This document shows, one piece after another, positions 1 through 64,000 of a DNA stretch of 64,000 nt (position 1 is the first letter of the stretch; every line of letters begins with the position of its first letter). Under the pieces are notes generated by a model. The model was not told where the DNA came from. It was given only the letters and a program-made list of their open reading frames with translations, and did no database searches. The stretch is from NCBI GenBank assembly GCA_039193195.1, contig JBCCWS010000001.1:133338-197337 (forward strand), given 5' to 3'. Source of the DNA: Pseudomonadota bacterium. GTDB taxonomy: Bacteria; Pseudomonadota; Gammaproteobacteria; Steroidobacterales; JBCBZW01. Position numbers and translations under genes: made by a program.

Positions 1-1
1 C

Positions 2-1417
2 GTGCGCAACGTCCTGACCCGGCGAGCGGGGCGCGATGCGCCGCGCAACGTGGTGCCGAGATCCCGCTGGTATTTTGGTACTCAGCAGGACATCCGCGCC
101 CGCGGCGTCTTCGATCCAGGATTTATCTACGAGCTGGTGTATCGGTCTCGGGATCCGCGGATCATGGGCCTGGGCTTCACGGCCGTGCGCGATATGGCGA
201 GCTACGCCAAGTACGCGGACGACCGCCGTTTTCAGGCCAAGCACTGCCTGGGATTTGGCGTCTCGCAGACGGGGCGCTTCCTGCGGCACTTTCTCTACGA
301 GGGCTTCAACGGAGACGAGCTTGGCCGCCGTGCCTTCGACGGGCTGCTAATCCACACCGCGGGGGCGGGGCGCGGCAGCTTCAACCATCGCTTTGCACAG
401 CCTTCACGCGACGGTCATCGCTACTCGTCCTTCTATTACCCAACGGACGTGTTCCCTTTCACATCCGCTGAGGAAAAGGACCCCATCACAGGGCGTGAAG
501 ACGGCCTCCTAGGCACCTACGTCGACACTGACCTGGCGCCTCGTATCCTGTACACGAACACGGGCTACGAGTACTACGCGCGCGCAGCTTCGCTCATCCA
601 CACGTCGGCTGACGGGCGCCGCGATGTGGATGCGCCGGATAACGAGCGCATCTACCTGCTGGCCAGTGGCCAGCACTTCGTCGACAGCTGGCCGCCGGCG
701 GTCAGCACTGACCGCGTTGCGGCACGTGGCAACCCGGTCGACTTCCTAGTCAATCTTCGCGCCCTAATGGTGGCCCTGTCGAGTTGGGTGCAGAACGATG
801 TGGCGCCTCCCCCAAGCTTGTATCCTCGTTTGGTTGGTGGCTCCCTGGTGTCCGTCACCAAGCTCGACTTCCCCTACATACCCGGTGTGTTGCGTCCGGA
901 GGTGGTGCACACGCCGGCGCGTTTGGACTTCGGTCGTCGCTGGGCTGAGGGCGTTGCCCTGCGCCAGCCACCAACCGTGAGCGATCCCTACCCGGTCTTC
1001 GTGCCTCAGGTGGATCGCTTTGGCAACGAATTCGCTGGCGTACGCAACGTCGAGCTGCGTGCCCCGCTAGCTACCTACACCCCGTGGAGTTTTCGCGATG
1101 GGTTGGCCAACCCATCGGAGCTCGCTGACTTTCGCGGACTCTTTGTGCCCTTGCAGCTAGATACGGCGGCCGCGACGGAGGCCGGTGATGAGCGACCAGC
1201 AGTGGGCGAGATCTACACCAGTCGTGCGGCCTACGTGGCCCGCGTCGACACGGCGATCGAGGCGCTTGTGTCTGAGCGATTCTTGCTTCCGCGGGATCGC
1301 AGCCGCGTGCGCCAGCGCGCCCTCGCCACGTGGGATCTGGTGGTCGGTGCCCAGGGCCTGGTCGAAGAGGAGAGCCAGGCCGCCAACACGCAGCAGACCG
1401 AGCCGACCTCGCGCTGA
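2..1417 (+). CDS. alpha/beta hydrolase domain-containing protein (5'-truncated)
   Basis: The reading frame is open from the first bases of the window to a TGA at 1415-1417, so the N-terminus lies outside. The 471 visible residues look like the large bacterial 'alpha/beta hydrolase domain' family, an assignment made by overall resemblance. A probable nucleophile elbow, GFGVSQTGRF, lies near residue 85, followed by a region rich in aromatic and histidine residues (HRFAQPSRDG, SSFYYPTDVFPF). Later conserved-looking segments include LYTNTGYEYYARAASLIHT and YLLASGQHF, the latter a plausible catalytic-His region. The substrate cannot be read from sequence; secreted members are usually annotated only as hydrolases. 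No signal peptide can be judged because the start is missing. A GC-rich hairpin follows the stop and faces the convergent repeat-protein gene. Confidence 0.7.
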   Translation: MRNVLTRRAGRDAPRNVVPRSRWYFGTQQDIRARGVFDPGFIYELVYRSRDPRIMGLGFTAVRDMASYAKYADDRRFQAKHCLGFGVSQTGRFLRHFLYEGFNGDELGRRAFDGLLIHTAGAGRGSFNHRFAQPSRDGHRYSSFYYPTDVFPFTSAEEKDPITGREDGLLGTYVDTDLAPRILYTNTGYEYYARAASLIHTSADGRRDVDAPDNERIYLLASGQHFVDSWPPAVSTDRVAARGNPVDFLVNLRALMVALSSWVQNDVAPPPSLYPRLVGGSLVSVTKLDFPYIPGVLRPEVVHTPARLDFGRRWAEGVALRQPPTVSDPYPVFVPQVDRFGNEFAGVRNVELRAPLATYTPWSFRDGLANPSELADFRGLFVPLQLDTAAATEAGDERPAVGEIYTSRAAYVARVDTAIEALVSERFLLPRDRSRVRQRALATWDLVVGAQGLVEEESQAANTQQTEPTSR

Positions 1418-1446
1418 ACCGTTGAAGCAGCGTTCCCAGACGCGAG

Positions 1447-1478
1447 AAGGCCCGGGCGCATGGCGGCGCCCGGGCCTT
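1447..1478. terminator. bidirectional terminator-like hairpin
   Basis: A perfect 13-bp stem (AAGGCCCGGGCGC paired with GCGCCCGGGCCTT) closes a 6-nt loop between the convergent genes ending at 1417 and 1498. Only a short T-tract follows on the plus strand (TTTGCTC) and none on the minus strand. The position and the stem support a terminator, while the weak U-tract limits confidence. Confidence 0.55.
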
Positions 1479-1497
1479 TGCTCCCCGGTGCTAGGGC

Positions 1498-2469
1498 TTA
1501 GCTGTCGTCGCTCTCCGTCGCGTCCTCCGGCGGCGGTGTACGGGAGCCGCTAACGTCGCGGTTCACCTCGCCGGTCTCGGGGTCTCGCGTCACCGTGACG
1601 TTGCGGGTGCCGCTGCCACCTTGGCGCCCCTCGATGGCGGTATCGCGGGTAAATCCGTCGTCCGTGCGTGTCGTAGTGGTGTTGCGGGTACGACTGTTGC
1701 CTTGGGCATCCGTGGTCACCACATCCTTCGAGAAGGTGCCCGCGTCGCGGTCCACTGTGCCCGTGACCTCCCGGGTGCGAACCTGTCCGTCCGCGCCGGT
1801 GACCGTGCTTTGGCGCTCAAAGCCCGTATCCGTGCGCGTGGCGGTCTGGTCGATCGTCCGGGTATTGCCGTCCGGCCCCGTCACGGCGCGCTCGCGAGAT
1901 ATGGTGCCTTCGCCGCGGGTGGTCGTACTGTCGATCGTGCGCGTATTGCCTTCGGCGCCTGTGACCGTGGTCTGACGGCTGATCGAACCGTCCTCGTTAC
2001 GTGAGGCGGTCTGGTCGACCGAGCGGGTCCTGCCCTCCGGGCCCGTTACGGTGCTGGAGCGGCTCGCGGTACCGGCCTCCCGGTCCACCTCTCGGCTGCG
2101 CGTGCGGGTGGCACTGCGTCCGCCTTCGCCAGTGACAGTGGTGGTGCCGCGAGCGCCGTTCTCCGTGCGTTCGCGTTCGCGGTCCACGGTGCGATTGTCG
2201 CGCTGAGCGGCGCGGTCCGTGCTCTTGCGGCGGTCAGTGCTGCGTCGCTCGCGCTGGGGGCGATCTGCGCCACCTCGACGGCTGCTGCCGCGGTTGGCGC
2301 TGCGCCGACGATCGCTGCTCTGTGCGAGCGCGAAGTCGCCGCTCAATACAGACAGCATCGAGCCTTGCGAAGCAGCCGGCGCGCTTGTCGCCGTGGCTGC
2401 GGAAGCGCTGCCGGCGCCCAGTAGCGCGGCCACGGCTAGCATCAGCAAAGGTCGGTGAAGGTTGTTCAT
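1498..2469 (-). CDS. secreted low-complexity repeat protein (unknown function)
   Basis: I do not recognise this 323-residue protein. It starts with a clear Sec signal peptide (positively charged start, hydrophobic core around residues 8-18, probable cleavage after ASA at 24). An Arg/Ser/Asp-rich stretch (about 50-108) comes next. Then seven imperfect repeats of 27-29 residues run from about residue 109 to 304, with consensus T-V-T-G-x-[DE]-G-N-x-R-T, a T/R-rich middle and a [DE]-x-G-x-[FI]-x-R end. The tail is acidic (PPPEDATESDDS). Regular T-V-T-G-x-x-G turns suggest a beta-rich, possibly solenoidal or disordered, envelope or secreted protein, but this is inference. The ATG has a GGAG ribosome-binding site 8 nt upstream. 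It is transcribed alone, divergent from the LOG-family gene. Confidence 0.6.
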   Translation of the reverse strand: MNNLHRPLLMLAVAALLGAGSASAATATSAPAASQGSMLSVLSGDFALAQSSDRRRSANRGSSRRGGADRPQRERRSTDRRKSTDRAAQRDNRTVDRERERTENGARGTTTVTGEGGRSATRTRSREVDREAGTASRSSTVTGPEGRTRSVDQTASRNEDGSISRQTTVTGAEGNTRTIDSTTTRGEGTISRERAVTGPDGNTRTIDQTATRTDTGFERQSTVTGADGQVRTREVTGTVDRDAGTFSKDVVTTDAQGNSRTRNTTTTRTDDGFTRDTAIEGRQGGSGTRNVTVTRDPETGEVNRDVSGSRTPPPEDATESDDS

Positions 2470-2572
2470 GTCAATGGCTCCAAATGGATAGAAAGTCGAG
2501 CTGGTTCATGGCTTTAAGTTCGCCAGCGGGCAGCTGTCCCTGGCCTGTAACAACGCGGATCCAGATCGCACG

Positions 2573-2598
2573 TTGACACACAGAGCCGGTGCTATAGT
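2573..2598 (+). promoter_or_regulatory. candidate sigma70 promoter of the LOG-family gene
   Basis: A consensus -35 TTGACA (2573-2578) is followed by TATAGT (2593-2598). The 14-nt spacing is shorter than optimal, so the exact -10 may be shifted. It sits in the divergent gap between the repeat protein and the LOG-family gene, about 80 bp before the latter's start. Confidence 0.35.
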
Positions 2599-2676
2599 GT
2601 GCGACCGCCACGCGGCGGGCTACTCCCAGGGCGCGTGGACCCCTTCGTGTTCTGCGTCATCAGGAGCCCTTGCGCG

Positions 2677-4599
2677 ATGCTCGAAACTCGCGACGGACGC
2701 ATTATCGAAGTACGTCAGGCGAGCGACGAAAGTGTCACCGTACGCGTGCGATTCCCCCTGACCGCCCGGTTTACCACCGCGCTCCAGTCGCGTCCCGAGT
2801 CCGTCGTGTTCTCTGCCCGCAGCCGCCTAGCGCGTCTGGGCATCGATGTGCGACCGGGTTCTCCGCCGCAGCTGGAACCTGCGCAGGGTGCTGCGATGCT
2901 GGAAGCGGTCATCCGCCCTTGGGTGTTTCTCGATGAGGTCTGGCCCCTAGCCCGTGAACTCATCCTGCCAGGCCTCGCGGTGGGGCGATTGCTCTACTGC
3001 CCGGAGGAGCGCCGCTTGAGTGCCACCGAGATCTTCGATGGTTATCAGCGCAATCAGTTCAAATTGCCAGCGGGCTTCTCCATAACCAACGACGGCCGAG
3101 TGGTGATCCCGCCGCATACGCAGATTTACGAGTTCGTCCGCCCGCTTAGCGCCCAGGACATCTGGACCGTGCTGACGGCATCGGAGGGGCGCACCCTGCT
3201 CAATCGCCTGCAGGTGCCACGGCCTGTGCAAAACCTCGTGCTGGCGCCTGGGGAAGGTCTGATCACCTCGTGCACAGCGTTTCTATTCCAGCATTTTGCC
3301 ATGCTCGACAGCCGACCTTCCGCGATGGGTGGACACTTAGAAGCGGTTGCGCTCGATCCGGTGCAAACGGCTAGCACGCGAACCTTTCTCGAGCTCTTCA
3401 ATCACACGGACAAGGTAGTGGTGAACCCTAGCGTCTACGCTAGCCTATACCACGCGGATGCAGGAGATGACGTCCCGCCGCCACAGCGCCCGCCACCGCC
3501 GCGCGCGAATAACTCGGCGAGCTTGTACGCCCCAGGAGACTACGACGCCCTGTGTAAGATGTTCACATATCCGCACAACGGCGAGCGCAACTACGAAGCG
3601 CGCCATGTCGCCGTAGTCAGCGATCCTCTGCCGGCGGGCGCGCCCGACTGGGTCACGCCCCACGCCGTGGGTTCGCTGCCGCCTGGCCGTCTCGCCGTTC
3701 GTGCGCCGAGTGCAATTCAGGAACACGCCACGGCCTTGCTCGGCGAGCGTCAGGGCGTGCACCTCCTGCGCTACTTTCCCAATCTTACCGAACATGCGGA
3801 TCTGCTTGAGCGGATGCGCCGAGGCCTGGTGCGAGCCCTGGTGTTCGATAACGCGTCCTACGAGCATAGTTTCTACCTCTCGGCCCGCGATCACGCACGG
3901 CTGGCCGACTATGTCGATCTAGGCGTCGACGTGTACTGGTTGAACCGCGATCTCGGGCACTTAGTAAAGTACGTGGTTCGTGGCACGCGGGGGTATTTTT
4001 GCGAGATCGGGGAAATCGATCGATTCATGACGTCGATCGTTGTGGCGGTCTACGGTTCTTCGCGGTCGCTCGGGGAGCGCGAGGAATCCCGTTTGCGCCA
4101 GCTCCTGATCGAGCTGCAGGACTTCTTCGGCGGTCGCTTGGCGGTGATCACGGGCGGAGGACCGGGTGCCATGAAGGCCGCGGCCACCATCGGTCGCGAG
4201 CTCAACATGCTGGTGGGCGCCAGCTACCTTGAGATTGAGGATCAGCGTCACAACCAGCTCGCTCAGTTCTATCAGGTGTTTCAGGAGTCCTCGCGCCATA
4301 TCCGCCAGCGCTGGTTCGATATCGCGAGTTTCAATGTGTTTTTGGTTGGCGGCGTGGGCACGCTGGAGGAGGTGGGGCTCACGCTGACGGACATGAAGCT
4401 TGGGCTCGCCGACGCCACGCCGCTGATCTTCCTCGGTGAGGATGAAGGCGGCGAAGCCTATTGGCGCCACCTGAGGGGCCAGCTCGCGCAGATGGTGGAG
4501 GCGCAACGCGCGCCAGCGACCCTGCTAGACAACACTCTGGTGACCGTGGACGCCGCGCAGGTCATCCCCTTCTACCGTCGCGTATTGCGCATCGGCTGA
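2677..4599 (+). CDS. LOG-family (lysine decarboxylase-like Rossmann) protein with long N-terminal region
   Basis: This is a 640-residue protein. The C-terminal part (from about residue 450) is a LOG/TIGR00730-type Rossmann domain: VAVYGSSR near 455, the phosphate-binding GGGPGAMKA near 493 and the second signature GGVGTLEE near 558. Family members such as E. coli PpnN and cytokinin-activating LOG enzymes cleave nucleoside 5'-monophosphates to base plus ribose 5-phosphate. In PpnN the LOG core is central in about 454 residues; here it is C-terminal behind about 450 residues I cannot assign. A nucleotide 5'-monophosphate nucleosidase is the likely activity (inference). The start at 2677 is preferred over upstream in-frame starts because CAGGAG lies 10 nt before it and the upstream frame lacks family-like sequence. 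Confidence 0.7.
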   Translation: MLETRDGRIIEVRQASDESVTVRVRFPLTARFTTALQSRPESVVFSARSRLARLGIDVRPGSPPQLEPAQGAAMLEAVIRPWVFLDEVWPLARELILPGLAVGRLLYCPEERRLSATEIFDGYQRNQFKLPAGFSITNDGRVVIPPHTQIYEFVRPLSAQDIWTVLTASEGRTLLNRLQVPRPVQNLVLAPGEGLITSCTAFLFQHFAMLDSRPSAMGGHLEAVALDPVQTASTRTFLELFNHTDKVVVNPSVYASLYHADAGDDVPPPQRPPPPRANNSASLYAPGDYDALCKMFTYPHNGERNYEARHVAVVSDPLPAGAPDWVTPHAVGSLPPGRLAVRAPSAIQEHATALLGERQGVHLLRYFPNLTEHADLLERMRRGLVRALVFDNASYEHSFYLSARDHARLADYVDLGVDVYWLNRDLGHLVKYVVRGTRGYFCEIGEIDRFMTSIVVAVYGSSRSLGEREESRLRQLLIELQDFFGGRLAVITGGGPGAMKAAATIGRELNMLVGASYLEIEDQRHNQLAQFYQVFQESSRHIRQRWFDIASFNVFLVGGVGTLEEVGLTLTDMKLGLADATPLIFLGEDEGGEAYWRHLRGQLAQMVEAQRAPATLLDNTLVTVDAAQVIPFYRRVLRIG

Positions 4600-4677
4600 T
4601 GCACAACTTGAGGTGGTGACTGCGCCTGCTACCTGGCGCAGGGAACGGCGACCCTCGTAGGGCGGTCGAAGTTTGCG

Positions 4678-5367
4678 ATGATCCCTATCCGCGATGAAAA
4701 CCCTGCCACCCTGACGCCGGTCATTACCGTACTGGTGTTGTTGACCTGCGTGGGCGTCTTCCTTTGGCAGCTGTCCTTAGGGCGAGCGAATCAGCTTGCG
4801 GTCTTGAGCCTCGGTTTGACCCCAAAGGTGCTGTTCGGCTTGGCCTCGCTGCCCTCGGAGTTGACCTTGGTGCCGCCCGTCGCCACCGTGTTCAGCTCCA
4901 TGTTCCTGCACGGCTCGATCCTGCACATCGCCTCCAACATGCTCTACCTTTGGGTGTTCGGCGACAATGTCGAATCGGAGCTCGGTCATGTGGGGTTCGC
5001 GCTGTTCTATCTCGCCTGCGGGGTTGCGGCGGCCCTTGCCCAGGCAATCCCCGATCCCACCTCGACGGTCCCCATGATCGGCGCGAGCGGCGCGATCTCG
5101 GGCATCCTTGGCGCGTACATGATCCTCTTCCCAACGGCCAAGGTCTCGGTGGTGTTTCCGCCGTTCTTCTTCATTCGCCCGGTTCCGCTGCCGGCCGTGC
5201 TGGTGCTAGGCGCTTGGTTCGCTCTGCAGCTGTTGTCCTCTCAGGCGGTGTCTGCCGGGGAGGGCGGCGGTGGCGTGGCCTTTCGCGCGCACATTGGCGG
5301 ATTCATCGCCGGAATCCTATTCCTCAGCGTGTTTCCGCGCCGAAAGCACCGCCCCCAGGCGTCCTGA
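4678..5367 (+). CDS. rhomboid-family intramembrane serine protease
   Basis: This is a 229-residue polytopic membrane protein. The rhomboid signatures are present: [16 protein letters not shown] in helix 2 (His and Asn of the oxyanion region), the catalytic serine in [13 protein letters not shown] near residue 137, and the catalytic histidine in AHIGGFIAG near 204. About six hydrophobic helices fit a minimal bacterial rhomboid. Rhomboids cut transmembrane segments of membrane proteins; the substrate is unknown. The gene follows the LOG-family gene by 78 bp and is probably read with it. Its last 44 bp overlap the 3' end of the convergent oxoprolinase gene. Confidence 0.88.
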
Positions 5368-8300
5368 TCACCAGCGTATCCCCGGCCGCCACCTCGACCT
5401 GCGCGCTTGCACTCAGGCGCTCTTCACGCCCGTCTGCGCGCAACAGCAAGTTCTCGCCAGCTTGGCCGGCGCCCCCGCCATTCAGGCCAAAGGGCCCCTG
5501 AGTCCGATTGTTCGAGAGCAAGGACAGGCGCATCGCGTCGAGAAAATTCAGGCGGCGCTCGACGCCGTCCCCTCCCCGCCAACGGCCTTTGCCGCCCGAG
5601 CAGTGGCGGATCGCGAAGGCCTCCACCCGCACGGGTAGACGCCACTCGAGAATCTCCGCATCCGTGAGGCGCGAGTTGGTCATGTGAGAGTGAACGGCGC
5701 TCGCGCCATGGTAGCCCGGTCCGGCACCGGTGCCGCCGCAGACCGTCTCGTAGTACTGGTGCGTCTCGTTTCCGAAGGTGATGTTGTTCATCGTGCCTTG
5801 GGCGCCGGCTTGTACGCCAAGGGCGCCGTAGAGTGCGTCTGTGATGCACTGGGATGTCTCCACGTTGCCCGCCACTACGGCGGCGGGCGGTCGCGGATCG
5901 AGCATGGAGCCAGGTGGAATGATCAGCTCGATCGGTGCCAAGCAGCCTTCGTTCATAGGTATGTCGCGGTCGACCAGCGTGCGAAACACGTAGAGCACAG
6001 CGGCACGGCACACGGCGGCCGGTGCGTTGAAGTTGTTCGGCGCTTGGGCCGAGGTGCCGCTGAAGTCGACGACTGCCGTACGCGCTTGCGGGTCTAGTGC
6101 TACGTGCACGTGGATTCGCAGGCCGTTGTCTAAGGGATAGGTAAACTCGCCCGCTGCCGGTAGGCGAGCGATGGCACGGCGCACGCACTCCTCGGCGTTG
6201 GCCTGTACGTGCGCGGTGTAGGCGCTCAGTACCTCGATGCCGAAGTGCTCAGCCGCCCGTTCGAGTTCCTGGAGTCCGCGAGCGTTGGCAGCTAACTGTG
6301 CACGTAGGTCGGCGAGGTTGCGAGCCGGCGCGCGCGCGGGCCACGGTCCAGCCTCCAGGTGCTCGTGCAGGCCAGCTTCGTCGAGGGCGCCGTGGCGCAT
6401 TAGCGGGAAGTGATCGAAGAGAACGCCTTCCTCGTCGATGTGTCGGCTAAAGGCGGGCATGGAGCCCGGCGTCGTGCCGCCGATGTCGGCGTGGTGGCCT
6501 CGCGAGGCGACGTAGAAGTCCGGGCTGTCTGCTGCTTCGCGCAGGTAGACGGGGCTGACCACCGTGAGGTCAGGCAGGTGGGTGCCGCCCGCGTAGGGCG
6601 CATTCACCAGGAAGGCATCGTTGGCTCTGGGGCTGCGACCTCGCTGCGCCTCACGCCGTATCACCGCGCGCACGCTCTCACCCATAGACCCTAAGTGAAT
6701 GGGCATATGAGGTGCGTTGGCGACCAGTCCGCCCAGCGCATCGAACACTGCGCAGGAGAAGTCCAAGCGCTCCTTGATGTTCACTGAGGAGGCGGTGTGC
6801 TGGAGAACCGTGCCCATTTGCTCGGCGATATGGCGAAAGCGGTTGTTGAACAGTTCGAGCAGCACGGGGTCGGCGCGATTGGCAACCTGCTCTTGTGCCA
6901 CTTGATCTGGGATCATGCGACGTTCTAGTAGCAGGTGACCGTCGCGATCTAGGCTGGCCGACCAGCTGGGGTGGATCACCGTAGTGCCGTTGGCGTCCAC
7001 GATGATCGCGGGGCCGTCGACGCGGCAGGGAGACTGGCAGCGCTCTCGGAGGTAGAAGGGGGTTCGCTGCCACTCGCCGTCAAAGTACACCTCACGCACG
7101 AGCGCGGCCGAGCTAGGGTCGGCGTGGGGCGGTGAGTCGCTCGGCGCTGATTCGGCGTCGCTCGGGATGCCGGCGCCCGGCGCGATGGCTTCCACCTCGA
7201 CGGATTCGACGATGATGGCCCCCTCGCGATGGGCGTAGCCGTAGTGCTGTTGGTGAAGCTTGGCAAGGGCCAGTGTCATCTCGGCAGCGTCGGTTAAGGG
7301 CGTGGCATGGGAGGTGTCCGTGCCCTCGTAGCGCAGGTGGGCGCGACGTTCGAAGCGCAAGGGTGAGGCGTCGCCTGCGCGTGCGCGCAACGGCTGACCC
7401 GCCTGCTCCTCCAGGTTGGATAGGGTGGACCTAAGTCCGCTTAGGAGGGCCTCGTCGAGGCGTGCTTCCACCGCGTGTTGCCGGATCTCTCGGATGTCCG
7501 CGAGGCCCATGCCATAAGCTGAAAGCACGCCCGCGTAGGGATGGATGAACACGCGGCGCAGTCCCAGCGCGTCGGCCACGGCGCAGGCGTGCTGGCCGCC
7601 CGCGCCACCGAAGCAGCACAGCGTGAAGTTGCTTAGGTCGTAGCCTCGCTGCACCGTGAGGCGTTTGATGGCGCTCGCCATGTTGTCTACGGCTATGCGC
7701 AGGAAGCCCTCGGCGGCGCCTTCTTGCGAATAGACTTGTTCACTCGCGCGATTGACTTCCTCCGTCAGGAGGCGAAAGTGCTCCCGTACGGCCGCCTCAT
7801 CGAGCGCCTGATCGGCGTTCGGGCCAAACACCTGAGGGAAGTGGCAGGGATTCAGGCGGCCGAGGAGCAGGTTGGCGTCGGTGACCGTCAGGGGCCCGCC
7901 ACGACGGTAGCAGCAGGGGCCGGGGTCGGCGCCGGCGGAGGCAGGCCCCACCTGGAAGCGACCGTCTTCGAAGCTAAGGATGGATCCCCCACCTGCCGCC
8001 ACCGTATCGATGCGCAGCATGGGTGCCCGAAGGCGCACGCCAGCGACCGCGCTGTCCTGCGTGCGTTCCAGCGCGCCTGCGTACAGCGCGACATCCGTGG
8101 AGGTGCCGCCCATGTCGAAGCCGATCAGCGTGTTCAGGCCGACGGCAGCGCCGGTGCTCACCATACCGATGACCCCGCCGGCTGGGCCGGACAACACCGC
8201 ATCCTTGCCACGAAAATGCTCCGCCTCAGTGAGACCGCCGTGGCTGCGCATAAACAGTAGACGCTGCGGCCTCACCGTCGGACCGGTGTTGTCCTCGGGG

Positions 8301-8992
8301 TCCGCAAGGGCCGCTTGGAACTGCGTGACGTAGCGCACTAGCAAGGGCGAGAGGTACGCGTCTGCCACCGTGGTATCGCCCCGACCTGTGAGACGTGGCA
8401 GGGGCAGTACATCACTGGAGACGCTCACGTAGGAGAAGCCCATCGTGCGAGCGAGATCTGCAGCCGCCCGTTCATGCTGGGGATAGCGGTAGCCGTGCAG
8501 GAACACGATGGCGACGCTGCGCATCCCATCATCGATTGCGGCTCGCAGCGGGTCGAGCAAGGTCGCAGGGTCGAGAGGCAGCAGCACGCGGCCGCGTGCA
8601 TTCATGCGCTCAGCTGCTTCGATCACGCGAGCGTAGAGCGGTGCCGGCCGACGGATCTCGCGGGCGAATAGATCCGGACGTGCCTGATCGCCGATCGCCA
8701 GCGCGTCTGCAAAGCCGGCCGTAGTGAGCAGCACACAGGGGTCACCTTCGCGTTCGAGAAGGGCGTTGGTGGCGACCGTGGTGCCCATGCGGATGGCGTG
8801 AACCGGCGCACGCCCCACGTCCTTCGCTTGGTTCAGAATCGCACGTACGCCATGGGCGGCGGCGTCCCTGTAGCGCTCCGGCGCCTCGCTGAGAAACTTG
8901 CGGCACTGAACGGCACCATCAGGGGCGCGCGCCACGATATCCGTGAAGGTGCCGCCGCGATCGATCCAGAACTCCCAGCCCGGCCCCTGCAC
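5324..8992 (-). CDS. 5-oxoprolinase / hydantoinase A-B fusion
   Basis: This is a 1222-residue enzyme with the full HyuA-HyuB arrangement of ATP-dependent 5-oxoprolinases (usual length about 1200-1290). The N-terminal Hydant_A_N part begins [14 protein letters not shown]. The ATPase-like HyuA core follows, with [14 protein letters not shown] near residue 295 and [20 protein letters not shown] near 465. The HyuB half starts near residue 700 ([17 protein letters not shown]) and includes [16 protein letters not shown] and [18 protein letters not shown]. The predicted reaction is ATP-dependent opening of 5-oxo-L-proline to glutamate in the cytoplasm, which recycles pyroglutamate; hydantoin or a related cyclic amide is the alternative. 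The gene stands alone and overlaps the rhomboid gene tail to tail. Confidence 0.88.
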
Positions 8993-9146
8993 GCAGTCAG
9001 CCTCCGTTCAGCTTCCCTCAGGTAAGAAGGAAGACCGTGACAGGCCGGCGGGGTAGGCGCAAGGGTGAGCGACAGTCTATGCTCGGCATCGACATGCGAA
9101 GGACCACGCCCCTTGCTCGCCTCCTGGCTGATGACAGGAGATGCTC

Positions 9147-9701
9147 ATGAGTCGCCAACCAGACGACGCGCAAGCCTGCGCTCGCCGGCGCGCCGTGCTC
9201 TTTGCCTTGGCGGGCATTAGTGTCAGCGCATTGGCGCCTCGGCGCAGTGGCGCGGCGCTACACGCCCTCGACTGGACGCCAGCGCGGGAGATAGTGGTGG
9301 AGAAGGGACGTCGGCGCTTAACCCTATACCGCAGCGATGGCACCGTTCGCGTGTTCCCCTGCGTACTCGGCGCAAGCCCACGAGGCCACAAGGAGCGTGA
9401 AGGGGACAACCGCACTCCGGAAGGGCGCTACGTCATCGACTTCAAGAACATCAACAGCCGCTTTTTCCTCTCCGTCCGCGTCTCCTACCCGAATGCTCAG
9501 GACCGGGCCCGCGCGCGCGCCGCGGGGGTGAGGCCTGGCGGCAACATAATGATTCACGGCATGCCGAACGAGGCCCGCCGTCCCTATCGCGGCTTACTCA
9601 CCAAGGACTGGACCAATGGCTGCGTCGCCGTCTCCAACGAGGCGATGATGGAGATTTGGCTTGCCAGCCGTGAGAACACGCCGGTGGTGCTACGCGCGTG
9701 A
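9147..9701 (+). CDS. L,D-transpeptidase (YkuD domain)
   Basis: This 184-residue exported protein has an arginine-rich start and hydrophobic core (RRRAVLFALAG) that could be a Sec or Tat signal. The YkuD catalytic region contains HGMPN and DWTNGCVAVSN, giving the conserved His and the catalytic Cys of the DWTxGC subgroup. Such enzymes act in the periplasm on peptidoglycan peptides, making 3-3 cross-links or attaching or removing proteins; which one applies here is not visible. ATG 9147 is preferred over ATG 9141 because CAGGAG ends directly at 9140. The stop TGA overlaps the GTG start of the symporter gene by 4 bp, so the two are translationally coupled. Confidence 0.85.
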   Translation: MSRQPDDAQACARRRAVLFALAGISVSALAPRRSGAALHALDWTPAREIVVEKGRRRLTLYRSDGTVRVFPCVLGASPRGHKEREGDNRTPEGRYVIDFKNINSRFFLSVRVSYPNAQDRARARAAGVRPGGNIMIHGMPNEARRPYRGLLTKDWTNGCVAVSNEAMMEIWLASRENTPVVLRA

Positions 9702-11125
9702 TCGATGAGCGCGTGATCGTCCTGATCACGTTGGTGACCTACCAGGTGCTGCTGATCGGCATCGGCTGGTGGGCGAGCAAGCGCACGCATGATTCAGAGG
9801 ACTTCTTTCTCGGGGGGCGTAACCTCGGAGGCTTTGTCGCTGCCATCAGCGCCAGTGCTTCATCGTCGTCGGCGTGGACTCTGCTCGGGGTGAGCGGCGC
9901 GGCCTACGCCTGGGGCCTATCTGCCCTATGGTTGTTTCCGGCCACCTTAAGCGGGTTTCTGATCAACTGGGTGCTGATCGCGCCCCGTTTGCGCACTCTT
10001 GCGGGTGAGAGCGGCGCGGTAACGCTGACCGACGTGATGGCTGCGACTGCACGAGGGGAGAGGTCCCTTGCCGTGGCACGCTTGGCGAGCATCATCGTGC
10101 TCGTCTCCTTCGGGTTCTATGTCGCGGCGCAGTTTCAGGCAGCAGGCGCGGCCTTCGACAGCCAGTTCGGACTCGACGCGGAACTAAGCGTCTTGATAGG
10201 TGCGCTGATCGTCGTGCTCTACACTCTGCTCGGCGGATTCTGGGCCGTGAGCGTGACCGATAGCGTGCAGGGCGTTTTGATGGCGGTTACGGCCGTGATC
10301 TTGCCGCTGGCCGGCGTGCTCGCCGTCGGTGGCCTAGGGCCGTTATGGGAGCACCTTGCTTCGGCGGGCGATGGGGGGCCGTTCGGTGCACGTGCGGCAC
10401 CCGCAGCGATTGGCTTCGTGGCCGGCACGCTGGGCATCGGCTTGGGCTATCCGGGACAGCCCCACGTGCTCAATCGCTTCATGGCACTCGGCGACGATCA
10501 GGCCCTACGCCGGGCTCGGCTTATCGCGGTGGGCTGGGCGGTAGTGGTGTACGCGGGCATGCTCTGCACTGGCTGGTGTGCCCGAATGCTGCTGGATCCC
10601 GCGGATGCTGCGGGGGAGCAGGCCTTTTACGGCCTGACCGCTAGCCTGTTTCCGCCCGTGGTGGCGGGGATGATGTTGGCCGCCGTGCTCTCGGCCATCA
10701 TGTCCACGGCGGATAGCCAGCTGTTGGTAGCAGCCTCGTCCGTCTCGCACGATCTGCGCCGAGGCATCGAACAGCGCATCTCCCTGTCCAAGTCACGGGC
10801 CGTGGTGCTGGGCCTTAGCGCCTTCGCCCTGGCGCTTGCGCTCTACGCGCCGCAGTCGATCTTCTCGCGTGTACTGTTTGCGTGGCATGCGGTTGGGTCT
10901 GCCTTCGGTCCGCTGGTGGTGGCCATGCTGCTGGGGCGAGTCATCCCTGTACCCGTGCGACTGGCGGCGATGGGCGCCGGCGCTGGTCTCACCGTGCTGG
11001 CCCACTGGCTGGCGGACTCTCCCGGCGATTGGCTCGAGCGCCTCCTGCCCCTGGGCGTTAGCGCTGTGATCGTATGGGCAGGTTCGAGGCCTTCCAGGGA
11101 TCAGCGCGGCTTGGCTAGCCGGTGA
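9698..11125 (+). CDS. sodium:solute symporter (SSS family)
   Basis: This 475-residue inner-membrane protein has about 13 hydrophobic segments. N-terminal features are typical of the SSS/PutP family: GWWASKRTHDSEDFFLGGR after helix 1, then AISASASSSSAWTLLGVSG, which contains the serine-rich helix of the sodium-binding region. GYPGQPHVLNRFMA and the segment AAVLSAIMSTADSQLLVA are also conserved in PutP-like carriers. Proline or another amino/organic acid is the likely substrate, but this cannot be decided from sequence. The GTG start at 9698 overlaps the transpeptidase stop. The 3' end overlaps the convergent PLP enzyme gene by 11 bp. Confidence 0.85.
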   Translation: MIDERVIVLITLVTYQVLLIGIGWWASKRTHDSEDFFLGGRNLGGFVAAISASASSSSAWTLLGVSGAAYAWGLSALWLFPATLSGFLINWVLIAPRLRTLAGESGAVTLTDVMAATARGERSLAVARLASIIVLVSFGFYVAAQFQAAGAAFDSQFGLDAELSVLIGALIVVLYTLLGGFWAVSVTDSVQGVLMAVTAVILPLAGVLAVGGLGPLWEHLASAGDGGPFGARAAPAAIGFVAGTLGIGLGYPGQPHVLNRFMALGDDQALRRARLIAVGWAVVVYAGMLCTGWCARMLLDPADAAGEQAFYGLTASLFPPVVAGMMLAAVLSAIMSTADSQLLVAASSVSHDLRRGIEQRISLSKSRAVVLGLSAFALALALYAPQSIFSRVLFAWHAVGSAFGPLVVAMLLGRVIPVPVRLAAMGAGAGLTVLAHWLADSPGDWLERLLPLGVSAVIVWAGSRPSRDQRGLASR

Positions 11126-12230
11126 AGACGCCCTCCATCTCGGCGTCTAGCGCTTGCATAGGCTGCTCGAAGTAGCGATGAAAAGAATTAGGTAGATTTC
11201 GATAATCCGTGTCTTCGATCGCGAGGGGGCGGGAGTTGTAGGTGTTCCAGTAGAGGCAAGGCTGGCGAGCCAGCTGAGGGTCGTCGAGGTCTTGTTGGAG
11301 GGCGAGCATGGCCTTGCCCGTATAGGTGCCTTCCAAGGTCACCCCATCACTGTCGTAGGTGCGGCGCACAGCTTCAATGGCCTGCGGCGTGTAGCGCGCG
11401 TACTCACCGCCGAAGCAGTCGTGGCGCACGGTGACCCGGCAGTCTTGAGGCGTGAGCTTGGCAAAGGTGCCGCCGCTGCGTTCGTGGAGGAGGGAAGAGG
11501 TTTGGCGTATCAGCGTGTGCAGGCGCTTCTCGTTGCCAAAGCGCTCCGCGGTGACGCGTACGGCGATGACTTCGCTGTCGAGGCCGGCGGCCCTAAGCCC
11601 GAGCGCCAACCCGGCTGCGGTGCCGGTGGTGCCGAAGGCCATGTAGATTCGTGCGGGCGCCGGCAGTTCGCCAGCGGCTACTTGGGCTGCCAACTCGAAC
11701 GCCGCAGCGACGAAACCCACCGCGCCCAAGGCGCAGGTGCCGCCCCCAGGGATTACCGCGGGCACGACTCCGTCGAGGCGCTCGTGCCGATCGAGCTGAT
11801 AGCGTACGGCGTCGCCGAGCGCCTGCTCGTCGGGATAGTGGTGCAGCTCTGCACCGGTGAGGTAATGGGCGAGCAGATTGCGGCATACCTTGCTGGAGAG
11901 CACCTGCGGCACGAGCATAGAGATGGCGCCAAGGCCCAGGCGCTTTGCGTGGATCGCTGTCGCCAAGGCGTGATTCGATCCGACCGCGCCGAAGGTCATG
12001 ACCTTTCGTGCGCCGTTTTTCCGCGCTTGCGCCAGCAGGAATTCCAACTTTCGCAGCTTGTTGCCGCCGTAGGTGACATCGGCAGCGTCATCGCGTTTCA
12101 GGTAAAGTGCGGACGCGTCGCAAGCGCGCTCCAGCCCGCTCAGTCGCTGAATGGTGGATGGATAGGTGCCAAGGGCGAGATGCGGCAGGTGCGCTTCGAG
12201 GCTGGGATAGTGCTGGAACAGAGGATTCAA
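11115..12230 (-). CDS. 1-aminocyclopropane-1-carboxylate deaminase / D-cysteine desulfhydrase family
   Basis: This is a 371-residue fold-type II PLP enzyme. LYLKRDD and GGNKLRKLEF (Schiff-base lysine in GGNK, near residue 57) and FGAVGSNHALATA are the hallmark segments of the ACC deaminase/D-cysteine desulfhydrase family. AFGTTGTAAGLALG forms the phosphate-binding glycine turn. GTYTGKA occurs near the C-terminus. The likely reaction is conversion of D-cysteine to pyruvate, ammonia and sulfide, or a related beta-elimination; ACC deaminase needs specific residues I cannot verify. At 371 residues it is longer than E. coli DcyD (about 330). A GGGAGAAG ribosome-binding site precedes the ATG. It is divergent from the flavoprotein gene. 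Confidence 0.8.
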   Translation of the reverse strand: MNPLFQHYPSLEAHLPHLALGTYPSTIQRLSGLERACDASALYLKRDDAADVTYGGNKLRKLEFLLAQARKNGARKVMTFGAVGSNHALATAIHAKRLGLGAISMLVPQVLSSKVCRNLLAHYLTGAELHHYPDEQALGDAVRYQLDRHERLDGVVPAVIPGGGTCALGAVGFVAAAFELAAQVAAGELPAPARIYMAFGTTGTAAGLALGLRAAGLDSEVIAVRVTAERFGNEKRLHTLIRQTSSLLHERSGGTFAKLTPQDCRVTVRHDCFGGEYARYTPQAIEAVRRTYDSDGVTLEGTYTGKAMLALQQDLDDPQLARQPCLYWNTYNSRPLAIEDTDYRNLPNSFHRYFEQPMQALDAEMEGVFTG

Positions 12231-12367
12231 GAGCTTCTCCCGCGGCGGGACGAGCCTGCGGGGCGCGCTAGACGCGCCAGTCCCATGGGCGTGTTGGGCA
12301 AGGTCTTGGTCGACGATACACCTTGTCGGCCGAGGCTTGCTATCTTCTGCGCCGAGGGGCTCGCGGC

Positions 12368-13528
12368 ATGACCCGCATCGCAGTGGTAGGTGGTGGCTAC
12401 GCAGGCATCTCGTGTCTCGCGGCGGTGCGCTCCCAGCTGCCGGCGGCCCACCTGACCCTGATCGATCCGAGCGCCCATCACCTCAAACTAACGCACCTAC
12501 ACGAGGCAGCCTCGCGGCCCCTCGACGAACTGCGCATCCCCTTTGCGGAACTCGCCGACCGCCTACGCTTCGAACATGTGCGAGGCTGGCTTGGCGAGAG
12601 CGACCAAGGCTTCGATGTCGGCGATTTGGCGCAGTGGAGTGCGGCGCGCCGCTTTCCAGTGCGCTTGGCGGGTGACGCGCAGGCTGTGCAGCGGTTTGAT
12701 GCGGACTACCTGGTGCTCGCCTGCGGTGGTGAACCGACGCTCGAGGCAGCCGGGTGGCCAAAGGTGCTGACGCTGCGCGAGCTACGCGATCTCGACCTGC
12801 GCCAGCGCCTGCGCGATCTGTGCGATGAGCACGGGGTCGATGTGCGCGTCAGTGTCGTGGGAGCGGGGGCGAGCGGCGTGCAGTTTGCTTGCGAGCTCGC
12901 TGAGGCCGTGCGCCGGCTCGGTGCCCGGGGCACAGTTCGCCTGCTCGACCAGGCGCATGCGCCGCTAAGTGAGATGCCCGAGCGCGTCAGGCGCTACGCG
13001 CTCGAGCGCCTTACTGCCGTGGGTGTCGAGTGGTGGCCCCAGGCGCAGTTCGAGGGGCAGGAGGGCGATGTGCTTCGCTTTCGAAGAGGTGACAGGGACG
13101 GTGCGATTGACGAGGTTCCTTCAAACCTAACATTATTACTAACTGGCGTAAAGCCTTCGCCCTGCTCGATGAAGACCAATCGCTACGGCCAGGTGCAAAT
13201 CGAGGGGAGAGCGCTCGAGGCAGTGTTCGCCGCCGGTGATTGCGCGCAGGTGGATGGCGGGGGCTCCAACGCCGCAACTGCCCAGGTGGCGCTGCGACAG
13301 GGCCGCCACGTGGGGATTAATCTGGCTCGCCTGCACCGCCGCCGACCGCTGCTTGAATGGGTTTTTCAGGAGCTGGGCTACGTGGTCAGCCTCGGCGTGT
13401 TGGACGCAGCGGGGTGGGTGTTGTTCCGGGGGCACGTGGTCACCGGTATGGCCGCCGTGGGGATCAAGGGTGCCGTGGACACCCAGTACGATCTGTTCCT
13501 CGAAGGCATCGATACCTACCTTCTTTAG
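12368..13528 (+). CDS. NAD(P)/FAD-dependent oxidoreductase (NDH-2-like)
   Basis: This 386-residue flavoprotein has two dinucleotide-binding folds. The FAD motif GGGYAGISCLAAV lies at residues 8-20. The NAD(P)H motif VVGAGASGVQFACELAEAV is near 160-180. The second FAD contact FAAGDCAQV lies near 290-300. The layout matches type II NADH dehydrogenases and related quinone or ferredoxin oxidoreductases. The C-terminus has amphipathic/hydrophobic stretches compatible with peripheral membrane binding. The start at 12368 is chosen because the first glycine motif follows directly and GAGGGG lies upstream. The next gene, a multi-helix membrane protein, begins 9 bp after the stop, so the two are probably one transcript and may work together. 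Confidence 0.8.
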   Translation: MTRIAVVGGGYAGISCLAAVRSQLPAAHLTLIDPSAHHLKLTHLHEAASRPLDELRIPFAELADRLRFEHVRGWLGESDQGFDVGDLAQWSAARRFPVRLAGDAQAVQRFDADYLVLACGGEPTLEAAGWPKVLTLRELRDLDLRQRLRDLCDEHGVDVRVSVVGAGASGVQFACELAEAVRRLGARGTVRLLDQAHAPLSEMPERVRRYALERLTAVGVEWWPQAQFEGQEGDVLRFRRGDRDGAIDEVPSNLTLLLTGVKPSPCSMKTNRYGQVQIEGRALEAVFAAGDCAQVDGGGSNAATAQVALRQGRHVGINLARLHRRRPLLEWVFQELGYVVSLGVLDAAGWVLFRGHVVTGMAAVGIKGAVDTQYDLFLEGIDTYLL

Positions 13529-13537
13529 CAGGCTGCC

Positions 13538-15082
13538 ATGGGATCAGAAGTCGCCTTTCGCTTGGTTCAAGTCGCTGGCGCCATCTTGACGCTGGTCTTG
13601 GCATCCCGTTCCTTCACGGCTCGGGTGCTGACCCTAGGCGACGAACCTACCCTGCCGCGCTACCAGGCACCAAAGGGGCTCTACGGCCTCGGCACGGCGA
13701 GCTATGCGCTGATCATGGCCTTGCTCTACCTCATGCTGGTGACCGTGTGGACGCCTCTGCGACCCTTGATCGATGCCGTGTTCAATCCAGCGACAGCAGA
13801 TGCTGCCGCCTACCTCGCCAGCATCACCGCCGGCCTGGTGGTGCCGCTCATGGTGATCCTCGTGTTCTTCTTTCTGCTCACGTGGGAAAGCCCCCTGAAC
13901 CCCGTGCTAGTGCTGCGTGGGGTGGTCTACAACCTCTTCGCCATACCGCGCCGCGCGCAGGATGTGTACACCTCTCTGCGTGGGGCGGGCTTGCAGGGCG
14001 TGGACGAGGTGCACCGCAAGGCGTGCATCGCCAATCTCCTGGCGGACAGCTTGGCGGCGGAGGACTTCGATCGTTCCGCGGACACGGTGGAGTACCGCTG
14101 GGCTCGCGCCTGCCTGCTGTTCGGCCAGATCCAGGGCTACGCGGATCAACACTCCTATCATCGCTTCTTCCAGGAGCCGTCGCTGAAATGGGGGCAGATC
14201 TGCATCTCCTTCAACGAGACCTCGGAGAGGGTGGCGAATTGGAAAAGGGCGGAGCCGCACTATACCAAGACCTTGGAGCTTATCGAGAAGCTCGATCAGC
14301 TGGTCCGATGGCTATGCAGATTATTAGCGTGCATCGTGGTGTACGGCAGCCCCAACGAGGAGGAGATGTGGAAGACCGTCGCTCGCCTGGGCGGCGATCC
14401 GCGCCAGGTACGCTTGCGCCACACCTATCGCCATCTGCTTCTGTTCTCAGCGGCGATCGTGGCGGCCGTGGCAGTGGGGCGAGAGGTATCGGTGGTGGTC
14501 TACAACGTGTTGTTCCAACCGCCCAGGCCGCTCGAGCATTTTGCCTTCGACACGGTGCGCTGGAGCCTCTACGCCACCAGCATGTACGTCGTGCCCATGG
14601 CGGTGGTCTTCGTGGCCCATGCCGAGGCCTACCGATCGCCTCGCAACCCCGCGCGCTACTACGGATTTTACGCGCTGATGACGCTCATCTGCTTTGTGAT
14701 CAGCACCTCGATGTCCGCCTTGGTGTTCGGGCTTTCGGCCAACGACACGCAGTTCAGTTTCGCTGCCAGCTTCGTAGGCTCCATGCGCTTTGGAATCTTG
14801 CCGGCACTCATGTGCGGCTACGTGGCCTATCAGATGGACGCGCCAGCGTTGGAGGACCCCAAGAGTTGGCGCGACGAGCTCCGCCTAGCGGGGATTCGCG
14901 CAGGGACCTGGGCAGTGTTGGCCCTGATCATCATGCTCTACGCCACTGATGAGATGCCCCTAGAGTCCGAGGGGCTGCGAGTTACCATGACCATCACTTC
15001 GGGCTTCGTGTCGGCCTTGATCGCCGCCGCGGCTCGCTTTCGTATCCAAGCCGCTCAGCGCGTGGCGCCCGGCGACGCCTGA
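13538..15082 (+). CDS. uncharacterised nine-helix membrane protein
   Basis: I do not recognise this 514-residue protein. Hydrophobic segments at about residues 5-22, 52-72, 92-115, 299-323, 343-362, 374-398, 410-431, 454-470 and 484-500 suggest nine membrane helices. A soluble domain of about 170 residues (about 120-290) separates helices three and four. This middle part is rich in charged and aromatic residues (VEYRWARACLLFGQ, HRFFQEPSLKWGQ) and has no motif I know. An AGCAGG ribosome-binding site precedes the ATG. It lies 9 bp after the flavoprotein gene; a redox-partner or quinone-handling role is only a guess from context. Confidence 0.65.
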   Translation: MGSEVAFRLVQVAGAILTLVLASRSFTARVLTLGDEPTLPRYQAPKGLYGLGTASYALIMALLYLMLVTVWTPLRPLIDAVFNPATADAAAYLASITAGLVVPLMVILVFFFLLTWESPLNPVLVLRGVVYNLFAIPRRAQDVYTSLRGAGLQGVDEVHRKACIANLLADSLAAEDFDRSADTVEYRWARACLLFGQIQGYADQHSYHRFFQEPSLKWGQICISFNETSERVANWKRAEPHYTKTLELIEKLDQLVRWLCRLLACIVVYGSPNEEEMWKTVARLGGDPRQVRLRHTYRHLLLFSAAIVAAVAVGREVSVVVYNVLFQPPRPLEHFAFDTVRWSLYATSMYVVPMAVVFVAHAEAYRSPRNPARYYGFYALMTLICFVISTSMSALVFGLSANDTQFSFAASFVGSMRFGILPALMCGYVAYQMDAPALEDPKSWRDELRLAGIRAGTWAVLALIIMLYATDEMPLESEGLRVTMTITSGFVSALIAAAARFRIQAAQRVAPGDA

Positions 15083-15117
15083 GCCCTCAGGCTCGGGGCA
15101 TCGCCGTAGCTCTCGAC

Positions 15118-16002
15118 CTACGCCTGCTCACGTAGAGCCGCGATCCGCTCCTCGAGGGGCGGATGGGTCAAGAACAGCTTCTTGAGACCGCCCGTGCGGC
15201 CGCCGGAGATTCCCATCGCAGCCATCTCATCGGGTAGCTCCCCGCCGCCCGTTCGCAGGCGATCGAGGGCACGGATCATCTTCTCCCGACCGGCGAGGCG
15301 CGCCCCGCCCGCATCGGCGCGGAATTCGCGGTAGCGAGAGAACCACATGACGATCATGCTCGCCAGCACGCTGAAGACCAGCTGCATCACCAGTGAGACG
15401 ATGAAGTAGCCCGGCCCGTGACCACTCTCCGTGCGGAACACCGCCCGGTCCACGATGTGGCCGACCAAGCGCGATGCGAAGACGACGAAGGTATTGACCA
15501 CGCCCTGGATCAGGGTGAGCGTCACCATGTCGCCGTTCGCCACGTGGGCGATTTCGTGAGCGAGCACCGCCTCCACCTCGTCCGGCTTCATCCCGCGCAG
15601 AAGCCCCACGCTGACGGCGACTAGGGCGTTATTGCGGTTCCAACCCGTGGCGAAGGCGTTCATCTCGGGCGCATTCCAGATCCCTACTTCCGGCATACCG
15701 ATCCCTGCCTCGTTGGCCTGGCGGCGAACCGTATCGATCAGCCAACGCTCGTTTTGATCGCGCGGGCCGTTCACGTTCAACAGCTGCACGCCCATGCTGC
15801 GCTTGGCCATCCACTTCGAGCTGAACAGTGAGATCAAAGAGCCGGTGAAACCGATCACAGCGGACATGATCAGCAGGCTCGTGAGGTCGATGCCACCGGT
15901 CTGTCGGTTGATCGTACCGTCCAGGCCCAGCAGGGAGAACACGATGCTCACCACCACGAGTATCGCGGCGTTCGTGCCTAGAAACAGGAGTATGCGAGTC
16001 AT
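15118..16002 (-). CDS. htpX: protease HtpX (M48 metalloprotease)
   Basis: At 294 residues the length matches E. coli HtpX (293). Two N-terminal membrane helices (about 4-24 and 38-58) precede the cytoplasm-facing zinc site [10 protein letters not shown] (HExxH near residue 140). More hydrophobic segments follow, then the family-typical end [14 protein letters not shown]. HtpX degrades damaged inner-membrane proteins together with FtsH and is stress-induced in many bacteria. The gene is monocistronic, with a possible heat-shock-type promoter in the 241-bp divergent region upstream. The [17 protein letters not shown] segment is also characteristic of the family. Confidence 0.95.
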
Positions 16003-16033
16003 CGCAGATCCTCAAGTTGCGGTAAATGTTGGG

Positions 16034-16062
16034 ATGTTTGGGCGCGCCTGCGCGGAGTCAAG
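16034..16062 (-). promoter_or_regulatory. possible heat-shock-type promoter of htpX
   Basis: Read on the minus strand, CTTGACT (16062-16056), a 13-nt spacer and CCCAAACAT (16042-16034) resemble the sigma32 pattern CTTGAAA-N13-CCCCATNT. The element ends 32 bp before the htpX start. It is a partial match only; a sigma70 reading (TTGACT with 17 nt to AACATC) is also possible. Confidence 0.3.
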
Positions 16063-16243
16063 GCTCGCCAGGGGCTTTCGTTGTCAATCTACACGAGCGT
16101 GGGTTATGTTTTAGCGACTTGTCCGTCGCGGTTTTTCCTGGCCGTGCCTCGACCAACCACTGGCGCCTTGCGCCACTGTTCGCATCGGCGCGTAGGTCCG
16201 CGGGCCTAGGTGACGGCGCGCCTGTCACACCACGAGGAGCAGC

Positions 16244-18220
16244 ATGGTTTATTTCGTCACCGGGGCAACGGGGTTTATCGGCAAGCGAGTCGTGCGTCGA
16301 CTCCTGAACCGCCAGGGCCATGTCCACGTGCTGGTCCGCAGCGCCTCCGAGGCGCGGACCGCGGATCTGCTGCGCTACTGGAAGACCGACGGTGCGCGGG
16401 TGACCTTCCTCGAGGGGGACATCACCAAGGGCAACTGTGCCCTCGCCGACGACCAGATCGATGCCCTCGTGGGCAAGGTGGATCACGTGTTCCATCTAGC
16501 GGCGATCTACGACCTCACCCGTAACGAGGAGCATCAGTACAAAGCCAACGTCGAGGGCACGCGACACGTGGTCGCGCTCGCCGAGCGCCTCAAAGCCGGG
16601 TGCATTCACCATACGAGTTCGATCGCTGCCGCCGGCCTCTACGACGGCGTGTTCCGAGAGGATATGTTCGAAGAGGCAACCGGGCTGGACGATCCCTACT
16701 ATCGCAGCAAGCACGATGCGGAGGGCGTCGTACGCAACGATTGCGACATTCCATTTCGCATCTACCGCCCTGGGGTCGTGGTGGGCGACTCGCAAACGGG
16801 TGAGATGGACAAGGTGGATGGTCCTTACTACTTCTTCAAGCTCATCCAGCGCATGCGCCAGATGCTCCCGATCTGGATGCCGACGATCGGTCTAGAGGGA
16901 GGGCGTATCAATATCGTGCCCGTGGACTTTGTGGCCGACGCGATGGACCATATTGCGCACAAGCCAGGCCTTGATGGCGAGTGCTTCCATCTGACCGAAA
17001 CGAAGGCCCGTCGGGTGGGGGACATGCTCAACCTCTTCGCCCGTGCCGGCCATGCCCCGGAGATGGCGTTGCGTTTCGACGCGCGCATGCTGTCGTTCAT
17101 TCCAACCTCTCTCTTGCGCGGCATCGGCGCTCTCGCGCCGGTACAGCGAGCCAAGGACGCGCTGCTCGAGGATTTGCAGATCCCCGAGCAGGTGTTGCGC
17201 TTCATCGGTTACCCCACGCGCTTCGACCGCCGATCCACGGATGCAGCGCTGGCGGACAGCGACATTCAGGTGCCCGCACTCGAAGACTACGCATGGCGCC
17301 TGTGGGATTACTGGGAGCGCCATCTCGATCCCGACCTGCACATCGATCGCACCCTGAGCGGCGCCGTCAGGGGGAAGGTGGTCGTCGTGACTGGCGCATC
17401 CTCGGGCATCGGTAAATCTGCGGCGGTGAAAATCGGTGCAGCCGGTGGCCGTGTCGTGCTGGTCGCGCGCAAGCTTTCCAAGCTTGAGAAGACGAAGAAG
17501 TTGATCGACGAGGCCGGCGGTGAGTCGCACATCGTCACCTGCGATATCTCCGATGTGGAGGCTGTGGACGCCGCCGTGAAGCAGATAGAGGAGACGATCG
17601 GCACGGTCGATGTATTGATCAACAATGCGGGTCGGTCAATCCGCCGCTCCCTCAAGCATAGCTTTGAGCGCTTTCACGACTTCGAGCGAACGATGCAGCT
17701 GAACTACTTCGGCGCCCTGCGCATGATCCTGCGGATCTTGCCAGGTATGGTGGAGCGGCGTGCGGGGCACATCATTAACATCTCCTCGATCGGCGTGCTT
17801 AGCAACGCGCCGCGCTTTTCCGCCTACGTGGCCTCAAAGGCCGCCCTAGATGCGTTTACGCGCTGTGCAGCGGCGGAGTTCAACGACGCTGACGTACGCT
17901 TTACCACCATCAACATGCCGCTCGTGCGCACGCCGATGATCGCGCCGACGAAAATCTACCAGAACGTGCCGACGATCAGTCCGGAGGAGGCAGCAGATAT
18001 GATCGTCGATGCCATTATTCGCCGGCCTCATCGGGTGGCGACGCGATTGGGAATCTTCGCTGAGATCGCCCATCTGCTTGCGCCGAACCTGGTGCAGGTG
18101 GGCATGAACACGGCTTTTATGCTGTTCCCGGATAGCCCAAAGGGCAGCGATGGCAAGCGCTTGCCGCGCAGTGCAGAGCAGATTGCATTCGCCCAGCTTA
18201 CGCGCGGTATTCATTGGTAA
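16244..18220 (+). CDS. bifunctional fatty-acyl-CoA reductase (alcohol-forming, Marinobacter type)
   Basis: This 658-residue protein fuses two SDR domains. The first is extended (VTGATGFIGKRVVRRLL at the N-terminus; YYRSKHDAEGVV as the active-site Tyr/Lys). The second is classical (VTGASSGIGKSAA near residue 380, NNAGRSIRRSL, and SAYVASKAALDAF with Tyr-x3-Lys). From memory of the family, segments such as YRPGVVVGDSQTGEMDKVDG, HDFERTMQLNYFG and TINMPLVRTPMIAPTKIY closely resemble the ~660-residue Marinobacter reductases that turn fatty acyl-CoA into fatty alcohol through an aldehyde, using NADPH. The product would feed wax-ester or related lipid synthesis. The ATG follows GAGGAGCAGC. The gene lies next to a TPR protein and two more SDRs. 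Confidence 0.85.
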   Translation: MVYFVTGATGFIGKRVVRRLLNRQGHVHVLVRSASEARTADLLRYWKTDGARVTFLEGDITKGNCALADDQIDALVGKVDHVFHLAAIYDLTRNEEHQYKANVEGTRHVVALAERLKAGCIHHTSSIAAAGLYDGVFREDMFEEATGLDDPYYRSKHDAEGVVRNDCDIPFRIYRPGVVVGDSQTGEMDKVDGPYYFFKLIQRMRQMLPIWMPTIGLEGGRINIVPVDFVADAMDHIAHKPGLDGECFHLTETKARRVGDMLNLFARAGHAPEMALRFDARMLSFIPTSLLRGIGALAPVQRAKDALLEDLQIPEQVLRFIGYPTRFDRRSTDAALADSDIQVPALEDYAWRLWDYWERHLDPDLHIDRTLSGAVRGKVVVVTGASSGIGKSAAVKIGAAGGRVVLVARKLSKLEKTKKLIDEAGGESHIVTCDISDVEAVDAAVKQIEETIGTVDVLINNAGRSIRRSLKHSFERFHDFERTMQLNYFGALRMILRILPGMVERRAGHIINISSIGVLSNAPRFSAYVASKAALDAFTRCAAAEFNDADVRFTTINMPLVRTPMIAPTKIYQNVPTISPEEAADMIVDAIIRRPHRVATRLGIFAEIAHLLAPNLVQVGMNTAFMLFPDSPKGSDGKRLPRSAEQIAFAQLTRGIHW

Positions 18221-18262
18221 CCGAAGCGATTGGCACAGGATGTTACGTTTAAGCGGCGGACC

Positions 18263-18279
18263 TGTGATCTAAGTTCACA
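18263..18279. promoter_or_regulatory. 17-bp inverted repeat upstream of the TPR gene
   Basis: TGTGATCT and AGTTCACA flank a single central A, giving half-sites that match at seven of eight positions. A possible -10 TACTAT lies at 18300-18305, which would place the centre about 41 bp upstream of transcription start, the classical position for an activator overlapping -35. It resembles a CRP-type site but has a 7-nt rather than 6-nt spacer between TGTGA and TCACA. Confidence 0.4.
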
Positions 18280-18349
18280 CCCGCTGATCGTTGCCTGAGT
18301 ACTATGGCGAGGCGTCGAGAAACATCGCATTCGCTCGGGGGACTAGCGC

Positions 18350-18649
18350 TTGAGTAACAGGGCCTTAATGCTCGCGATCCGCACCGCGGACCATCTGCTG
18401 GAACGGGAAGAACCAGCAGCGGCAGCCGACGTTCTCGAGCGCTACCTCGCCGCGCACCCCCCGCATGGGCGCATCCTGCAGCGCTTGGGCCGCGTACGCC
18501 TGATGCAGGGACGCGCCGCCGAGGCGGCGCACCTGCTGGAGCAAGCGCTCGACTGCCGTTCGACAGCCACGCTAGCCGAGGAGGTGGTCACGCTCAGCAC
18601 GGATGGCGAACGCAACTCGACCACGCCCCCTAACGCCGCTGCGCGATAG
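18350..18649 (+). CDS. small TPR-like protein
   Basis: A 99-residue protein starting with TTG (GGGGG about 11 nt upstream). Residues 1-65 form two helix-turn-helix units of TPR type (ADHLLEREEPAAAADVLERYLAAHPPHG, then ILQRLGRVRLMQGRAAEAAHLLEQAL with the typical small/large spacing). The remainder is polar and probably unstructured. No catalytic motif is present, so it is likely a protein-interaction module. It lies between the fatty-acyl reductase gene (130 bp upstream, same strand) and a convergent SDR gene whose 3' end it overlaps by 20 bp. The unusual start codon lowers certainty. Confidence 0.5.
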   Translation: MSNRALMLAIRTADHLLEREEPAAAADVLERYLAAHPPHGRILQRLGRVRLMQGRAAEAAHLLEQALDCRSTATLAEEVVTLSTDGERNSTTPPNAAAR

Positions 18650-19439
18650 CGTTTGCCGCAATACGATCCAGCAGCGCAGGCAGGAACGGTTTCAGTAGCA
18701 GGCCGAGGCGCGTTCTGCTCGAGGTCAGACAGAGTCGCTTGCGGGCCCAGGTGGCGGCCAGGATCATCTGGGCGCAGCGCTCGGCCGTCAGCAGCTTGCC
18801 CTCCTGCATGGGGGAGGTCCCGAGGGCCTCACCATCGGCTCCGATGGCGCGGCGGTGGGTCTGCGTAAGCACGAAGTCCGGCGCCGCTACGGTCACACTC
18901 ACCCCGCTGCCGCGCAGCTCGACGCGCAGGCTATCCATGAAGCCGACCAGCGCGTGCTTGCTTGCTGCGTAGGCGGTGCGCTCCGGCACGCCGGTCATTC
19001 CCGCCGCGCTAGCCACGGCGACTAGGCGTCCGCCCGATGCGCGTAGGGCTGGTAAGGCGTGGCGCGCGCAGTGCACCGCGCCCATCAGGTTGACCTGGAA
19101 GAGACTCGAGAACACCTCGAGGCTGTGCAGGTCTTCGAAGCGCGCCCACATGGTGCTGCCCGCGTTGCACACCAGCGTGTCCAGGCGGCCGAAGCGCTGG
19201 ACGCCTGCGTCGACCAGACGCTGGCAGTCGATCTCTCGACTCACGTCCGTCGGCAGGATGAGCACCTCGGCACCAAAATCACGGCACTCCTTGGCAATCT
19301 GCTCGAGGCGCTCAGTGCTGCGCGCCCCCAAGATGAGCTTAGCTTGGGCCCTGGCGAGGTGCAGCGCGCAGGCGCGCCCGATACCTTCCGTTGCCCCCGT
19401 CACCAACACGGTGCTGCCTGCATATGGGGCCTTCGACAT
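18630..19439 (-). CDS. SDR family NAD(P)-dependent oxidoreductase
   Basis: This is a 269-residue classical short-chain dehydrogenase. It has the cofactor turn TGATEGIGRACALHLA near residue 14, the structural NAG (VCNAGSTMWA) near 90, the catalytic serine in ASAAGMTG, and Tyr-x3-Lys in YAASKHALVGF. The C-terminal ~50 residues contain hydrophobic stretches (LLLKPFLPALLDRIAANAI) that could associate with membrane. The substrate is unknown; context next to a fatty-acyl reductase and another SDR suggests a fatty aldehyde, alcohol or ketone, which is inference. The start at 19439 is chosen over an upstream in-frame codon because the Rossmann motif follows at the usual distance. Confidence 0.82.
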   Translation of the reverse strand: MSKAPYAGSTVLVTGATEGIGRACALHLARAQAKLILGARSTERLEQIAKECRDFGAEVLILPTDVSREIDCQRLVDAGVQRFGRLDTLVCNAGSTMWARFEDLHSLEVFSSLFQVNLMGAVHCARHALPALRASGGRLVAVASAAGMTGVPERTAYAASKHALVGFMDSLRVELRGSGVSVTVAAPDFVLTQTHRRAIGADGEALGTSPMQEGKLLTAERCAQMILAATWARKRLCLTSSRTRLGLLLKPFLPALLDRIAANAIAQRR

Positions 19440-19491
19440 GGGGAACTCCAGACACTGAGTACCGACGCTCCAGCGCCGGTGAGTGGTTGTA

Positions 19492-19497
19492 TATAAT
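19492..19497 (+). promoter_or_regulatory. consensus -10 element upstream of SDR gene
   Basis: A perfect TATAAT lies 61 bp before the SDR start at 19559, in the divergent gap between two SDR genes. No good -35 is seen at 17 bp, so this promoter may depend on an activator or on the upstream TG. Confidence 0.35.
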
Positions 19498-19558
19498 TTT
19501 GGCGCGTTTACCCAAGGTAGGGTGTCGCGGACCAACGCAATCGGAGCAGCGGAACGCT

Positions 19559-20383
19559 ATGGTTGACTTCAACGGGCTTCACATCGTCATTACCGGGGCC
19601 GCCAGTGGCCTGGGGCGATTGATGACGGAGCGCTTGTTGCGTGCGGGAGCCACTGTACACGCGGTGGACGTGAATGCCGATGGCCTCCAGGAGCTGCAGG
19701 CCAGCATCGAGGCTGATGCCAGGGGACGGGTATTGCCGTACGCCTGTGACCTGAGCAATCGGCGTTCGATCGCTGCCACGGCCGATCAGATTCAGCATGC
19801 CTGCCCGGCCGTCGACATCTTGATCAACAACGCCGGAATCGTCTCGGGGCGTCCACTGCTCGAGATCAGCGACGAGCAGATCGAGCGGACCTTCGCCGTC
19901 AACACGCTCGCCCTGTTCTGGCTGACCCGCGCCTTCCTGCCGGCAATGGTTCGCCGAGATGCGGGTCACATCGTGACCATCGCGTCGGCGGGAGGCCTAG
20001 TGGGCACGGCGCGTCTCACTGACTACTGCGCTAGTAAGTTTGCCGCCGTCGGCTTCGACGACTCCCTCCGCTTGGAGCTCAAGCGCCTGAATAGCCGCAT
20101 CCGCACCACGGTGGTCTGCCCCTTCTACATCAATACGGGCATGTTCGCAGGCGTTCATACGCGCTTCCCGTGGCTGCTGCCCATCCTCGAGCCTGACTAC
20201 GTGGTGGATCGCACGCTCGACGCCATACGGCGAGGGCGCCGCCGGTTGATCATGCCGAGGTTCGTGCTCTCGGTGTTCCTGGCGCGCCTATTGCCAACCG
20301 AGTGGTTCGATGCGGTCATGAGCTTCTTTGGTATTAGCAAGAGCATGGACGACTTCGTCGGTCGCCGGGGGCGCGAGGGGTAG
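19559..20383 (+). CDS. SDR family oxidoreductase (retinol/fatty-alcohol dehydrogenase-like)
   Basis: This is a 274-residue classical SDR. ITGAASGLGRLM lies at residues 10-21, DVNADGLQEL is an acidic NAD-preferring-looking beta2 end, NNAGIVSG falls near 90, and the active site is TIASAGGLVG with Tyr-x3-Lys in YCASKFAAVGF. The C-terminal part (FVLSVFLARLLPTEWFDAVM, then SKSMDDFVGRRG) resembles the SDR16C-like group that includes retinol and long-chain alcohol dehydrogenases; this is pattern recognition only. It probably interconverts a hydrophobic alcohol and aldehyde. It is divergent from the neighbouring SDR gene and shares a 119-bp regulatory gap with it. Confidence 0.82.
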   Translation: MVDFNGLHIVITGAASGLGRLMTERLLRAGATVHAVDVNADGLQELQASIEADARGRVLPYACDLSNRRSIAATADQIQHACPAVDILINNAGIVSGRPLLEISDEQIERTFAVNTLALFWLTRAFLPAMVRRDAGHIVTIASAGGLVGTARLTDYCASKFAAVGFDDSLRLELKRLNSRIRTTVVCPFYINTGMFAGVHTRFPWLLPILEPDYVVDRTLDAIRRGRRRLIMPRFVLSVFLARLLPTEWFDAVMSFFGISKSMDDFVGRRGREG

Positions 20384-20418
20384 TCGGCGTCTTTCTGGCT
20401 GCCCTCAAGCGTCCTTTG

Positions 20419-22284
20419 CTACTGAGCGGTGCTTGCCGCTGGCGCACCTAAAACTGGCTTTAGGCGTAGCTGTTGGCCGATGAAGATGTGCTGGCCAGTT
20501 TTCAAGGCGTTTAGGGATATGATGCGTTTGCGCGGAATTCCGAAGCGTTTGGCAACTTCCCAAACGGAGTCACCGCGCCTCACCGTGTAGACCTCTGGCA
20601 CGTAGGTCTCGAAGGCCTGCCCCTTGCCGGGCACCACCAGGACCTGACCCACGCTTAGGCGATCGGCATTACTCAGGCGGTTGGCCGCCACTAGGTCGCG
20701 TTGGCGCACGCCTAGGCGGCGGGCGATCACCGACAGGCTATCTCCGCTGCGCACCCGGTAGGTGCCGCCCGATGCGCTCGCCGCCGCCGTGGTGCTCACG
20801 TGCGCTGTCTTGGAGGCTATCTTTGCGGCAGGCGCAGGCGGTGGCGCCTTGGTCGAGAGGGGCGTGGGCACGCTACGGCCGGCGCGCACGGGCAGCTTCA
20901 GGGTCTGTCCTGCACGAATCAGGTGGGCGGACTTCAGGCCGTTTAGTTCTGCAATGGCGCGTGCGCTGACGCCGTAGCGGGCCCCAATGACCGATAGCGA
21001 CTCTCCTCGCTCCACGCGGTGCTGCACATCCGGTGTCTGCTGGGCGAAGCGCTGCGCTTGCGGTAGGGCGCCGAGCGCTTCGCGCGCACTCAGTAGATCG
21101 ATACTGGAGGGCACTCGGAGGGGGTAGCCCTTCGGAACGTGTTTCTCGCCGCGCCAGATGGGCCAGCGAAGGGCAGGATTGAGCTTCCTTAAGGTGTCGA
21201 GGTCCGTGTCCAGACTGCCGGCCAGGGTGGCAGCTGGGATGAAATCGGGGATCTCCACCGCATGATGAGGCACGGGCGTCGCTGTGCTGACCTGGCCAAA
21301 GTACTGCGATGCATGTTGGTGCACGTGGACGGCGGCGATGAACGAGGCGTAGAAATTGCGCGAGGCGAACCCGAAGGTGCGCCCGTCGTAGCGGTCCACG
21401 ATCTCCCCCATGTCCTGGGTGCCGAGCTTGCGCGTGGCGCGGCGCATTCCCGCGACGCCGTGATTGTAGGCAGTGAGGGCAAGGGGCCAGGCGCCTAGGT
21501 CCTCGTAGTTCTGCTGCAGCAAGCGCGCCGCCGCGCCGGCGGCTAGGTAGGGGTCCATGCGCTCGTCCACGACGTGATCTACCTGCATGAAGCGCCGTCC
21601 CGTGGAGCGGGTGAACTGCCACATGCCGACCGCGGCAGCATGGGAGCGCGCTTCCGCGTTGTAGGAACTCTCTACGTGGGGCAGGAGCGCGAGCTCCCCG
21701 GGAAGTCCTCGCGCAGCGAACTCGCCGCGTATGTGATCGAGATACCTTCCCGAGCGCGCTAGGCCCTCGCGGAAGCGGTTGGCCTGCCCAAGCTGAAAAC
21801 GCAGGCGCTTCGCGGCTTGCGCTAGGGTTGCGTCGCTGACGTCCTCTGGCCATAGGCCCAGCACCGCGCGCTGCTCCTGCGTAAGCTCCGAGCGCGCGCC
21901 GCTGGCCAAGCGCTCGAGGATCCGTCGGTAGTGGGTGATGCGCTTGGAGACGAGACGGCTGCGCTGGCGGCGCGAGATCTCGCCGCCGAGTTCGACCACC
22001 CCGTACACCACGCTGAGCTCGCGGTTGTCGTGGATGAACCCTTCGCTCGTGTCGACCTCCGTGTAGACGCGGCGCCAGAAGTTTGTAGCGGCATGCAAGT
22101 TAGGCGATACGGGGAAGTGCTCGGGATCGGCGCCGGTTAGCGGCGCGACGGACTCGTCGGCCAGCAGTGCCGCGGGCCACAGGCAAGCGAACACTATCCC
22201 TAGCGCCCAATGGATGGCTTGCGTACCTCGGGTCTGGGCCCGTATGGTCCGCCCTTTGGCGGCGCACCAGCGCAGTCGGCTCAT
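20419..22284 (-). CDS. mltD: membrane-bound lytic murein transglycosylase D with three LysM domains
   Basis: This 621-residue protein has an N-terminal hydrophobic export segment (WALGIVFACLWPAALLA). A lysozyme-like SLT domain contains the catalytic Glu in LPHVESSYN, the GMWQFTRSTGR segment and YNHGVAGMRRA. Three LysM repeats (VERGESLSVIGARYGVS, VRSGDSLSVIARRLG and VRRGDSVWEVAKRFGIP) form the C-terminal third, separated by Ala/Pro-rich linkers. MltD cleaves peptidoglycan glycan strands to 1,6-anhydro-muropeptides in the periplasm. I see no lipobox cysteine at the expected place, so outer-membrane lipoprotein anchoring is uncertain. The start at 22284 (GGGAAG upstream) is preferred over a distal TTG. 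Confidence 0.88.
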   Translation of the reverse strand: MSRLRWCAAKGRTIRAQTRGTQAIHWALGIVFACLWPAALLADESVAPLTGADPEHFPVSPNLHAATNFWRRVYTEVDTSEGFIHDNRELSVVYGVVELGGEISRRQRSRLVSKRITHYRRILERLASGARSELTQEQRAVLGLWPEDVSDATLAQAAKRLRFQLGQANRFREGLARSGRYLDHIRGEFAARGLPGELALLPHVESSYNAEARSHAAAVGMWQFTRSTGRRFMQVDHVVDERMDPYLAAGAAARLLQQNYEDLGAWPLALTAYNHGVAGMRRATRKLGTQDMGEIVDRYDGRTFGFASRNFYASFIAAVHVHQHASQYFGQVSTATPVPHHAVEIPDFIPAATLAGSLDTDLDTLRKLNPALRWPIWRGEKHVPKGYPLRVPSSIDLLSAREALGALPQAQRFAQQTPDVQHRVERGESLSVIGARYGVSARAIAELNGLKSAHLIRAGQTLKLPVRAGRSVPTPLSTKAPPPAPAAKIASKTAHVSTTAAASASGGTYRVRSGDSLSVIARRLGVRQRDLVAANRLSNADRLSVGQVLVVPGKGQAFETYVPEVYTVRRGDSVWEVAKRFGIPRKRIISLNALKTGQHIFIGQQLRLKPVLGAPAASTAQ

Positions 22285-22453
22285 CGCGTCTTCCCAAATG
22301 AGAGGTGGGTGGGCCGGAGAGGGCGGCTGGTGAGCCGCGGGCTCGGCCCAAAACCAAGGGTTCGAAGTTCCGTGCAACCAATCTTTGCAAGTGTCGCCGT
22401 TACCCTACCCCAAGCGTCGACCGCTCTCCAACCACACATTGCCGATGTGACAT

Positions 22454-23425
22454 ATGCAGTCTCCTGAGGCCCCCGAGGGCGCGCGAAAATCTCAATCCGT
22501 GACGCAGAAGAAGCTGCGCAAGCGCCTGCGTAGGCAGGTGGGGCAGGCCATCGGCGACTACGCGATGATCGAGGCCGGGGATCGGGTCATGGTGTGCCTT
22601 TCCGGCGGCAAGGACTCGTACTCGATGCTGGATGTTCTGCTCGACCTGCAGGCGGCTGCCCCCGTCCACTTCACGCTCGAAGCGGTGAACCTGGACCAAA
22701 AGCAGCCGCACTTCCCCGAGCAAGTATTGCCCGACTATTGCCGAGCGAGGGGGGTGCCCCTGCACGTGTTGGAGCAGGACACCTACAGCGTGGTGAAGCG
22801 GGTGGTGCCCGAGGGGCGAACGATGTGCGGACTGTGCTCGCGTCTGCGGCGCGGGGCGCTCTACCGGTTCGCGCGCGAGGGGGGCTTCACCAAGATCGCC
22901 CTAGGCCACCATCGAGACGATATCCTCGAGACGTTGCTCATGAACATGTTCAACGGCGGCCGCCTGGCGGCGATGCCGCCGAAGCTTCTGAGCGAGGATG
23001 GCGAGTGCACAGTGATCAGGCCGCTGGCCTACTGCGAGGAGCGCGATCTGGCTCGTTTTGCCGTGCTCCAGGGCTACCCGATCATTCCCTGCCGCCTGTG
23101 CGGCTCGCAGGAGAACTCCCAGCGCCGTAACGTGAAGGCGCTGCTACGCGAGTGGGAGCGCGATCATCCAGGGCGCATCGCTTCGATGTTCCGTTCTCTG
23201 CAGCACGTGGTGCCAAGCCATCTCATGGACGGGGAGCATCACGATTTCCTTGGCCTTCGAAGTGCGAACGCGCCTGCGCCCTCGGTTTCTGCCGATGCGA
23301 GGGCCTGGCTGTTGCCTCAACAGGCGCCTGCCACCTGTGACGGACAGAAGGCGGCGAGACCGAGCAGGGCAGGCTCCGGGGCGGTGATCAATGCCGTGGG
23401 GATGGACGCCAGCAGCTGCGAGTAG
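22454..23425 (+). CDS. ttcA: tRNA 2-thiocytidine(32) synthetase TtcA
   Basis: This 323-residue cytoplasmic enzyme belongs to the PP-loop ATPase family: the ATP-binding [13 protein letters not shown] starts near residue 52. [10 protein letters not shown] (CxxC near 127-130) and the later CRLCGSQ (near residue 216-219) match the TtcA cysteines that hold an iron-sulfur cluster. [15 protein letters not shown] is also conserved. TtcA thiolates cytidine 32 in several tRNAs. The length fits the family (E. coli 311). The last 109 bp overlap the 3' end of convergent glk; the conserved core ends before the overlap (around HHDFLGL), so only a variable tail is shared. Confidence 0.93.
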
Positions 23426-24333
23426 TGCCCCTTACTTTCGAATCGCTTGCGAAAATCCGAAGCGATCAGTCGTGGGCGCAGGCGCGGGAGGATGCCGCCG
23501 GCAAGGTACACGCCGGAGTAGGCGCCGAAGCTCAGGGCGAGATCGCCGGCAAAGCCGCCGAGCATGGCGAAGAAAGTCTGTAGCGAACGTTCCGCCACGC
23601 GATCGCCCGCGTCTGCTCTAGCCACTACCTCCGCCGCATCCTCGACGTTGGCCCCGCCGACGTGGCCGCCAAGCGTGGCCACGGCGCCGTGCAGGCGCAC
23701 AAGGCCGGCGCCGCAGAGGAGCGTTTCCCAGCTCACGTGTCCCTCGCGTTCACGTATCCACGCGATGAGTTCCGCCTCCTGCTCGGTGAAGGCTGCGGCG
23801 GTGGCGTGCCCGCCTTCACCCTCGATGGCCACGTAGCCCGCGTCGTGGGGAATCAGGGCGGAGACGCCGAGGCCGGTGCCGGGACCCAGGACCACCGTGG
23901 GCGTGGCCGGCGAGCTGCCGCGGTCGGCACGGCGCGCTACGCCCCCTAGGGGCTGCAGCTCATCTTCGCCGAGCCAAGGTAGGCACAGGGCTACGGCGGT
24001 GAAGTCGTTGATCAGGTGCACCTGCCCGATGCCCAGCCCTTGGGCCAGGGACTCGCTGCTGAACACCCAGTCGCGCCGGTTGGTCAGGCGCACTTCCGTG
24101 CCGGTAATCGGGGCGGCTACGGCGATGGCCGCATCCACCGGAGGAGTGCCGAGCACACTGCTGAGGCCCGCCAGGTAGTCCTTCAGCGCCTGGGCCAGGC
24201 CGGCGTGCTGGTCGTTGCGCAGGCGGGCGAGGTGGGCCACGGTGCCGTCGCTGGCGACGATGCCGACCCGCGTGTTGGTGCCGCCGACATCGGCGACGAG
24301 GCGGTGGATGACGGGTTGTACGTGAGCGGTCAT
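23317..24333 (-). CDS. glk: glucokinase
   Basis: This 338-residue protein belongs to the bacterial glucokinase (ROK-unrelated Glk) family. [13 protein letters not shown] at the N-terminus is the phosphate-1 site. [12 protein letters not shown] carries the catalytic Asp region. [11 protein letters not shown] is the adenosine/phosphate-2 loop, and [11 protein letters not shown] matches the sugar-binding EGGH segment. It phosphorylates glucose to glucose 6-phosphate in the cytoplasm with ATP. ATG 24333 puts DVGGTN at the usual distance from the N-terminus; an in-frame ATG at 24369 is the alternative. It is divergent from plsB and overlaps ttcA tail to tail. Confidence 0.9.
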
Positions 24334-24367
24334 GGACACTGGCTTCGACTGCGTGGACGACTGCCGC

Positions 24368-24373
24368 ATAATA
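24368..24373 (-). promoter_or_regulatory. candidate -10 element of glk
   Basis: TATTAT on the minus strand lies 34 bp before the ATG at 24333. No convincing -35 is visible. It fits only if glk starts at 24333 rather than at 24369. Confidence 0.25.
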
Positions 24374-24442
24374 CCGCCCCTTGCGTGGAGAGCACGGAGT
24401 AGCCCGATTGGTTGAGCAACGAGCTCGCGGGGAAACGCGTCG

Positions 24443-26899
24443 ATGAGGTGGCTGGGGTTAGACCGGTTGCTCTTCGCCCTCGCGCGACGCGTGCTGGCGC
24501 TGCTGGTGAAGCCTGCCGTGCTGCCCTCGCCGCCGCAGCTCGAGGGCGGCGGCCCAGAGCCAATCTGCTACGTGCTCGAGAAGAACTCTCTCAGCGACCT
24601 GCTCACGCTCGATCTGGTGTGCTTACGCCACGGTTTGCCGCGGCCTGGCCTGCCGCTGTTGCCCCTGCACGAGCGCCGATCGGTGATCATGTTGCGCACT
24701 AAGCGCCACTGGTACTCGCGACGCTTGGCGCGCTCTCCCCGGCTCGAGCGCATGACCGAGATGGTGGCGAGCGATGAGGAGCGCGATGCGCGCCTTATCC
24801 CCGTGTCGATTTTCTGGGGCCGCACGCCGGAGCGTGAGAACTCCCGGTCCTTCTTCAAGCTGCTGTTCGAAGAGGCGTGGGGTGTTCGTGGGCGCTTGCA
24901 TCGTCTGTTCGTGATCGCGGCCAACGGTCGCAACACGCTGGTGCAGTTCTCACCGCCGATGTCACTGCGCAAGCCCGTGGACGAGGGCTTGGACGCGGGC
25001 CGCGCCGTGCGCCGCACCCATCGTCGCCTGCGCGTGCATTTCCGTCAGCTTCGGGTGGCCGTCATCGGTCCCGATCTCTCCCACCGTCGCACGCTGACTA
25101 GCAGAATCGTTCGCTCCGCTGCCGTGCGACAGGCCGTGGCCCGCGAGGCGCGAGCCCAGGAGCAGCCGCGTCGCAAGGTGCTGAAGAAGGCGGTGGCCTA
25201 CACGGCGGAGATCGCAGCAGACTATTCCTACCCGACCGTGCGGGTGCTCGATCGCATCCTCGAGTGGTGGTGGAACCAGCGCTACGAGGGTATCGACATC
25301 CACCATCTGGACAAGCTGAAAGCGGTGGTGGAAGGCAACGAAGTGATTTACGTGCCGTGTCACCGCAGTCACATCGACTACCTGCTGCTGTCCTACGTGC
25401 TGCACCGGGCGGGACTGGTGATCCCTCATATCGCTGCGGGTATCAACCTCAACCTGCCCGTGATCGGTACGCTCCTGCGCCGCGGCGGGGCCTTCTTCAT
25501 GCGTCGCAGCTTTCGTGGGAATCGCCTTTATGCAGCCGTGTTCAACGAGTACCTAAGTCAGAACATGGATCGTGGCGTATCGCTCGAGTACTTCATCGAA
25601 GGTACGCGCAGCCGCACAGGGCGGCTCCTGGAGCCCAAGCTCGGCATGCTGTCGATGACCCTGCGTGGGTTCCTGCGCCATCGCAGCCGCCCGGTCGTGT
25701 TCGTGCCGATCTACATCGGTTACGAGCACCTGTTCGAGGGTCGGGCTTACGTGGGTGAGCTTAGCGGGCAAGCAAAGAAGAAGGAGTCGGTGATCGATCT
25801 AATGCGCGTGCTAGCGACCCTGCGCGGGAAGTACGGACGCGTCTGCGTCTCGATCGGGGAACCGCTGTTCCTGGAGGGGTTGCTGGATGAGCGTTCGCCC
25901 GGCTGGCGCGAGCGTGATGTAACGGTATTGGAGAAGGGCAGTCTCAGCGCGGGTGGAGGTGTAGTAGCAGGCCTAGGGGCAGAGATTCTCTGCCGTATCA
26001 ATACGGCGGCAGCTGTGAATCCTATCAACCTGCTCGCCCTGGCTCTGCTCGCGACGCCGAAGAGCGCGATGCTCGAGCGTGACCTCGCCGCGATGCTCGA
26101 CCTCTACACGGAGCTCTTGCGTCGTGCGCCCTACTCACCGTTGGTGAGCGTGCCGCAGATGAGCGGCGAGCAGATCATCCGCTACGCCGATGGCATGGGT
26201 TTGCTGCGAAGGCAGTCCCACAAGCTCGGCGATGTACTCTCCCTGCCTGAGGAGAACGCGATCTTGCTGACCTACATGCGCAACAACGTACTGCACGTTG
26301 TTGCCATGCCCTCCCTGATCGCCTGTTGCTTCCTCAACAATAGGCGCTTATCCGTGCGCAAGGTGGTGCGCCTGGTGCGCTTGGTGTACCCCTTCATTCG
26401 CTCGGAGCTCTATCTGCAGTGGGAGGATGCACAGGTCGACGAGGTCGTGCGCAGCACCATCCGCGAGCTGGTGCAGCTTGGCCTGCTGAGCTACGAGCAG
26501 GGTAGAAGCGCGGTACGTCGTCCCGTCGCTGGGTCCGTGGAGGCCGTGCGCCTATCGGTGCTGGCGCAGGGCACGCTGCAGACCATCGAACGCTACTATA
26601 TGGCCTTCGCGCTGCTGTTCAAACATGGTTCCGGGGCGCTCACGGCGCCGGAGTTGGAGAGCCTATGCCAGCTGATGGCCCAGCGCATGGCGATGCTCCA
26701 CGGTTTGAACGCGCCGGAATTCTTCGCCAAGCAGCTCTTTCGGAACTTCATTCGCGTGCTACAGCAGCGCGGCGTCGTTCGCGAGGAAGAGGATGGAGGA
26801 CTCGCCTTCGACGACAGCCTCAAGGTGATCGAGGCCGAGGCCAAGCTGGTCCTGAATGAGCAGATTCGCCACAGCGTGCTGCAGGTGACGCACGTCTAG
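24443..26899 (+). CDS. plsB: glycerol-3-phosphate 1-O-acyltransferase PlsB
   Basis: At 818 residues the length is typical of proteobacterial PlsB (E. coli 807). The acyltransferase signature HRSHIDYLLLSYVL (HX4D) lies near residue 310. GGAFFMRRSFRGNRLY, YFIEGTRSRTGRLLEPK and VFVPIYIGYEHLFEG are blocks II-IV. PlsB sits on the inner membrane and acylates sn-glycerol 3-phosphate at position 1 with acyl-CoA or acyl-ACP, the first step of phospholipid synthesis. A GGGGA ribosome-binding site lies about 10 nt before ATG. It is a single gene, divergent from glk; its stop is 2 bp from the end of the convergent YdcH-like gene. Confidence 0.95.
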   Translation: MRWLGLDRLLFALARRVLALLVKPAVLPSPPQLEGGGPEPICYVLEKNSLSDLLTLDLVCLRHGLPRPGLPLLPLHERRSVIMLRTKRHWYSRRLARSPRLERMTEMVASDEERDARLIPVSIFWGRTPERENSRSFFKLLFEEAWGVRGRLHRLFVIAANGRNTLVQFSPPMSLRKPVDEGLDAGRAVRRTHRRLRVHFRQLRVAVIGPDLSHRRTLTSRIVRSAAVRQAVAREARAQEQPRRKVLKKAVAYTAEIAADYSYPTVRVLDRILEWWWNQRYEGIDIHHLDKLKAVVEGNEVIYVPCHRSHIDYLLLSYVLHRAGLVIPHIAAGINLNLPVIGTLLRRGGAFFMRRSFRGNRLYAAVFNEYLSQNMDRGVSLEYFIEGTRSRTGRLLEPKLGMLSMTLRGFLRHRSRPVVFVPIYIGYEHLFEGRAYVGELSGQAKKKESVIDLMRVLATLRGKYGRVCVSIGEPLFLEGLLDERSPGWRERDVTVLEKGSLSAGGGVVAGLGAEILCRINTAAAVNPINLLALALLATPKSAMLERDLAAMLDLYTELLRRAPYSPLVSVPQMSGEQIIRYADGMGLLRRQSHKLGDVLSLPEENAILLTYMRNNVLHVVAMPSLIACCFLNNRRLSVRKVVRLVRLVYPFIRSELYLQWEDAQVDEVVRSTIRELVQLGLLSYEQGRSAVRRPVAGSVEAVRLSVLAQGTLQTIERYYMAFALLFKHGSGALTAPELESLCQLMAQRMAMLHGLNAPEFFAKQLFRNFIRVLQQRGVVREEEDGGLAFDDSLKVIEAEAKLVLNEQIRHSVLQVTHV

Positions 26900-26901
26900 G
26901 C

Positions 26902-27117
26902 TCAGGCGTTCAGGTCTGGAATCAGCTCGCTTTCCAGGTGGGCGATCATGTCCTTGAGCTGCAGCTTGCGCTTTTTCAGGCGGCGCAGTTCGAGCTGATC
27001 GGTCGCCGGGCTTTCAGCGGCCTCCTCGATCTCCTCATCGAGTCGCCGGTGCGCCAGGCGCAGCTCCTTTAGCTTGGCGAAGCCCTCGAAGACCTCGGTG
27101 TCTATCTTGTCAACCAT
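26902..27117 (-). CDS. YdcH-family (DUF465) small coiled-coil protein
   Basis: A 71-residue, charged, almost entirely alpha-helical protein. The heptad-like patterns FAKLKELRLAHRRLDEEIEEA and LRRLKKRKLQLKDMIAHLE fit a short helical hairpin, as in the DUF465/YdcH family, including the K-K-x-K-L-x-L-K-D signature near residue 50. The molecular role of the family is unknown. The SlyX family is a weaker alternative. It lies 50 bp downstream of cysQ on the same strand. Confidence 0.75.
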   Translation of the reverse strand: MVDKIDTEVFEGFAKLKELRLAHRRLDEEIEEAAESPATDQLELRRLKKRKLQLKDMIAHLESELIPDLNA

Positions 27118-27167
27118 GGCACGATCTCGCGACGGCGCAGGTGGGCAGCGCGCAAAGCTGCGTCTGA

Positions 27168-27983
<816 letters not shown>

Positions 27984-28123
27984 CCAATCCCCAATCTCTG
28001 TGAAGTGAAGGCGCCCGACGGCGCGAGAGGGCCGTATCATATCCGACCGAGACCAGCACGCGGGTGGCCCTGGCGCACGTTGTGCGGACCTGGTTCACGA
28101 AGGCCGCTTTCGGGGACAAGACG

Positions 28124-28831
28124 ATGACCTCTCCCATCGCCTGGGATCGGGTGGAGACGGCGCTCTTGGATATGGACGGCACCCTGCTCGACCTCGCCTT
28201 TGACAACTTCTTCTGGCGTGAGCTGATTCCCCAGGAGTTCGCGCGCCAACAGGGGCTCGCAGCTGAGGACGCGCGCGAGCAGGTTCTGGCGCGCTACGAG
28301 GAGCGCGCCGGCACGCTGGATTGGTATTGCCTGGATCACTGGGAGCAGGCCTTCGGGCTAGACCTTGTCGCGCTCAAACGTAAGCACCTGGCGGGGATAC
28401 GCTTGCTGCCAGGGGTCGAGACGTTCCTCGCGGCCTTGGCTCAGGCCGGTCTGCGGCGGGTCATTGCGACCAATGCCCATGGCACCACCCTGGCGCTAAA
28501 GCTGGGGCAAACGGGATTGGAGGCGCTAGTGGACGAAGTGCATTCATCCCACCATCTCGGTGCAGCGAAGGAGGAACAGGCGTTTTGGTCGCGCTTTCGG
28601 GAGCAGCTCGCCTTTGAGCCGGCGGCGGCGGTGCTCATCGATGACAACATCGCCGTGTTGGATGCCGCGAGCGAATTTGGGATTGGCCAGTGTCTGGCGA
28701 TCAGCCAGCCCGACTCCACTCGGCCGCCGGGAGAGACGACGGACTGTAGCCACCCGGTGGCAGTGGGAGTAGCGGCGTTGATACCGCAAGTGCTAGCGGT
28801 CGCGCGAGGGAATCGCCCTAAGCGAGCCTAA
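28124..28831 (+). CDS. yrfG: HAD-family GMP/IMP nucleotidase (YrfG-like)
   Basis: This 235-residue HAD-superfamily hydrolase has motif [12 protein letters not shown] near residue 15, motif II IATNAHG near 115 and motif [18 protein letters not shown] near 180. [17 protein letters not shown] after motif I is characteristic of YrfG-like enzymes, which dephosphorylate GMP and IMP. The start at 28124 is preferred because GGGGAC lies upstream and motif I falls at the usual distance. The stop overlaps the stop of convergent rhlB by 4 bp. Confidence 0.85.
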
Positions 28832-30348
28832 GTCTCGCTAGTCTCGGGGGCGGCAGGGGCGTCAGATGCGGGGTTGGCGTCCCGGTTGGTATTGGCACCA
28901 TCGCCCTGGCCTGAGCTCGGGCGCCGGCGCCGGCGTCGACGCTTTTTCTTGGAGGCCTCGGCTGTGCCGGGAGCCTCAGTGGTGGACGGGCCTTCCCCCG
29001 TCGGGACCTCGGCGGGCGCGCTCGGCGAGGTAGGCTGCGGTTCCTTGTCGGCGCTGTCGCGGGCATTTGGCCGCGGGCGGCTGCCGCGACGCGAGCGACC
29101 GCCATCGCTGCGGACGCCGCGGCGCCCATCGCGTTCTTCGCGACTGCGCGGCGGACGTCTCGGCGCCCGCTTGACCTCGGCAAGGTCCTCCGCTGCCACC
29201 GCGTCGACGGGGATGCGGCGGCCGATGTAGGCCTCGATGTCTGGCAAGTTAACCGCGTAGTCTTCACAGCCGAAGCTGATGGCATCGCCGAACTCTCCGG
29301 CGCGAGCGGTGCGCCCGATGCGGTGAACGTAGTCCTCAGCGTCCTGTGGAAGATCGTAGTTGATCACGTGCGTGACGCCCGGGATGTGTAGTCCCCGGGA
29401 GGCCACGTCCGTACCCACCAGCACCCTTAGCTCTCCGCTTTGGAAGGCGCGGAGCATCCGCAGGCGCTTTCGCTGGGGCACGTCGCCAGAGATTGCTTCG
29501 GCGCTGACGCCATTCACTTCGAGCGTGCGTTGCACGAGATCAGCGGAGCGCTTGGTGTTCACGAACACCATGGTGCGGGGCGGGTCCATCCGGCGCAGCA
29601 TACCTACGAGCAGGGGGAGCTTCTCCCGGTTGGCCGGAAAGTACACCACCTGGCGCACACGGTCGGCAGTGATCTTGTCCGGCTCTACGCGCACCAGCTG
29701 CGGGTCGTTCATATGCTCGTAGGCAAGCTCCAGGACGCGATGTCCGAGCGTGGCACTAAACAGCAGATTCAAGCGCGCATCGCGGGGGGGTAGCTTGCGC
29801 AGCAGGTAACGGATGTCCTTGATAAAGCCCAGATCGAACATGCGATCGGCTTCGTCTAGCACCAGTACCTGCGCGTGCGTGAGGTCGAAGACCCGTTGCT
29901 TGAAGTAGTCGATGATGCGCCCCGGCGTGCCGATCAGGATATCGACGCCCTCTTCGAGCCGTCGACGCTGCTTCTCGTAGTCGGTGCCACCGAAGGCTAG
30001 GCCGAGGGTGAGGCCCGTGTGGGCACCCAAGGTCTCGGCGTCGGCGTGAATCTGTACGGCGAGCTCGCGTGTGGGCGCCAGCACCATCGCCCGCACCTGT
30101 TGCGGTTTGCGAGTCTCCGCGGGCGCGTTCAGCAGGAGGTGGTTGAACATGGCGACGAGGAAGGCAGCCGTCTTGCCGGTGCCGGTCTGCGCTTGGCCCG
30201 CCACGTCCGTGGCGCCGAGGGCAACCGGGAGCGTGCCTGCCTGGATGGGGGTACATCGTTCGAAGCCGGCATCGCGTAGACCGGCGAGAACAGGGGGTTC
30301 CAGTTCGAGCTGGTCGAAGCGTAGGTCGCTGAGGTGCTTGTCCGGCAT
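28828..30348 (-). CDS. rhlB: ATP-dependent DEAD-box RNA helicase RhlB
   Basis: This 506-residue helicase carries all DEAD-box motifs: CTPIQ (Q), AQTGTGKT (I), APTRELAVQ (Ia), TPGRIIDYF (Ib), [13 protein letters not shown] (II), FSATL (III), [11 protein letters not shown] (V) and [10 protein letters not shown] (VI). [16 protein letters not shown] matches the RhlB start. The C-terminal ~110 residues are Arg/Pro/Ser-rich and end in a run of arginines, as in long RhlB proteins that bind RNA and RNase E in the degradosome. The location beside divergent rho supports RhlB. A GGAGG site lies 13 nt before the ATG. Confidence 0.92.
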
Positions 30349-30724
30349 ATGGTTGGCGATTGCCTCCAAAAAAAGGGAATTAGTACTTGAAAATCGTCGC
30401 AGACACTGGCAAAAATAGGATATCACCGTCGAGCACGGTATGTCCCGCTGCAGCATTTCGTTGCCGCACCGCCATACCCGCTCTCGCTCCGCGGCCCCAC
30501 TGAGATCTTCCAGGCCGAAACCCCTCCCCAGGTCCAGAATCCCGTGTGGGATCTTTGCGTTCTCGAGCGCAATGGCGTGCGGAGAGTGACGGAGCAATAA
30601 CATCCATCCGCGTCGCTCGGACCCCGTGCCGTCGCGATCGATCGTCTTACTCCTCGCCGACGCACCGCTCGGACCGCTCGGCAACCCATCCTCCTATGCA
30701 CAACATGAGAACGGACTGTCATCA
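30349..30724. other. divergent rhlB-rho intergenic region
   Basis: This 376-bp gap separates divergent rhlB and rho. In enterobacteria trxA sits here before rho; no thioredoxin is encoded here. I see no convincing tRNA or terminator. Weak -10-like sequences occur near 30410-30420 on the minus strand (TATCCT), without a good -35. A long rho leader is expected because rho is commonly autoregulated through its leader. Confidence 0.5.
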
Positions 30725-32176
<1,452 letters not shown>

Positions 32177-32193
32177 TCGTGTCCGGAGCGAGT

Positions 32194-32219
32194 GCTGAGT
32201 GGGCGCTGGCCCGCTCAGC
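32194..32219. terminator. rho/purD convergent hairpin
   Basis: An 11-bp stem (GCTGAGTGGGC with GCCCGCTCAGC, one T-G wobble) around a GCTG loop lies between the stops of rho and purD and includes the purD stop. There is no T-tract, so intrinsic termination is only a possibility. Confidence 0.4.
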
Positions 32220-33501
32220 GCTGCATGGCGCGATGTCCAATGTCGCGCCGGTAGTACTTGTCTACCCATTCGATCCGTTCGGTAAGCTCGTAGGCAAGCT
32301 GGGCGGCTTGCGCCACGCATTCCCCTAGGCCGACGGCGCACAGCACACGGCCTCCACTGGAGACTACCTGCTCCTCGCGAAGCTGCGTGCCGGCGTGGAA
32401 GACCTTGGCATCGACTTCGTCCTCGGCCCCCGGGGGGTCGGGCAAGTTCATGATCGGCGATCCCTTTGGGTAGTCGCCTGGGTATCCCCTGCTGGCGAGG
32501 ACGACGCCGAGGGCTGTGCGTGGATCCCAGCTAACCTGCGCAGCGAGCGGCTCGAGTCGTCCCTGGGCCGCGGCCAAGCACAGAGCACCGAGATCGCTGC
32601 GCAGTCGCATGAGGATCGGTTGTGTCTCCGGGTCGCCCAGGCGGCAGTTGAATTCGAGCACCTTCGCCTCGCCCTTGGCGTCGATCATCAGCCCAGCGTA
32701 GAGAAAACCACGGAAATCGACGCCGTCCTTCGCAAGGCCCTCGATCGCGGGGCGGATAACCGTCTCCATCACGCGCGCGTTCACCCGCGCCGTGACTACC
32801 GGTGCCGGCGAGTAGGCGCCCATGCCGCCCGTGTTGGGGCCCTTGTCGCCCTCATCGCGGGCCTTGTGATCCTGGCTCGAGGCCAGCGGCACGGTGGTTT
32901 TGCCGTCGGTGAGTACGATGAAGCTTGCTTCCTCCCCTTCGAGGAAGGACTCAATCACCACTCGGTGACCGGCATCGCCGAAGCGTCCGCCCAACATGTC
33001 GTCCACGGCTTCGCGCGCCTCGGCGAGGGTGCTGGCGACGACGACTCCCTTACCCGCGGCAAGGCCGTCCGCCTTCACCACCACTGGGGCACCCACTTGC
33101 TCGAGGTAGCCCATGGCGTCATCGCGTGAAGTGAACACCCGGTGAGCGGCAGTCGGGATGCCATGCCGGTTCATGAAGGCCTTGGCATGCTCCTTAGATG
33201 CTTCCAGTTGGGCGCCCGCTGCGCCCGGTCCAAGGCAAGGGACGCCGGCGTCGTTGAAGCGGTCGGCAAGCCCGGCGGCGAGCGGCGCTTCTGGACCGAT
33301 CACGACCAGACCGACGCCCTCGCGCTTCGCAAAGGCGAGCAATGCATCGTCTTCGGTCAGCGGCAAGTTACGGACACCCGGCTCCAGCGCAGTGCCGGCG
33401 TTGCCGGGGGCGCAGAACACCTCGGTGATGCTAGCGCCGCGCGCGAGGCGCCAGGCGAGGGCGTGTTCGCGGCCACCATTGCCGATCACCAGCACCTTCA
33501 T
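32215..33501 (-). CDS. purD: phosphoribosylamine--glycine ligase PurD
   Basis: This 428-residue ATP-grasp enzyme, the usual GARS length, catalyses the second step of purine synthesis: glycine plus phosphoribosylamine and ATP give GAR. The N-terminus [15 protein letters not shown] is diagnostic. [16 protein letters not shown] forms the ATP-grasp lid and [14 protein letters not shown] is the PurD signature. [15 protein letters not shown] contains the metal-binding Glu/Asn. It is the last gene of the fis-purH-purD transcript, 16 bp after purH. Confidence 0.96.
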
Positions 33502-33517
33502 GGCAACACCTGTCAGA

Positions 33518-35089
33518 TCAGTGGCGGAAGTGACGATGGCCGGTGAACACCATGGCCATGTCGTGTTCGTCAGCGGCAGCGATTACTTCTTGATCGCGGC
33601 GCGACCCGCCCGGCTGGATAACCAGGCGGATACCGTGCTTCGCTGCAGTGTCGATGGAGTCGCGGAAAGGGAAGAAGGCGTCCGACGCCATCACCGCGCC
33701 GCGCAGCGACAGGGAGAACGCGTCGGCCTTGCTGGCACCAAAGCGAGCTGAGTCTATGCGGCTCGTCTGTCCTGCGCCGATGCCGACCGTCTGACCATTG
33801 AGCGTGTAGACGATCGCGTTGGACTTGACCCACTTGACCAAGGTCCAAGCAAACAGCAGCTCCTCGATCTCATCTGCTCTGGGCGCTCGCGCTGTGACCA
33901 CCGCGAGTTGGTCGGCGTTCATTCGCAAGCGGTCGCGTGCTTGAACGAGCAGGCCGCCGGTGATGGCGCGGATGTCGAGGGCGTCGCATTCGCTCTCGCG
34001 CCTGTCCGCGGGCGTCAGCAGGCGAACGTTGGGTTTGCTCGCCAAGGCGGGCAGCGCATCGTCGGTGATGGCTGGGGCGATTACGACCTCTACGAACTGT
34101 TTCGCCAATACGCCTTCGAGTACTTCGCCATCGATCGGGCGGTTGAAGGCAACGATGCCGCCGAAGGCTGACGTGGGATCGGCTGCGAAGGCGCGCTCGT
34201 AGGCCGCGAGAGGCGTTTGTGCGATCGCCGCTCCGCAGGGGTTGGCGTGTTTAACGACTACGCACGCACAGCCCCCGATCTCGCGCGCGCAGCCGTCGGC
34301 GGTTTCCGTGTCGACGATGTTGTTGTACGACAGGGGCTTTCCTGCATGCTGCAGAAAACCGGCCACGCCAGGCGCCCCATCGGATTGGTAGACCGCGGCG
34401 CGCTGATGGGGATTCTCACCGTAGCGCAGCTGCGTCGATCGCGTGAAGCGCAGGGCGAGTGTCGCGGGAAGTGCCGCCTCGCCCGCGCTCGGTGCTCGGT
34501 CCGCGCAGGATCGCTCTAGGTAGTCTGCGATGGTGTGGTCGTACGCTGCCGTATGAGCAAAGGCACGCGCGCCGAGGCGTCGACGCGTTTGCGCGCTGAC
34601 CTCCCCGGTTTGCTCGAGCTCGTCCAGCACAGGTGCGTAGTCCAGGGGATCGACGAGCACGATGACGTGCTCGTGGTTCTTCGCGGCGGCGCGCAACATC
34701 GCGGGCCCGCCGATGTCGATCTGCTCGACCGCCTCCTCGAAAGCGCAGTCCGTTCGTCCGATCGTCTTTGCGAAGGGGTAGAGGTTAACTACGACGATAG
34801 CTAAGGGGTCTATGGCGTGTGTGCTGAGCGTGGCTGCGTCGGGTTCGCCGCGGGCGAGGATGCCGCCGTGTATCTTCGGGTGCAGGGTTTTTACGCGCCC
34901 GCCAAGAATCTCCGGGAAACCTGTATGCTCGCTGACGCTGGTCACGGTTAGGCCGGCCTCGCGCAGGGTGTTGGCCGTGCCTCCTGTGGAGAGAATCTCG
35001 AAGCCTAGGCGCGCGATGCGCTCGGCGAGCGGAGCGACGCCTTGCTTGTCGCTGACGCTAATCAGCGCTTTGGCGGCGGTATCACTCAA
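33518..35089 (-). CDS. purH: bifunctional AICAR formyltransferase / IMP cyclohydrolase PurH
   Basis: This 523-residue enzyme carries out the last two steps of IMP synthesis. The N-terminal MGS-like IMP cyclohydrolase domain (about 1-195) begins ALISVSDKQGVAPLAERIA and contains STGGT and VKTLHPKIHGGIL. The formyltransferase domain carries LRYGENPHQRAA, VVKHANPCGAAIA and the C-terminal FTGHRHFRH. The start codon is TTG, overlapping the fis stop in the sequence TTGA, so translation is probably coupled. Starting here reproduces the normal family N-terminus. Confidence 0.96.
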   Translation of the reverse strand: MSDTAAKALISVSDKQGVAPLAERIARLGFEILSTGGTANTLREAGLTVTSVSEHTGFPEILGGRVKTLHPKIHGGILARGEPDAATLSTHAIDPLAIVVVNLYPFAKTIGRTDCAFEEAVEQIDIGGPAMLRAAAKNHEHVIVLVDPLDYAPVLDELEQTGEVSAQTRRRLGARAFAHTAAYDHTIADYLERSCADRAPSAGEAALPATLALRFTRSTQLRYGENPHQRAAVYQSDGAPGVAGFLQHAGKPLSYNNIVDTETADGCAREIGGCACVVVKHANPCGAAIAQTPLAAYERAFAADPTSAFGGIVAFNRPIDGEVLEGVLAKQFVEVVIAPAITDDALPALASKPNVRLLTPADRRESECDALDIRAITGGLLVQARDRLRMNADQLAVVTARAPRADEIEELLFAWTLVKWVKSNAIVYTLNGQTVGIGAGQTSRIDSARFGASKADAFSLSLRGAVMASDAFFPFRDSIDTAAKHGIRLVIQPGGSRRDQEVIAAADEHDMAMVFTGHRHFRH

Positions 35090-35394
35090 CGGATGTCGCA
35101 GAGGCGGAGCTTCTTGCGCAGCGTGCCACGGTTAATGCCGAGGATCTCCGCTGCACGAGTTTGATTGCCGCGCGTGTGCTCGAGCACCACGCGCAGGAGG
35201 CCGCGCTCGACCTGGTTAATAAATAAGTCGTAGACCCCTGATGTGTCGTGCCCGTCGAGCTGATGGAAGTAGCGCTCGCTGATCTGACGGGTCAGCTCCT
35301 CCAATGAGTGTCCCTTTTCCTCGCTCGCCGCTGAGCCGACCAACACGTGCTCGCGATGCGAAGACGCAATCTCTCCGGGTGTGGCAATCGACAC
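35086..35394 (-). CDS. fis: DNA-binding protein Fis
   Basis: A 102-residue protein; Fis is about 98. The C-terminal helix-turn-helix is unmistakable: GNQTRAAEILGINRGTLRKKL. The preceding dimerisation part (LFINQVERGLLRVVLEHTRG) also matches. Fis is a nucleoid protein and growth-phase regulator that bends DNA at many promoters. It starts with GTG (AGGGGG about 9 nt upstream). In many gammaproteobacteria dusB precedes fis in one operon; here a 337-bp non-coding gap lies upstream instead, carrying its own promoter. The stop overlaps the TTG of purH. Confidence 0.95.
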   Translation of the reverse strand: MSIATPGEIASSHREHVLVGSAASEEKGHSLEELTRQISERYFHQLDGHDTSGVYDLFINQVERGLLRVVLEHTRGNQTRAAEILGINRGTLRKKLRLCDIR

Positions 35395-35507
35395 CAGTAT
35401 TTACCCCCTGTGGCACCTAGTCCGTTCTTCTCTTTAGTAGCGTTCGCCCTCCTCAGTGGGGTCGTTTACTCCCCAAACGGACCCCGAGGGCGGCGTCGCG
35501 TCGGGCG

Positions 35508-35538
35508 ATACTAGCACGATTTTTCCGCGCTCCTTCAA
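35508..35538 (-). promoter_or_regulatory. candidate fis promoter with GC-rich discriminator
   Basis: On the minus strand TTGAAG (35538-35533), a 19-nt spacer and an extended -10 TGC-TAGTAT (TAGTAT at 35513-35508) are followed by a GC-rich discriminator CGCCCGACGCG. Weak -35, extended -10 and GC-rich discriminator are what growth-rate- and stringently controlled promoters such as E. coli fis show. The leader to the GTG would be about 105 nt. Confidence 0.5.
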
Positions 35539-35553
35539 GGCCCGTCGGGCGCC

Positions 35554-35626
35554 TTTGGATGGCTGTGGATCACCTGTGCAAAAGCATGTGTATAGCTTGT
35601 GCTGGCGTGTGGAAAGCCGTGGAAAA
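35554..35626. promoter_or_regulatory. helically phased array of TGTG-type 9-mers (DnaA-box-like)
   Basis: Similar 9-mers begin on the plus strand at 35564 (TGTGGATCA), 35575 (TGTGCAAAA), 35587 (TGTGTATAG), 35598 (TGTGCTGGC), 35608 (TGTGGAAAG) and 35618 (CGTGGAAAA). A degenerate copy, TTTGGATGG, lies at 35554. The start-to-start distances are 10, 11, 12, 11, 10 and 10 bp, one helical turn each. Three copies differ from the DnaA-box complement TGTGNATAA at a single position. The array lies 15-90 bp upstream of the fis -35. Protein identity is inferred, not shown. Confidence 0.5.
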
Positions 35627-35731
35627 GCGCGGGAATCCACACCGCTTGCAGAGGCGCGCCGGCGCACCGCTGGCGTACCCGCGCAGCGGCTCGACCGCCC
35701 GGTCGGCAACCATCTCGTTGGTCAGCTAGTA

Positions 35732-36736
35732 TTATCGTTTAGTAGGGGAGTCGCCGCAGTCCAGGCGCCCGCCGGTCGCTGGTAGGCAGATATCGAGCGT
35801 GTAAGCCTGCGGAGAGGCGTCTTGGGCGGTCACGCGGGCACTGGCGTTGATACGCTCATCGGGGCGCAGGAAGCGCTCGGGCGGCTGTCCCTGCGCGAGG
35901 TACTCGCTCGGTGCTAGCGCGCGGCTCGCGACGGGGCGTCCCCAGCGGTCCTCTAGGATCAGCCGCAGGTGGGGCAGCGGTTGGGGCACGCTGGCCTCGT
36001 TGGCAAGCTCAGCCTGCACCTCCAGTATCTGCGGGGTCGTTGCATCTCCAAGTGTATCGACCAGGAGGCGAGGCCGGTCGACGAATCGGTAGCGGGAGAC
36101 GTCGTAGGTCACGTCGACGGGGCCGCCCAGTCGCTCGTTCAAGGCGAGCAAGGGGCCGTTCAACCACGCGACCTGGACCAACTGATCGCGCCAGTAGACG
36201 GCCGCCTGGGTGAGGGCGACCACGAGCATGAGTGCTCCCAGCATTCCCCAGAGTAGGGTTGAGACCAGGTTAGGCCCGTCCCTCTTATCGCTGAGAAGCT
36301 TGTCCAGTTCGGCGCCCTCCTCATCGGCGGGCGCGATGTCGATTGCGATCTCCTCGGTCTCATCCAGGGACTCGTCGAGCAGGTCCAACGCCACGAGCTT
36401 GCCACCCGTGTCCAGGGCCACCTCGGTCGGATCGTCATCGGCGAACGCTGGCTCGGCGTCTCGTCCGGCAACGCGCTCGCCGATTGGCATCTCACGGGGG
36501 GAATCCTCCACCAAGGTTGCTTCGTGTGTCTCGGGGGGCGTGAGCTCGCCTGGTGGCACGGACGTGCCCGGCGCCTCCAACTCCTCGACGCCCTCTCGTA
36601 GGCTCTTACGCGCGTTGAAGGTCTCACCGCAGACGCCGCAGCGTACGGCGCCGTTGGCAAGGCCGAGCTGTTCGAGGGTGATCTCGAAGACCGCACCGCA
36701 TGCGGTGCAGGTGGTGTAGAGTTCGTGCGCCACCAC
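35732..36736 (-). CDS. DUF3426 zinc-ribbon membrane protein
   Basis: A 334-residue protein. The N-terminal MJ0042-type zinc ribbon (CTACG near residue 8, CGVCG near 33) is followed by an acidic low-complexity region of about 130 residues. One membrane helix (LLWGMLGALMLVVALTQAAVYW) comes next, then a C-terminal DUF3426 domain of about 150 residues. Proteins of this build are regularly found beside prmA and fis; their role is unknown. The start is probably one of two adjacent GTG codons (36736/36733), because the next upstream option is a TTG without family-like sequence. It follows prmA by about 90 bp and is probably in the acc-prmA transcript. Confidence 0.8.
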   Translation of the reverse strand: MVAHELYTTCTACGAVFEITLEQLGLANGAVRCGVCGETFNARKSLREGVEELEAPGTSVPPGELTPPETHEATLVEDSPREMPIGERVAGRDAEPAFADDDPTEVALDTGGKLVALDLLDESLDETEEIAIDIAPADEEGAELDKLLSDKRDGPNLVSTLLWGMLGALMLVVALTQAAVYWRDQLVQVAWLNGPLLALNERLGGPVDVTYDVSRYRFVDRPRLLVDTLGDATTPQILEVQAELANEASVPQPLPHLRLILEDRWGRPVASRALAPSEYLAQGQPPERFLRPDERINASARVTAQDASPQAYTLDICLPATGGRLDCGDSPTKR

Positions 36737-36826
36737 TAGTGATCCGTCTCGGCTAGGATGTTGTCGGTAAGAGTCGCGGCTCTGTCCCGCCAAGGGCCTA
36801 TCATGCCAGCCTTGTGTATCGTCGCG

Positions 36827-37756
36827 TCAATCCACACGGGCGCTAGGCGTCCTGCGAACCCCCTCAACACGGGCCCATTGCTCATCGATCGCCTCGGCGC
36901 TGACATCGAACCAGGGTCGGTAAGCATCGACTACGGCCGCCGCCTGCTCTCGCAGGATCCCCGCGAGTTTCAGGTGACCGGCCGGTCGCGTTAGCGTCGC
37001 GAGTCGCGAGGCCAAGGTGATCAGGGGGCCGGCGAGGATGTTGGCTAGCACCACATCGTAGGCGCTCGCAGCCAAGGGTTCGGGCGCCATGATGGCCAGC
37101 TGCTCCAGCACCTGGTTGCGGCGCGCGTTCTGCGCCGTGGCGAGAAGGGCCTGGGGATCCAGGTCGACGGCGCAGACGCGCGTCGCGCCCAGCTTCGCCG
37201 CCGCCACGCTCAGGATGCCCGAGCCGCAGCCGTAGTCCAGCACGCGCGAGCCTGGCGCTCGCAGGACCGAACCGTGGGCATCGAGCCAGCGCAGGCAGCT
37301 CGCCGTACTGGGGTGGGTACCCGTGCCGAAGGCGAGGCCTGGGTCGAGGCGCACGATGACAGGTGATTGCTCAGCGCTGCCCGACGCGGCCTCATCGGGT
37401 GAGTGCTGGGGTAAGACCCACAAACGATCGCCGAAGCGCATGGGTTTGAAGTGCTCCATCCACTCGCGCACCCAGTCTCGATCGGCAAGGCTGTCGTCGA
37501 TCTGAAATTCGTGATGGGGAAAGCACTGCGAGAGTTGCGCTGCGCGCGAGGCCAGGCTTGCGCCGCGCTCGAAGAGCGCCCGAAGGCGCGTACGTTGCCA
37601 GCGTGGCGTAGTGCCAAGGGGCGGTTCTAGGATGGGCTCGTGGCCAGCATCCTCAGCGGTGACGGAGAGGGCCCCGAAATCAAACAGGGACTCCTCCAGC
37701 GCGTCCAATTCATCGCGCGCGGCAATGACGATGATCTGCGGCCAGCGCTCGCTCAA
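36827..37756 (-). CDS. prmA: ribosomal protein L11 methyltransferase PrmA
   Basis: A 309-residue SAM-dependent methyltransferase; the E. coli enzyme has 293. The N-terminal substrate-binding domain includes SLADRDWVREWMEHFKPMRF. The catalytic domain shows LDPGLAFGTGTHPST, the SAM motif VLDYGCGSGILSVAAAKLGA near residue 170, AVDLDPQAL, and VLANILAGPLITLA (NxxxxPL-type catalytic loop). It trimethylates L11 at several amino groups. The start codon is TTG with a GGGAG ribosome-binding site 7 nt before it. It lies 17 bp downstream of accC. Confidence 0.94.
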   Translation of the reverse strand: MSERWPQIIVIAARDELDALEESLFDFGALSVTAEDAGHEPILEPPLGTTPRWQRTRLRALFERGASLASRAAQLSQCFPHHEFQIDDSLADRDWVREWMEHFKPMRFGDRLWVLPQHSPDEAASGSAEQSPVIVRLDPGLAFGTGTHPSTASCLRWLDAHGSVLRAPGSRVLDYGCGSGILSVAAAKLGATRVCAVDLDPQALLATAQNARRNQVLEQLAIMAPEPLAASAYDVVLANILAGPLITLASRLATLTRPAGHLKLAGILREQAAAVVDAYRPWFDVSAEAIDEQWARVEGVRRTPSARVD

Positions 37757-37773
37757 CTCGCGCGCGCTCCCCC

Positions 37774-39114
37774 TCAGAGACCCAGCCGCTTCTCGAGGTA
37801 GTGGATATCCGTGCCTCCGGCGTTGAATGCCGCGTGCGTGAGGATTTCCTCCTGCAGGGGAATGTTGGTCTTGATGCCCTCGATCACCATCTCGCTAAGT
37901 GCGTTGCGCATGCGCGCAAGCGCCTCTTCACGCGTGGAGCCGTGGGCCAGGAGCTTGCCGATCATCGAGTCGTAGAAGGGCGGCACGGTGTAGCCACTGT
38001 ACACGTGTGAGTCTACGCGCACTCCCGGGCCCCCGGGCGGATGCCACTGGTTGATGCGCCCCGGCGACGGGGTGAAGTTCTCGGGGTCTTCCGCGTTGAT
38101 GCGGCACTCGATCGCGTGGCCCCGCAGCTTCACGTCTTCCTGCTTGTAGCGCAGCTCCTCGCCTGCGGCCATGCGCAGCTGTTCCTTCACGATGTCGATG
38201 CCCGTGACTAGCTCCGTGACCGGGTGCTCGACCTGTACGCGCGTGTTCATCTCGATGAAGAAGAACTCGCCGTCCTCGTAGAGAAACTCGAAGGTGCCGG
38301 CGCTGCGGTAGTTTAGTCGTCGGCAGGCCTCCACGCAGACCTCACCCATCTCGGCGCGCAGCTTCTCGGAGATGCCCGGGGCCGGCGCTTCCTCGATCAC
38401 CTTTTGGTGGCGACGCTGCATCGAGCAGTCACGTTCGCCGAGGTGGATAACGTTGCCGTGATTGTCGGCGAGCACTTGGAACTCGACGTGGCGCGGGTGC
38501 TCGAGGAAGCGCTCCGCATACACCACGTCATTGCCGAAGGCAGCGCCCGCTTCACTGCGGGTCATCTGGATGGCCCCGAGCAGGGCGGCCTCGCTGTGCA
38601 CGACGCGCATGCCGCGCCCGCCGCCACCGCCGGCTGCCTTCACGATCAGCGGGAAGCCGATGTCGCGGCAGATGCGCAGGTTCTCATCCGGATCGTCGCC
38701 GAGCGGGCCGTCGGAGCCGGGTACGCATGGCACGCCCGCCTCCTTCATCGCATCCTTGGCCATGACCTTGTCGCCCATGACGCGAATCGTATCCGCCTTC
38801 GGCCCGATGAATACGAAGCCGCTGCGCTCCACCCGCTCGGCAAAGTCCGCGTTCTCCGAGAGGAACCCGTAGCCCGGATGAATGCCCACGGCGTCGGTCA
38901 CCTCGGCGGCCGCGATCAAGGCCGGCATGTTCAGGTAACTGTCCGTGGATCGTGCCGGCCCGATGCAGACCGATTCGTCCGCCAGCAGCACGTGGGTGAG
39001 ATTGCGATCGGCCGTAGAGTGCACAGCCACGGTTTTGATGCCGAGTTCGCGACAAGCGCGCAGCACCCGCAGGGCGATTTCGCCACGGTTGGCGATGACC
39101 ACCTTATCCAGCAT
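37774..39114 (-). CDS. accC: acetyl-CoA carboxylase, biotin carboxylase subunit AccC
   Basis: This 446-residue ATP-grasp enzyme matches the normal AccC length (449). The N-terminus is [34 protein letters not shown] is the glycine-rich ATP lid, and [18 protein letters not shown] carries catalytic Glu/Asn/Arg residues. [20 protein letters not shown] is conserved. It carboxylates biotin on AccB with bicarbonate and ATP, the first half of malonyl-CoA formation. It follows accB by 18 bp and precedes prmA. Confidence 0.97.
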
Positions 39115-39132
39115 GAGAGCTTCTCCGGGGTG

Positions 39133-39615
39133 TCAGTCGCGAATGACGAACAGGGGTTGGTCGAACTCCACCGGATCGCCGTTGCTGGCGAGCACGGCAG
39201 CGACCGTGCCGGCCTTATCGGCCTCGATCTGGTTCATCATCTTCATCGCTTCGATGATGCACAGCGTATCGCCCACGTTGACCTTTTTACCCACGTCGGC
39301 AAAGGAGGGGCTGCCGGGGGATGGTGATGCATAGAAGGTGCCTACCATCGGTGCGTTCACCGTGTGTCCGGCGGGGATATCCGAATCGTCGGTCGCTGCC
39401 GCCTCTGGCGCGGGGGCCGGCGCAGGTGCTGCTGGCGCTGCGGTGGGCATTGGCGCGGGCGGCGGGCTCGCGTAGTACTGCGGCAGCGGCGCGCTGGCAG
39501 GCGACTGGGCGTAACGGCTGATGCGCACCGCCTCCTCGCCCTCGGTGATCTCGATTTCCGCGATACCCGACTCTTCAAGCAGTTCAATGAGTTTTTTGAC
39601 TTTTCGTATGTCCAT
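39133..39615 (-). CDS. accB: acetyl-CoA carboxylase biotin carboxyl carrier protein AccB
   Basis: This 160-residue protein has an N-terminal helical segment ([22 protein letters not shown]). A flexible Ala/Pro linker (about 48-75) follows, then a C-terminal biotinyl domain of about 80 residues. The biotinylated lysine is in [32 protein letters not shown] is the typical thumb-bearing region. AccB carries biotin between AccC and the carboxyltransferase. It is 30 bp downstream of aroQ, in the order aroQ-accB-accC seen in many gammaproteobacteria. Confidence 0.96.
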
Positions 39616-39645
39616 TGGGTGCTGTCCTGTGCGTGCGCGCCCCGG

Positions 39646-40083
39646 TCAAGGGAGTCGCTGTGCCGCTGCCTGGAGGGCCAACTCGTAGCCGACCGTTCCG
39701 AGGCCGATCACCGTTCCCACCGAGATGTCGGAGAGGTAGGAGTGATGACGAAACGACTCTCGCGCAAAAATGTTGCTCAGATGAATCTCGATGAACGGCA
39801 CGTTGACGCTCAAAAACGCGTCGCGCAGCGCGATGCTCGTATGGGTGAAGGCCCCCGGGTTGATCAGCACGAAGTCGGTCGCTGTGGCGCCCGCATTGTG
39901 CACCGCATCGATCAGGGCGCCTTCGTGGTTGCTCTGTACACAGTCGAGGGTGATGCCGAGGGCGTCCGCTCGCTGGCGGAGCCGGCTCTCGATATCGCCC
40001 AGAGTGTCGGTTCCGTAGACTTCTGGTTCGCGGCTGCCGAGTAGGTTCAGGTTGGGACCGTTGATCAGCAGGATGCGAGCCAT
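39646..40083 (-). CDS. aroQ: type II 3-dehydroquinate dehydratase AroQ
   Basis: A 145-residue enzyme, the standard type II size. [20 protein letters not shown] at the N-terminus holds the active-site loop and catalytic tyrosine. [16 protein letters not shown] and [20 protein letters not shown] carry the catalytic histidine and substrate contacts. It dehydrates 3-dehydroquinate to 3-dehydroshikimate in the shikimate pathway as a dodecamer. It is the first gene of the aroQ-accBC-prmA-DUF3426 group; the 123 bp upstream should hold the promoter, though I see no strong consensus there. Confidence 0.96.
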
Positions 40084-40206
40084 ATAGCCGCCGTTATGTT
40101 TTTTTCGTGAACGTTCGCTGCCAGTTTAACCGCCTTCTGTCGAGCGGTGAAAGTGTTGCAGTCAATTTGCGACGCTTGCCACGATCGCGGCAGCGCGGGG
40201 CGAGCC

Positions 40207-40764
40207 TCAGAGCACTTCGGCGAGCAGTCGCCGGGCATCTTCTTCTGTGAGTTCGCCCACGTGGCCGGCCACGATGTGACCCGCGCGATTCACGGCAGCG
40301 GTGAAGGGCAGGGCGGTGGTCGGGGCACCAAAGGCGACCATGGCATCGATGCCCTCCTGCTCACCCACCACGATCGGGTAGTCGATGCCCAAGGACTGCG
40401 CCATCTCGCGGGTGGGGATTAGTTCGTCGATGGCAATACCGACGATTTCTAGGTCGTCCTCCGCGTGCATTTCACGTAGCGCGATGAGCAGCGGAATCTC
40501 CTTCCGGCAGGGACGACACCAGGTTGCCCAGAAGTTGACCAGAAGCGGTTGGCCCTTGAAGTCCGCCAGGTTCACCGCTGCTTCGTCTAGTCCGGTGAGG
40601 GTAATAGCTGGCATGGCCTGAGCTTCTGCCGTCGCGGCGGCGGGCCCTCGGTCGGCGCTCGCGTCCACCGCGGTCACCCTCGTCGGACCCGATAAGGTGC
40701 GATCGGCAATGAAGGCGCCAGCCCCGAGGGCAACGAGGGCGATGGCAAAGGTCGTGGTCTTCAT
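40207..40764 (-). CDS. TlpA-family thiol-disulfide oxidoreductase
   Basis: A 185-residue exported or membrane-anchored thioredoxin-fold protein. A hydrophobic N-terminus (TFAIALVALGAGAFIA) is followed by a linker and a TlpA/ResA-like domain. The redox motif is WATWCRPCRKE near residue 81-86, with a cis-proline at TTALPFTAAV. Such proteins reduce disulfides in the periplasm, often for cytochrome c maturation. Its place 35 bp downstream of dsbD suggests it receives electrons from DsbD, which is inference from context. ATG 40764 is preferred over the ATG three codons upstream because either gives the same protein core. Confidence 0.85.
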   Translation of the reverse strand: MKTTTFAIALVALGAGAFIADRTLSGPTRVTAVDASADRGPAAATAEAQAMPAITLTGLDEAAVNLADFKGQPLLVNFWATWCRPCRKEIPLLIALREMHAEDDLEIVGIAIDELIPTREMAQSLGIDYPIVVGEQEGIDAMVAFGAPTTALPFTAAVNRAGHIVAGHVGELTEEDARRLLAEVL

Positions 40765-40799
40765 GCGGTCCATTGCGTGGCAAAGTTTTCCGGTGCTGG

Positions 40800-43235
40800 T
40801 CAGTCGCTGATCGACGCGGATGATAGGCGAGCGCCACCCTCCCTGTCATGGCTGGCCCCGGCGGCCACTACGGCGCTGACGTGCGCTTGGAAGTTCTCGG
40901 CCGGCATGAAACCCACCACACGTGCGTTGCGCAGTTCGCGCCCGTCGGCCGCGAAGAAGGCGATCGTGGGAGGACCGTAGATCTCAAAGTACTTGAGCAG
41001 AGCCTTGTCGTCCGCGTTGTTCGCCGTGACGTCAGCCTGCAGTAAGACCGCGCCATTCAGGGCCGCCTGCACGCTAGCGTCCGTAAAGGTGTGCTTTTCC
41101 ATTTCCTTACACGAGGTGCACCAGTCGGCGTAGAAATCGAGCATCACGAGCTGACCGGCAGCACCCGCGCGGGCCACTTCGGATTCCAACTCGGATACGG
41201 AGGCGATGCGCGTGAAATCCAGGTGCTTTGCCTCGTGACGACGAAGTGGGTCTAGGGGGTCGGTACTCCCCACCAGCAAGAGGCCACCGAGCAGCACCGC
41301 ACCATAGGCGGCCAGCGCGCCGCCAGCGATGCGCACGCCCGCGGGGGTCGGCGTGCCGCCGCGCACGAAGGGCGCAAAGCCGCCGAAGGCGAGGCCGCCG
41401 CCAATGGCGAGTGCAGCCCATAAGCCCATGGTAGCGGCGGCCGGGAGGATCCGACTGAGCATCAACACGGAAACCGCTAGCATGCCGATGCCAAAGAAGG
41501 TCTTCACCCGCTCCATCCACGCGCCGGCCCTGGGCAGAAGCTTGCCGGCCGACGTGCCGTAGGCGACCAGAGGAGCGCCCATGCCGAGACCGAGGGCGAA
41601 CAACGCGATGCCGCCACGCAGGGGATCACCTCCCTGCCCAATCACGATCAGTGCGCTCGCCAGGGGTGCGGCCATGCACGGGCCGACGATTAGCGCGGAC
41701 AGGGCGCCCATCGCGGCGACGCCGACGAGCGATCCACCTTCCTGTCGATTGCTGAGCGCCATCAAGCGACTTTGTACGCCCGCGGGCATTTGCAGCTCGT
41801 ACACGCCGAACATGCTCAAGGACAGCACCGCGAACAGGGCGGCGAAGGAGATCAATACTGCGGGGTGTTGGAAGGCCGCCTGCAGGTTGGCGCCGAGCAT
41901 CGCCGTCACCACGCCGGCCACGGTGTAGGTGGAGGCCATGGCGAGCACGTAGGCCATAGAGAGCGAAAAAGCTCGTTGGGTGCTGGCAGATTCGCCCTCG
42001 CCCGAGCCCTGTTGGCCGATGATGATGCCGGACAGGATCGGGAACATCGGGAACACACACGGCGTAAAGGCCAGCAGCAGGCCAAAGCCGAAGAAAATGC
42101 CGATCATGTAGAGCACGTTGCCCTCAGTGATCGTCTGCACCAGTAGGTTCTGCTCCGAGGCGGGCAAGCCCGAATCACCGCCATCGAAGCTGGCGTCAAC
42201 TCGGTAGGTGCCCCCCGGGGTGCTGCCATCGCCTATGGCAGGCAGCAGCACCAGCGATTCGGTCTGCGAAGGCGGGTAGCAGATACCCTGCTCGGCGCAT
42301 CCCTGGTAGCTCGCGCGGAGCGTGAACTCTGCCGAGCCGCGCTCCTCCCGACTGATGGGTACAATCGCCTCAGCACGGTCGTGGAACACGGCGACGAGGC
42401 CGAAGTGTTCATCGTGCTTAGCTTTCCCGTCAGGGAGTTGGGCGGGCTGTAGATCGATGCCCGGAGCATCGGTCTCGAACGCGAACTTGTCGCGGTACAG
42501 GTAGTAGCCGTCGGCGATGGTCCAGACTGCCCGCACGGTGAAGGCGTCCACGATCTCTGTGTGGAACGCGAAAGCCTGCTCCGGTGGCAGGTAGGCATCG
42601 CCCGTAATATTGATGCCGCTACCTGGGGACCCCGCTGGCGAACCGGTGACGCCGGCGCCGAGCGCATCCATTAGGGGGTCGGCGAGGGGTGCCGCGATGG
42701 CGTCTGCGGCAGGGGCGGCAGCGCCGGGCGCAAGATCGAGGAGGTTGGCGCCCTGGCCAGCACTGGTGGCCGGTAGGGCGACGTCAGCTGTCCAGGTCTC
42801 AGGTGGGTAGCATAGGCCGACGTCTGCGCAGCCCTGGGAGCGGATTTCCAGACTCAGGACGTGCACGCCAGCCGCGGCTTCGTAGGGGATGGTGACCTGC
42901 GCCTGTTTGCGGTAGATCTCAACCTCGCCGAAGAACTCATCGTCCTTCACCTTGCCCTTCGAGAAGGCGACATCGCCGAGCGCAATGCCGGCGGTGGCCG
43001 TGGAGTAGCGCATGCGGCCGCGGTACATGTAGTAGCCGGGTTCGATATCCCAGCGCACGGTGATTTGCTCCACGTCCGCGCTCACCTCGTAGCGGAACGC
43101 CTCTTGAGGAGACAAGATGTCTTCCTCAGCTTGTGCCGGCAGGATGGCGCCAAGGGCTAAAACCAGACTCGCCCCGAGTGGGGTGAGTAGGCCAGCAGCG
43201 GGGATCCGAGCGGCGAATTTGGCGAATTGGCTCAT
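40800..43235 (-). CDS. dsbD: thiol:disulfide interchange protein DsbD with two N-terminal domains
   Basis: At 811 residues it is far longer than E. coli DsbD (565). After a signal peptide (cleavage near residue 36) come two successive immunoglobulin-like nDsbD domains. The first (about 38-155) carries QGCADVGLCYPP; the second (about 213-335) carries QGCAEQGICYPP. An eight-helix membrane domain starts near 373 with TPCVFPMFPILSG and has its second cysteine in GPCMAAPL. A C-terminal thioredoxin domain carries DFYADWCTSCKEME. DsbD passes electrons from cytoplasmic thioredoxin to periplasmic partners. The duplicated output domain could serve two acceptors. It lies between cutA and a TlpA-like gene. 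Confidence 0.93.
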   Translation of the reverse strand: MSQFAKFAARIPAAGLLTPLGASLVLALGAILPAQAEEDILSPQEAFRYEVSADVEQITVRWDIEPGYYMYRGRMRYSTATAGIALGDVAFSKGKVKDDEFFGEVEIYRKQAQVTIPYEAAAGVHVLSLEIRSQGCADVGLCYPPETWTADVALPATSAGQGANLLDLAPGAAAPAADAIAAPLADPLMDALGAGVTGSPAGSPGSGINITGDAYLPPEQAFAFHTEIVDAFTVRAVWTIADGYYLYRDKFAFETDAPGIDLQPAQLPDGKAKHDEHFGLVAVFHDRAEAIVPISREERGSAEFTLRASYQGCAEQGICYPPSQTESLVLLPAIGDGSTPGGTYRVDASFDGGDSGLPASEQNLLVQTITEGNVLYMIGIFFGFGLLLAFTPCVFPMFPILSGIIIGQQGSGEGESASTQRAFSLSMAYVLAMASTYTVAGVVTAMLGANLQAAFQHPAVLISFAALFAVLSLSMFGVYELQMPAGVQSRLMALSNRQEGGSLVGVAAMGALSALIVGPCMAAPLASALIVIGQGGDPLRGGIALFALGLGMGAPLVAYGTSAGKLLPRAGAWMERVKTFFGIGMLAVSVLMLSRILPAAATMGLWAALAIGGGLAFGGFAPFVRGGTPTPAGVRIAGGALAAYGAVLLGGLLLVGSTDPLDPLRRHEAKHLDFTRIASVSELESEVARAGAAGQLVMLDFYADWCTSCKEMEKHTFTDASVQAALNGAVLLQADVTANNADDKALLKYFEIYGPPTIAFFAADGRELRNARVVGFMPAENFQAHVSAVVAAGASHDREGGARLSSASISD

Positions 43236-43278
43236 AGCGTTCCTCTATCGCAGCCCTGCGTCGACGTGCGTTGGGCGC

Positions 43279-43617
43279 TCATTCAGACGGCGGCTGGCTT
43301 TCCGCGACCACCCAGTCAATATAGGCCGTCAGCCCATCCAAGACAGGGACTGCAATCACTTCCGGAAGTTCGTATGGGTGTAACTCCCGGATTCTTTCAG
43401 CTAAAGCGCTAACGCGCGTGGATGCGGTCTTAATCAGCAGTAATACTTCACGATCTCGCGCGATCTCCCCCTGCCACCGGTAGGTGGAGATGCCAGCCGG
43501 CATGATGTTCACACAGGCGGCGAGCTGCTCCTCGACCAGGGCGTCGGCGATGGCCTGGGCATGGTCAGGAGGGCAGCTGCTCAAAACCAATCGAATCGGC
43601 AGCGACGGTGATGTCAC
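43279..43617 (-). CDS. cutA: divalent-cation tolerance protein CutA
   Basis: A 112-residue protein of the ferredoxin-like trimeric CutA1 fold. LVLSSCPPDHAQAIADALVEEQLAACVNIM is split here into LVLSSCPPDHAQAIA and EEQLAACVNIM, both diagnostic. The C-terminal HPYELPEVIAVPV and YIDWVV are also typical. CutA is linked to copper tolerance, but the mechanism is unclear. The start is GTG 43617, preceded by GAGAGG at about 8 nt; the longer upstream frame has no family-like sequence. It is first in the cutA-dsbD-tlpA-like group and divergent from glnE. Confidence 0.92.
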   Translation of the reverse strand: MTSPSLPIRLVLSSCPPDHAQAIADALVEEQLAACVNIMPAGISTYRWQGEIARDREVLLLIKTASTRVSALAERIRELHPYELPEVIAVPVLDGLTAYIDWVVAESQPPSE

Positions 43618-43737
43618 GGACCAGACCTCTCGTGAGTGGCCCCGAAAGGTGCGCGAGACTACAAGATAGTCCCAACGCGGTGCCACTGGCGTAGGCTGGC
43701 GGCATCGAGACCTCACCGATGAACACTCGCCCTCTGG

Positions 43738-46674
43738 GTGGTTGCTTCCGCGAAAAGGGTTACGCCGCGAGTGACGACCATTCTGCAATTCCTGCCGTCG
43801 GCGTGGCGCCTGGCGGGAGAGCCTCCGGCGTCCTTGGAGGAGGAGGTTTGCCGCGCTCTGCAGGCGTTGCGCCAGGCTGCTGAGTTCCGCGGGTCGGTGC
43901 AGATCCCCGCTGCGAACAGCGAGGCTGACGCGGGTGCGCAGAACGATGTGATTCGTCGCCTCCTGGCCTGCAGCCCCTTCGCCGCGGCCACCCTGACTCG
44001 CTGGCCCGACTTTCTTTGCGATCTTCCCTTGCACACGGGTGCGCCGGCGTCGTCGGTGCCTATGCCGCAGCCCCCTGCCTTCGATGCAGCGCTCAACGAG
44101 GCCGCGTTTATGGCCGCGCTGCGGTCATACCGGCAGCGGGTCATGGTGCAGATCGTGTTCGCGGCGCTCGGCGGCGAGGCCTCCCTGCCGCAGGTGTTGG
44201 CAAGCACTTCACGCTTGGCGGACATCTGCCTCAGCACCGCCGTCGACCGTGCGCAAGCCCAGCTGAGCAGCCGTCACGGACAGCCGCGGGATAGATCCGG
44301 CAGCGCCCTGCGACTAATCACGCTCGCGATGGGCAAACTCGGCGGTGAAGAGCTGAACTTCTCCTCCGATGTCGACGTTATCTTCCTGTTCCGCGAAGGC
44401 GGCACCACTGACGGTGCACGGCCGATCTCCCACGAGGAGTTCTTCACCCGGGTCACTCAGCGAGTGGTGCGCTATCTCGACCAACGCACGGCCGATGGCT
44501 TCGTCTTCCGGGTGGACACGCGTCTAAGGCCATTCGGCAGTAGCGGCTCCCCGGTTCACTCGCTGAGTGCGTTAGAGGACTACCTGCACCAGCATGCACG
44601 CGCTTGGGAGCGCTACGCCTACGTGCGGGCGCGGCCGGTGACCGGTGGCGCGGAGGATCGCGTGGCGGTACTGGAACTGCTGGGCCCCTTCGTCTTCCGC
44701 CGCTACCTCGACTACAGCGTACTGGCGTCCGTTCGCGACATTCGCGAGCGCATTGCCGCCCAGTCTCGCCGCCAAGATCGCACGGAGGATCTGAAGCTCG
44801 GTGCCGGTGGTATCCGGGAGATCGAGTTCGTCGTGCAGACCTTTCAAGTGCTCTACGGAGGGCGCGACCGGGCCTTGCGTCGCGCCGGTGTGCTACCTGC
44901 GCTCCCCTTACTCGAGGAACGAGGGTTGTTGAGCCCGGAGTCGACCCGCAAGCTCCGCACGGCCTACGTGCTGCTTCGGCGGGTGGAGAATGCGGTGCAA
45001 ATGACCCGTGACGAGCAGAGCCATGTGCTGCCGGAGCGAGAAGAAGAGCGTGCGCGCCTCGCTTACCACCTAGCATTCGAGGATTGGCAGATGCTCGCCG
45101 AGGCCTTGAACCAAGCGCGCGCGAGCGTCGTGCTCGAGTTTGCCGCCGCCGTGGTCGGAGGTGGTGCGGGACCGGAAGCGGGTGGGGCGCTGTCGGCCGT
45201 CGCTAGCGGTCGGGTGGACGGCGATGAGGCGACGGCGCACCTCGCCGATGCAGGCCTGGAGGGAGCCGACGAGGTGGCCGCCCTGGTAGCGGCCCTGCGC
45301 GAGTCCACCTGGTACCGTCGTCTGACGCAGGTTGCCCGCGAGCGCCTCGACGCGCTGCTCCCGCGTCTGCTGGCCGAGGTGGCGAAGGCGCAGGCCGACG
45401 TGGCCACAGTGCAGCAGCTGCTCAAGGTGCTGGAGGCCATCGGCGGGCGTAGCGTGTACTTCGTGCTGCTGATTGAGAACCCTTGCGCCCTCTCTCAGCT
45501 GGTCAAGGTCTGCCAGCTGGGGCCTGTGGTAGTTACCCATCTTGTGCACACGCCTGCGCTGATCGACGAACTGCTCGATCCGGCCCTACTCCTCGCCGAC
45601 CCCACGCAGGCCGACCTCGCCCGGGACCTGAGTCGGCGCTTAGATGGTCTCGACATGCGTGATGAGGAGTCCTGGTTGGATGCCCTGCGCGCTTTCCAAC
45701 GCGGTGCCCTGTTTCAGATTGCGGTCAGCGATCTGACGGGAGGGCTTGGCGTATCTCGTGTGAGTGATTTGTTGAGTGCGGTCGCAGAACTCCTGCTGGA
45801 GCGGGCGTTGATCACTGCTCGCAAGCAGCTAGCTCGCCGCTACGGTGTGGCCCGCGACGGCGAGGGGCGAGAGATGAGATTTTGCGTCCTTGGGTACGGC
45901 AAGCTCGGCGGTCGAGAACTTGGCTACAGCTCGGATCTTGACCTCGTATTCTTGCACGACGACGGTGCCGGCCAGAGCGACGGCGAGCATCCTTTGGAAG
46001 CCCAGGTCTACTTCATCCGCCTCGCTCAGCGAGTCATCCACGTCCTCTCCACGCAGACTGGTGCCGGTGCCCTTTATCAGGTAGACACACGCTTGCGACC
46101 GAGTGGCAACTCAGGCTTGCTTGTGAGTTCCTTCGCTGCCTTCGCAACCTATCAAAGGAATGAGGCATGGACCTGGGAACATCAGGCGCTGCTGCGAGCG
46201 CGTACCGTAGCTGGTGATTTACCCTTGCGCGAGCGCGCCGAAGCCCTGCGCATCGACCTGCTCTGCAGACCTCGTGATGTGGCCACCCTTCGGAGCGAAG
46301 TGGCTGCTATGCGCGAGCGGATGCGCAGCGTGCGACCCTCGAGCGAGGCGTTCGACGTCAAGGCTGACCCTGGCGGGCTGGTCGACTTGGAATTTCTGGT
46401 CCAGTTCCTGGTTCTCGCGAACGCCCACGCGCACCCGGCGCTGGTTGCCGTTCGCGAGAACGTGTCTCAGTTGCGAGCGCTCGCCGAGGCAGGGATTATC
46501 GACAGTGAACGCGCCGAGGCTCTGGCCGACGCTTACTATGCGCACCGGGCCCTCGCGCATCGGGCCAACCTGCGAGGGGAAGAGCGGGCCCTAGTGCCCG
46601 TACAGGAAGCGGTTCCCGCTCGAGCGGCGATCCAGGCCGCCTTTGACGAATGGATCGGTAGTGCATCGGGTTGA
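43738..46674 (+). CDS. glnE: bifunctional glutamine synthetase adenylyltransferase/deadenylase GlnE
   Basis: At 978 residues it is close to E. coli GlnE (946). Two homologous nucleotidyltransferase domains each carry the signature: GKLGGEELNFSSDVDVIFLF near residue 199 (deadenylylation) and GYGKLGGRELGYSSDLDLVF near 717 (adenylylation). VDTRLRPFGSSGSPV and VDTRLRPSGNSGLLV are the paired downstream blocks, and DLEFLVQF ends the family core. GlnE controls glutamine synthetase by adenylylating or deadenylylating a tyrosine, under PII control. GTG 43738 is taken as start; GTG 43771 is an alternative. Confidence 0.95.
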   Translation: MVASAKRVTPRVTTILQFLPSAWRLAGEPPASLEEEVCRALQALRQAAEFRGSVQIPAANSEADAGAQNDVIRRLLACSPFAAATLTRWPDFLCDLPLHTGAPASSVPMPQPPAFDAALNEAAFMAALRSYRQRVMVQIVFAALGGEASLPQVLASTSRLADICLSTAVDRAQAQLSSRHGQPRDRSGSALRLITLAMGKLGGEELNFSSDVDVIFLFREGGTTDGARPISHEEFFTRVTQRVVRYLDQRTADGFVFRVDTRLRPFGSSGSPVHSLSALEDYLHQHARAWERYAYVRARPVTGGAEDRVAVLELLGPFVFRRYLDYSVLASVRDIRERIAAQSRRQDRTEDLKLGAGGIREIEFVVQTFQVLYGGRDRALRRAGVLPALPLLEERGLLSPESTRKLRTAYVLLRRVENAVQMTRDEQSHVLPEREEERARLAYHLAFEDWQMLAEALNQARASVVLEFAAAVVGGGAGPEAGGALSAVASGRVDGDEATAHLADAGLEGADEVAALVAALRESTWYRRLTQVARERLDALLPRLLAEVAKAQADVATVQQLLKVLEAIGGRSVYFVLLIENPCALSQLVKVCQLGPVVVTHLVHTPALIDELLDPALLLADPTQADLARDLSRRLDGLDMRDEESWLDALRAFQRGALFQIAVSDLTGGLGVSRVSDLLSAVAELLLERALITARKQLARRYGVARDGEGREMRFCVLGYGKLGGRELGYSSDLDLVFLHDDGAGQSDGEHPLEAQVYFIRLAQRVIHVLSTQTGAGALYQVDTRLRPSGNSGLLVSSFAAFATYQRNEAWTWEHQALLRARTVAGDLPLRERAEALRIDLLCRPRDVATLRSEVAAMRERMRSVRPSSEAFDVKADPGGLVDLEFLVQFLVLANAHAHPALVAVRENVSQLRALAEAGIIDSERAEALADAYYAHRALAHRANLRGEERALVPVQEAVPARAAIQAAFDEWIGSASG

Positions 46675-46696
46675 TCGGTGCGTACGCTGATCGCGT

Positions 46697-46702
46697 TATA
46701 CT
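46697..46702 (+). promoter_or_regulatory. candidate -10 element upstream of the zf-CHCC gene
   Basis: TATACT lies 39 bp before the GTG start at 46741, within the short gap after glnE. The -35 region at 17 bp (ATCGGT) is poor, and TTGATC lies 20 bp upstream. Independent transcription of the small gene is possible but not certain. Confidence 0.3.
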
Positions 46703-46740
46703 GAGGCCCAACCCGCCGCGTCCAAGAGGCCAGGTTCCCG

Positions 46741-46959
46741 GTGACGAGCTCCCCTGCCCCCCGTACACCCAACGATCAGAACTTCTACGAGATCACCGAT
46801 GAGGATCTTCCCCTGTGCTGCCCACTGCCCGGCAGCTCCCTGTGGAACTCCCACCCGCGGGTGTTCCTCTCGCTGGATCAGAACGGCCAGGCGCAGTGTC
46901 ACTATTGCGGCGCGCGTTTCATGCTGGTCACGCGCACTCGCGGCGCGGCGAGCGCCTGA
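46741..46959 (+). CDS. zinc-finger (zf-CHCC) domain protein
   Basis: A 72-residue protein of the zf-CHCC family, related to the mitochondrial complex I subunit NDUFS6. The visible ligands are LPLCCPLPG, the His in SHPRVFLSL and the pair in CHYCGARF near the C-terminus. The EITDEDLPLCCP start is typical. In related genomes this gene sits between glnE/ilvE and LPS core genes, as it does here without ilvE. Its role is unknown; zinc binding is inferred. The start codon is GTG. Confidence 0.85.
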   Translation: MTSSPAPRTPNDQNFYEITDEDLPLCCPLPGSSLWNSHPRVFLSLDQNGQAQCHYCGARFMLVTRTRGAASA

Positions 46960-47048
46960 TCAGCGCTAGGGTCGCAGCCAGTCTTCGTCGCCCACGGCAC
47001 GGCTCACGCCGTAGAGGCATCTTCCAAGCAAACTGACGTCGAGCGCTC

Positions 47049-48116
47049 ATGTCCGCCGTTCACGTTACTCATGTCAGCCTCGCGCGCGATTACCGCGGTG
47101 CTCAGCGCCAGCTGGAGCTCCTGGTTCGCGGCCTTGCGGGCCATGGCATCCCCCAACGCGCGGTCGTTGGCAGTCGACGCCTGGCCGAGGCGCTGGGCGA
47201 TGTGCCGGGCTTGGAGGTGCGGCGCGCCGAAGGCACGCCCTTCGCGGCGCTGGCCATCCCCGGTGCCTGCCGCGTGGTTCACGCACACGAAGTGGCCGCG
47301 GCACCCGCGGCGCTGTTCCGCCAGCAGACCGGCGGTCCGCCCTATGTGGTCACCCAGCGCTTGGCACCGTCGCCGCGAGCGCCTCGCCTGGTGCGACGTG
47401 CCTGTCGCCGGGCCGCGCGGTTGGTGGCGGTCTCCCAGTACGTGGTCGAGTCGATCCGGGCCGAGGACCCATCCCTCACGCCCGTGTTGATTCCTAGTGG
47501 AGTCGCGCCAATGCCGAGTGATCCCTTCAAGGTGGAGCGCTTGCGACGACGCTACGAGGGCAGGTTCTTGGTTGGGAACGTGGCCCCCCTCGACGACCGA
47601 CTGCGGGGCCAGCGCGTGTTGATCGATGTGGCGCGACAGATCCAGAGCACCCATCCGCACGTGCACTTCCTGTTGCTCGGTGACGGGCCCGATGCGGCGG
47701 CTCTGCGCGAGGCGGCCAAGGGGCTTACCAACCTCGAGTTCGCCGGTTGGGTAGATGATGTGAGCAACTACCTCGGCGCCCTCGACCTGTTTGCCTACCC
47801 CTCGCGTGAGGAAGCGCTCGGTTCAGCGCTGCTGGAGGCGATGGCCTGCGGCGTGCCGGTGCTCGCCAGCGAAGTCGGAGGGGTGCCTGAGCTCGTGTCC
47901 CCGCAGACGGGACGTCTCGTGGCTTCGGGGGATTCAGCCGCATTCGCACAGGCCCTGATCGCGCTAGCTGAGAACTCGGCCTTGCGCGAGCAGATGAGCG
48001 AGGCTGCTTGCAAGCAGGCAGACCGCTTCACCGCTGAGCGTATGGTCAACAGCTACCTACGCCTGTACGGGGCCCTCGGTTACGCGGCGCCCACCGCCAA
48101 GATCACCGCGCCGTGA
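47049..48116 (+). CDS. glycosyltransferase family 4 protein
   Basis: A 355-residue cytoplasmic GT-B enzyme. N-terminal acceptor domain: VTHVSLARDYRGAQRQLELL, with RVVHAHEVAAA near 80. C-terminal domain: FLLLGDGPDAAALREAA and the EX7E-type donor site SREEALGSALLEAMACGVPV near residue 255-275, followed by ASEVGGVPELV. It probably adds a sugar from a nucleotide donor to a lipopolysaccharide core or another envelope glycan. Neighbouring lpxL-like and waaA genes support a lipopolysaccharide role, but the linkage is unknown. Confidence 0.85.
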   Translation: MSAVHVTHVSLARDYRGAQRQLELLVRGLAGHGIPQRAVVGSRRLAEALGDVPGLEVRRAEGTPFAALAIPGACRVVHAHEVAAAPAALFRQQTGGPPYVVTQRLAPSPRAPRLVRRACRRAARLVAVSQYVVESIRAEDPSLTPVLIPSGVAPMPSDPFKVERLRRRYEGRFLVGNVAPLDDRLRGQRVLIDVARQIQSTHPHVHFLLLGDGPDAAALREAAKGLTNLEFAGWVDDVSNYLGALDLFAYPSREEALGSALLEAMACGVPVLASEVGGVPELVSPQTGRLVASGDSAAFAQALIALAENSALREQMSEAACKQADRFTAERMVNSYLRLYGALGYAAPTAKITAP

Positions 48117-48138
48117 GCAGCGTGGGGGAAGTACTGAA

Positions 48139-49077
48139 TCAGCTGAGGTCGGCGTAGAGGTCCGGCAACGAGGCGGGTCGATTCTTGAAGCGTCGATGGA
48201 TCCAAAGGTAGCTCGACGGAACCCGCCTAGCGTGCGCTTCGATAAGCGCGTTCATCCGCGTCGCTCCCTGCAAGTCATCGTCCTCAGCGAAGTCATCGAT
48301 CGGCGGGCCGATAATTAGCTGGTAGCTCCCGTCGGCCGTGCGCTCCGGGAAGTAGGGCACGACGGTGGCTCCTGTGAGCTTGGCCAAGCGTGTGGTGGCC
48401 GTGTTGGTCACTGCAGGGACGTCGAAGAACGGGGCTAGTACGTCGTCGTGGCCGCCGTGGGGCGTTTGATCAGGTGCGAACCAAACGGCTTTATTAGCAC
48501 GCAGGCTGCGCACGAGCGCGCGTACGTCGGTGCGTTCGATGATCTTCTCCGCATGAGCCCCGCGTGTGCGCCGGATCATCTCCTGCAGCAGGGGGTTATC
48601 GTGGCGGCGGTACATCACGTGCAGGGGTGTGTACAGGCACATCAGTCGTGCGCCCATCTCAAGGCAGGTAAAGTGCGCGGTCAGGAGGATCACGCCGCGG
48701 CCCTGTGCAAGGCCCGCCTCTAGGTGCTCCAAACCGATCGGGTCCGCCATGTGCGCGAGGCGTGCATCGCGCGCCCACCAGCAGGTGGGGATTTCGAACA
48801 GGGCGATGCCGAGGTGCAGGAAGTGTTCGCGAAGCAGCTGATCGATCCGGGCCGGCTCAGCGTCGGGAAAGCAAGCCTCAAGGTTGCGTCGAGCGATGCC
48901 GCGGCGAAAGGAGAAGACGTGGTAGCCGATCTTCCCGATCATTCTGCCGAGCCCGCGCTGCAGCCCCATCGGCAGCAAGGAGAGCAGGCGCGCCCCGCCG
49001 ATCAGCAGCCACAGGCCCCAGTAGCGCGGGGCGAGGAAGCGGGTGAGTGGTTGGGCAGAGGTATCGCGCGCAGGCAT
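48139..49077 (-). CDS. LpxL/HtrB-type lysophospholipid acyltransferase
   Basis: A 312-residue membrane-bound acyltransferase of the Kdo2-lipid A secondary acyltransferase group. A hydrophobic N-terminal segment (WGLWLLIGGARLLSLLPMGL) precedes FRRGIARRNLEACFP, typical of LpxL/LpxM. The catalytic HX4E is in TAHFTCLEMGARL near residue 135. YRRHDNPLLQEMIRRTRG and FAPDQTPHGGHDDVLAPFFD are the other conserved blocks. It would add a secondary acyl chain to lipid A at the inner membrane. Start 49077 removes an unlikely N-terminal extension. It is convergent with the GT4 gene and divergent from waaA. Confidence 0.87.
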   Translation of the reverse strand: MPARDTSAQPLTRFLAPRYWGLWLLIGGARLLSLLPMGLQRGLGRMIGKIGYHVFSFRRGIARRNLEACFPDAEPARIDQLLREHFLHLGIALFEIPTCWWARDARLAHMADPIGLEHLEAGLAQGRGVILLTAHFTCLEMGARLMCLYTPLHVMYRRHDNPLLQEMIRRTRGAHAEKIIERTDVRALVRSLRANKAVWFAPDQTPHGGHDDVLAPFFDVPAVTNTATTRLAKLTGATVVPYFPERTADGSYQLIIGPPIDDFAEDDDLQGATRMNALIEAHARRVPSSYLWIHRRFKNRPASLPDLYADLS

Positions 49078-49266
49078 CTTCGAGCTTGTGGCAGGCGAGG
49101 GTTGGCGCGAGGGGCACCATGCGGATCGCGGATTGTACTCAACCCATCGCAAGCGGCGGTAGCGCGGTGAGCGCGAGCGGCGGCGGGCGATCCTGGCGGG
49201 TCCACTACCCCGGGGGGCCGCTGATCGCTGCGCCCCGGCGCGTTAGAGACAGGTGAAGCAAGCGGA

Positions 49267-50592
49267 GTGACGAACTCGCCCGATTCAGGCGACGCGGACG
49301 GCGACATCGGGCGCGTGCTAGCAAGGCCGCTCTACCTGCTACTGTCCTACGCGCTGCTGCCCGTCCTGCTCGCCGTGGTGGGCTGGCGTGTCCTGACGCG
49401 CCCTCCTTACCGTGAGCGCGTGTTTGAGCGTTTCGGCTGGGGACGGCGAGAGGAGGGCGATGCAGTGCTCTGGGTGCACGCCGTGTCGGTCGGCGAAGCC
49501 CAGGCGGCGCTGCCCCTGATCCGCGCCCTGCGCGCAAAATCGCCCGACGCCTGCGTCGTCATCACGACCACGACGCCGACCGGAGCCGCCCATGTAGCGC
49601 GCCTCTACGGCGACTCGGCCACCCATCGCTACGTGCCCTACGACCTGCGCGATGCGGTGTCGCGCTTCCTCGACCGGGTGCGCCCGAGCGTGCTGGTGGT
49701 CGTCGAGACCGAGCTCTGGCCGCATATGCTGCAGGGGTGTCGCCGCCGTCGGATCCCGGTCGTCTTCGCCAACGCGCGCCTCACGGACCGTTCGCTCCGG
49801 CGCTACCGGCGATTCGGCGCACTGTTCCGCGATGCCTTGCGCGATGTCGTGGTGGCCGCGCAGAGCGAGGCGGATGCGCAGCGCTTCCGCGCCCTAGCGC
49901 CGCCAAGTGCGCAGGTGCAGGCCGTCGGAAATCTGAAGTTCGATATCGCCCTCGACCCGAAAACGCTGCGCGCTGGTCGGGTGTGGCGCGCGCGCCAGGG
50001 AGAGCGTGACGCGGTGTTGGTAGCTGGGAGTACCCACGAGGGGGAGGAGCAGGCCGTCATGGATGCGCTGCGCGTACTTCAAGAGGCCGGTACGAACTGC
50101 CTGGCAGTCATCGTGCCGCGACACCCAGAGCGCTTCGAGGCCGTCGCAAAGGCAATCCACGGGCAGGGCTTTCCACTGCGCCGGCGCTCTGAACTTGGCT
50201 TCGAGATGAGCGTCGATGACGCTCAGGTGCTGCTGGTGGATGTGATGGGCGAGCTACTAAGCTTCTACGCGGCGGCGGACATCGCGTTCGTCGGTGGCAG
50301 TCTGGTGCCGGTCGGTGGCCACAACCTACTGGAGCCTGCAGCACTGGGTCTGCCGACGCTTACGGGACCGCACCATCACAACGCACCGGAGGTGGCAGCG
50401 GCGCTTGCCGAGGCGGGTGCCCTTCGCTACGTCGAGGACGGCCGGGCGATTGCCGGGGCGGTGGCTGAGCTTCTAGCGGACCCACCGCTCGCATCGCAGA
50501 TGGGCGAGGCTGGGCGGCAGACCGTCGCCGCCAACCGCGGGGCGGTGGCGGCGGTGGTCGAGCGCGTGGAAGCGCTCAGGGCAGCTCGGTGA
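49267..50592 (+). CDS. waaA: 3-deoxy-D-manno-octulosonic-acid transferase WaaA (KdtA)
   Basis: A 441-residue inner-membrane enzyme of the KdtA family (E. coli 425). One N-terminal membrane helix (LYLLLSYALLPVLLAVVGW) is followed by FERFGWGRR, LWVHAVSVGEAQAALPLIRAL (part of the acceptor site with the catalytic Glu) and TTTTPTGAAHVARLYG. The C-terminal nucleotide-sugar site includes AGSTHEGEEQAVMDAL, FVGGSLVPVGGHNLLEPAALG and TGPHHHNAPEVA. It transfers Kdo from CMP-Kdo to lipid A precursor. It starts with GTG. Its stop lies within tolC's 3' end (17-bp overlap). Confidence 0.94.
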   Translation: MTNSPDSGDADGDIGRVLARPLYLLLSYALLPVLLAVVGWRVLTRPPYRERVFERFGWGRREEGDAVLWVHAVSVGEAQAALPLIRALRAKSPDACVVITTTTPTGAAHVARLYGDSATHRYVPYDLRDAVSRFLDRVRPSVLVVVETELWPHMLQGCRRRRIPVVFANARLTDRSLRRYRRFGALFRDALRDVVVAAQSEADAQRFRALAPPSAQVQAVGNLKFDIALDPKTLRAGRVWRARQGERDAVLVAGSTHEGEEQAVMDALRVLQEAGTNCLAVIVPRHPERFEAVAKAIHGQGFPLRRRSELGFEMSVDDAQVLLVDVMGELLSFYAAADIAFVGGSLVPVGGHNLLEPAALGLPTLTGPHHHNAPEVAAALAEAGALRYVEDGRAIAGAVAELLADPPLASQMGEAGRQTVAANRGAVAAVVERVEALRAAR

Positions 50593-51988
50593 CGGGCTCG
50601 GTCAGCGACTGATTGATCGCCGCAAGGTCATCACCGGTGAGCTGACCGGAGGACAGCTTCAGGGTGATGAGGTTGGTGATGTACACGTAGCGGCTGCGCT
50701 CGTAGTTGGTGCGGGCGCGGGCCAGGTCCTGGCGAGCGTTGAGCACGTCCACGGTGGTGCGCGTGCCTACCTCGAACCCCGCTTCCGTGGCTTGTAGCGC
50801 CGTGCGCGAGGATTCGAGAGCCTTCTCCAAGGCGCCGACGCGAGCGATCTCTGAGAGCACCCCGGCGTATGAATCGCGGGTCTGACGCTCGGTCTCTCGG
50901 ATTGCGCGCTCCAGCCGTTCCTTGGCAGCGCGCTCGAGGTACACCGCTTCCTTCGCCCGCGATCCACGGAATCCACCGGAGTAGATGGGCACGTTCAGCT
51001 GCAGGCCGATCGAGGTGTTGCGGCTGTCGCTGTCCGACGGTTGGAACCCAGGCTCCGGCGCGCCAAGCTGGAAGGAGTTCGTGCGCTGGTTGGTATTGTT
51101 GTCCGCGCCCTGGACCACCAGATCGAGGGTTGGGTAGTGCTGAGCGCGCCGGCTGCGCAGCTCGTTGTGGGCCACGTCCACGCCGTACTCGGCCGACACT
51201 ACGGTTGCGTTTTCGGCCTTCGCGCGCACCACCCAGTCTTCGGCGCTCGCCGGCGAGGGCGGCATCAGCGGCAGGTCACCTGGCGCGAGCAGCTCCTCGT
51301 AGTACTCGCCGGTGATCTCTCGCAGCAGTTCCTTGGAGGTGCCGAGGGAGCGCTTTGATTGGATCTCGTCCGCTACGGCCTGGTCGTAAGCGGCCTGGGC
51401 TTCGCGCACGTCGGTGACCGCAATCAGGCCGACGTCGAAGCGCGTCTCCGCCTGCTCCAGCTGGCGGGCCACCGCTTCCTTGGTGGTGCGCACCGCGTCG
51501 AGATCTGACTGGGCGCCGAGCACATCGAAGTAGCGCTGGGACACGCGCTGCAAGAGGTCGAGTTCTGCGGCTCGGTAGTCGGCCTCTGCTTGGAGGATAC
51601 GAGCTTGTGCCGAGTCCAAGGCGATGAACTGGTCCTTGCGGAAGACCGTCTGCGTGATGTTCAGGGAGAAGCGCCTGTCCTCCAGCGTGCGCGACTCGAA
51701 GATCGTGATCAGTGGTACACCACCAACGGCGGTGAAGGCGCTCTGACCGGTGGCCTCGGAGCGGGTGGTGCTGGCTTGGCCAGTGATCTGCGGCTTGAGG
51801 GCTGACCAAGCCTGGGGCTTGGCCTCGCGGGCGGCGAACAGGTTGGCCTCAGCTTCACGCAGCTGGGGATCGCTGCGCATGGCAGCTTCTAGGGCATTGA
51901 GCAGATCAGCACCGAAGGCGCTGGGCGCGAACGCCATCAGGGCCAAGAAAAGGGGCGCCAGGGCGCGGAGTGTGAGTTTCAGGGGCAT
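50576..51988 (-). CDS. tolC: TolC-family outer-membrane efflux/secretion channel
   Basis: A 470-residue protein with a signal peptide (LAPLFLALMAFAPSAFGA, cleavage near residue 26). It shows two homologous halves of long heptad-rich helices typical of TolC: GQASTTRSEATGQ and SLNITQTVFRKDQFIALDSA in the first half, LQLNVPIYSGGFRGSRAKEA and EVGTRTTVDVLNARQDLARA in the second. TolC trimers form the outer-membrane channel for multidrug efflux pumps and type I secretion. The gene is next to waaA and near thiC, as in Pseudomonas. A palindrome (52023-52034) lies 35 bp upstream. Confidence 0.92.
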   Translation of the reverse strand: MPLKLTLRALAPLFLALMAFAPSAFGADLLNALEAAMRSDPQLREAEANLFAAREAKPQAWSALKPQITGQASTTRSEATGQSAFTAVGGVPLITIFESRTLEDRRFSLNITQTVFRKDQFIALDSAQARILQAEADYRAAELDLLQRVSQRYFDVLGAQSDLDAVRTTKEAVARQLEQAETRFDVGLIAVTDVREAQAAYDQAVADEIQSKRSLGTSKELLREITGEYYEELLAPGDLPLMPPSPASAEDWVVRAKAENATVVSAEYGVDVAHNELRSRRAQHYPTLDLVVQGADNNTNQRTNSFQLGAPEPGFQPSDSDSRNTSIGLQLNVPIYSGGFRGSRAKEAVYLERAAKERLERAIRETERQTRDSYAGVLSEIARVGALEKALESSRTALQATEAGFEVGTRTTVDVLNARQDLARARTNYERSRYVYITNLITLKLSSGQLTGDDLAAINQSLTEPVTELP

Positions 51989-52022
51989 GGGGGTCCCGAT
52001 TATCCTGAGAGTGTTGGTGTTG

Positions 52023-52034
52023 TATACTAGTATA
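52023..52034. promoter_or_regulatory. perfect 12-bp palindrome upstream of tolC
   Basis: TATACTAGTATA is a perfect palindrome, with flanks GTGT and ACAC giving a longer imperfect inverted repeat (GTGT-TG-core-ACAC). It lies 35 bp before the tolC start and 51 bp downstream (in tolC sense) of the rhodanese gene's stop. Read on the minus strand it contains TATACT, a possible -10, so a repressor binding here would block transcription directly. The regulator is unknown. Confidence 0.5.
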
Positions 52035-52084
52035 ACACCGGACGTGGGTCTAACCCTGGCGTCTCGGCATCCCGTCGGAGGCGC

Positions 52085-52405
52085 TCAGTAGCGGGGGATC
52101 GAGGCGTCGATCAACCGCGACCAGGCGTCGATTCCACCGTCGAAGTTCGCGATATCGCTAAACCCCTGACCGGTCAGCCACTGAGCCACCTGCCGGCTGC
52201 GAGCGCCATGGTGGCACATAACAATAAGGGGCTTACCAGGATCCAGTTCTCGAACGCGGCTGGGAACGCTGTTCATCGGGATGTGCACGGCCCCGGCGAC
52301 GCTGGCGACGTCCAGCTCCCAGGCTTCTCTCACATCCAGCAGTACAGCAGCCCCATCGTCAGCCGCTAAACGTGCGGCTACTTCGGTGGCGTCGAGTTCC
52401 TTCAT
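52085..52405 (-). CDS. rhodanese-like domain protein
   Basis: A 106-residue single-domain rhodanese (GlpE size). LLDVREAWELDVASVAGAVHIPMN is the CDC25-like N-terminal signature, here in two parts (LLDVREAWEL and VAGAVHIPMN). The active-site loop MCHHGARSRQVAQWL holds the catalytic Cys near residue 64. It could transfer sulfur from thiosulfate or a persulfide to cyanide or a biological acceptor; the true substrate is unknown. It lies 24 bp after the Pcm-like gene and probably shares its transcript, upstream of tolC. Confidence 0.88.
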   Translation of the reverse strand: MKELDATEVAARLAADDGAAVLLDVREAWELDVASVAGAVHIPMNSVPSRVRELDPGKPLIVMCHHGARSRQVAQWLTGQGFSDIANFDGGIDAWSRLIDASIPRY

Positions 52406-52429
52406 GAGCAGCTCCGAAGGCCTTAGACG

Positions 52430-55123
<2,694 letters not shown>

Positions 55124-55160
55124 GGGAGAGTCTAGGCAGGCAGGCGGCGGGCGCGTGCGC

Positions 55161-55166
55161 TAGAAT
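55161..55166 (+). promoter_or_regulatory. candidate -10 element for hppA
   Basis: TAGAAT sits 38 bp after the thiC stop and 133 bp before hppA. A clear -35 is not visible in the GC-rich upstream sequence. If used, the hairpin at 55225-55257 would lie in the hppA leader. Confidence 0.3.
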
Positions 55167-55224
55167 CGCCGCGCCGGCCCCAAGCCCGACTTCACCAAAG
55201 ACGTTAGCTTTTGACCGCGTCGTG

Positions 55225-55266
55225 CGCCGGCGGATCCGACTGAGGATCTCGCCGGCGTTTTCGTTT
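55225..55266 (+). terminator. terminator-like hairpin between thiC and hppA
   Basis: A 13-bp stem with one bulged T (CGCCGGCG-GATCC paired with GGATC-T-CGCCGGCG, loop GACTGA) is followed by TTTTCGTTT. This is the best intrinsic-terminator structure in the window. It can end the thiC transcript or, if hppA starts upstream at about 55173, act as an attenuator in the hppA leader. Confidence 0.65.
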
Positions 55267-55298
55267 CCGAAGAATGAAAAACCAACCAGAGGGGAGAC

Positions 55299-57308
55299 AT
55301 GGAGACAGGTTATTTTCCCGTAATCGCGGGTGCCATCGGCATCGTCGCCGCGATCGTGCTCTACGCCACCGTGAACCGTTATCCCGCGGGTGAGGGCAAG
55401 GTGGCGTCGATCGCTGAGGCGATCCACCAGGGGGCGATGGCGTTCATCCGTCGCGAGTACATGATCCTGTGGGCCTTCGCCATCGGCGTCGCCGTGCTCA
55501 TCGCGGTCTCCGGGTTGGGGCTGGAGACGATGATCGCGTTCCTTGCAGGCGCGGCCACCTCTTCGGTCGCCGGTTGGGTCGGCATGTACACGGCCACGCG
55601 CGCCAACGTGCGCACCACCGTTGCCGCCAATCAGCACGGCGCGGGCACGGCGCTCACGATCGCCTTCTTCGGCGGGTCGATCATGGGCGTTACGGTGGCT
55701 TCCATGGGGCTGCTCGGCCTCGGGACCTTGTACCTGGTCTTCGGCGGTGATCCGGAGACCGCGCACAACTTGCACGGATTCGGTATGGGCGCGTCCGTCG
55801 TGGCCTTGTTCTCACGTGTGGGCGGCGGTATCTACACCAAGAGTGCGGACGTTGGTGCGGACCTCGTGGGTAAGGTCGAAGCAGGTATTCCCGAAGATGA
55901 TCCGCGCAACCCTGGCGTGATCGCAGACAACGTGGGCGACAATGTAGGTGACGTTGCGGGCATGGGGTCGGACATCTTCGAGTCCTACTGCGGCTCGATG
56001 ATCGCCACCATCGCCATCGCCTCGACGCTGCCGATTGCGGCTTTCGAGCGCTTCGGTCCTCAGGAGTCGTTGATGGGGCTGCCCCTTCTGCTCGCGGCCG
56101 TCGGCCTGATCTGCTCCCTGCTAGGCATCGTCATCGTGCGCATGTCTTCGGGCCGAGCGCCGGAAGTCGCCTTGCGCACGGGCACGCTGGGCGCCGCGAT
56201 CATCTTCATCATCGCGGCCTACTTTGTAGTGAGCGCGACTGGGCTCTCTGCGGGTGTGTGGCAGGCGGTGCTATCGGGCGCGATCGGCGGGATCATCATC
56301 GGCTTGGTCACCGAGTACTACACGGGTGGCCCTCCCGTACGCAAAATCGCCGAGTCCGGTCAGACGGGCCCAGCCACTGTGATGATCTCTGGCCTCGCCG
56401 TGGGCATGCAGTCGGTCACCGTGCCGCTGTTCACGATCAGCGCCATCATCTACGTGAGCAACGTCACCGCCGGTCTGTACGGCGTTGGTATCGCCGCTGT
56501 TGGCATGCTCGCTACCGTGGGCATCACCATGGCAATCGATGCGTACGGCCCGGTAGCGGACAACGCCGGCGGTATCGCAGAGATGGCGGCGATGGGTGAG
56601 GACACGCGCGAGATTACCGACTCCCTCGATGAGGTGGGCAACACCACCGCCGCCATCGGTAAGGGTTTCGCCATCGGTGCAGCCGCGCTGGCAGCGCTCG
56701 CGATCATCACCGCGTACATCGAGACCGTCGCTCACAACAAGGCGGACTTCGAGCTGCTGTTGAACGATCCAGAGGTACTCATCGGGATCTTCATTGGCGG
56801 GATCTTCCCGTTCCTCGTCGGGTCGATCACGATGACCGCAGTGGGTGATGCAGCGTTCCAGATGATCGAAGAGATTCGTCGTCAGTTCCGCGAGATTCCT
56901 GGCCTACTCGAAGGCAAGGCTGAGCCTGACAACGTGCGTTGCGTGGAGATCGCGACCACCGCAGCGTTGCAGCGGATGGCCTTGCCCGGCGTGTTGGCGG
57001 TCGGAGCGCCCGTGGTGGTTGGCTTCGCCATTGGCCCCGAGGCGCTCGGCGGCATGCTAGGCGGTGCCTTGATCACCTGCGTCCTACTGGCCCTGTTCAT
57101 GGCCAACGCTGGCGGCGCCTGGGATAACGCCAAGAAGTACGTGGAGAAGGGCAACCTCGGTGGCAAGGGATCGGATGTGCACAAAGCCGTTGTGGTCGGC
57201 GACACCGTCGGCGATCCGTTCAAGGACACCAGCGGTCCATCCATGAACATCCTCATCAACGTGATGGCCATCGTGTCGCTGGTGATCGCGCCATTGTTGA
57301 GTAGCTGA
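55299..57308 (+). CDS. hppA: membrane-bound pyrophosphatase HppA (K+-dependent type)
   Basis: A 669-residue protein with about 16 membrane helices that couples pyrophosphate hydrolysis to H+ and/or Na+ pumping. The catalytic loops [19 protein letters not shown] and [18 protein letters not shown] hold the PPi/Mg ligands. The residue after GNTT is alanine ([10 protein letters not shown]); in this family alanine here marks the K+-dependent branch and lysine the K+-independent one. Whether it pumps Na+ or H+ cannot be told. ATG 55299 follows GAGGGGAGAC. It lies before the adenylate kinase gene; both deal with products of nucleotide activation. Confidence 0.94.
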
Positions 57309-57318
57309 TAGTGCTGCG

Positions 57319-57353
57319 GTGATCGACACCTGGGCAAACCAGGTGTCGATCAC
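57319..57353. terminator. perfect 15-bp hairpin after hppA
   Basis: GTGATCGACACCTGG and its exact complement surround a GCAAA loop, 10 bp after the hppA stop. The stem is stable, but the sequence after it is GCCCCCTT without a U-tract, so it may be an RNA 3'-end stabiliser rather than an efficient intrinsic terminator. Confidence 0.5.
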
Positions 57354-57498
57354 GCCCCCTTGCTGCGGCACTCGTCCGCGGATACGAGCGGCTACGATCC
57401 GCTCACCTGCAACGCGTCTCGCTGGTTGATCAAACGACGATCTTCAGGCACCGAGCAACGCCTCGATGAGCACGCGTTCACACCCGAAACGGTTGCGT

Positions 57499-57527
57499 TT
57501 GACGCGCGCGAAAGCAATCGGTACGTT
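57499..57527 (+). promoter_or_regulatory. candidate adk promoter
   Basis: TTGACG (57499-57504), a 17-nt spacer and TACGTT (57522-57527) lie 31 bp before the adk ATG. The -35 is strong, while the -10 matches at only three positions. The 250-bp gap from hppA leaves room for an independent promoter. Confidence 0.35.
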
Positions 57528-57558
57528 AGCCGCGTCCGTCTACTATCGAGTCTCCTCA

Positions 57559-59091
57559 ATGAGAATCGTGCTCCTGGGGCCGCCTGGTTCAGGCAAGGGC
57601 ACTCAAGCCAAGAAGCTCGTCGAGCATTTGGGTATCCCACAGGTCTCCACTGGCGACCTACTGCGAAGCGCGGTCGAGTCGGGCACGTCATTCGGACTTC
57701 GAGCCAAAGCAGCCATGGACGCGGGGCAACTCGTCTCCGACAGCATCGTGCTCGGCATCATAGGAGAGCGCCTCTCGCAGGACGATGCGCAGCACGGTTT
57801 CATCCTCGATGGCTTCCCCCGCAACGTCGCGCAAGCGCGTGCCTTGGACCAAATGCTCAAGGCTATGTCGATCGAACTCGACGCCGCCGTGCTCTTCGAG
57901 GTGGACTTCGACCTTCTCATGCAGCGTCTCACGGGGCGCCTTACGTGCCACAACTGCGGCGCAGTGTTCAACATCTACAGTTCACCGCCGACGTTGGAAG
58001 GAATCTGCGACAAGTGTGGCAGCACACGCCTGTCTCGCCGCGGCGACGATACGGAAGAGACCGTCAGCAACCGATTGCGCGTTTACGAGGCGCACACCAA
58101 ACCCCTGGTAGTGCACTACGAGCGCGCGGGAAAGCTCAATCGCCTGGATGCGGTCGGTGAGGTCGACTCCATCTTCGAAGATCTCACAGACCTGCTGAGC
58201 GCATTGCGCGAACGCACGGGCGCTATGTCAGTCGAGTCGACACTGACGACGGTGACCCACGACAGCGACGGGCTGCCCAATGGGCCGGCCGTGCAAGCGC
58301 TCGCCGATGCGACGGCGATGACACCAGCACCTCGGCCACCGGCTGAGGTCACTCCCATCGACGTCGGACGTCGAGCGAGCGCGAGCAAGAAGAAAGCGCG
58401 CGCCAAGCGTGGGGGATCGAGTTCCGCGGCCCGCAAGCGTGCCGCGAAACAGGCGACCGGGAAGCAGAGTGCTAGCACGAAGGCTACCCGGATTAAGGCC
58501 GCCACGGCGTCGAGTCGCAGTAAGGGCACCAGTGCCCGTGCTGCCGGCGCCGAAAAGGCGGCTAGGAAGGCAGCGAAAAAGGTGAAGGCAAAGACTATGG
58601 CGGCAGAAACCCCAAGCGATGAGCCTGCTGCCGAGACGACGACCAAGGCGTCGACGTCCGGCCCAGGCAAGAAGAAGGCGAAGAGGAAGACAGCAGCGAA
58701 GAAGAAAGCGGCTGGCAAGAAGAAGACGGCAAGCAAGAAAAAGGCTAGCAAGAAGAAAGCTGCGTCGAAGAAGAAGGCCACCACGAAGAAGAAGGCGGCT
58801 AGCAAGAAGAAGGCTGCGTCGAAGAAGAAGGCAGTCAGCAAGAAGAAGGCGACTTCCAAGAAGAAAACGGCGAGTAAGAAGAAGGCCGCTTCGAAGAAGA
58901 AGGCGGCTGGCAAAAAGAAAGCAGCTAGCAAGAAAAAAGCAGCTTCGAAGAAGAAGGCGGCGGCCAGCAAGAAGAAGGCAGCTTCGAAGAAGAAAGCAGC
59001 CAGCAAAAAGAAGGCCGCTTCCAAGAAGAAGCCCGCGGCCAAGAAGAAGACAGCCGCGCGCAAGAAGGTCAGTCGTCGCAAGAAGCGCTAG
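57559..59091 (+). CDS. adk: adenylate kinase with long histone-H1-like Lys/Ala tail
   Basis: A 510-residue protein; ordinary Adk has about 214. Residues 1-217 are a complete adenylate kinase: P-loop GPPGSGKGTQAKK at 8-20, STGDLLR, GFILDGFPRNVAQA and DDTEETVSNRLRVY, with a zinc-type lid (CHNC...CDKC). It makes 2 ADP from AMP plus ATP. From about 225 a linker leads into an Ala/Lys-rich region. Residues about 370-510 contain about 21 KKK triplets separated mostly by AAS, resembling histone H1, AlgP and bacterial H1-like proteins. The tail should be disordered and bind nucleic acid or other polyanions (inference). It is one uninterrupted frame. ATG 57559 gives the normal Adk N-terminus. Confidence 0.92.
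   Translation: MRIVLLGPPGSGKGTQAKKLVEHLGIPQVSTGDLLRSAVESGTSFGLRAKAAMDAGQLVSDSIVLGIIGERLSQDDAQHGFILDGFPRNVAQARALDQMLKAMSIELDAAVLFEVDFDLLMQRLTGRLTCHNCGAVFNIYSSPPTLEGICDKCGSTRLSRRGDDTEETVSNRLRVYEAHTKPLVVHYERAGKLNRLDAVGEVDSIFEDLTDLLSALRERTGAMSVESTLTTVTHDSDGLPNGPAVQALADATAMTPAPRPPAEVTPIDVGRRASASKKKARAKRGGSSSAARKRAAKQATGKQSASTKATRIKAATASSRSKGTSARAAGAEKAARKAAKKVKAKTMAAETPSDEPAAETTTKASTSGPGKKKAKRKTAAKKKAAGKKKTASKKKASKKKAASKKKATTKKKAASKKKAASKKKAVSKKKATSKKKTASKKKAASKKKAAGKKKAASKKKAASKKKAAASKKKAASKKKAASKKKAASKKKPAAKKKTAARKKVSRRKKR
58660..59085 (+). repeat. tandem codon repeat encoding (A/S)KKKA units
   Basis: About 21 imperfect 15-21-bp units of the pattern GC-rich codons followed by AAGAAGAAG encode the lysine-rich end of the adk product. 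The units vary at synonymous positions, so they are selected at protein level rather than freshly duplicated. Repeats of this kind can change number by slippage. Confidence 0.8.
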
Positions 59092-59162
59092 CTAGGGCAC
59101 TGATCGGAAGGTCGGCGGCCGGTGTTGCAGCCAGCCGCCGGAATGAACGCCACTCGACCCCT

Positions 59163-60290
59163 TTAGAGGGTCGCAAACTCCTCGCGCAAGGAGCGCAAAC
59201 CCTCGCCGACGAATTCCCGCCGCCAGCCACGCTCGAGGCGCGTGTGATTGTGGCCGCGGGAGAATTGCTCGATATCCCGACGCGAAGCGATCGAGGTCGC
59301 GCACACGTTCTCCTGCTCGGCGAGCGAGCGTAGGTTCGCCATCAGCTTGCGCACCAGCGGCTCATCGACAGGCGTATAGCTGCGCGGCGGTTCCACCTCG
59401 TGCGCTGCGAATGGCTCACAGAGCAGTGCGAATAGCTCTTCGCCGTGACGCCGTACGACCGCGGCGGGCAGGTCGCGGTTTCTCTGCAGCGTGCGCAGGC
59501 TGTCGGGGCGCCGTTGGGCGAGGCTCAACAGCACCTCGTCCTTAAGTACCCACTGCCGTGGCTTGTCGCGTTCGAGCGCGCGCGTCTCGCGCCAGTCAGC
59601 AAGGCGCTTCAGCAGCGCAAGCGCTTCGGGACGCAGGCGTCGCGCGCCCTTCACCCGCCGCCACGCCTCGGAGGTGTCCACCTCGTACAGGTCGGGGTCG
59701 ATCAGCGCGGCGCTGTCTTCGCTCACCCAGTGCTCTCGGCCGCGCTCACGCAACTCTTCCCGCAGTTGCGCCCACACTGGGAGCAGGTAGCGCACGTCAT
59801 CGGCGGCGTAGTCGAGCTGCGCCGGATCGAGCGGTCGTTTGGTCCAGTCCGTTCGCGTGTGCGCCTTTGGCAGGGTGATCTGTTGGCGCTCTTGAACCAG
59901 ATGGGCGTAGCTCACCTGCTCGCCGATACCGAGCAATCCAGCAGCGATCTGCGTGTCGACGTAGGGCACCGGCATGACCGGCTCTCCTAGTGCGCGACGG
60001 CTCTCCGTGTGCGCAAGCTCGAGGTCCTGGCGTCCAGCGTGCATGACTTTGGTGGCCGTTGAATCGGCAAGAAACTGCCAAAACGCCCCGAGATCGAGCT
60101 CAGCGAGGGCATCGATGCACGCCACGCGAGTACCGAAGGCGAGTTGGATCAGGCAAAGTCGCGGATGGTACGTGCGAACGCGCTCGAACTCGGTGTCTAG
60201 CGCGATCTCCTCAGACCCAGCCGCATCGCTGAGCAGGTCGTCGAGCGCCAGCTGCGTTGTAATGAAATCGAAGTTCATAGGCACCGGCAT
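59163..60290 (-). CDS. rnd: ribonuclease D
   Basis: A 375-residue 3'-5' exoribonuclease, the usual RNase D size. The DEDD catalytic motifs are visible: IALDTEFERVRTY near residue 30 (motif I), KVMHAGRQDLELAH near 85 (motif II) and YAADDVRYLLPVW near 155 (motif III, Tyr-type). An HRDC domain follows (WRETRALERDKPRQWVLKDE) near 225. RNase D trims tRNA and small-RNA 3' ends. The start is taken at ATG 60290, with ATG 60278 as alternative; GGGG lies just upstream. It is convergent with adk and divergent from mpl. Confidence 0.92.
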   Translation of the reverse strand: MPVPMNFDFITTQLALDDLLSDAAGSEEIALDTEFERVRTYHPRLCLIQLAFGTRVACIDALAELDLGAFWQFLADSTATKVMHAGRQDLELAHTESRRALGEPVMPVPYVDTQIAAGLLGIGEQVSYAHLVQERQQITLPKAHTRTDWTKRPLDPAQLDYAADDVRYLLPVWAQLREELRERGREHWVSEDSAALIDPDLYEVDTSEAWRRVKGARRLRPEALALLKRLADWRETRALERDKPRQWVLKDEVLLSLAQRRPDSLRTLQRNRDLPAAVVRRHGEELFALLCEPFAAHEVEPPRSYTPVDEPLVRKLMANLRSLAEQENVCATSIASRRDIEQFSRGHNHTRLERGWRREFVGEGLRSLREEFATL

Positions 60291-60356
60291 GTGCCCCTTA
60301 GGCGTGGGCGGCGCATCTGCCGACCTCAAAATTTGTCATCATGCCGTGAGATTACC

Positions 60357-61805
60357 ATGACCACCGCTGGCGTCGACCGACTCCATTTTCTGGGCATCTG
60401 TGGCACGTTCATGGGCGGCCTCGCGCTCCTAGCGCGCCAGCTTGGTTACCGCGTAAGTGGCTGCGATCAAAACGTTTATCCACCCATGAGTGCCTTGCTG
60501 GAGTCACAGGGAATCGACATTCAGGAGGGCTATTACGCCAGTCACCTCGAGCCTGCGCCGGATCTCGTCGTGGTCGGCAATGCGATGGTGCGCGGCATGG
60601 ACGCTATTGAGTACATGCTCGATCAACGCCTGCCCTACGTGTCGGGCCCCCAATGGCTGGGTGAGCAGGTGCTGCGCCATCGGCACGTCTTGGCCGTGGC
60701 CGGCACGCACGGCAAGACCACGACCACGAGCATGTTGGCGTGGATTCTCGAGCAAGCTGAGCTCGCGCCCGGATTTCTGGTGGGTGGCGTGCCTGCTAAC
60801 TTCGATGTCTCCGCGCGCTTAGGGGGTGGCACCCACAACGGCCAGGGATCATCCAACTACTTTGTCATCGAGGCCGACGAGTACGACACGGCTTTCTTCG
60901 ACAAGCGATCGAAGTTCGTGCATTACCATCCGCGCACGCTGATTCTGAACAACCTTGAGTATGATCACGCTGACATTTTTCCCGACCTCGTGGCGATCGA
61001 GACGCAATGCCACCACGTGGTTCGTATCGTTCCTGAGCGGGGGCAGGTCATCGCCAACGGCGCGAGTAGTGCACTGGCGCGGGTGCTCGAGCGAGGCTGC
61101 TGGTCCACGCGAGCCACGACCGGATGGGTCGGCGACACGCCGGCGGTATCGGAGCGAGCGGATGACACCCATTGGAGACTATCGTCGGTAGAGCCAGGTG
61201 ATGGTGTCGACGTGCTGCGTGAGGGTGAGCGTCTCGGTGTGCTGCCGCCTAACGTCAGAGGTAGGCACAACGCGGAAAACGCGCTCGCCGCCATCGCCGC
61301 GGCGGCGCATGTGGGCGTGGCACCATCCAAAGCCCTAGAGGCATTGGCGAGCTTTGAGGGCGTTGCGCGTCGCCTGGAGCGCGTAGACGTGCCAGGTGAC
61401 CTCAACGTCTACGATGATTTCGCCCATCATCCGACGGCCGTCGCGCGCACCCTTGAAACGCTGCGTCAGGAGATGGCCAGCCGGGATGGACGCCTGATCG
61501 CCGTGCTGGAGCCCCGCTCGAACACGATGCGCATGGGCGCCCACGGGCCCGAGTTGGCGGCCGCCTTGGCGCAGGCGGACCAGGCTTGGCTATACGCCCA
61601 TGCGAGCCTCGATTGGGACGCGAGCGCCATCCTCGGCCCGACACTTCCCGAGCTGCGGGTGCATACTGAGGTCGAGGGCCTTGCGCAAGCTTTGGCCCAA
61701 GAGCTGCGACGGGGAGATACGGCGGTGTTGATGAGTAATGGCGCGTTCGGCGGCCTTCGCCAGCGCTTGCGAGAGGCGCTGCAAGAGCGCGTTGACCATC
61801 CATGA
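60357..61805 (+). CDS. mpl: UDP-N-acetylmuramate:L-Ala-gamma-D-Glu-meso-DAP ligase Mpl
   Basis: A 482-residue Mur-ligase family enzyme (E. coli 457). LHFLGICGTFMGGLALLARQ at the N-terminus binds the UDP-sugar. VAGTHGKTTTTSMLAWIL near residue 112 is the P-loop. EADEYDTAFFDKRSKFVHY is the Mpl-specific segment, and VYDDFAHHPTAVARTL near 345 closes the central domain. It reattaches recycled murein tripeptide to UDP-MurNAc in peptidoglycan recycling. It starts with ATG 60357. The stop overlaps the ubiX start by 4 bp, and the pair forms the familiar mpl-ubiX operon. Confidence 0.96.
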   Translation: MTTAGVDRLHFLGICGTFMGGLALLARQLGYRVSGCDQNVYPPMSALLESQGIDIQEGYYASHLEPAPDLVVVGNAMVRGMDAIEYMLDQRLPYVSGPQWLGEQVLRHRHVLAVAGTHGKTTTTSMLAWILEQAELAPGFLVGGVPANFDVSARLGGGTHNGQGSSNYFVIEADEYDTAFFDKRSKFVHYHPRTLILNNLEYDHADIFPDLVAIETQCHHVVRIVPERGQVIANGASSALARVLERGCWSTRATTGWVGDTPAVSERADDTHWRLSSVEPGDGVDVLREGERLGVLPPNVRGRHNAENALAAIAAAAHVGVAPSKALEALASFEGVARRLERVDVPGDLNVYDDFAHHPTAVARTLETLRQEMASRDGRLIAVLEPRSNTMRMGAHGPELAAALAQADQAWLYAHASLDWDASAILGPTLPELRVHTEVEGLAQALAQELRRGDTAVLMSNGAFGGLRQRLREALQERVDHP

Positions 61806-62449
61806 GTATCGAGGAGCCACCGCGCACGGTCACCTTGGCGTTCACGGGCGCCTCCGGCGCGCAGTACGGCCTGCGTTTGCTGCAGGTACTGCTCGCCCGT
61901 CATATACGCGTCTTTCTACTCCTGTCCAAGCCAGCTCAGGTGGTGATAGGCACGGAGACCTCCCTCAAGCTGCCGGGGCGGGTAGGGGACATCGAGCGTT
62001 TTTTCACCGAGCGCTTCGACGCGGCTCACGAGCAGCTGCGAGTGTTCGGCCGCGAAGAGTGGACCTCACCGGTGGCGAGCGGATCCGGTGCCCCGCGCGA
62101 CATGGTGATCTGTCCATGCAGCATGGCCACCGTAGGGGTGATCGCCGCGGGCGCGGGGCGTGAGCTCATCGAGCGCGCGGCCGATGTGGTGATTAAGGAG
62201 CGGGGGCGGTTGATCGTGGTGCCCCGGGAGACCCCCTTCTCTGTGATCCACCTGGAGAACCTCCTGCGCTTGGCGCAGCTCGGCGTGACGATCTTGCCGC
62301 CGAGTCCAGGCTTCTACCACGCGCCGACGACGATGGACGATCTCATCGATTTCGTCGTCGCGCGGATCCTCGATCAGCTCGACGTGCCGCAGGGGCTCAT
62401 GCCGCGTTGGGGCTGGGACTCGCACGCGAACAGCGGTGGGGCCACCTAG
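61802..62449 (+). CDS. ubiX: flavin prenyltransferase UbiX
   Basis: A 215-residue enzyme that joins dimethylallyl phosphate to FMN to make the prenyl-FMN cofactor of the UbiD decarboxylase in ubiquinone synthesis. TLAFTGASGAQYGLRLLQVL at the N-terminus is the FMN-binding signature. CPCSMATVGVIAAGAG near residue 103 and VVPRETPFSVIHLENLLRLAQ near 140 complete the active site, and GVTILPPSPGFYHAPTTMDD is also conserved. The ATGA overlap with mpl implies coupled translation. It is convergent with hemL. Confidence 0.95.
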   Translation: MSIEEPPRTVTLAFTGASGAQYGLRLLQVLLARHIRVFLLLSKPAQVVIGTETSLKLPGRVGDIERFFTERFDAAHEQLRVFGREEWTSPVASGSGAPRDMVICPCSMATVGVIAAGAGRELIERAADVVIKERGRLIVVPRETPFSVIHLENLLRLAQLGVTILPPSPGFYHAPTTMDDLIDFVVARILDQLDVPQGLMPRWGWDSHANSGGAT

Positions 62450-62470
62450 TCGCGGACGGATTCGATCCTT

Positions 62471-63748
62471 CTACGCGGCGATGCGCGCCAGCACCCGGTC
62501 GGCAGCGGCGATCGTCTGATCGATGATCTCATCCGTGTGTGCGATCGAGATGAAGCCGGCTTCGTAGGCTGAGGGCGCCAGGTAGACACCCTCTGCCAGC
62601 ATGCCGGCGAAGAACTGGTTAAAGCGTTCTAGGTCACAGCCTTGCACGTGTTCGAAGGTGGTCACGGGATTCTGGTCCGTGAAGAAGAACCCGAACATGC
62701 CGCCTACGACGTGTCGGCTCATGGGAATGCCGTGGCGCTTGGCCGCGTGGACCATGCCAGCGGTGAGCCGGTCCGCGCGCTGCCCCAGCGTGTCGTGGAA
62801 GCCGAGTGTCTGAAGGTGGCGCAGGGTAACGATACCCGCTGCCATCGCTAGTGGGCAGCCCGACAGCGTGCCAGCCTGATACACAGGACCAGTGGGGGAC
62901 ACGTGCAGCATTACGTCACGACGCCCGCCGAAGGCCCCCACCGGGGTGCCGCCGCCGATGATCTTGCCGAGCGTGGTCAGATCCGGCGTCACCCCGTACA
63001 CGGCCTGCGCGCCGCCGAGAGCCACTCGGAACCCCGTCATCACCTCATCGAAGATCAGCAGGGCGCCGGAGGCGTCGCAGACCTCACGACAGGCCTCGAG
63101 AAAGCCCGGCACGGGCGGAATGCAGTTCATGTTGCCCGCGATCGGCTCGACGATGATGCACGCGATGCGATCGCCCATGTCAGCGAAGGTCTGACGGACT
63201 TGCTCCGCGTCGTTGTAGCGCAGCGTCACCGTGTGTTCGGCGAGCACGGCCGGTACGCCCGGCGAGGACGGCACGCCGAAGGTCAGGGCGCCGGAGCCCG
63301 CCTTGACCAGAAGGGAATCGCTATGGCCGTGGTAGCAGCCCTCGAACTTCACGATCGTGTCGCGACCGGTGAACCCGCGCGCAAGGCGAATGGCGCTCAT
63401 CGTCGCTTCCGTGCCCGAGCTGTTCATTCGAACAAGCTCAATCGAGGGGACAATCTCGCACACGAGCTTTGCCAGATCTGTCTCCCGCGTGGTCGGCGTG
63501 CCGAAATGCAGCCCGCTGGCAGCGGCTTCCTGAACGGCGCTAACGACCTCTGGGTGAGCGTGGCCAAGGATCATCGGGCCCCATGAACCGATGTAGTCGA
63601 TAAGCTGGCGTCCGCTCTCCGTATGCAGGTAGGGGCCCTCTGCGCGGCGCACGAACTCGGGCGTTCCGCCGACGGCGCCGAAGGCTCGGACCGGCGAGTT
63701 CACGCCGCCGGCGATGTAGTGTTTGGCTTCCTCGAAATGCTGTTCCAT
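62471..63748 (-). CDS. hemL: glutamate-1-semialdehyde 2,1-aminomutase HemL
   Basis: A 425-residue class-III PLP aminotransferase making 5-aminolevulinate for haem synthesis. [17 protein letters not shown] near the N-terminus is diagnostic. [20 protein letters not shown] holds phosphate contacts, [19 protein letters not shown] the PLP-binding Asp, and [20 protein letters not shown] the Schiff-base lysine. ATG 63748 gives the normal distance to GGVNSPVR; an upstream ATG at 63775 is the alternative. It is 68 bp downstream of thiE on the same strand, in the thiE-hemL order common in gammaproteobacteria. Confidence 0.96.
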
Positions 63749-63816
63749 CGGTTCGATCTCTGTCTGGGGTCTCATGGGAGCGATGACCTACGCGATTGCG
63801 CGGACCCACCGATCGC

Positions 63817-64000
63817 TCAAAACAGGGCTTGGTAGGCGCTCGCGGTCGCCTTCACGTCGGGGCACGAAAAAAGCCCGCTGATAACGGCGATAGCGTGCGC
63901 ACCGGCGTCTACTAGGGGGGCGCCGTTCTCCGGCGTAATGCCGCCGATCGCTACCACGGGCAAGGAGCTGCGGCCGACGGCTTCGCCGAGCAGGCCAACG
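63817..64000 (-). CDS. thiE: thiamine-phosphate synthase ThiE (3' end only, cut by window edge)
   Basis: Translating the minus strand from base 63999 gives 60 residues ending at TGA (63819-63817). The segment LPVVAIGGITPENGAPLVDA followed by GAHAIAVISGLF is the C-terminal phosphate-binding region of ThiE, which joins the pyrimidine and thiazole halves of thiamine. The rest lies beyond the window. A hypothetical TIM-barrel relative is unlikely given the neighbour hemL. Confidence 0.85.
   Translation of the reverse strand, partial: VGLLGEAVGRSSLPVVAIGGITPENGAPLVDAGAHAIAVISGLFSCPDVKATASAYQALF

Follow-up and report, generated by a model that had tools for sequence, protein, structure and literature searches.

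What would an adenylate kinase (Adk), a textbook soluble housekeeping enzyme, do with a long, lysine-rich C-terminal tail? The question is raised by the adk gene of the window, as we call the whole 64,000-nucleotide stretch of DNA analyzed here. The literature that we searched held no description of lysine tails on adenylate kinase. The gene occupies positions 57559-59091 of the plus strand as a single uninterrupted frame of 510 codons (510 residues in translation), and the fusion of Adk and tail reported in a preliminary description of this DNA is thus real at the level of the reading frame. An in-frame ATG upstream at 57466 would give a 541-residue ORF; the start at 57559 appears the likelier of the two because aligned relatives begin with MRI or MRL.

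The N-terminal part has the hallmarks of a complete and catalytically ordinary zinc-lid Adk, in agreement with the preliminary description. Pfam ADK (PF00406) spans residues 5-191 (1.3e-53, 181.6 bits), ADK_lid (PF05191) spans residues 127-163 (46.6 bits), and the cut-off of the NCBIfam equivalog NF001380 (251 bits) was exceeded with a score of 277.8 bits. Alignment gave the four lid cysteines as C130, C133, C150, and C153 (either four Cys or CCCD was taken as the mark of a zinc lid). The P-loop (G7, P9, G10, G12-T15) and residues R36, R88, R123, R161, D163, D164, and R172 were invariant in 22 aligned Adks. The core has a pI of 5.4 and was modeled confidently by AlphaFold, with pLDDT values mostly above 90 (203 residues at 90 or higher). 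Its closest PDB matches are zinc-lid type Adks such as 5G3Y and 1ZIN (the latter a zinc-containing structure), which match over the full length of the core (E values of 1.2e-75 and 1.7e-66, respectively); it has the P-loop in common with them, its lid being formed around the four cysteines given above. Those chains have only 217-226 residues, whereas the window protein continues for about 295 residues beyond the core. The features of the locus are collected in Table 1.

Table 1 Features of the adk locus, in positions of the window.
Feature	Position	Strand	Basis and remarks
hppA, membrane H+-pyrophosphatase, upstream of adk	55299..57308	+	Named from sequence; 98% identical in sister species
Perfect 15-bp inverted repeat in the hppA-adk gap, not followed by a T run	57319..57353	+	MFE -31.9 kcal/mol, z -4.9
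Possible sigma-70-like promoter, TTGACG-N17-TACGTT	57499..57527	+	By eye; sequence conserved in sister species
Adenylate kinase core, aa 1-214	57559..58200	+	Pfam, NF001380, alignment, AlphaFold
Linker, aa 215-277, not lysine-rich	58201..58389	+	Translation; dN/dS 0.185 vs sister species
First tail part, aa 278-370, rich in K/R/A/S, without repeats, fast-evolving	58390..58668	+	dN/dS 0.405; pLDDT <50
KKKAAS-type repeat zone, aa 371-491	58669..59031	+	dN/dS 0.102, dS ~1.0
C-terminal cap, aa 492-510, ending KKKTAARKKVSRRKKR, plus stop	59032..59091	+	0 non-synonymous, 5 synonymous changes vs sister species
rnd, ribonuclease D-like, convergent, downstream	59163..60329	-	Named from sequence

The 233 residues of the tail (278-510) include 85 lysines and have a pI of about 12 and a charge of about +93. 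AlphaFold pLDDT values are below 50 over most of residues 254-505, and the tail is predicted to be intrinsically disordered. The KKK-rich region of about 140 residues seen earlier corresponds to the repeats plus the cap (residues 371-510); 22 KKK triplets were counted in the whole protein, close to the 21 or so first given. At the DNA level the pattern encoding KKKA..KKKA was found 11 times in adk, once elsewhere in the 6.7-Mb genome, and not at all in a reversed control. The likeness to AlgP and histone H1 originally drawn holds for composition, the tail being long, Lys/Ala-rich, repetitive, and predicted to be disordered. Pseudomonas AlgP and PhaF likewise have a long disordered C-terminal Lys/Ala repeat tail of variable repeat number. 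However, AlgP carries KPAA repeats on a putative helical DNA-binding protein (PMC9239181), whereas here KKKAAS repeats are carried by a metabolic enzyme; the KPAA repeats of AlgP and PhaF are not found in the window tail, the repeats of which are nearly proline-free.

A sister species (genome G001) encodes a stop-free tailed Adk of 530 residues, 83% identical to the window protein over residues 1-499. The number of repeats differs (22 KKK triplets in the whole window protein versus 26 in the sister protein). Between the two genes dN/dS was 0.055 in the core and 0.20 over the whole tail (the linker and tail parts are given in Table 1), and dS was 0.7-1.0 in all parts except the last 19 codons (0.5), which had a dN/dS of 0. 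The repeat alignment behind these ratios is imperfect, although their direction is clear. Residues 278-370 are weakly constrained, whereas the repeats combine a dN/dS of 0.10 with near-saturated synonymous change. Hence, as proposed before, the codons vary while the protein is kept, and by this sequence comparison purifying selection acts on the tail protein rather than preserving the DNA. Synonymous divergence alongside a conserved protein rules out chance or a slippage artefact, several tailed single-contig genomes (G213, G319, G316, G228, G274, G276, and G326) rule out an assembly artefact, and tailed relatives rule out a peculiarity of the source organism.

The tail is conserved across species, being present in the sister and in many gammaproteobacterial families. 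Within the order of the window, tailed Adks were found in families f1, f4, f5, and f16 and in part of f10. The preliminary description had held that a stop after the Adk domain in close relatives would speak against the fusion; such a stop was seen in the examined members of f2, f3, f7, f9, f11, f12, and f15, which have the bare Adk core, and not in the nearest relative. As many families of the order have a tail-less core, the tail can be dispensed with over long periods of evolution. In f2 an apparent match past the Adk stop was not accepted as a relic tail, because the stretch is antisense to rnd, a gene that ends about 80 bp past adk. In a minus-strand Adk gene of an f4 genome (L007 of G004) the Adk frame stops just past a nine-A run at about positions 1447-1462 (GATAAAAAAAAAGACTGA), and a lysine-rich tail resumes in the -1 frame beyond the run. 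This could reflect a single-base error in the assembly, or else programmed frameshifting or slippage, from which both a short and a tailed Adk would result.

In a class sample of 143 gammaproteobacterial genomes, practically one per family, lysine-rich tails were found on the zinc-lid Adk subtype in 28 genomes, the window's own included, a frequency that is approximate owing to sampling biased towards long frames (one tailed genome, G321, is interrupted by a run of N). By sequence, the tails are thus spread over about 30 families of the class. Named records with a tailed Adk include Steroidobacter gossypii S1-65, a Lamellibrachia endosymbiont, a Thiotrichaceae bacterium, and two Natronospirales. 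Complete tails have medians of 185 residues, 33% Lys, and a charge of about +61. The C-terminal residue is K or R in 48 of the 49 complete gammaproteobacterial tails, a set that includes one short RG-rich extension (L221) hardly of the lysine-tail kind. The repeat unit varies by lineage (KKKV, KKAAP, KKKAT, or KKVA). Three tails (L189, L201, and L089) have a charged, helical-looking segment after or between the lysine-rich parts (e.g., QDLLKQLKAELKLVNAEITLTEKRNKTLTS in L201). In a phylogeny of 179 Adk cores, tail presence required 11 changes versus 48.7 when the labels were shuffled. All tails lay within one mostly gammaproteobacterial part of the tree, nearly all of them on cores with the four-Cys lid.

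A separate tail was found in Alphaproteobacteria. NF010381 (PRK13808), an adenylate kinase model of 335 residues, was passed at its cut-off in 10 of 398 genomes of the phylum, all from a single family, f197, which evidence suggests to be Bradyrhizobium and relatives; the window protein scored 195 bits, below the cut-off of 426. The f197 proteins share with the window protein a C-terminal lysine/alanine-rich tail (about 100-120 residues, mostly ending KKVTKKRAKR), but their Adk is lidless and that of the window has the zinc lid. Constraining all lysine-rich Adk tails to one clade was rejected (AU test, p=0.0007), ruling out a single origin. The phylogeny therefore indicates that such tails arose at least twice, on the zinc-lid Adk and independently on an alphaproteobacterial lidless Adk. 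A recurrent, repeatedly gained tail on an enzyme of this kind makes the positioning of adenylate exchange on nucleic acid a testable matter.

A tail that is under selection and evolved at least twice suggests that Adk is anchored to DNA, to RNA, or to some other polymer of negative charge. We propose that the tail would bind polyanions without sequence specificity, nucleic acid first (nucleoid DNA or RNA), and that the tethered Adk would put a share of the 2 ADP <-> ATP + AMP exchange beside the nucleotide-using processes on DNA or RNA. Polyanion binding is what the composition of the tail and precedent would predict: in earlier studies to which PMC9239181 refers, the AlgP KPAA tail binds DNA in vitro, and Streptomyces TopA gains processivity from its lysine repeats (PMC7398561). 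By elimination and precedent a nucleic acid, either DNA or RNA, is the most likely ligand, and we give binding of nucleic acid by the tail an even chance. The high charge of the tail, purifying selection, recurrence in about 30 families, the independent gain in f197, the occurrence of the tail on the sole Adk of 10 genomes, and its retention in genomes lacking polyphosphate kinases all argue for a tether, whereas absence of the tail from many families of the order and the weak constraint on residues 278-370 argue against it. The consequence that adenylate control is local would follow from tethering. The full proposal, that Adk is tethered to nucleic acid in a large share of the Gammaproteobacteria and independently in Bradyrhizobium-like Alphaproteobacteria, such that the nucleoid or RNA, rather than the free cytosol, is where adenylate balance is set, is more tentative and somewhat short of even odds.

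The other two lysine-rich proteins found in the source genome also favor a tether, in that they act on DNA and on RNA polymerase. TopA (L257, contig C2) ends in KKKAASKKKTTSKKKAASKKK, in which KKKAASKKK is the Adk tail unit, and a DksA homologue (L258, contig C4) is extended at its N terminus by about 100 KKKA-rich residues. The TopA proteins of Streptomyces and of the source genome resemble the window protein in having C-terminal lysine-rich repeats on an enzyme. However, a tail that binds DNA makes ready sense on TopA, an enzyme of DNA, whereas Adk works on free nucleotides. As to copying between the TopA and Adk tails at the codon level, codon identity was 0.56 against an expected 0.46, over 32 residues only. 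Lysine-rich TopA tails were present in 13 of 37 genomes with a tailed Adk versus 22 of 33 with an untailed Adk. This lack of positive association counts against the tether and gives no support to a genome-wide regime in which a common nucleoid cause would join the two tails. Among the TopA C-termini compared (L259-L328), those of the window's order mostly have lysine-rich tails replacing the zinc ribbons, and those of other sampled gammaproteobacterial families mostly have zinc-ribbon ends.

Polyphosphate, which the preliminary description had listed beside DNA and RNA, is an unlikely anchor. In such a scheme the tail would dock Adk on granules and complete ATP regeneration with PPK1, or with PPK2 acting on AMP or ADP. 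AlgP, with its comparable tail, localizes to polyphosphate granules and needs its KPAA tail for their even spacing (PMC9239181), the E. coli proteins YihI and RNase R bind polyphosphate through lysine-rich stretches (PMC12345225), and the source genome encodes both PPK1 and PPK2. The neighboring hppA and pfp genes hint at a pyrophosphate economy, but the same adjacency accompanies untailed Adks: in most gammaproteobacterial relatives adk lies next to a divergent pfp gene, which encodes PPi-dependent phosphofructokinase and on the far side of which hppA is often found, whether the Adk is tailed or not. Moreover, PPK1 was absent from 11 of 40 tailed versus 4 of 40 untailed genomes (p=0.08), a direction opposite to that expected of a polyphosphate anchor. 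Both kinases were absent from 8 of the 40 tailed genomes (G023, G216, G265, G276, G288, G304, G318, and G326; of these, G276 and G326 are one-contig genomes) and from 3 of the 40 untailed. Because of these eight genomes polyphosphate is disfavored as a universal ligand and, barring an unknown synthase, probably does not explain the tail in general. Nor is the repeat zone a PASK polyphosphate-binding motif, which is acidic as well as Ser-/Lys-rich, since residues 371-510 lack Asp and Glu.

We also doubt that the tail is a passive low-complexity extension, grown by slippage of lysine-rich repeats and of weak benefit at most (solubility, heat or salt tolerance, or crowding). Such an origin would accord with the variable repeat number between the sister species, the change of unit between lineages, the many families that lost or never had a tail, and the occurrence of the same unit in the source genome's TopA. 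Against it stand the low dN/dS of the repeats at near-saturated synonymous change, the identity of the last 19 residues between the sister species, the strong positive charge that about 30 families retain although the sequence has been replaced, and the independent gain in Alphaproteobacteria.

The first statement, of a tail on an essential enzyme, needs a qualification: the source genome also encodes a second, lidless Adk of 189 residues (contig C49), and the sister likewise has a second, short Adk, whereas the tailed protein was the sole ADK match in each of 10 further genomes of the order that have a tail (G016, G019, G029, G031, G032, G041, G052, G047, G178, and G117). Beyond the order, one or two additional Adks are frequent in genomes with a tailed Adk; in the class sample a further Adk was present in 16 of 27 tailed versus 1 of 16 untailed genomes of the same clade (p=0.0009, hand-counted). 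These counts, as if the tailed form were specialized, together with the charge density of the tail and the studied chemistry of RNA-peptide coacervates (treated in PMC8979813), would fit a polylysine tail that gathers ATP and ADP or coacervates with RNA and nucleotides, altering kinetics rather than location, but most tailed genomes in the window's order have the tailed Adk only, and we consider this improbable.

The local gene order is hppA and adk in the same direction, rnd convergent with adk, and then mpl on the plus strand. The promoter candidate upstream of adk fell below the threshold of a consensus promoter scan, which gave no match at its position. The sister species retains the stem of the hairpin between hppA and adk: an A-U pair is replaced by G-C in a compensatory change, and there is a G-U pair.
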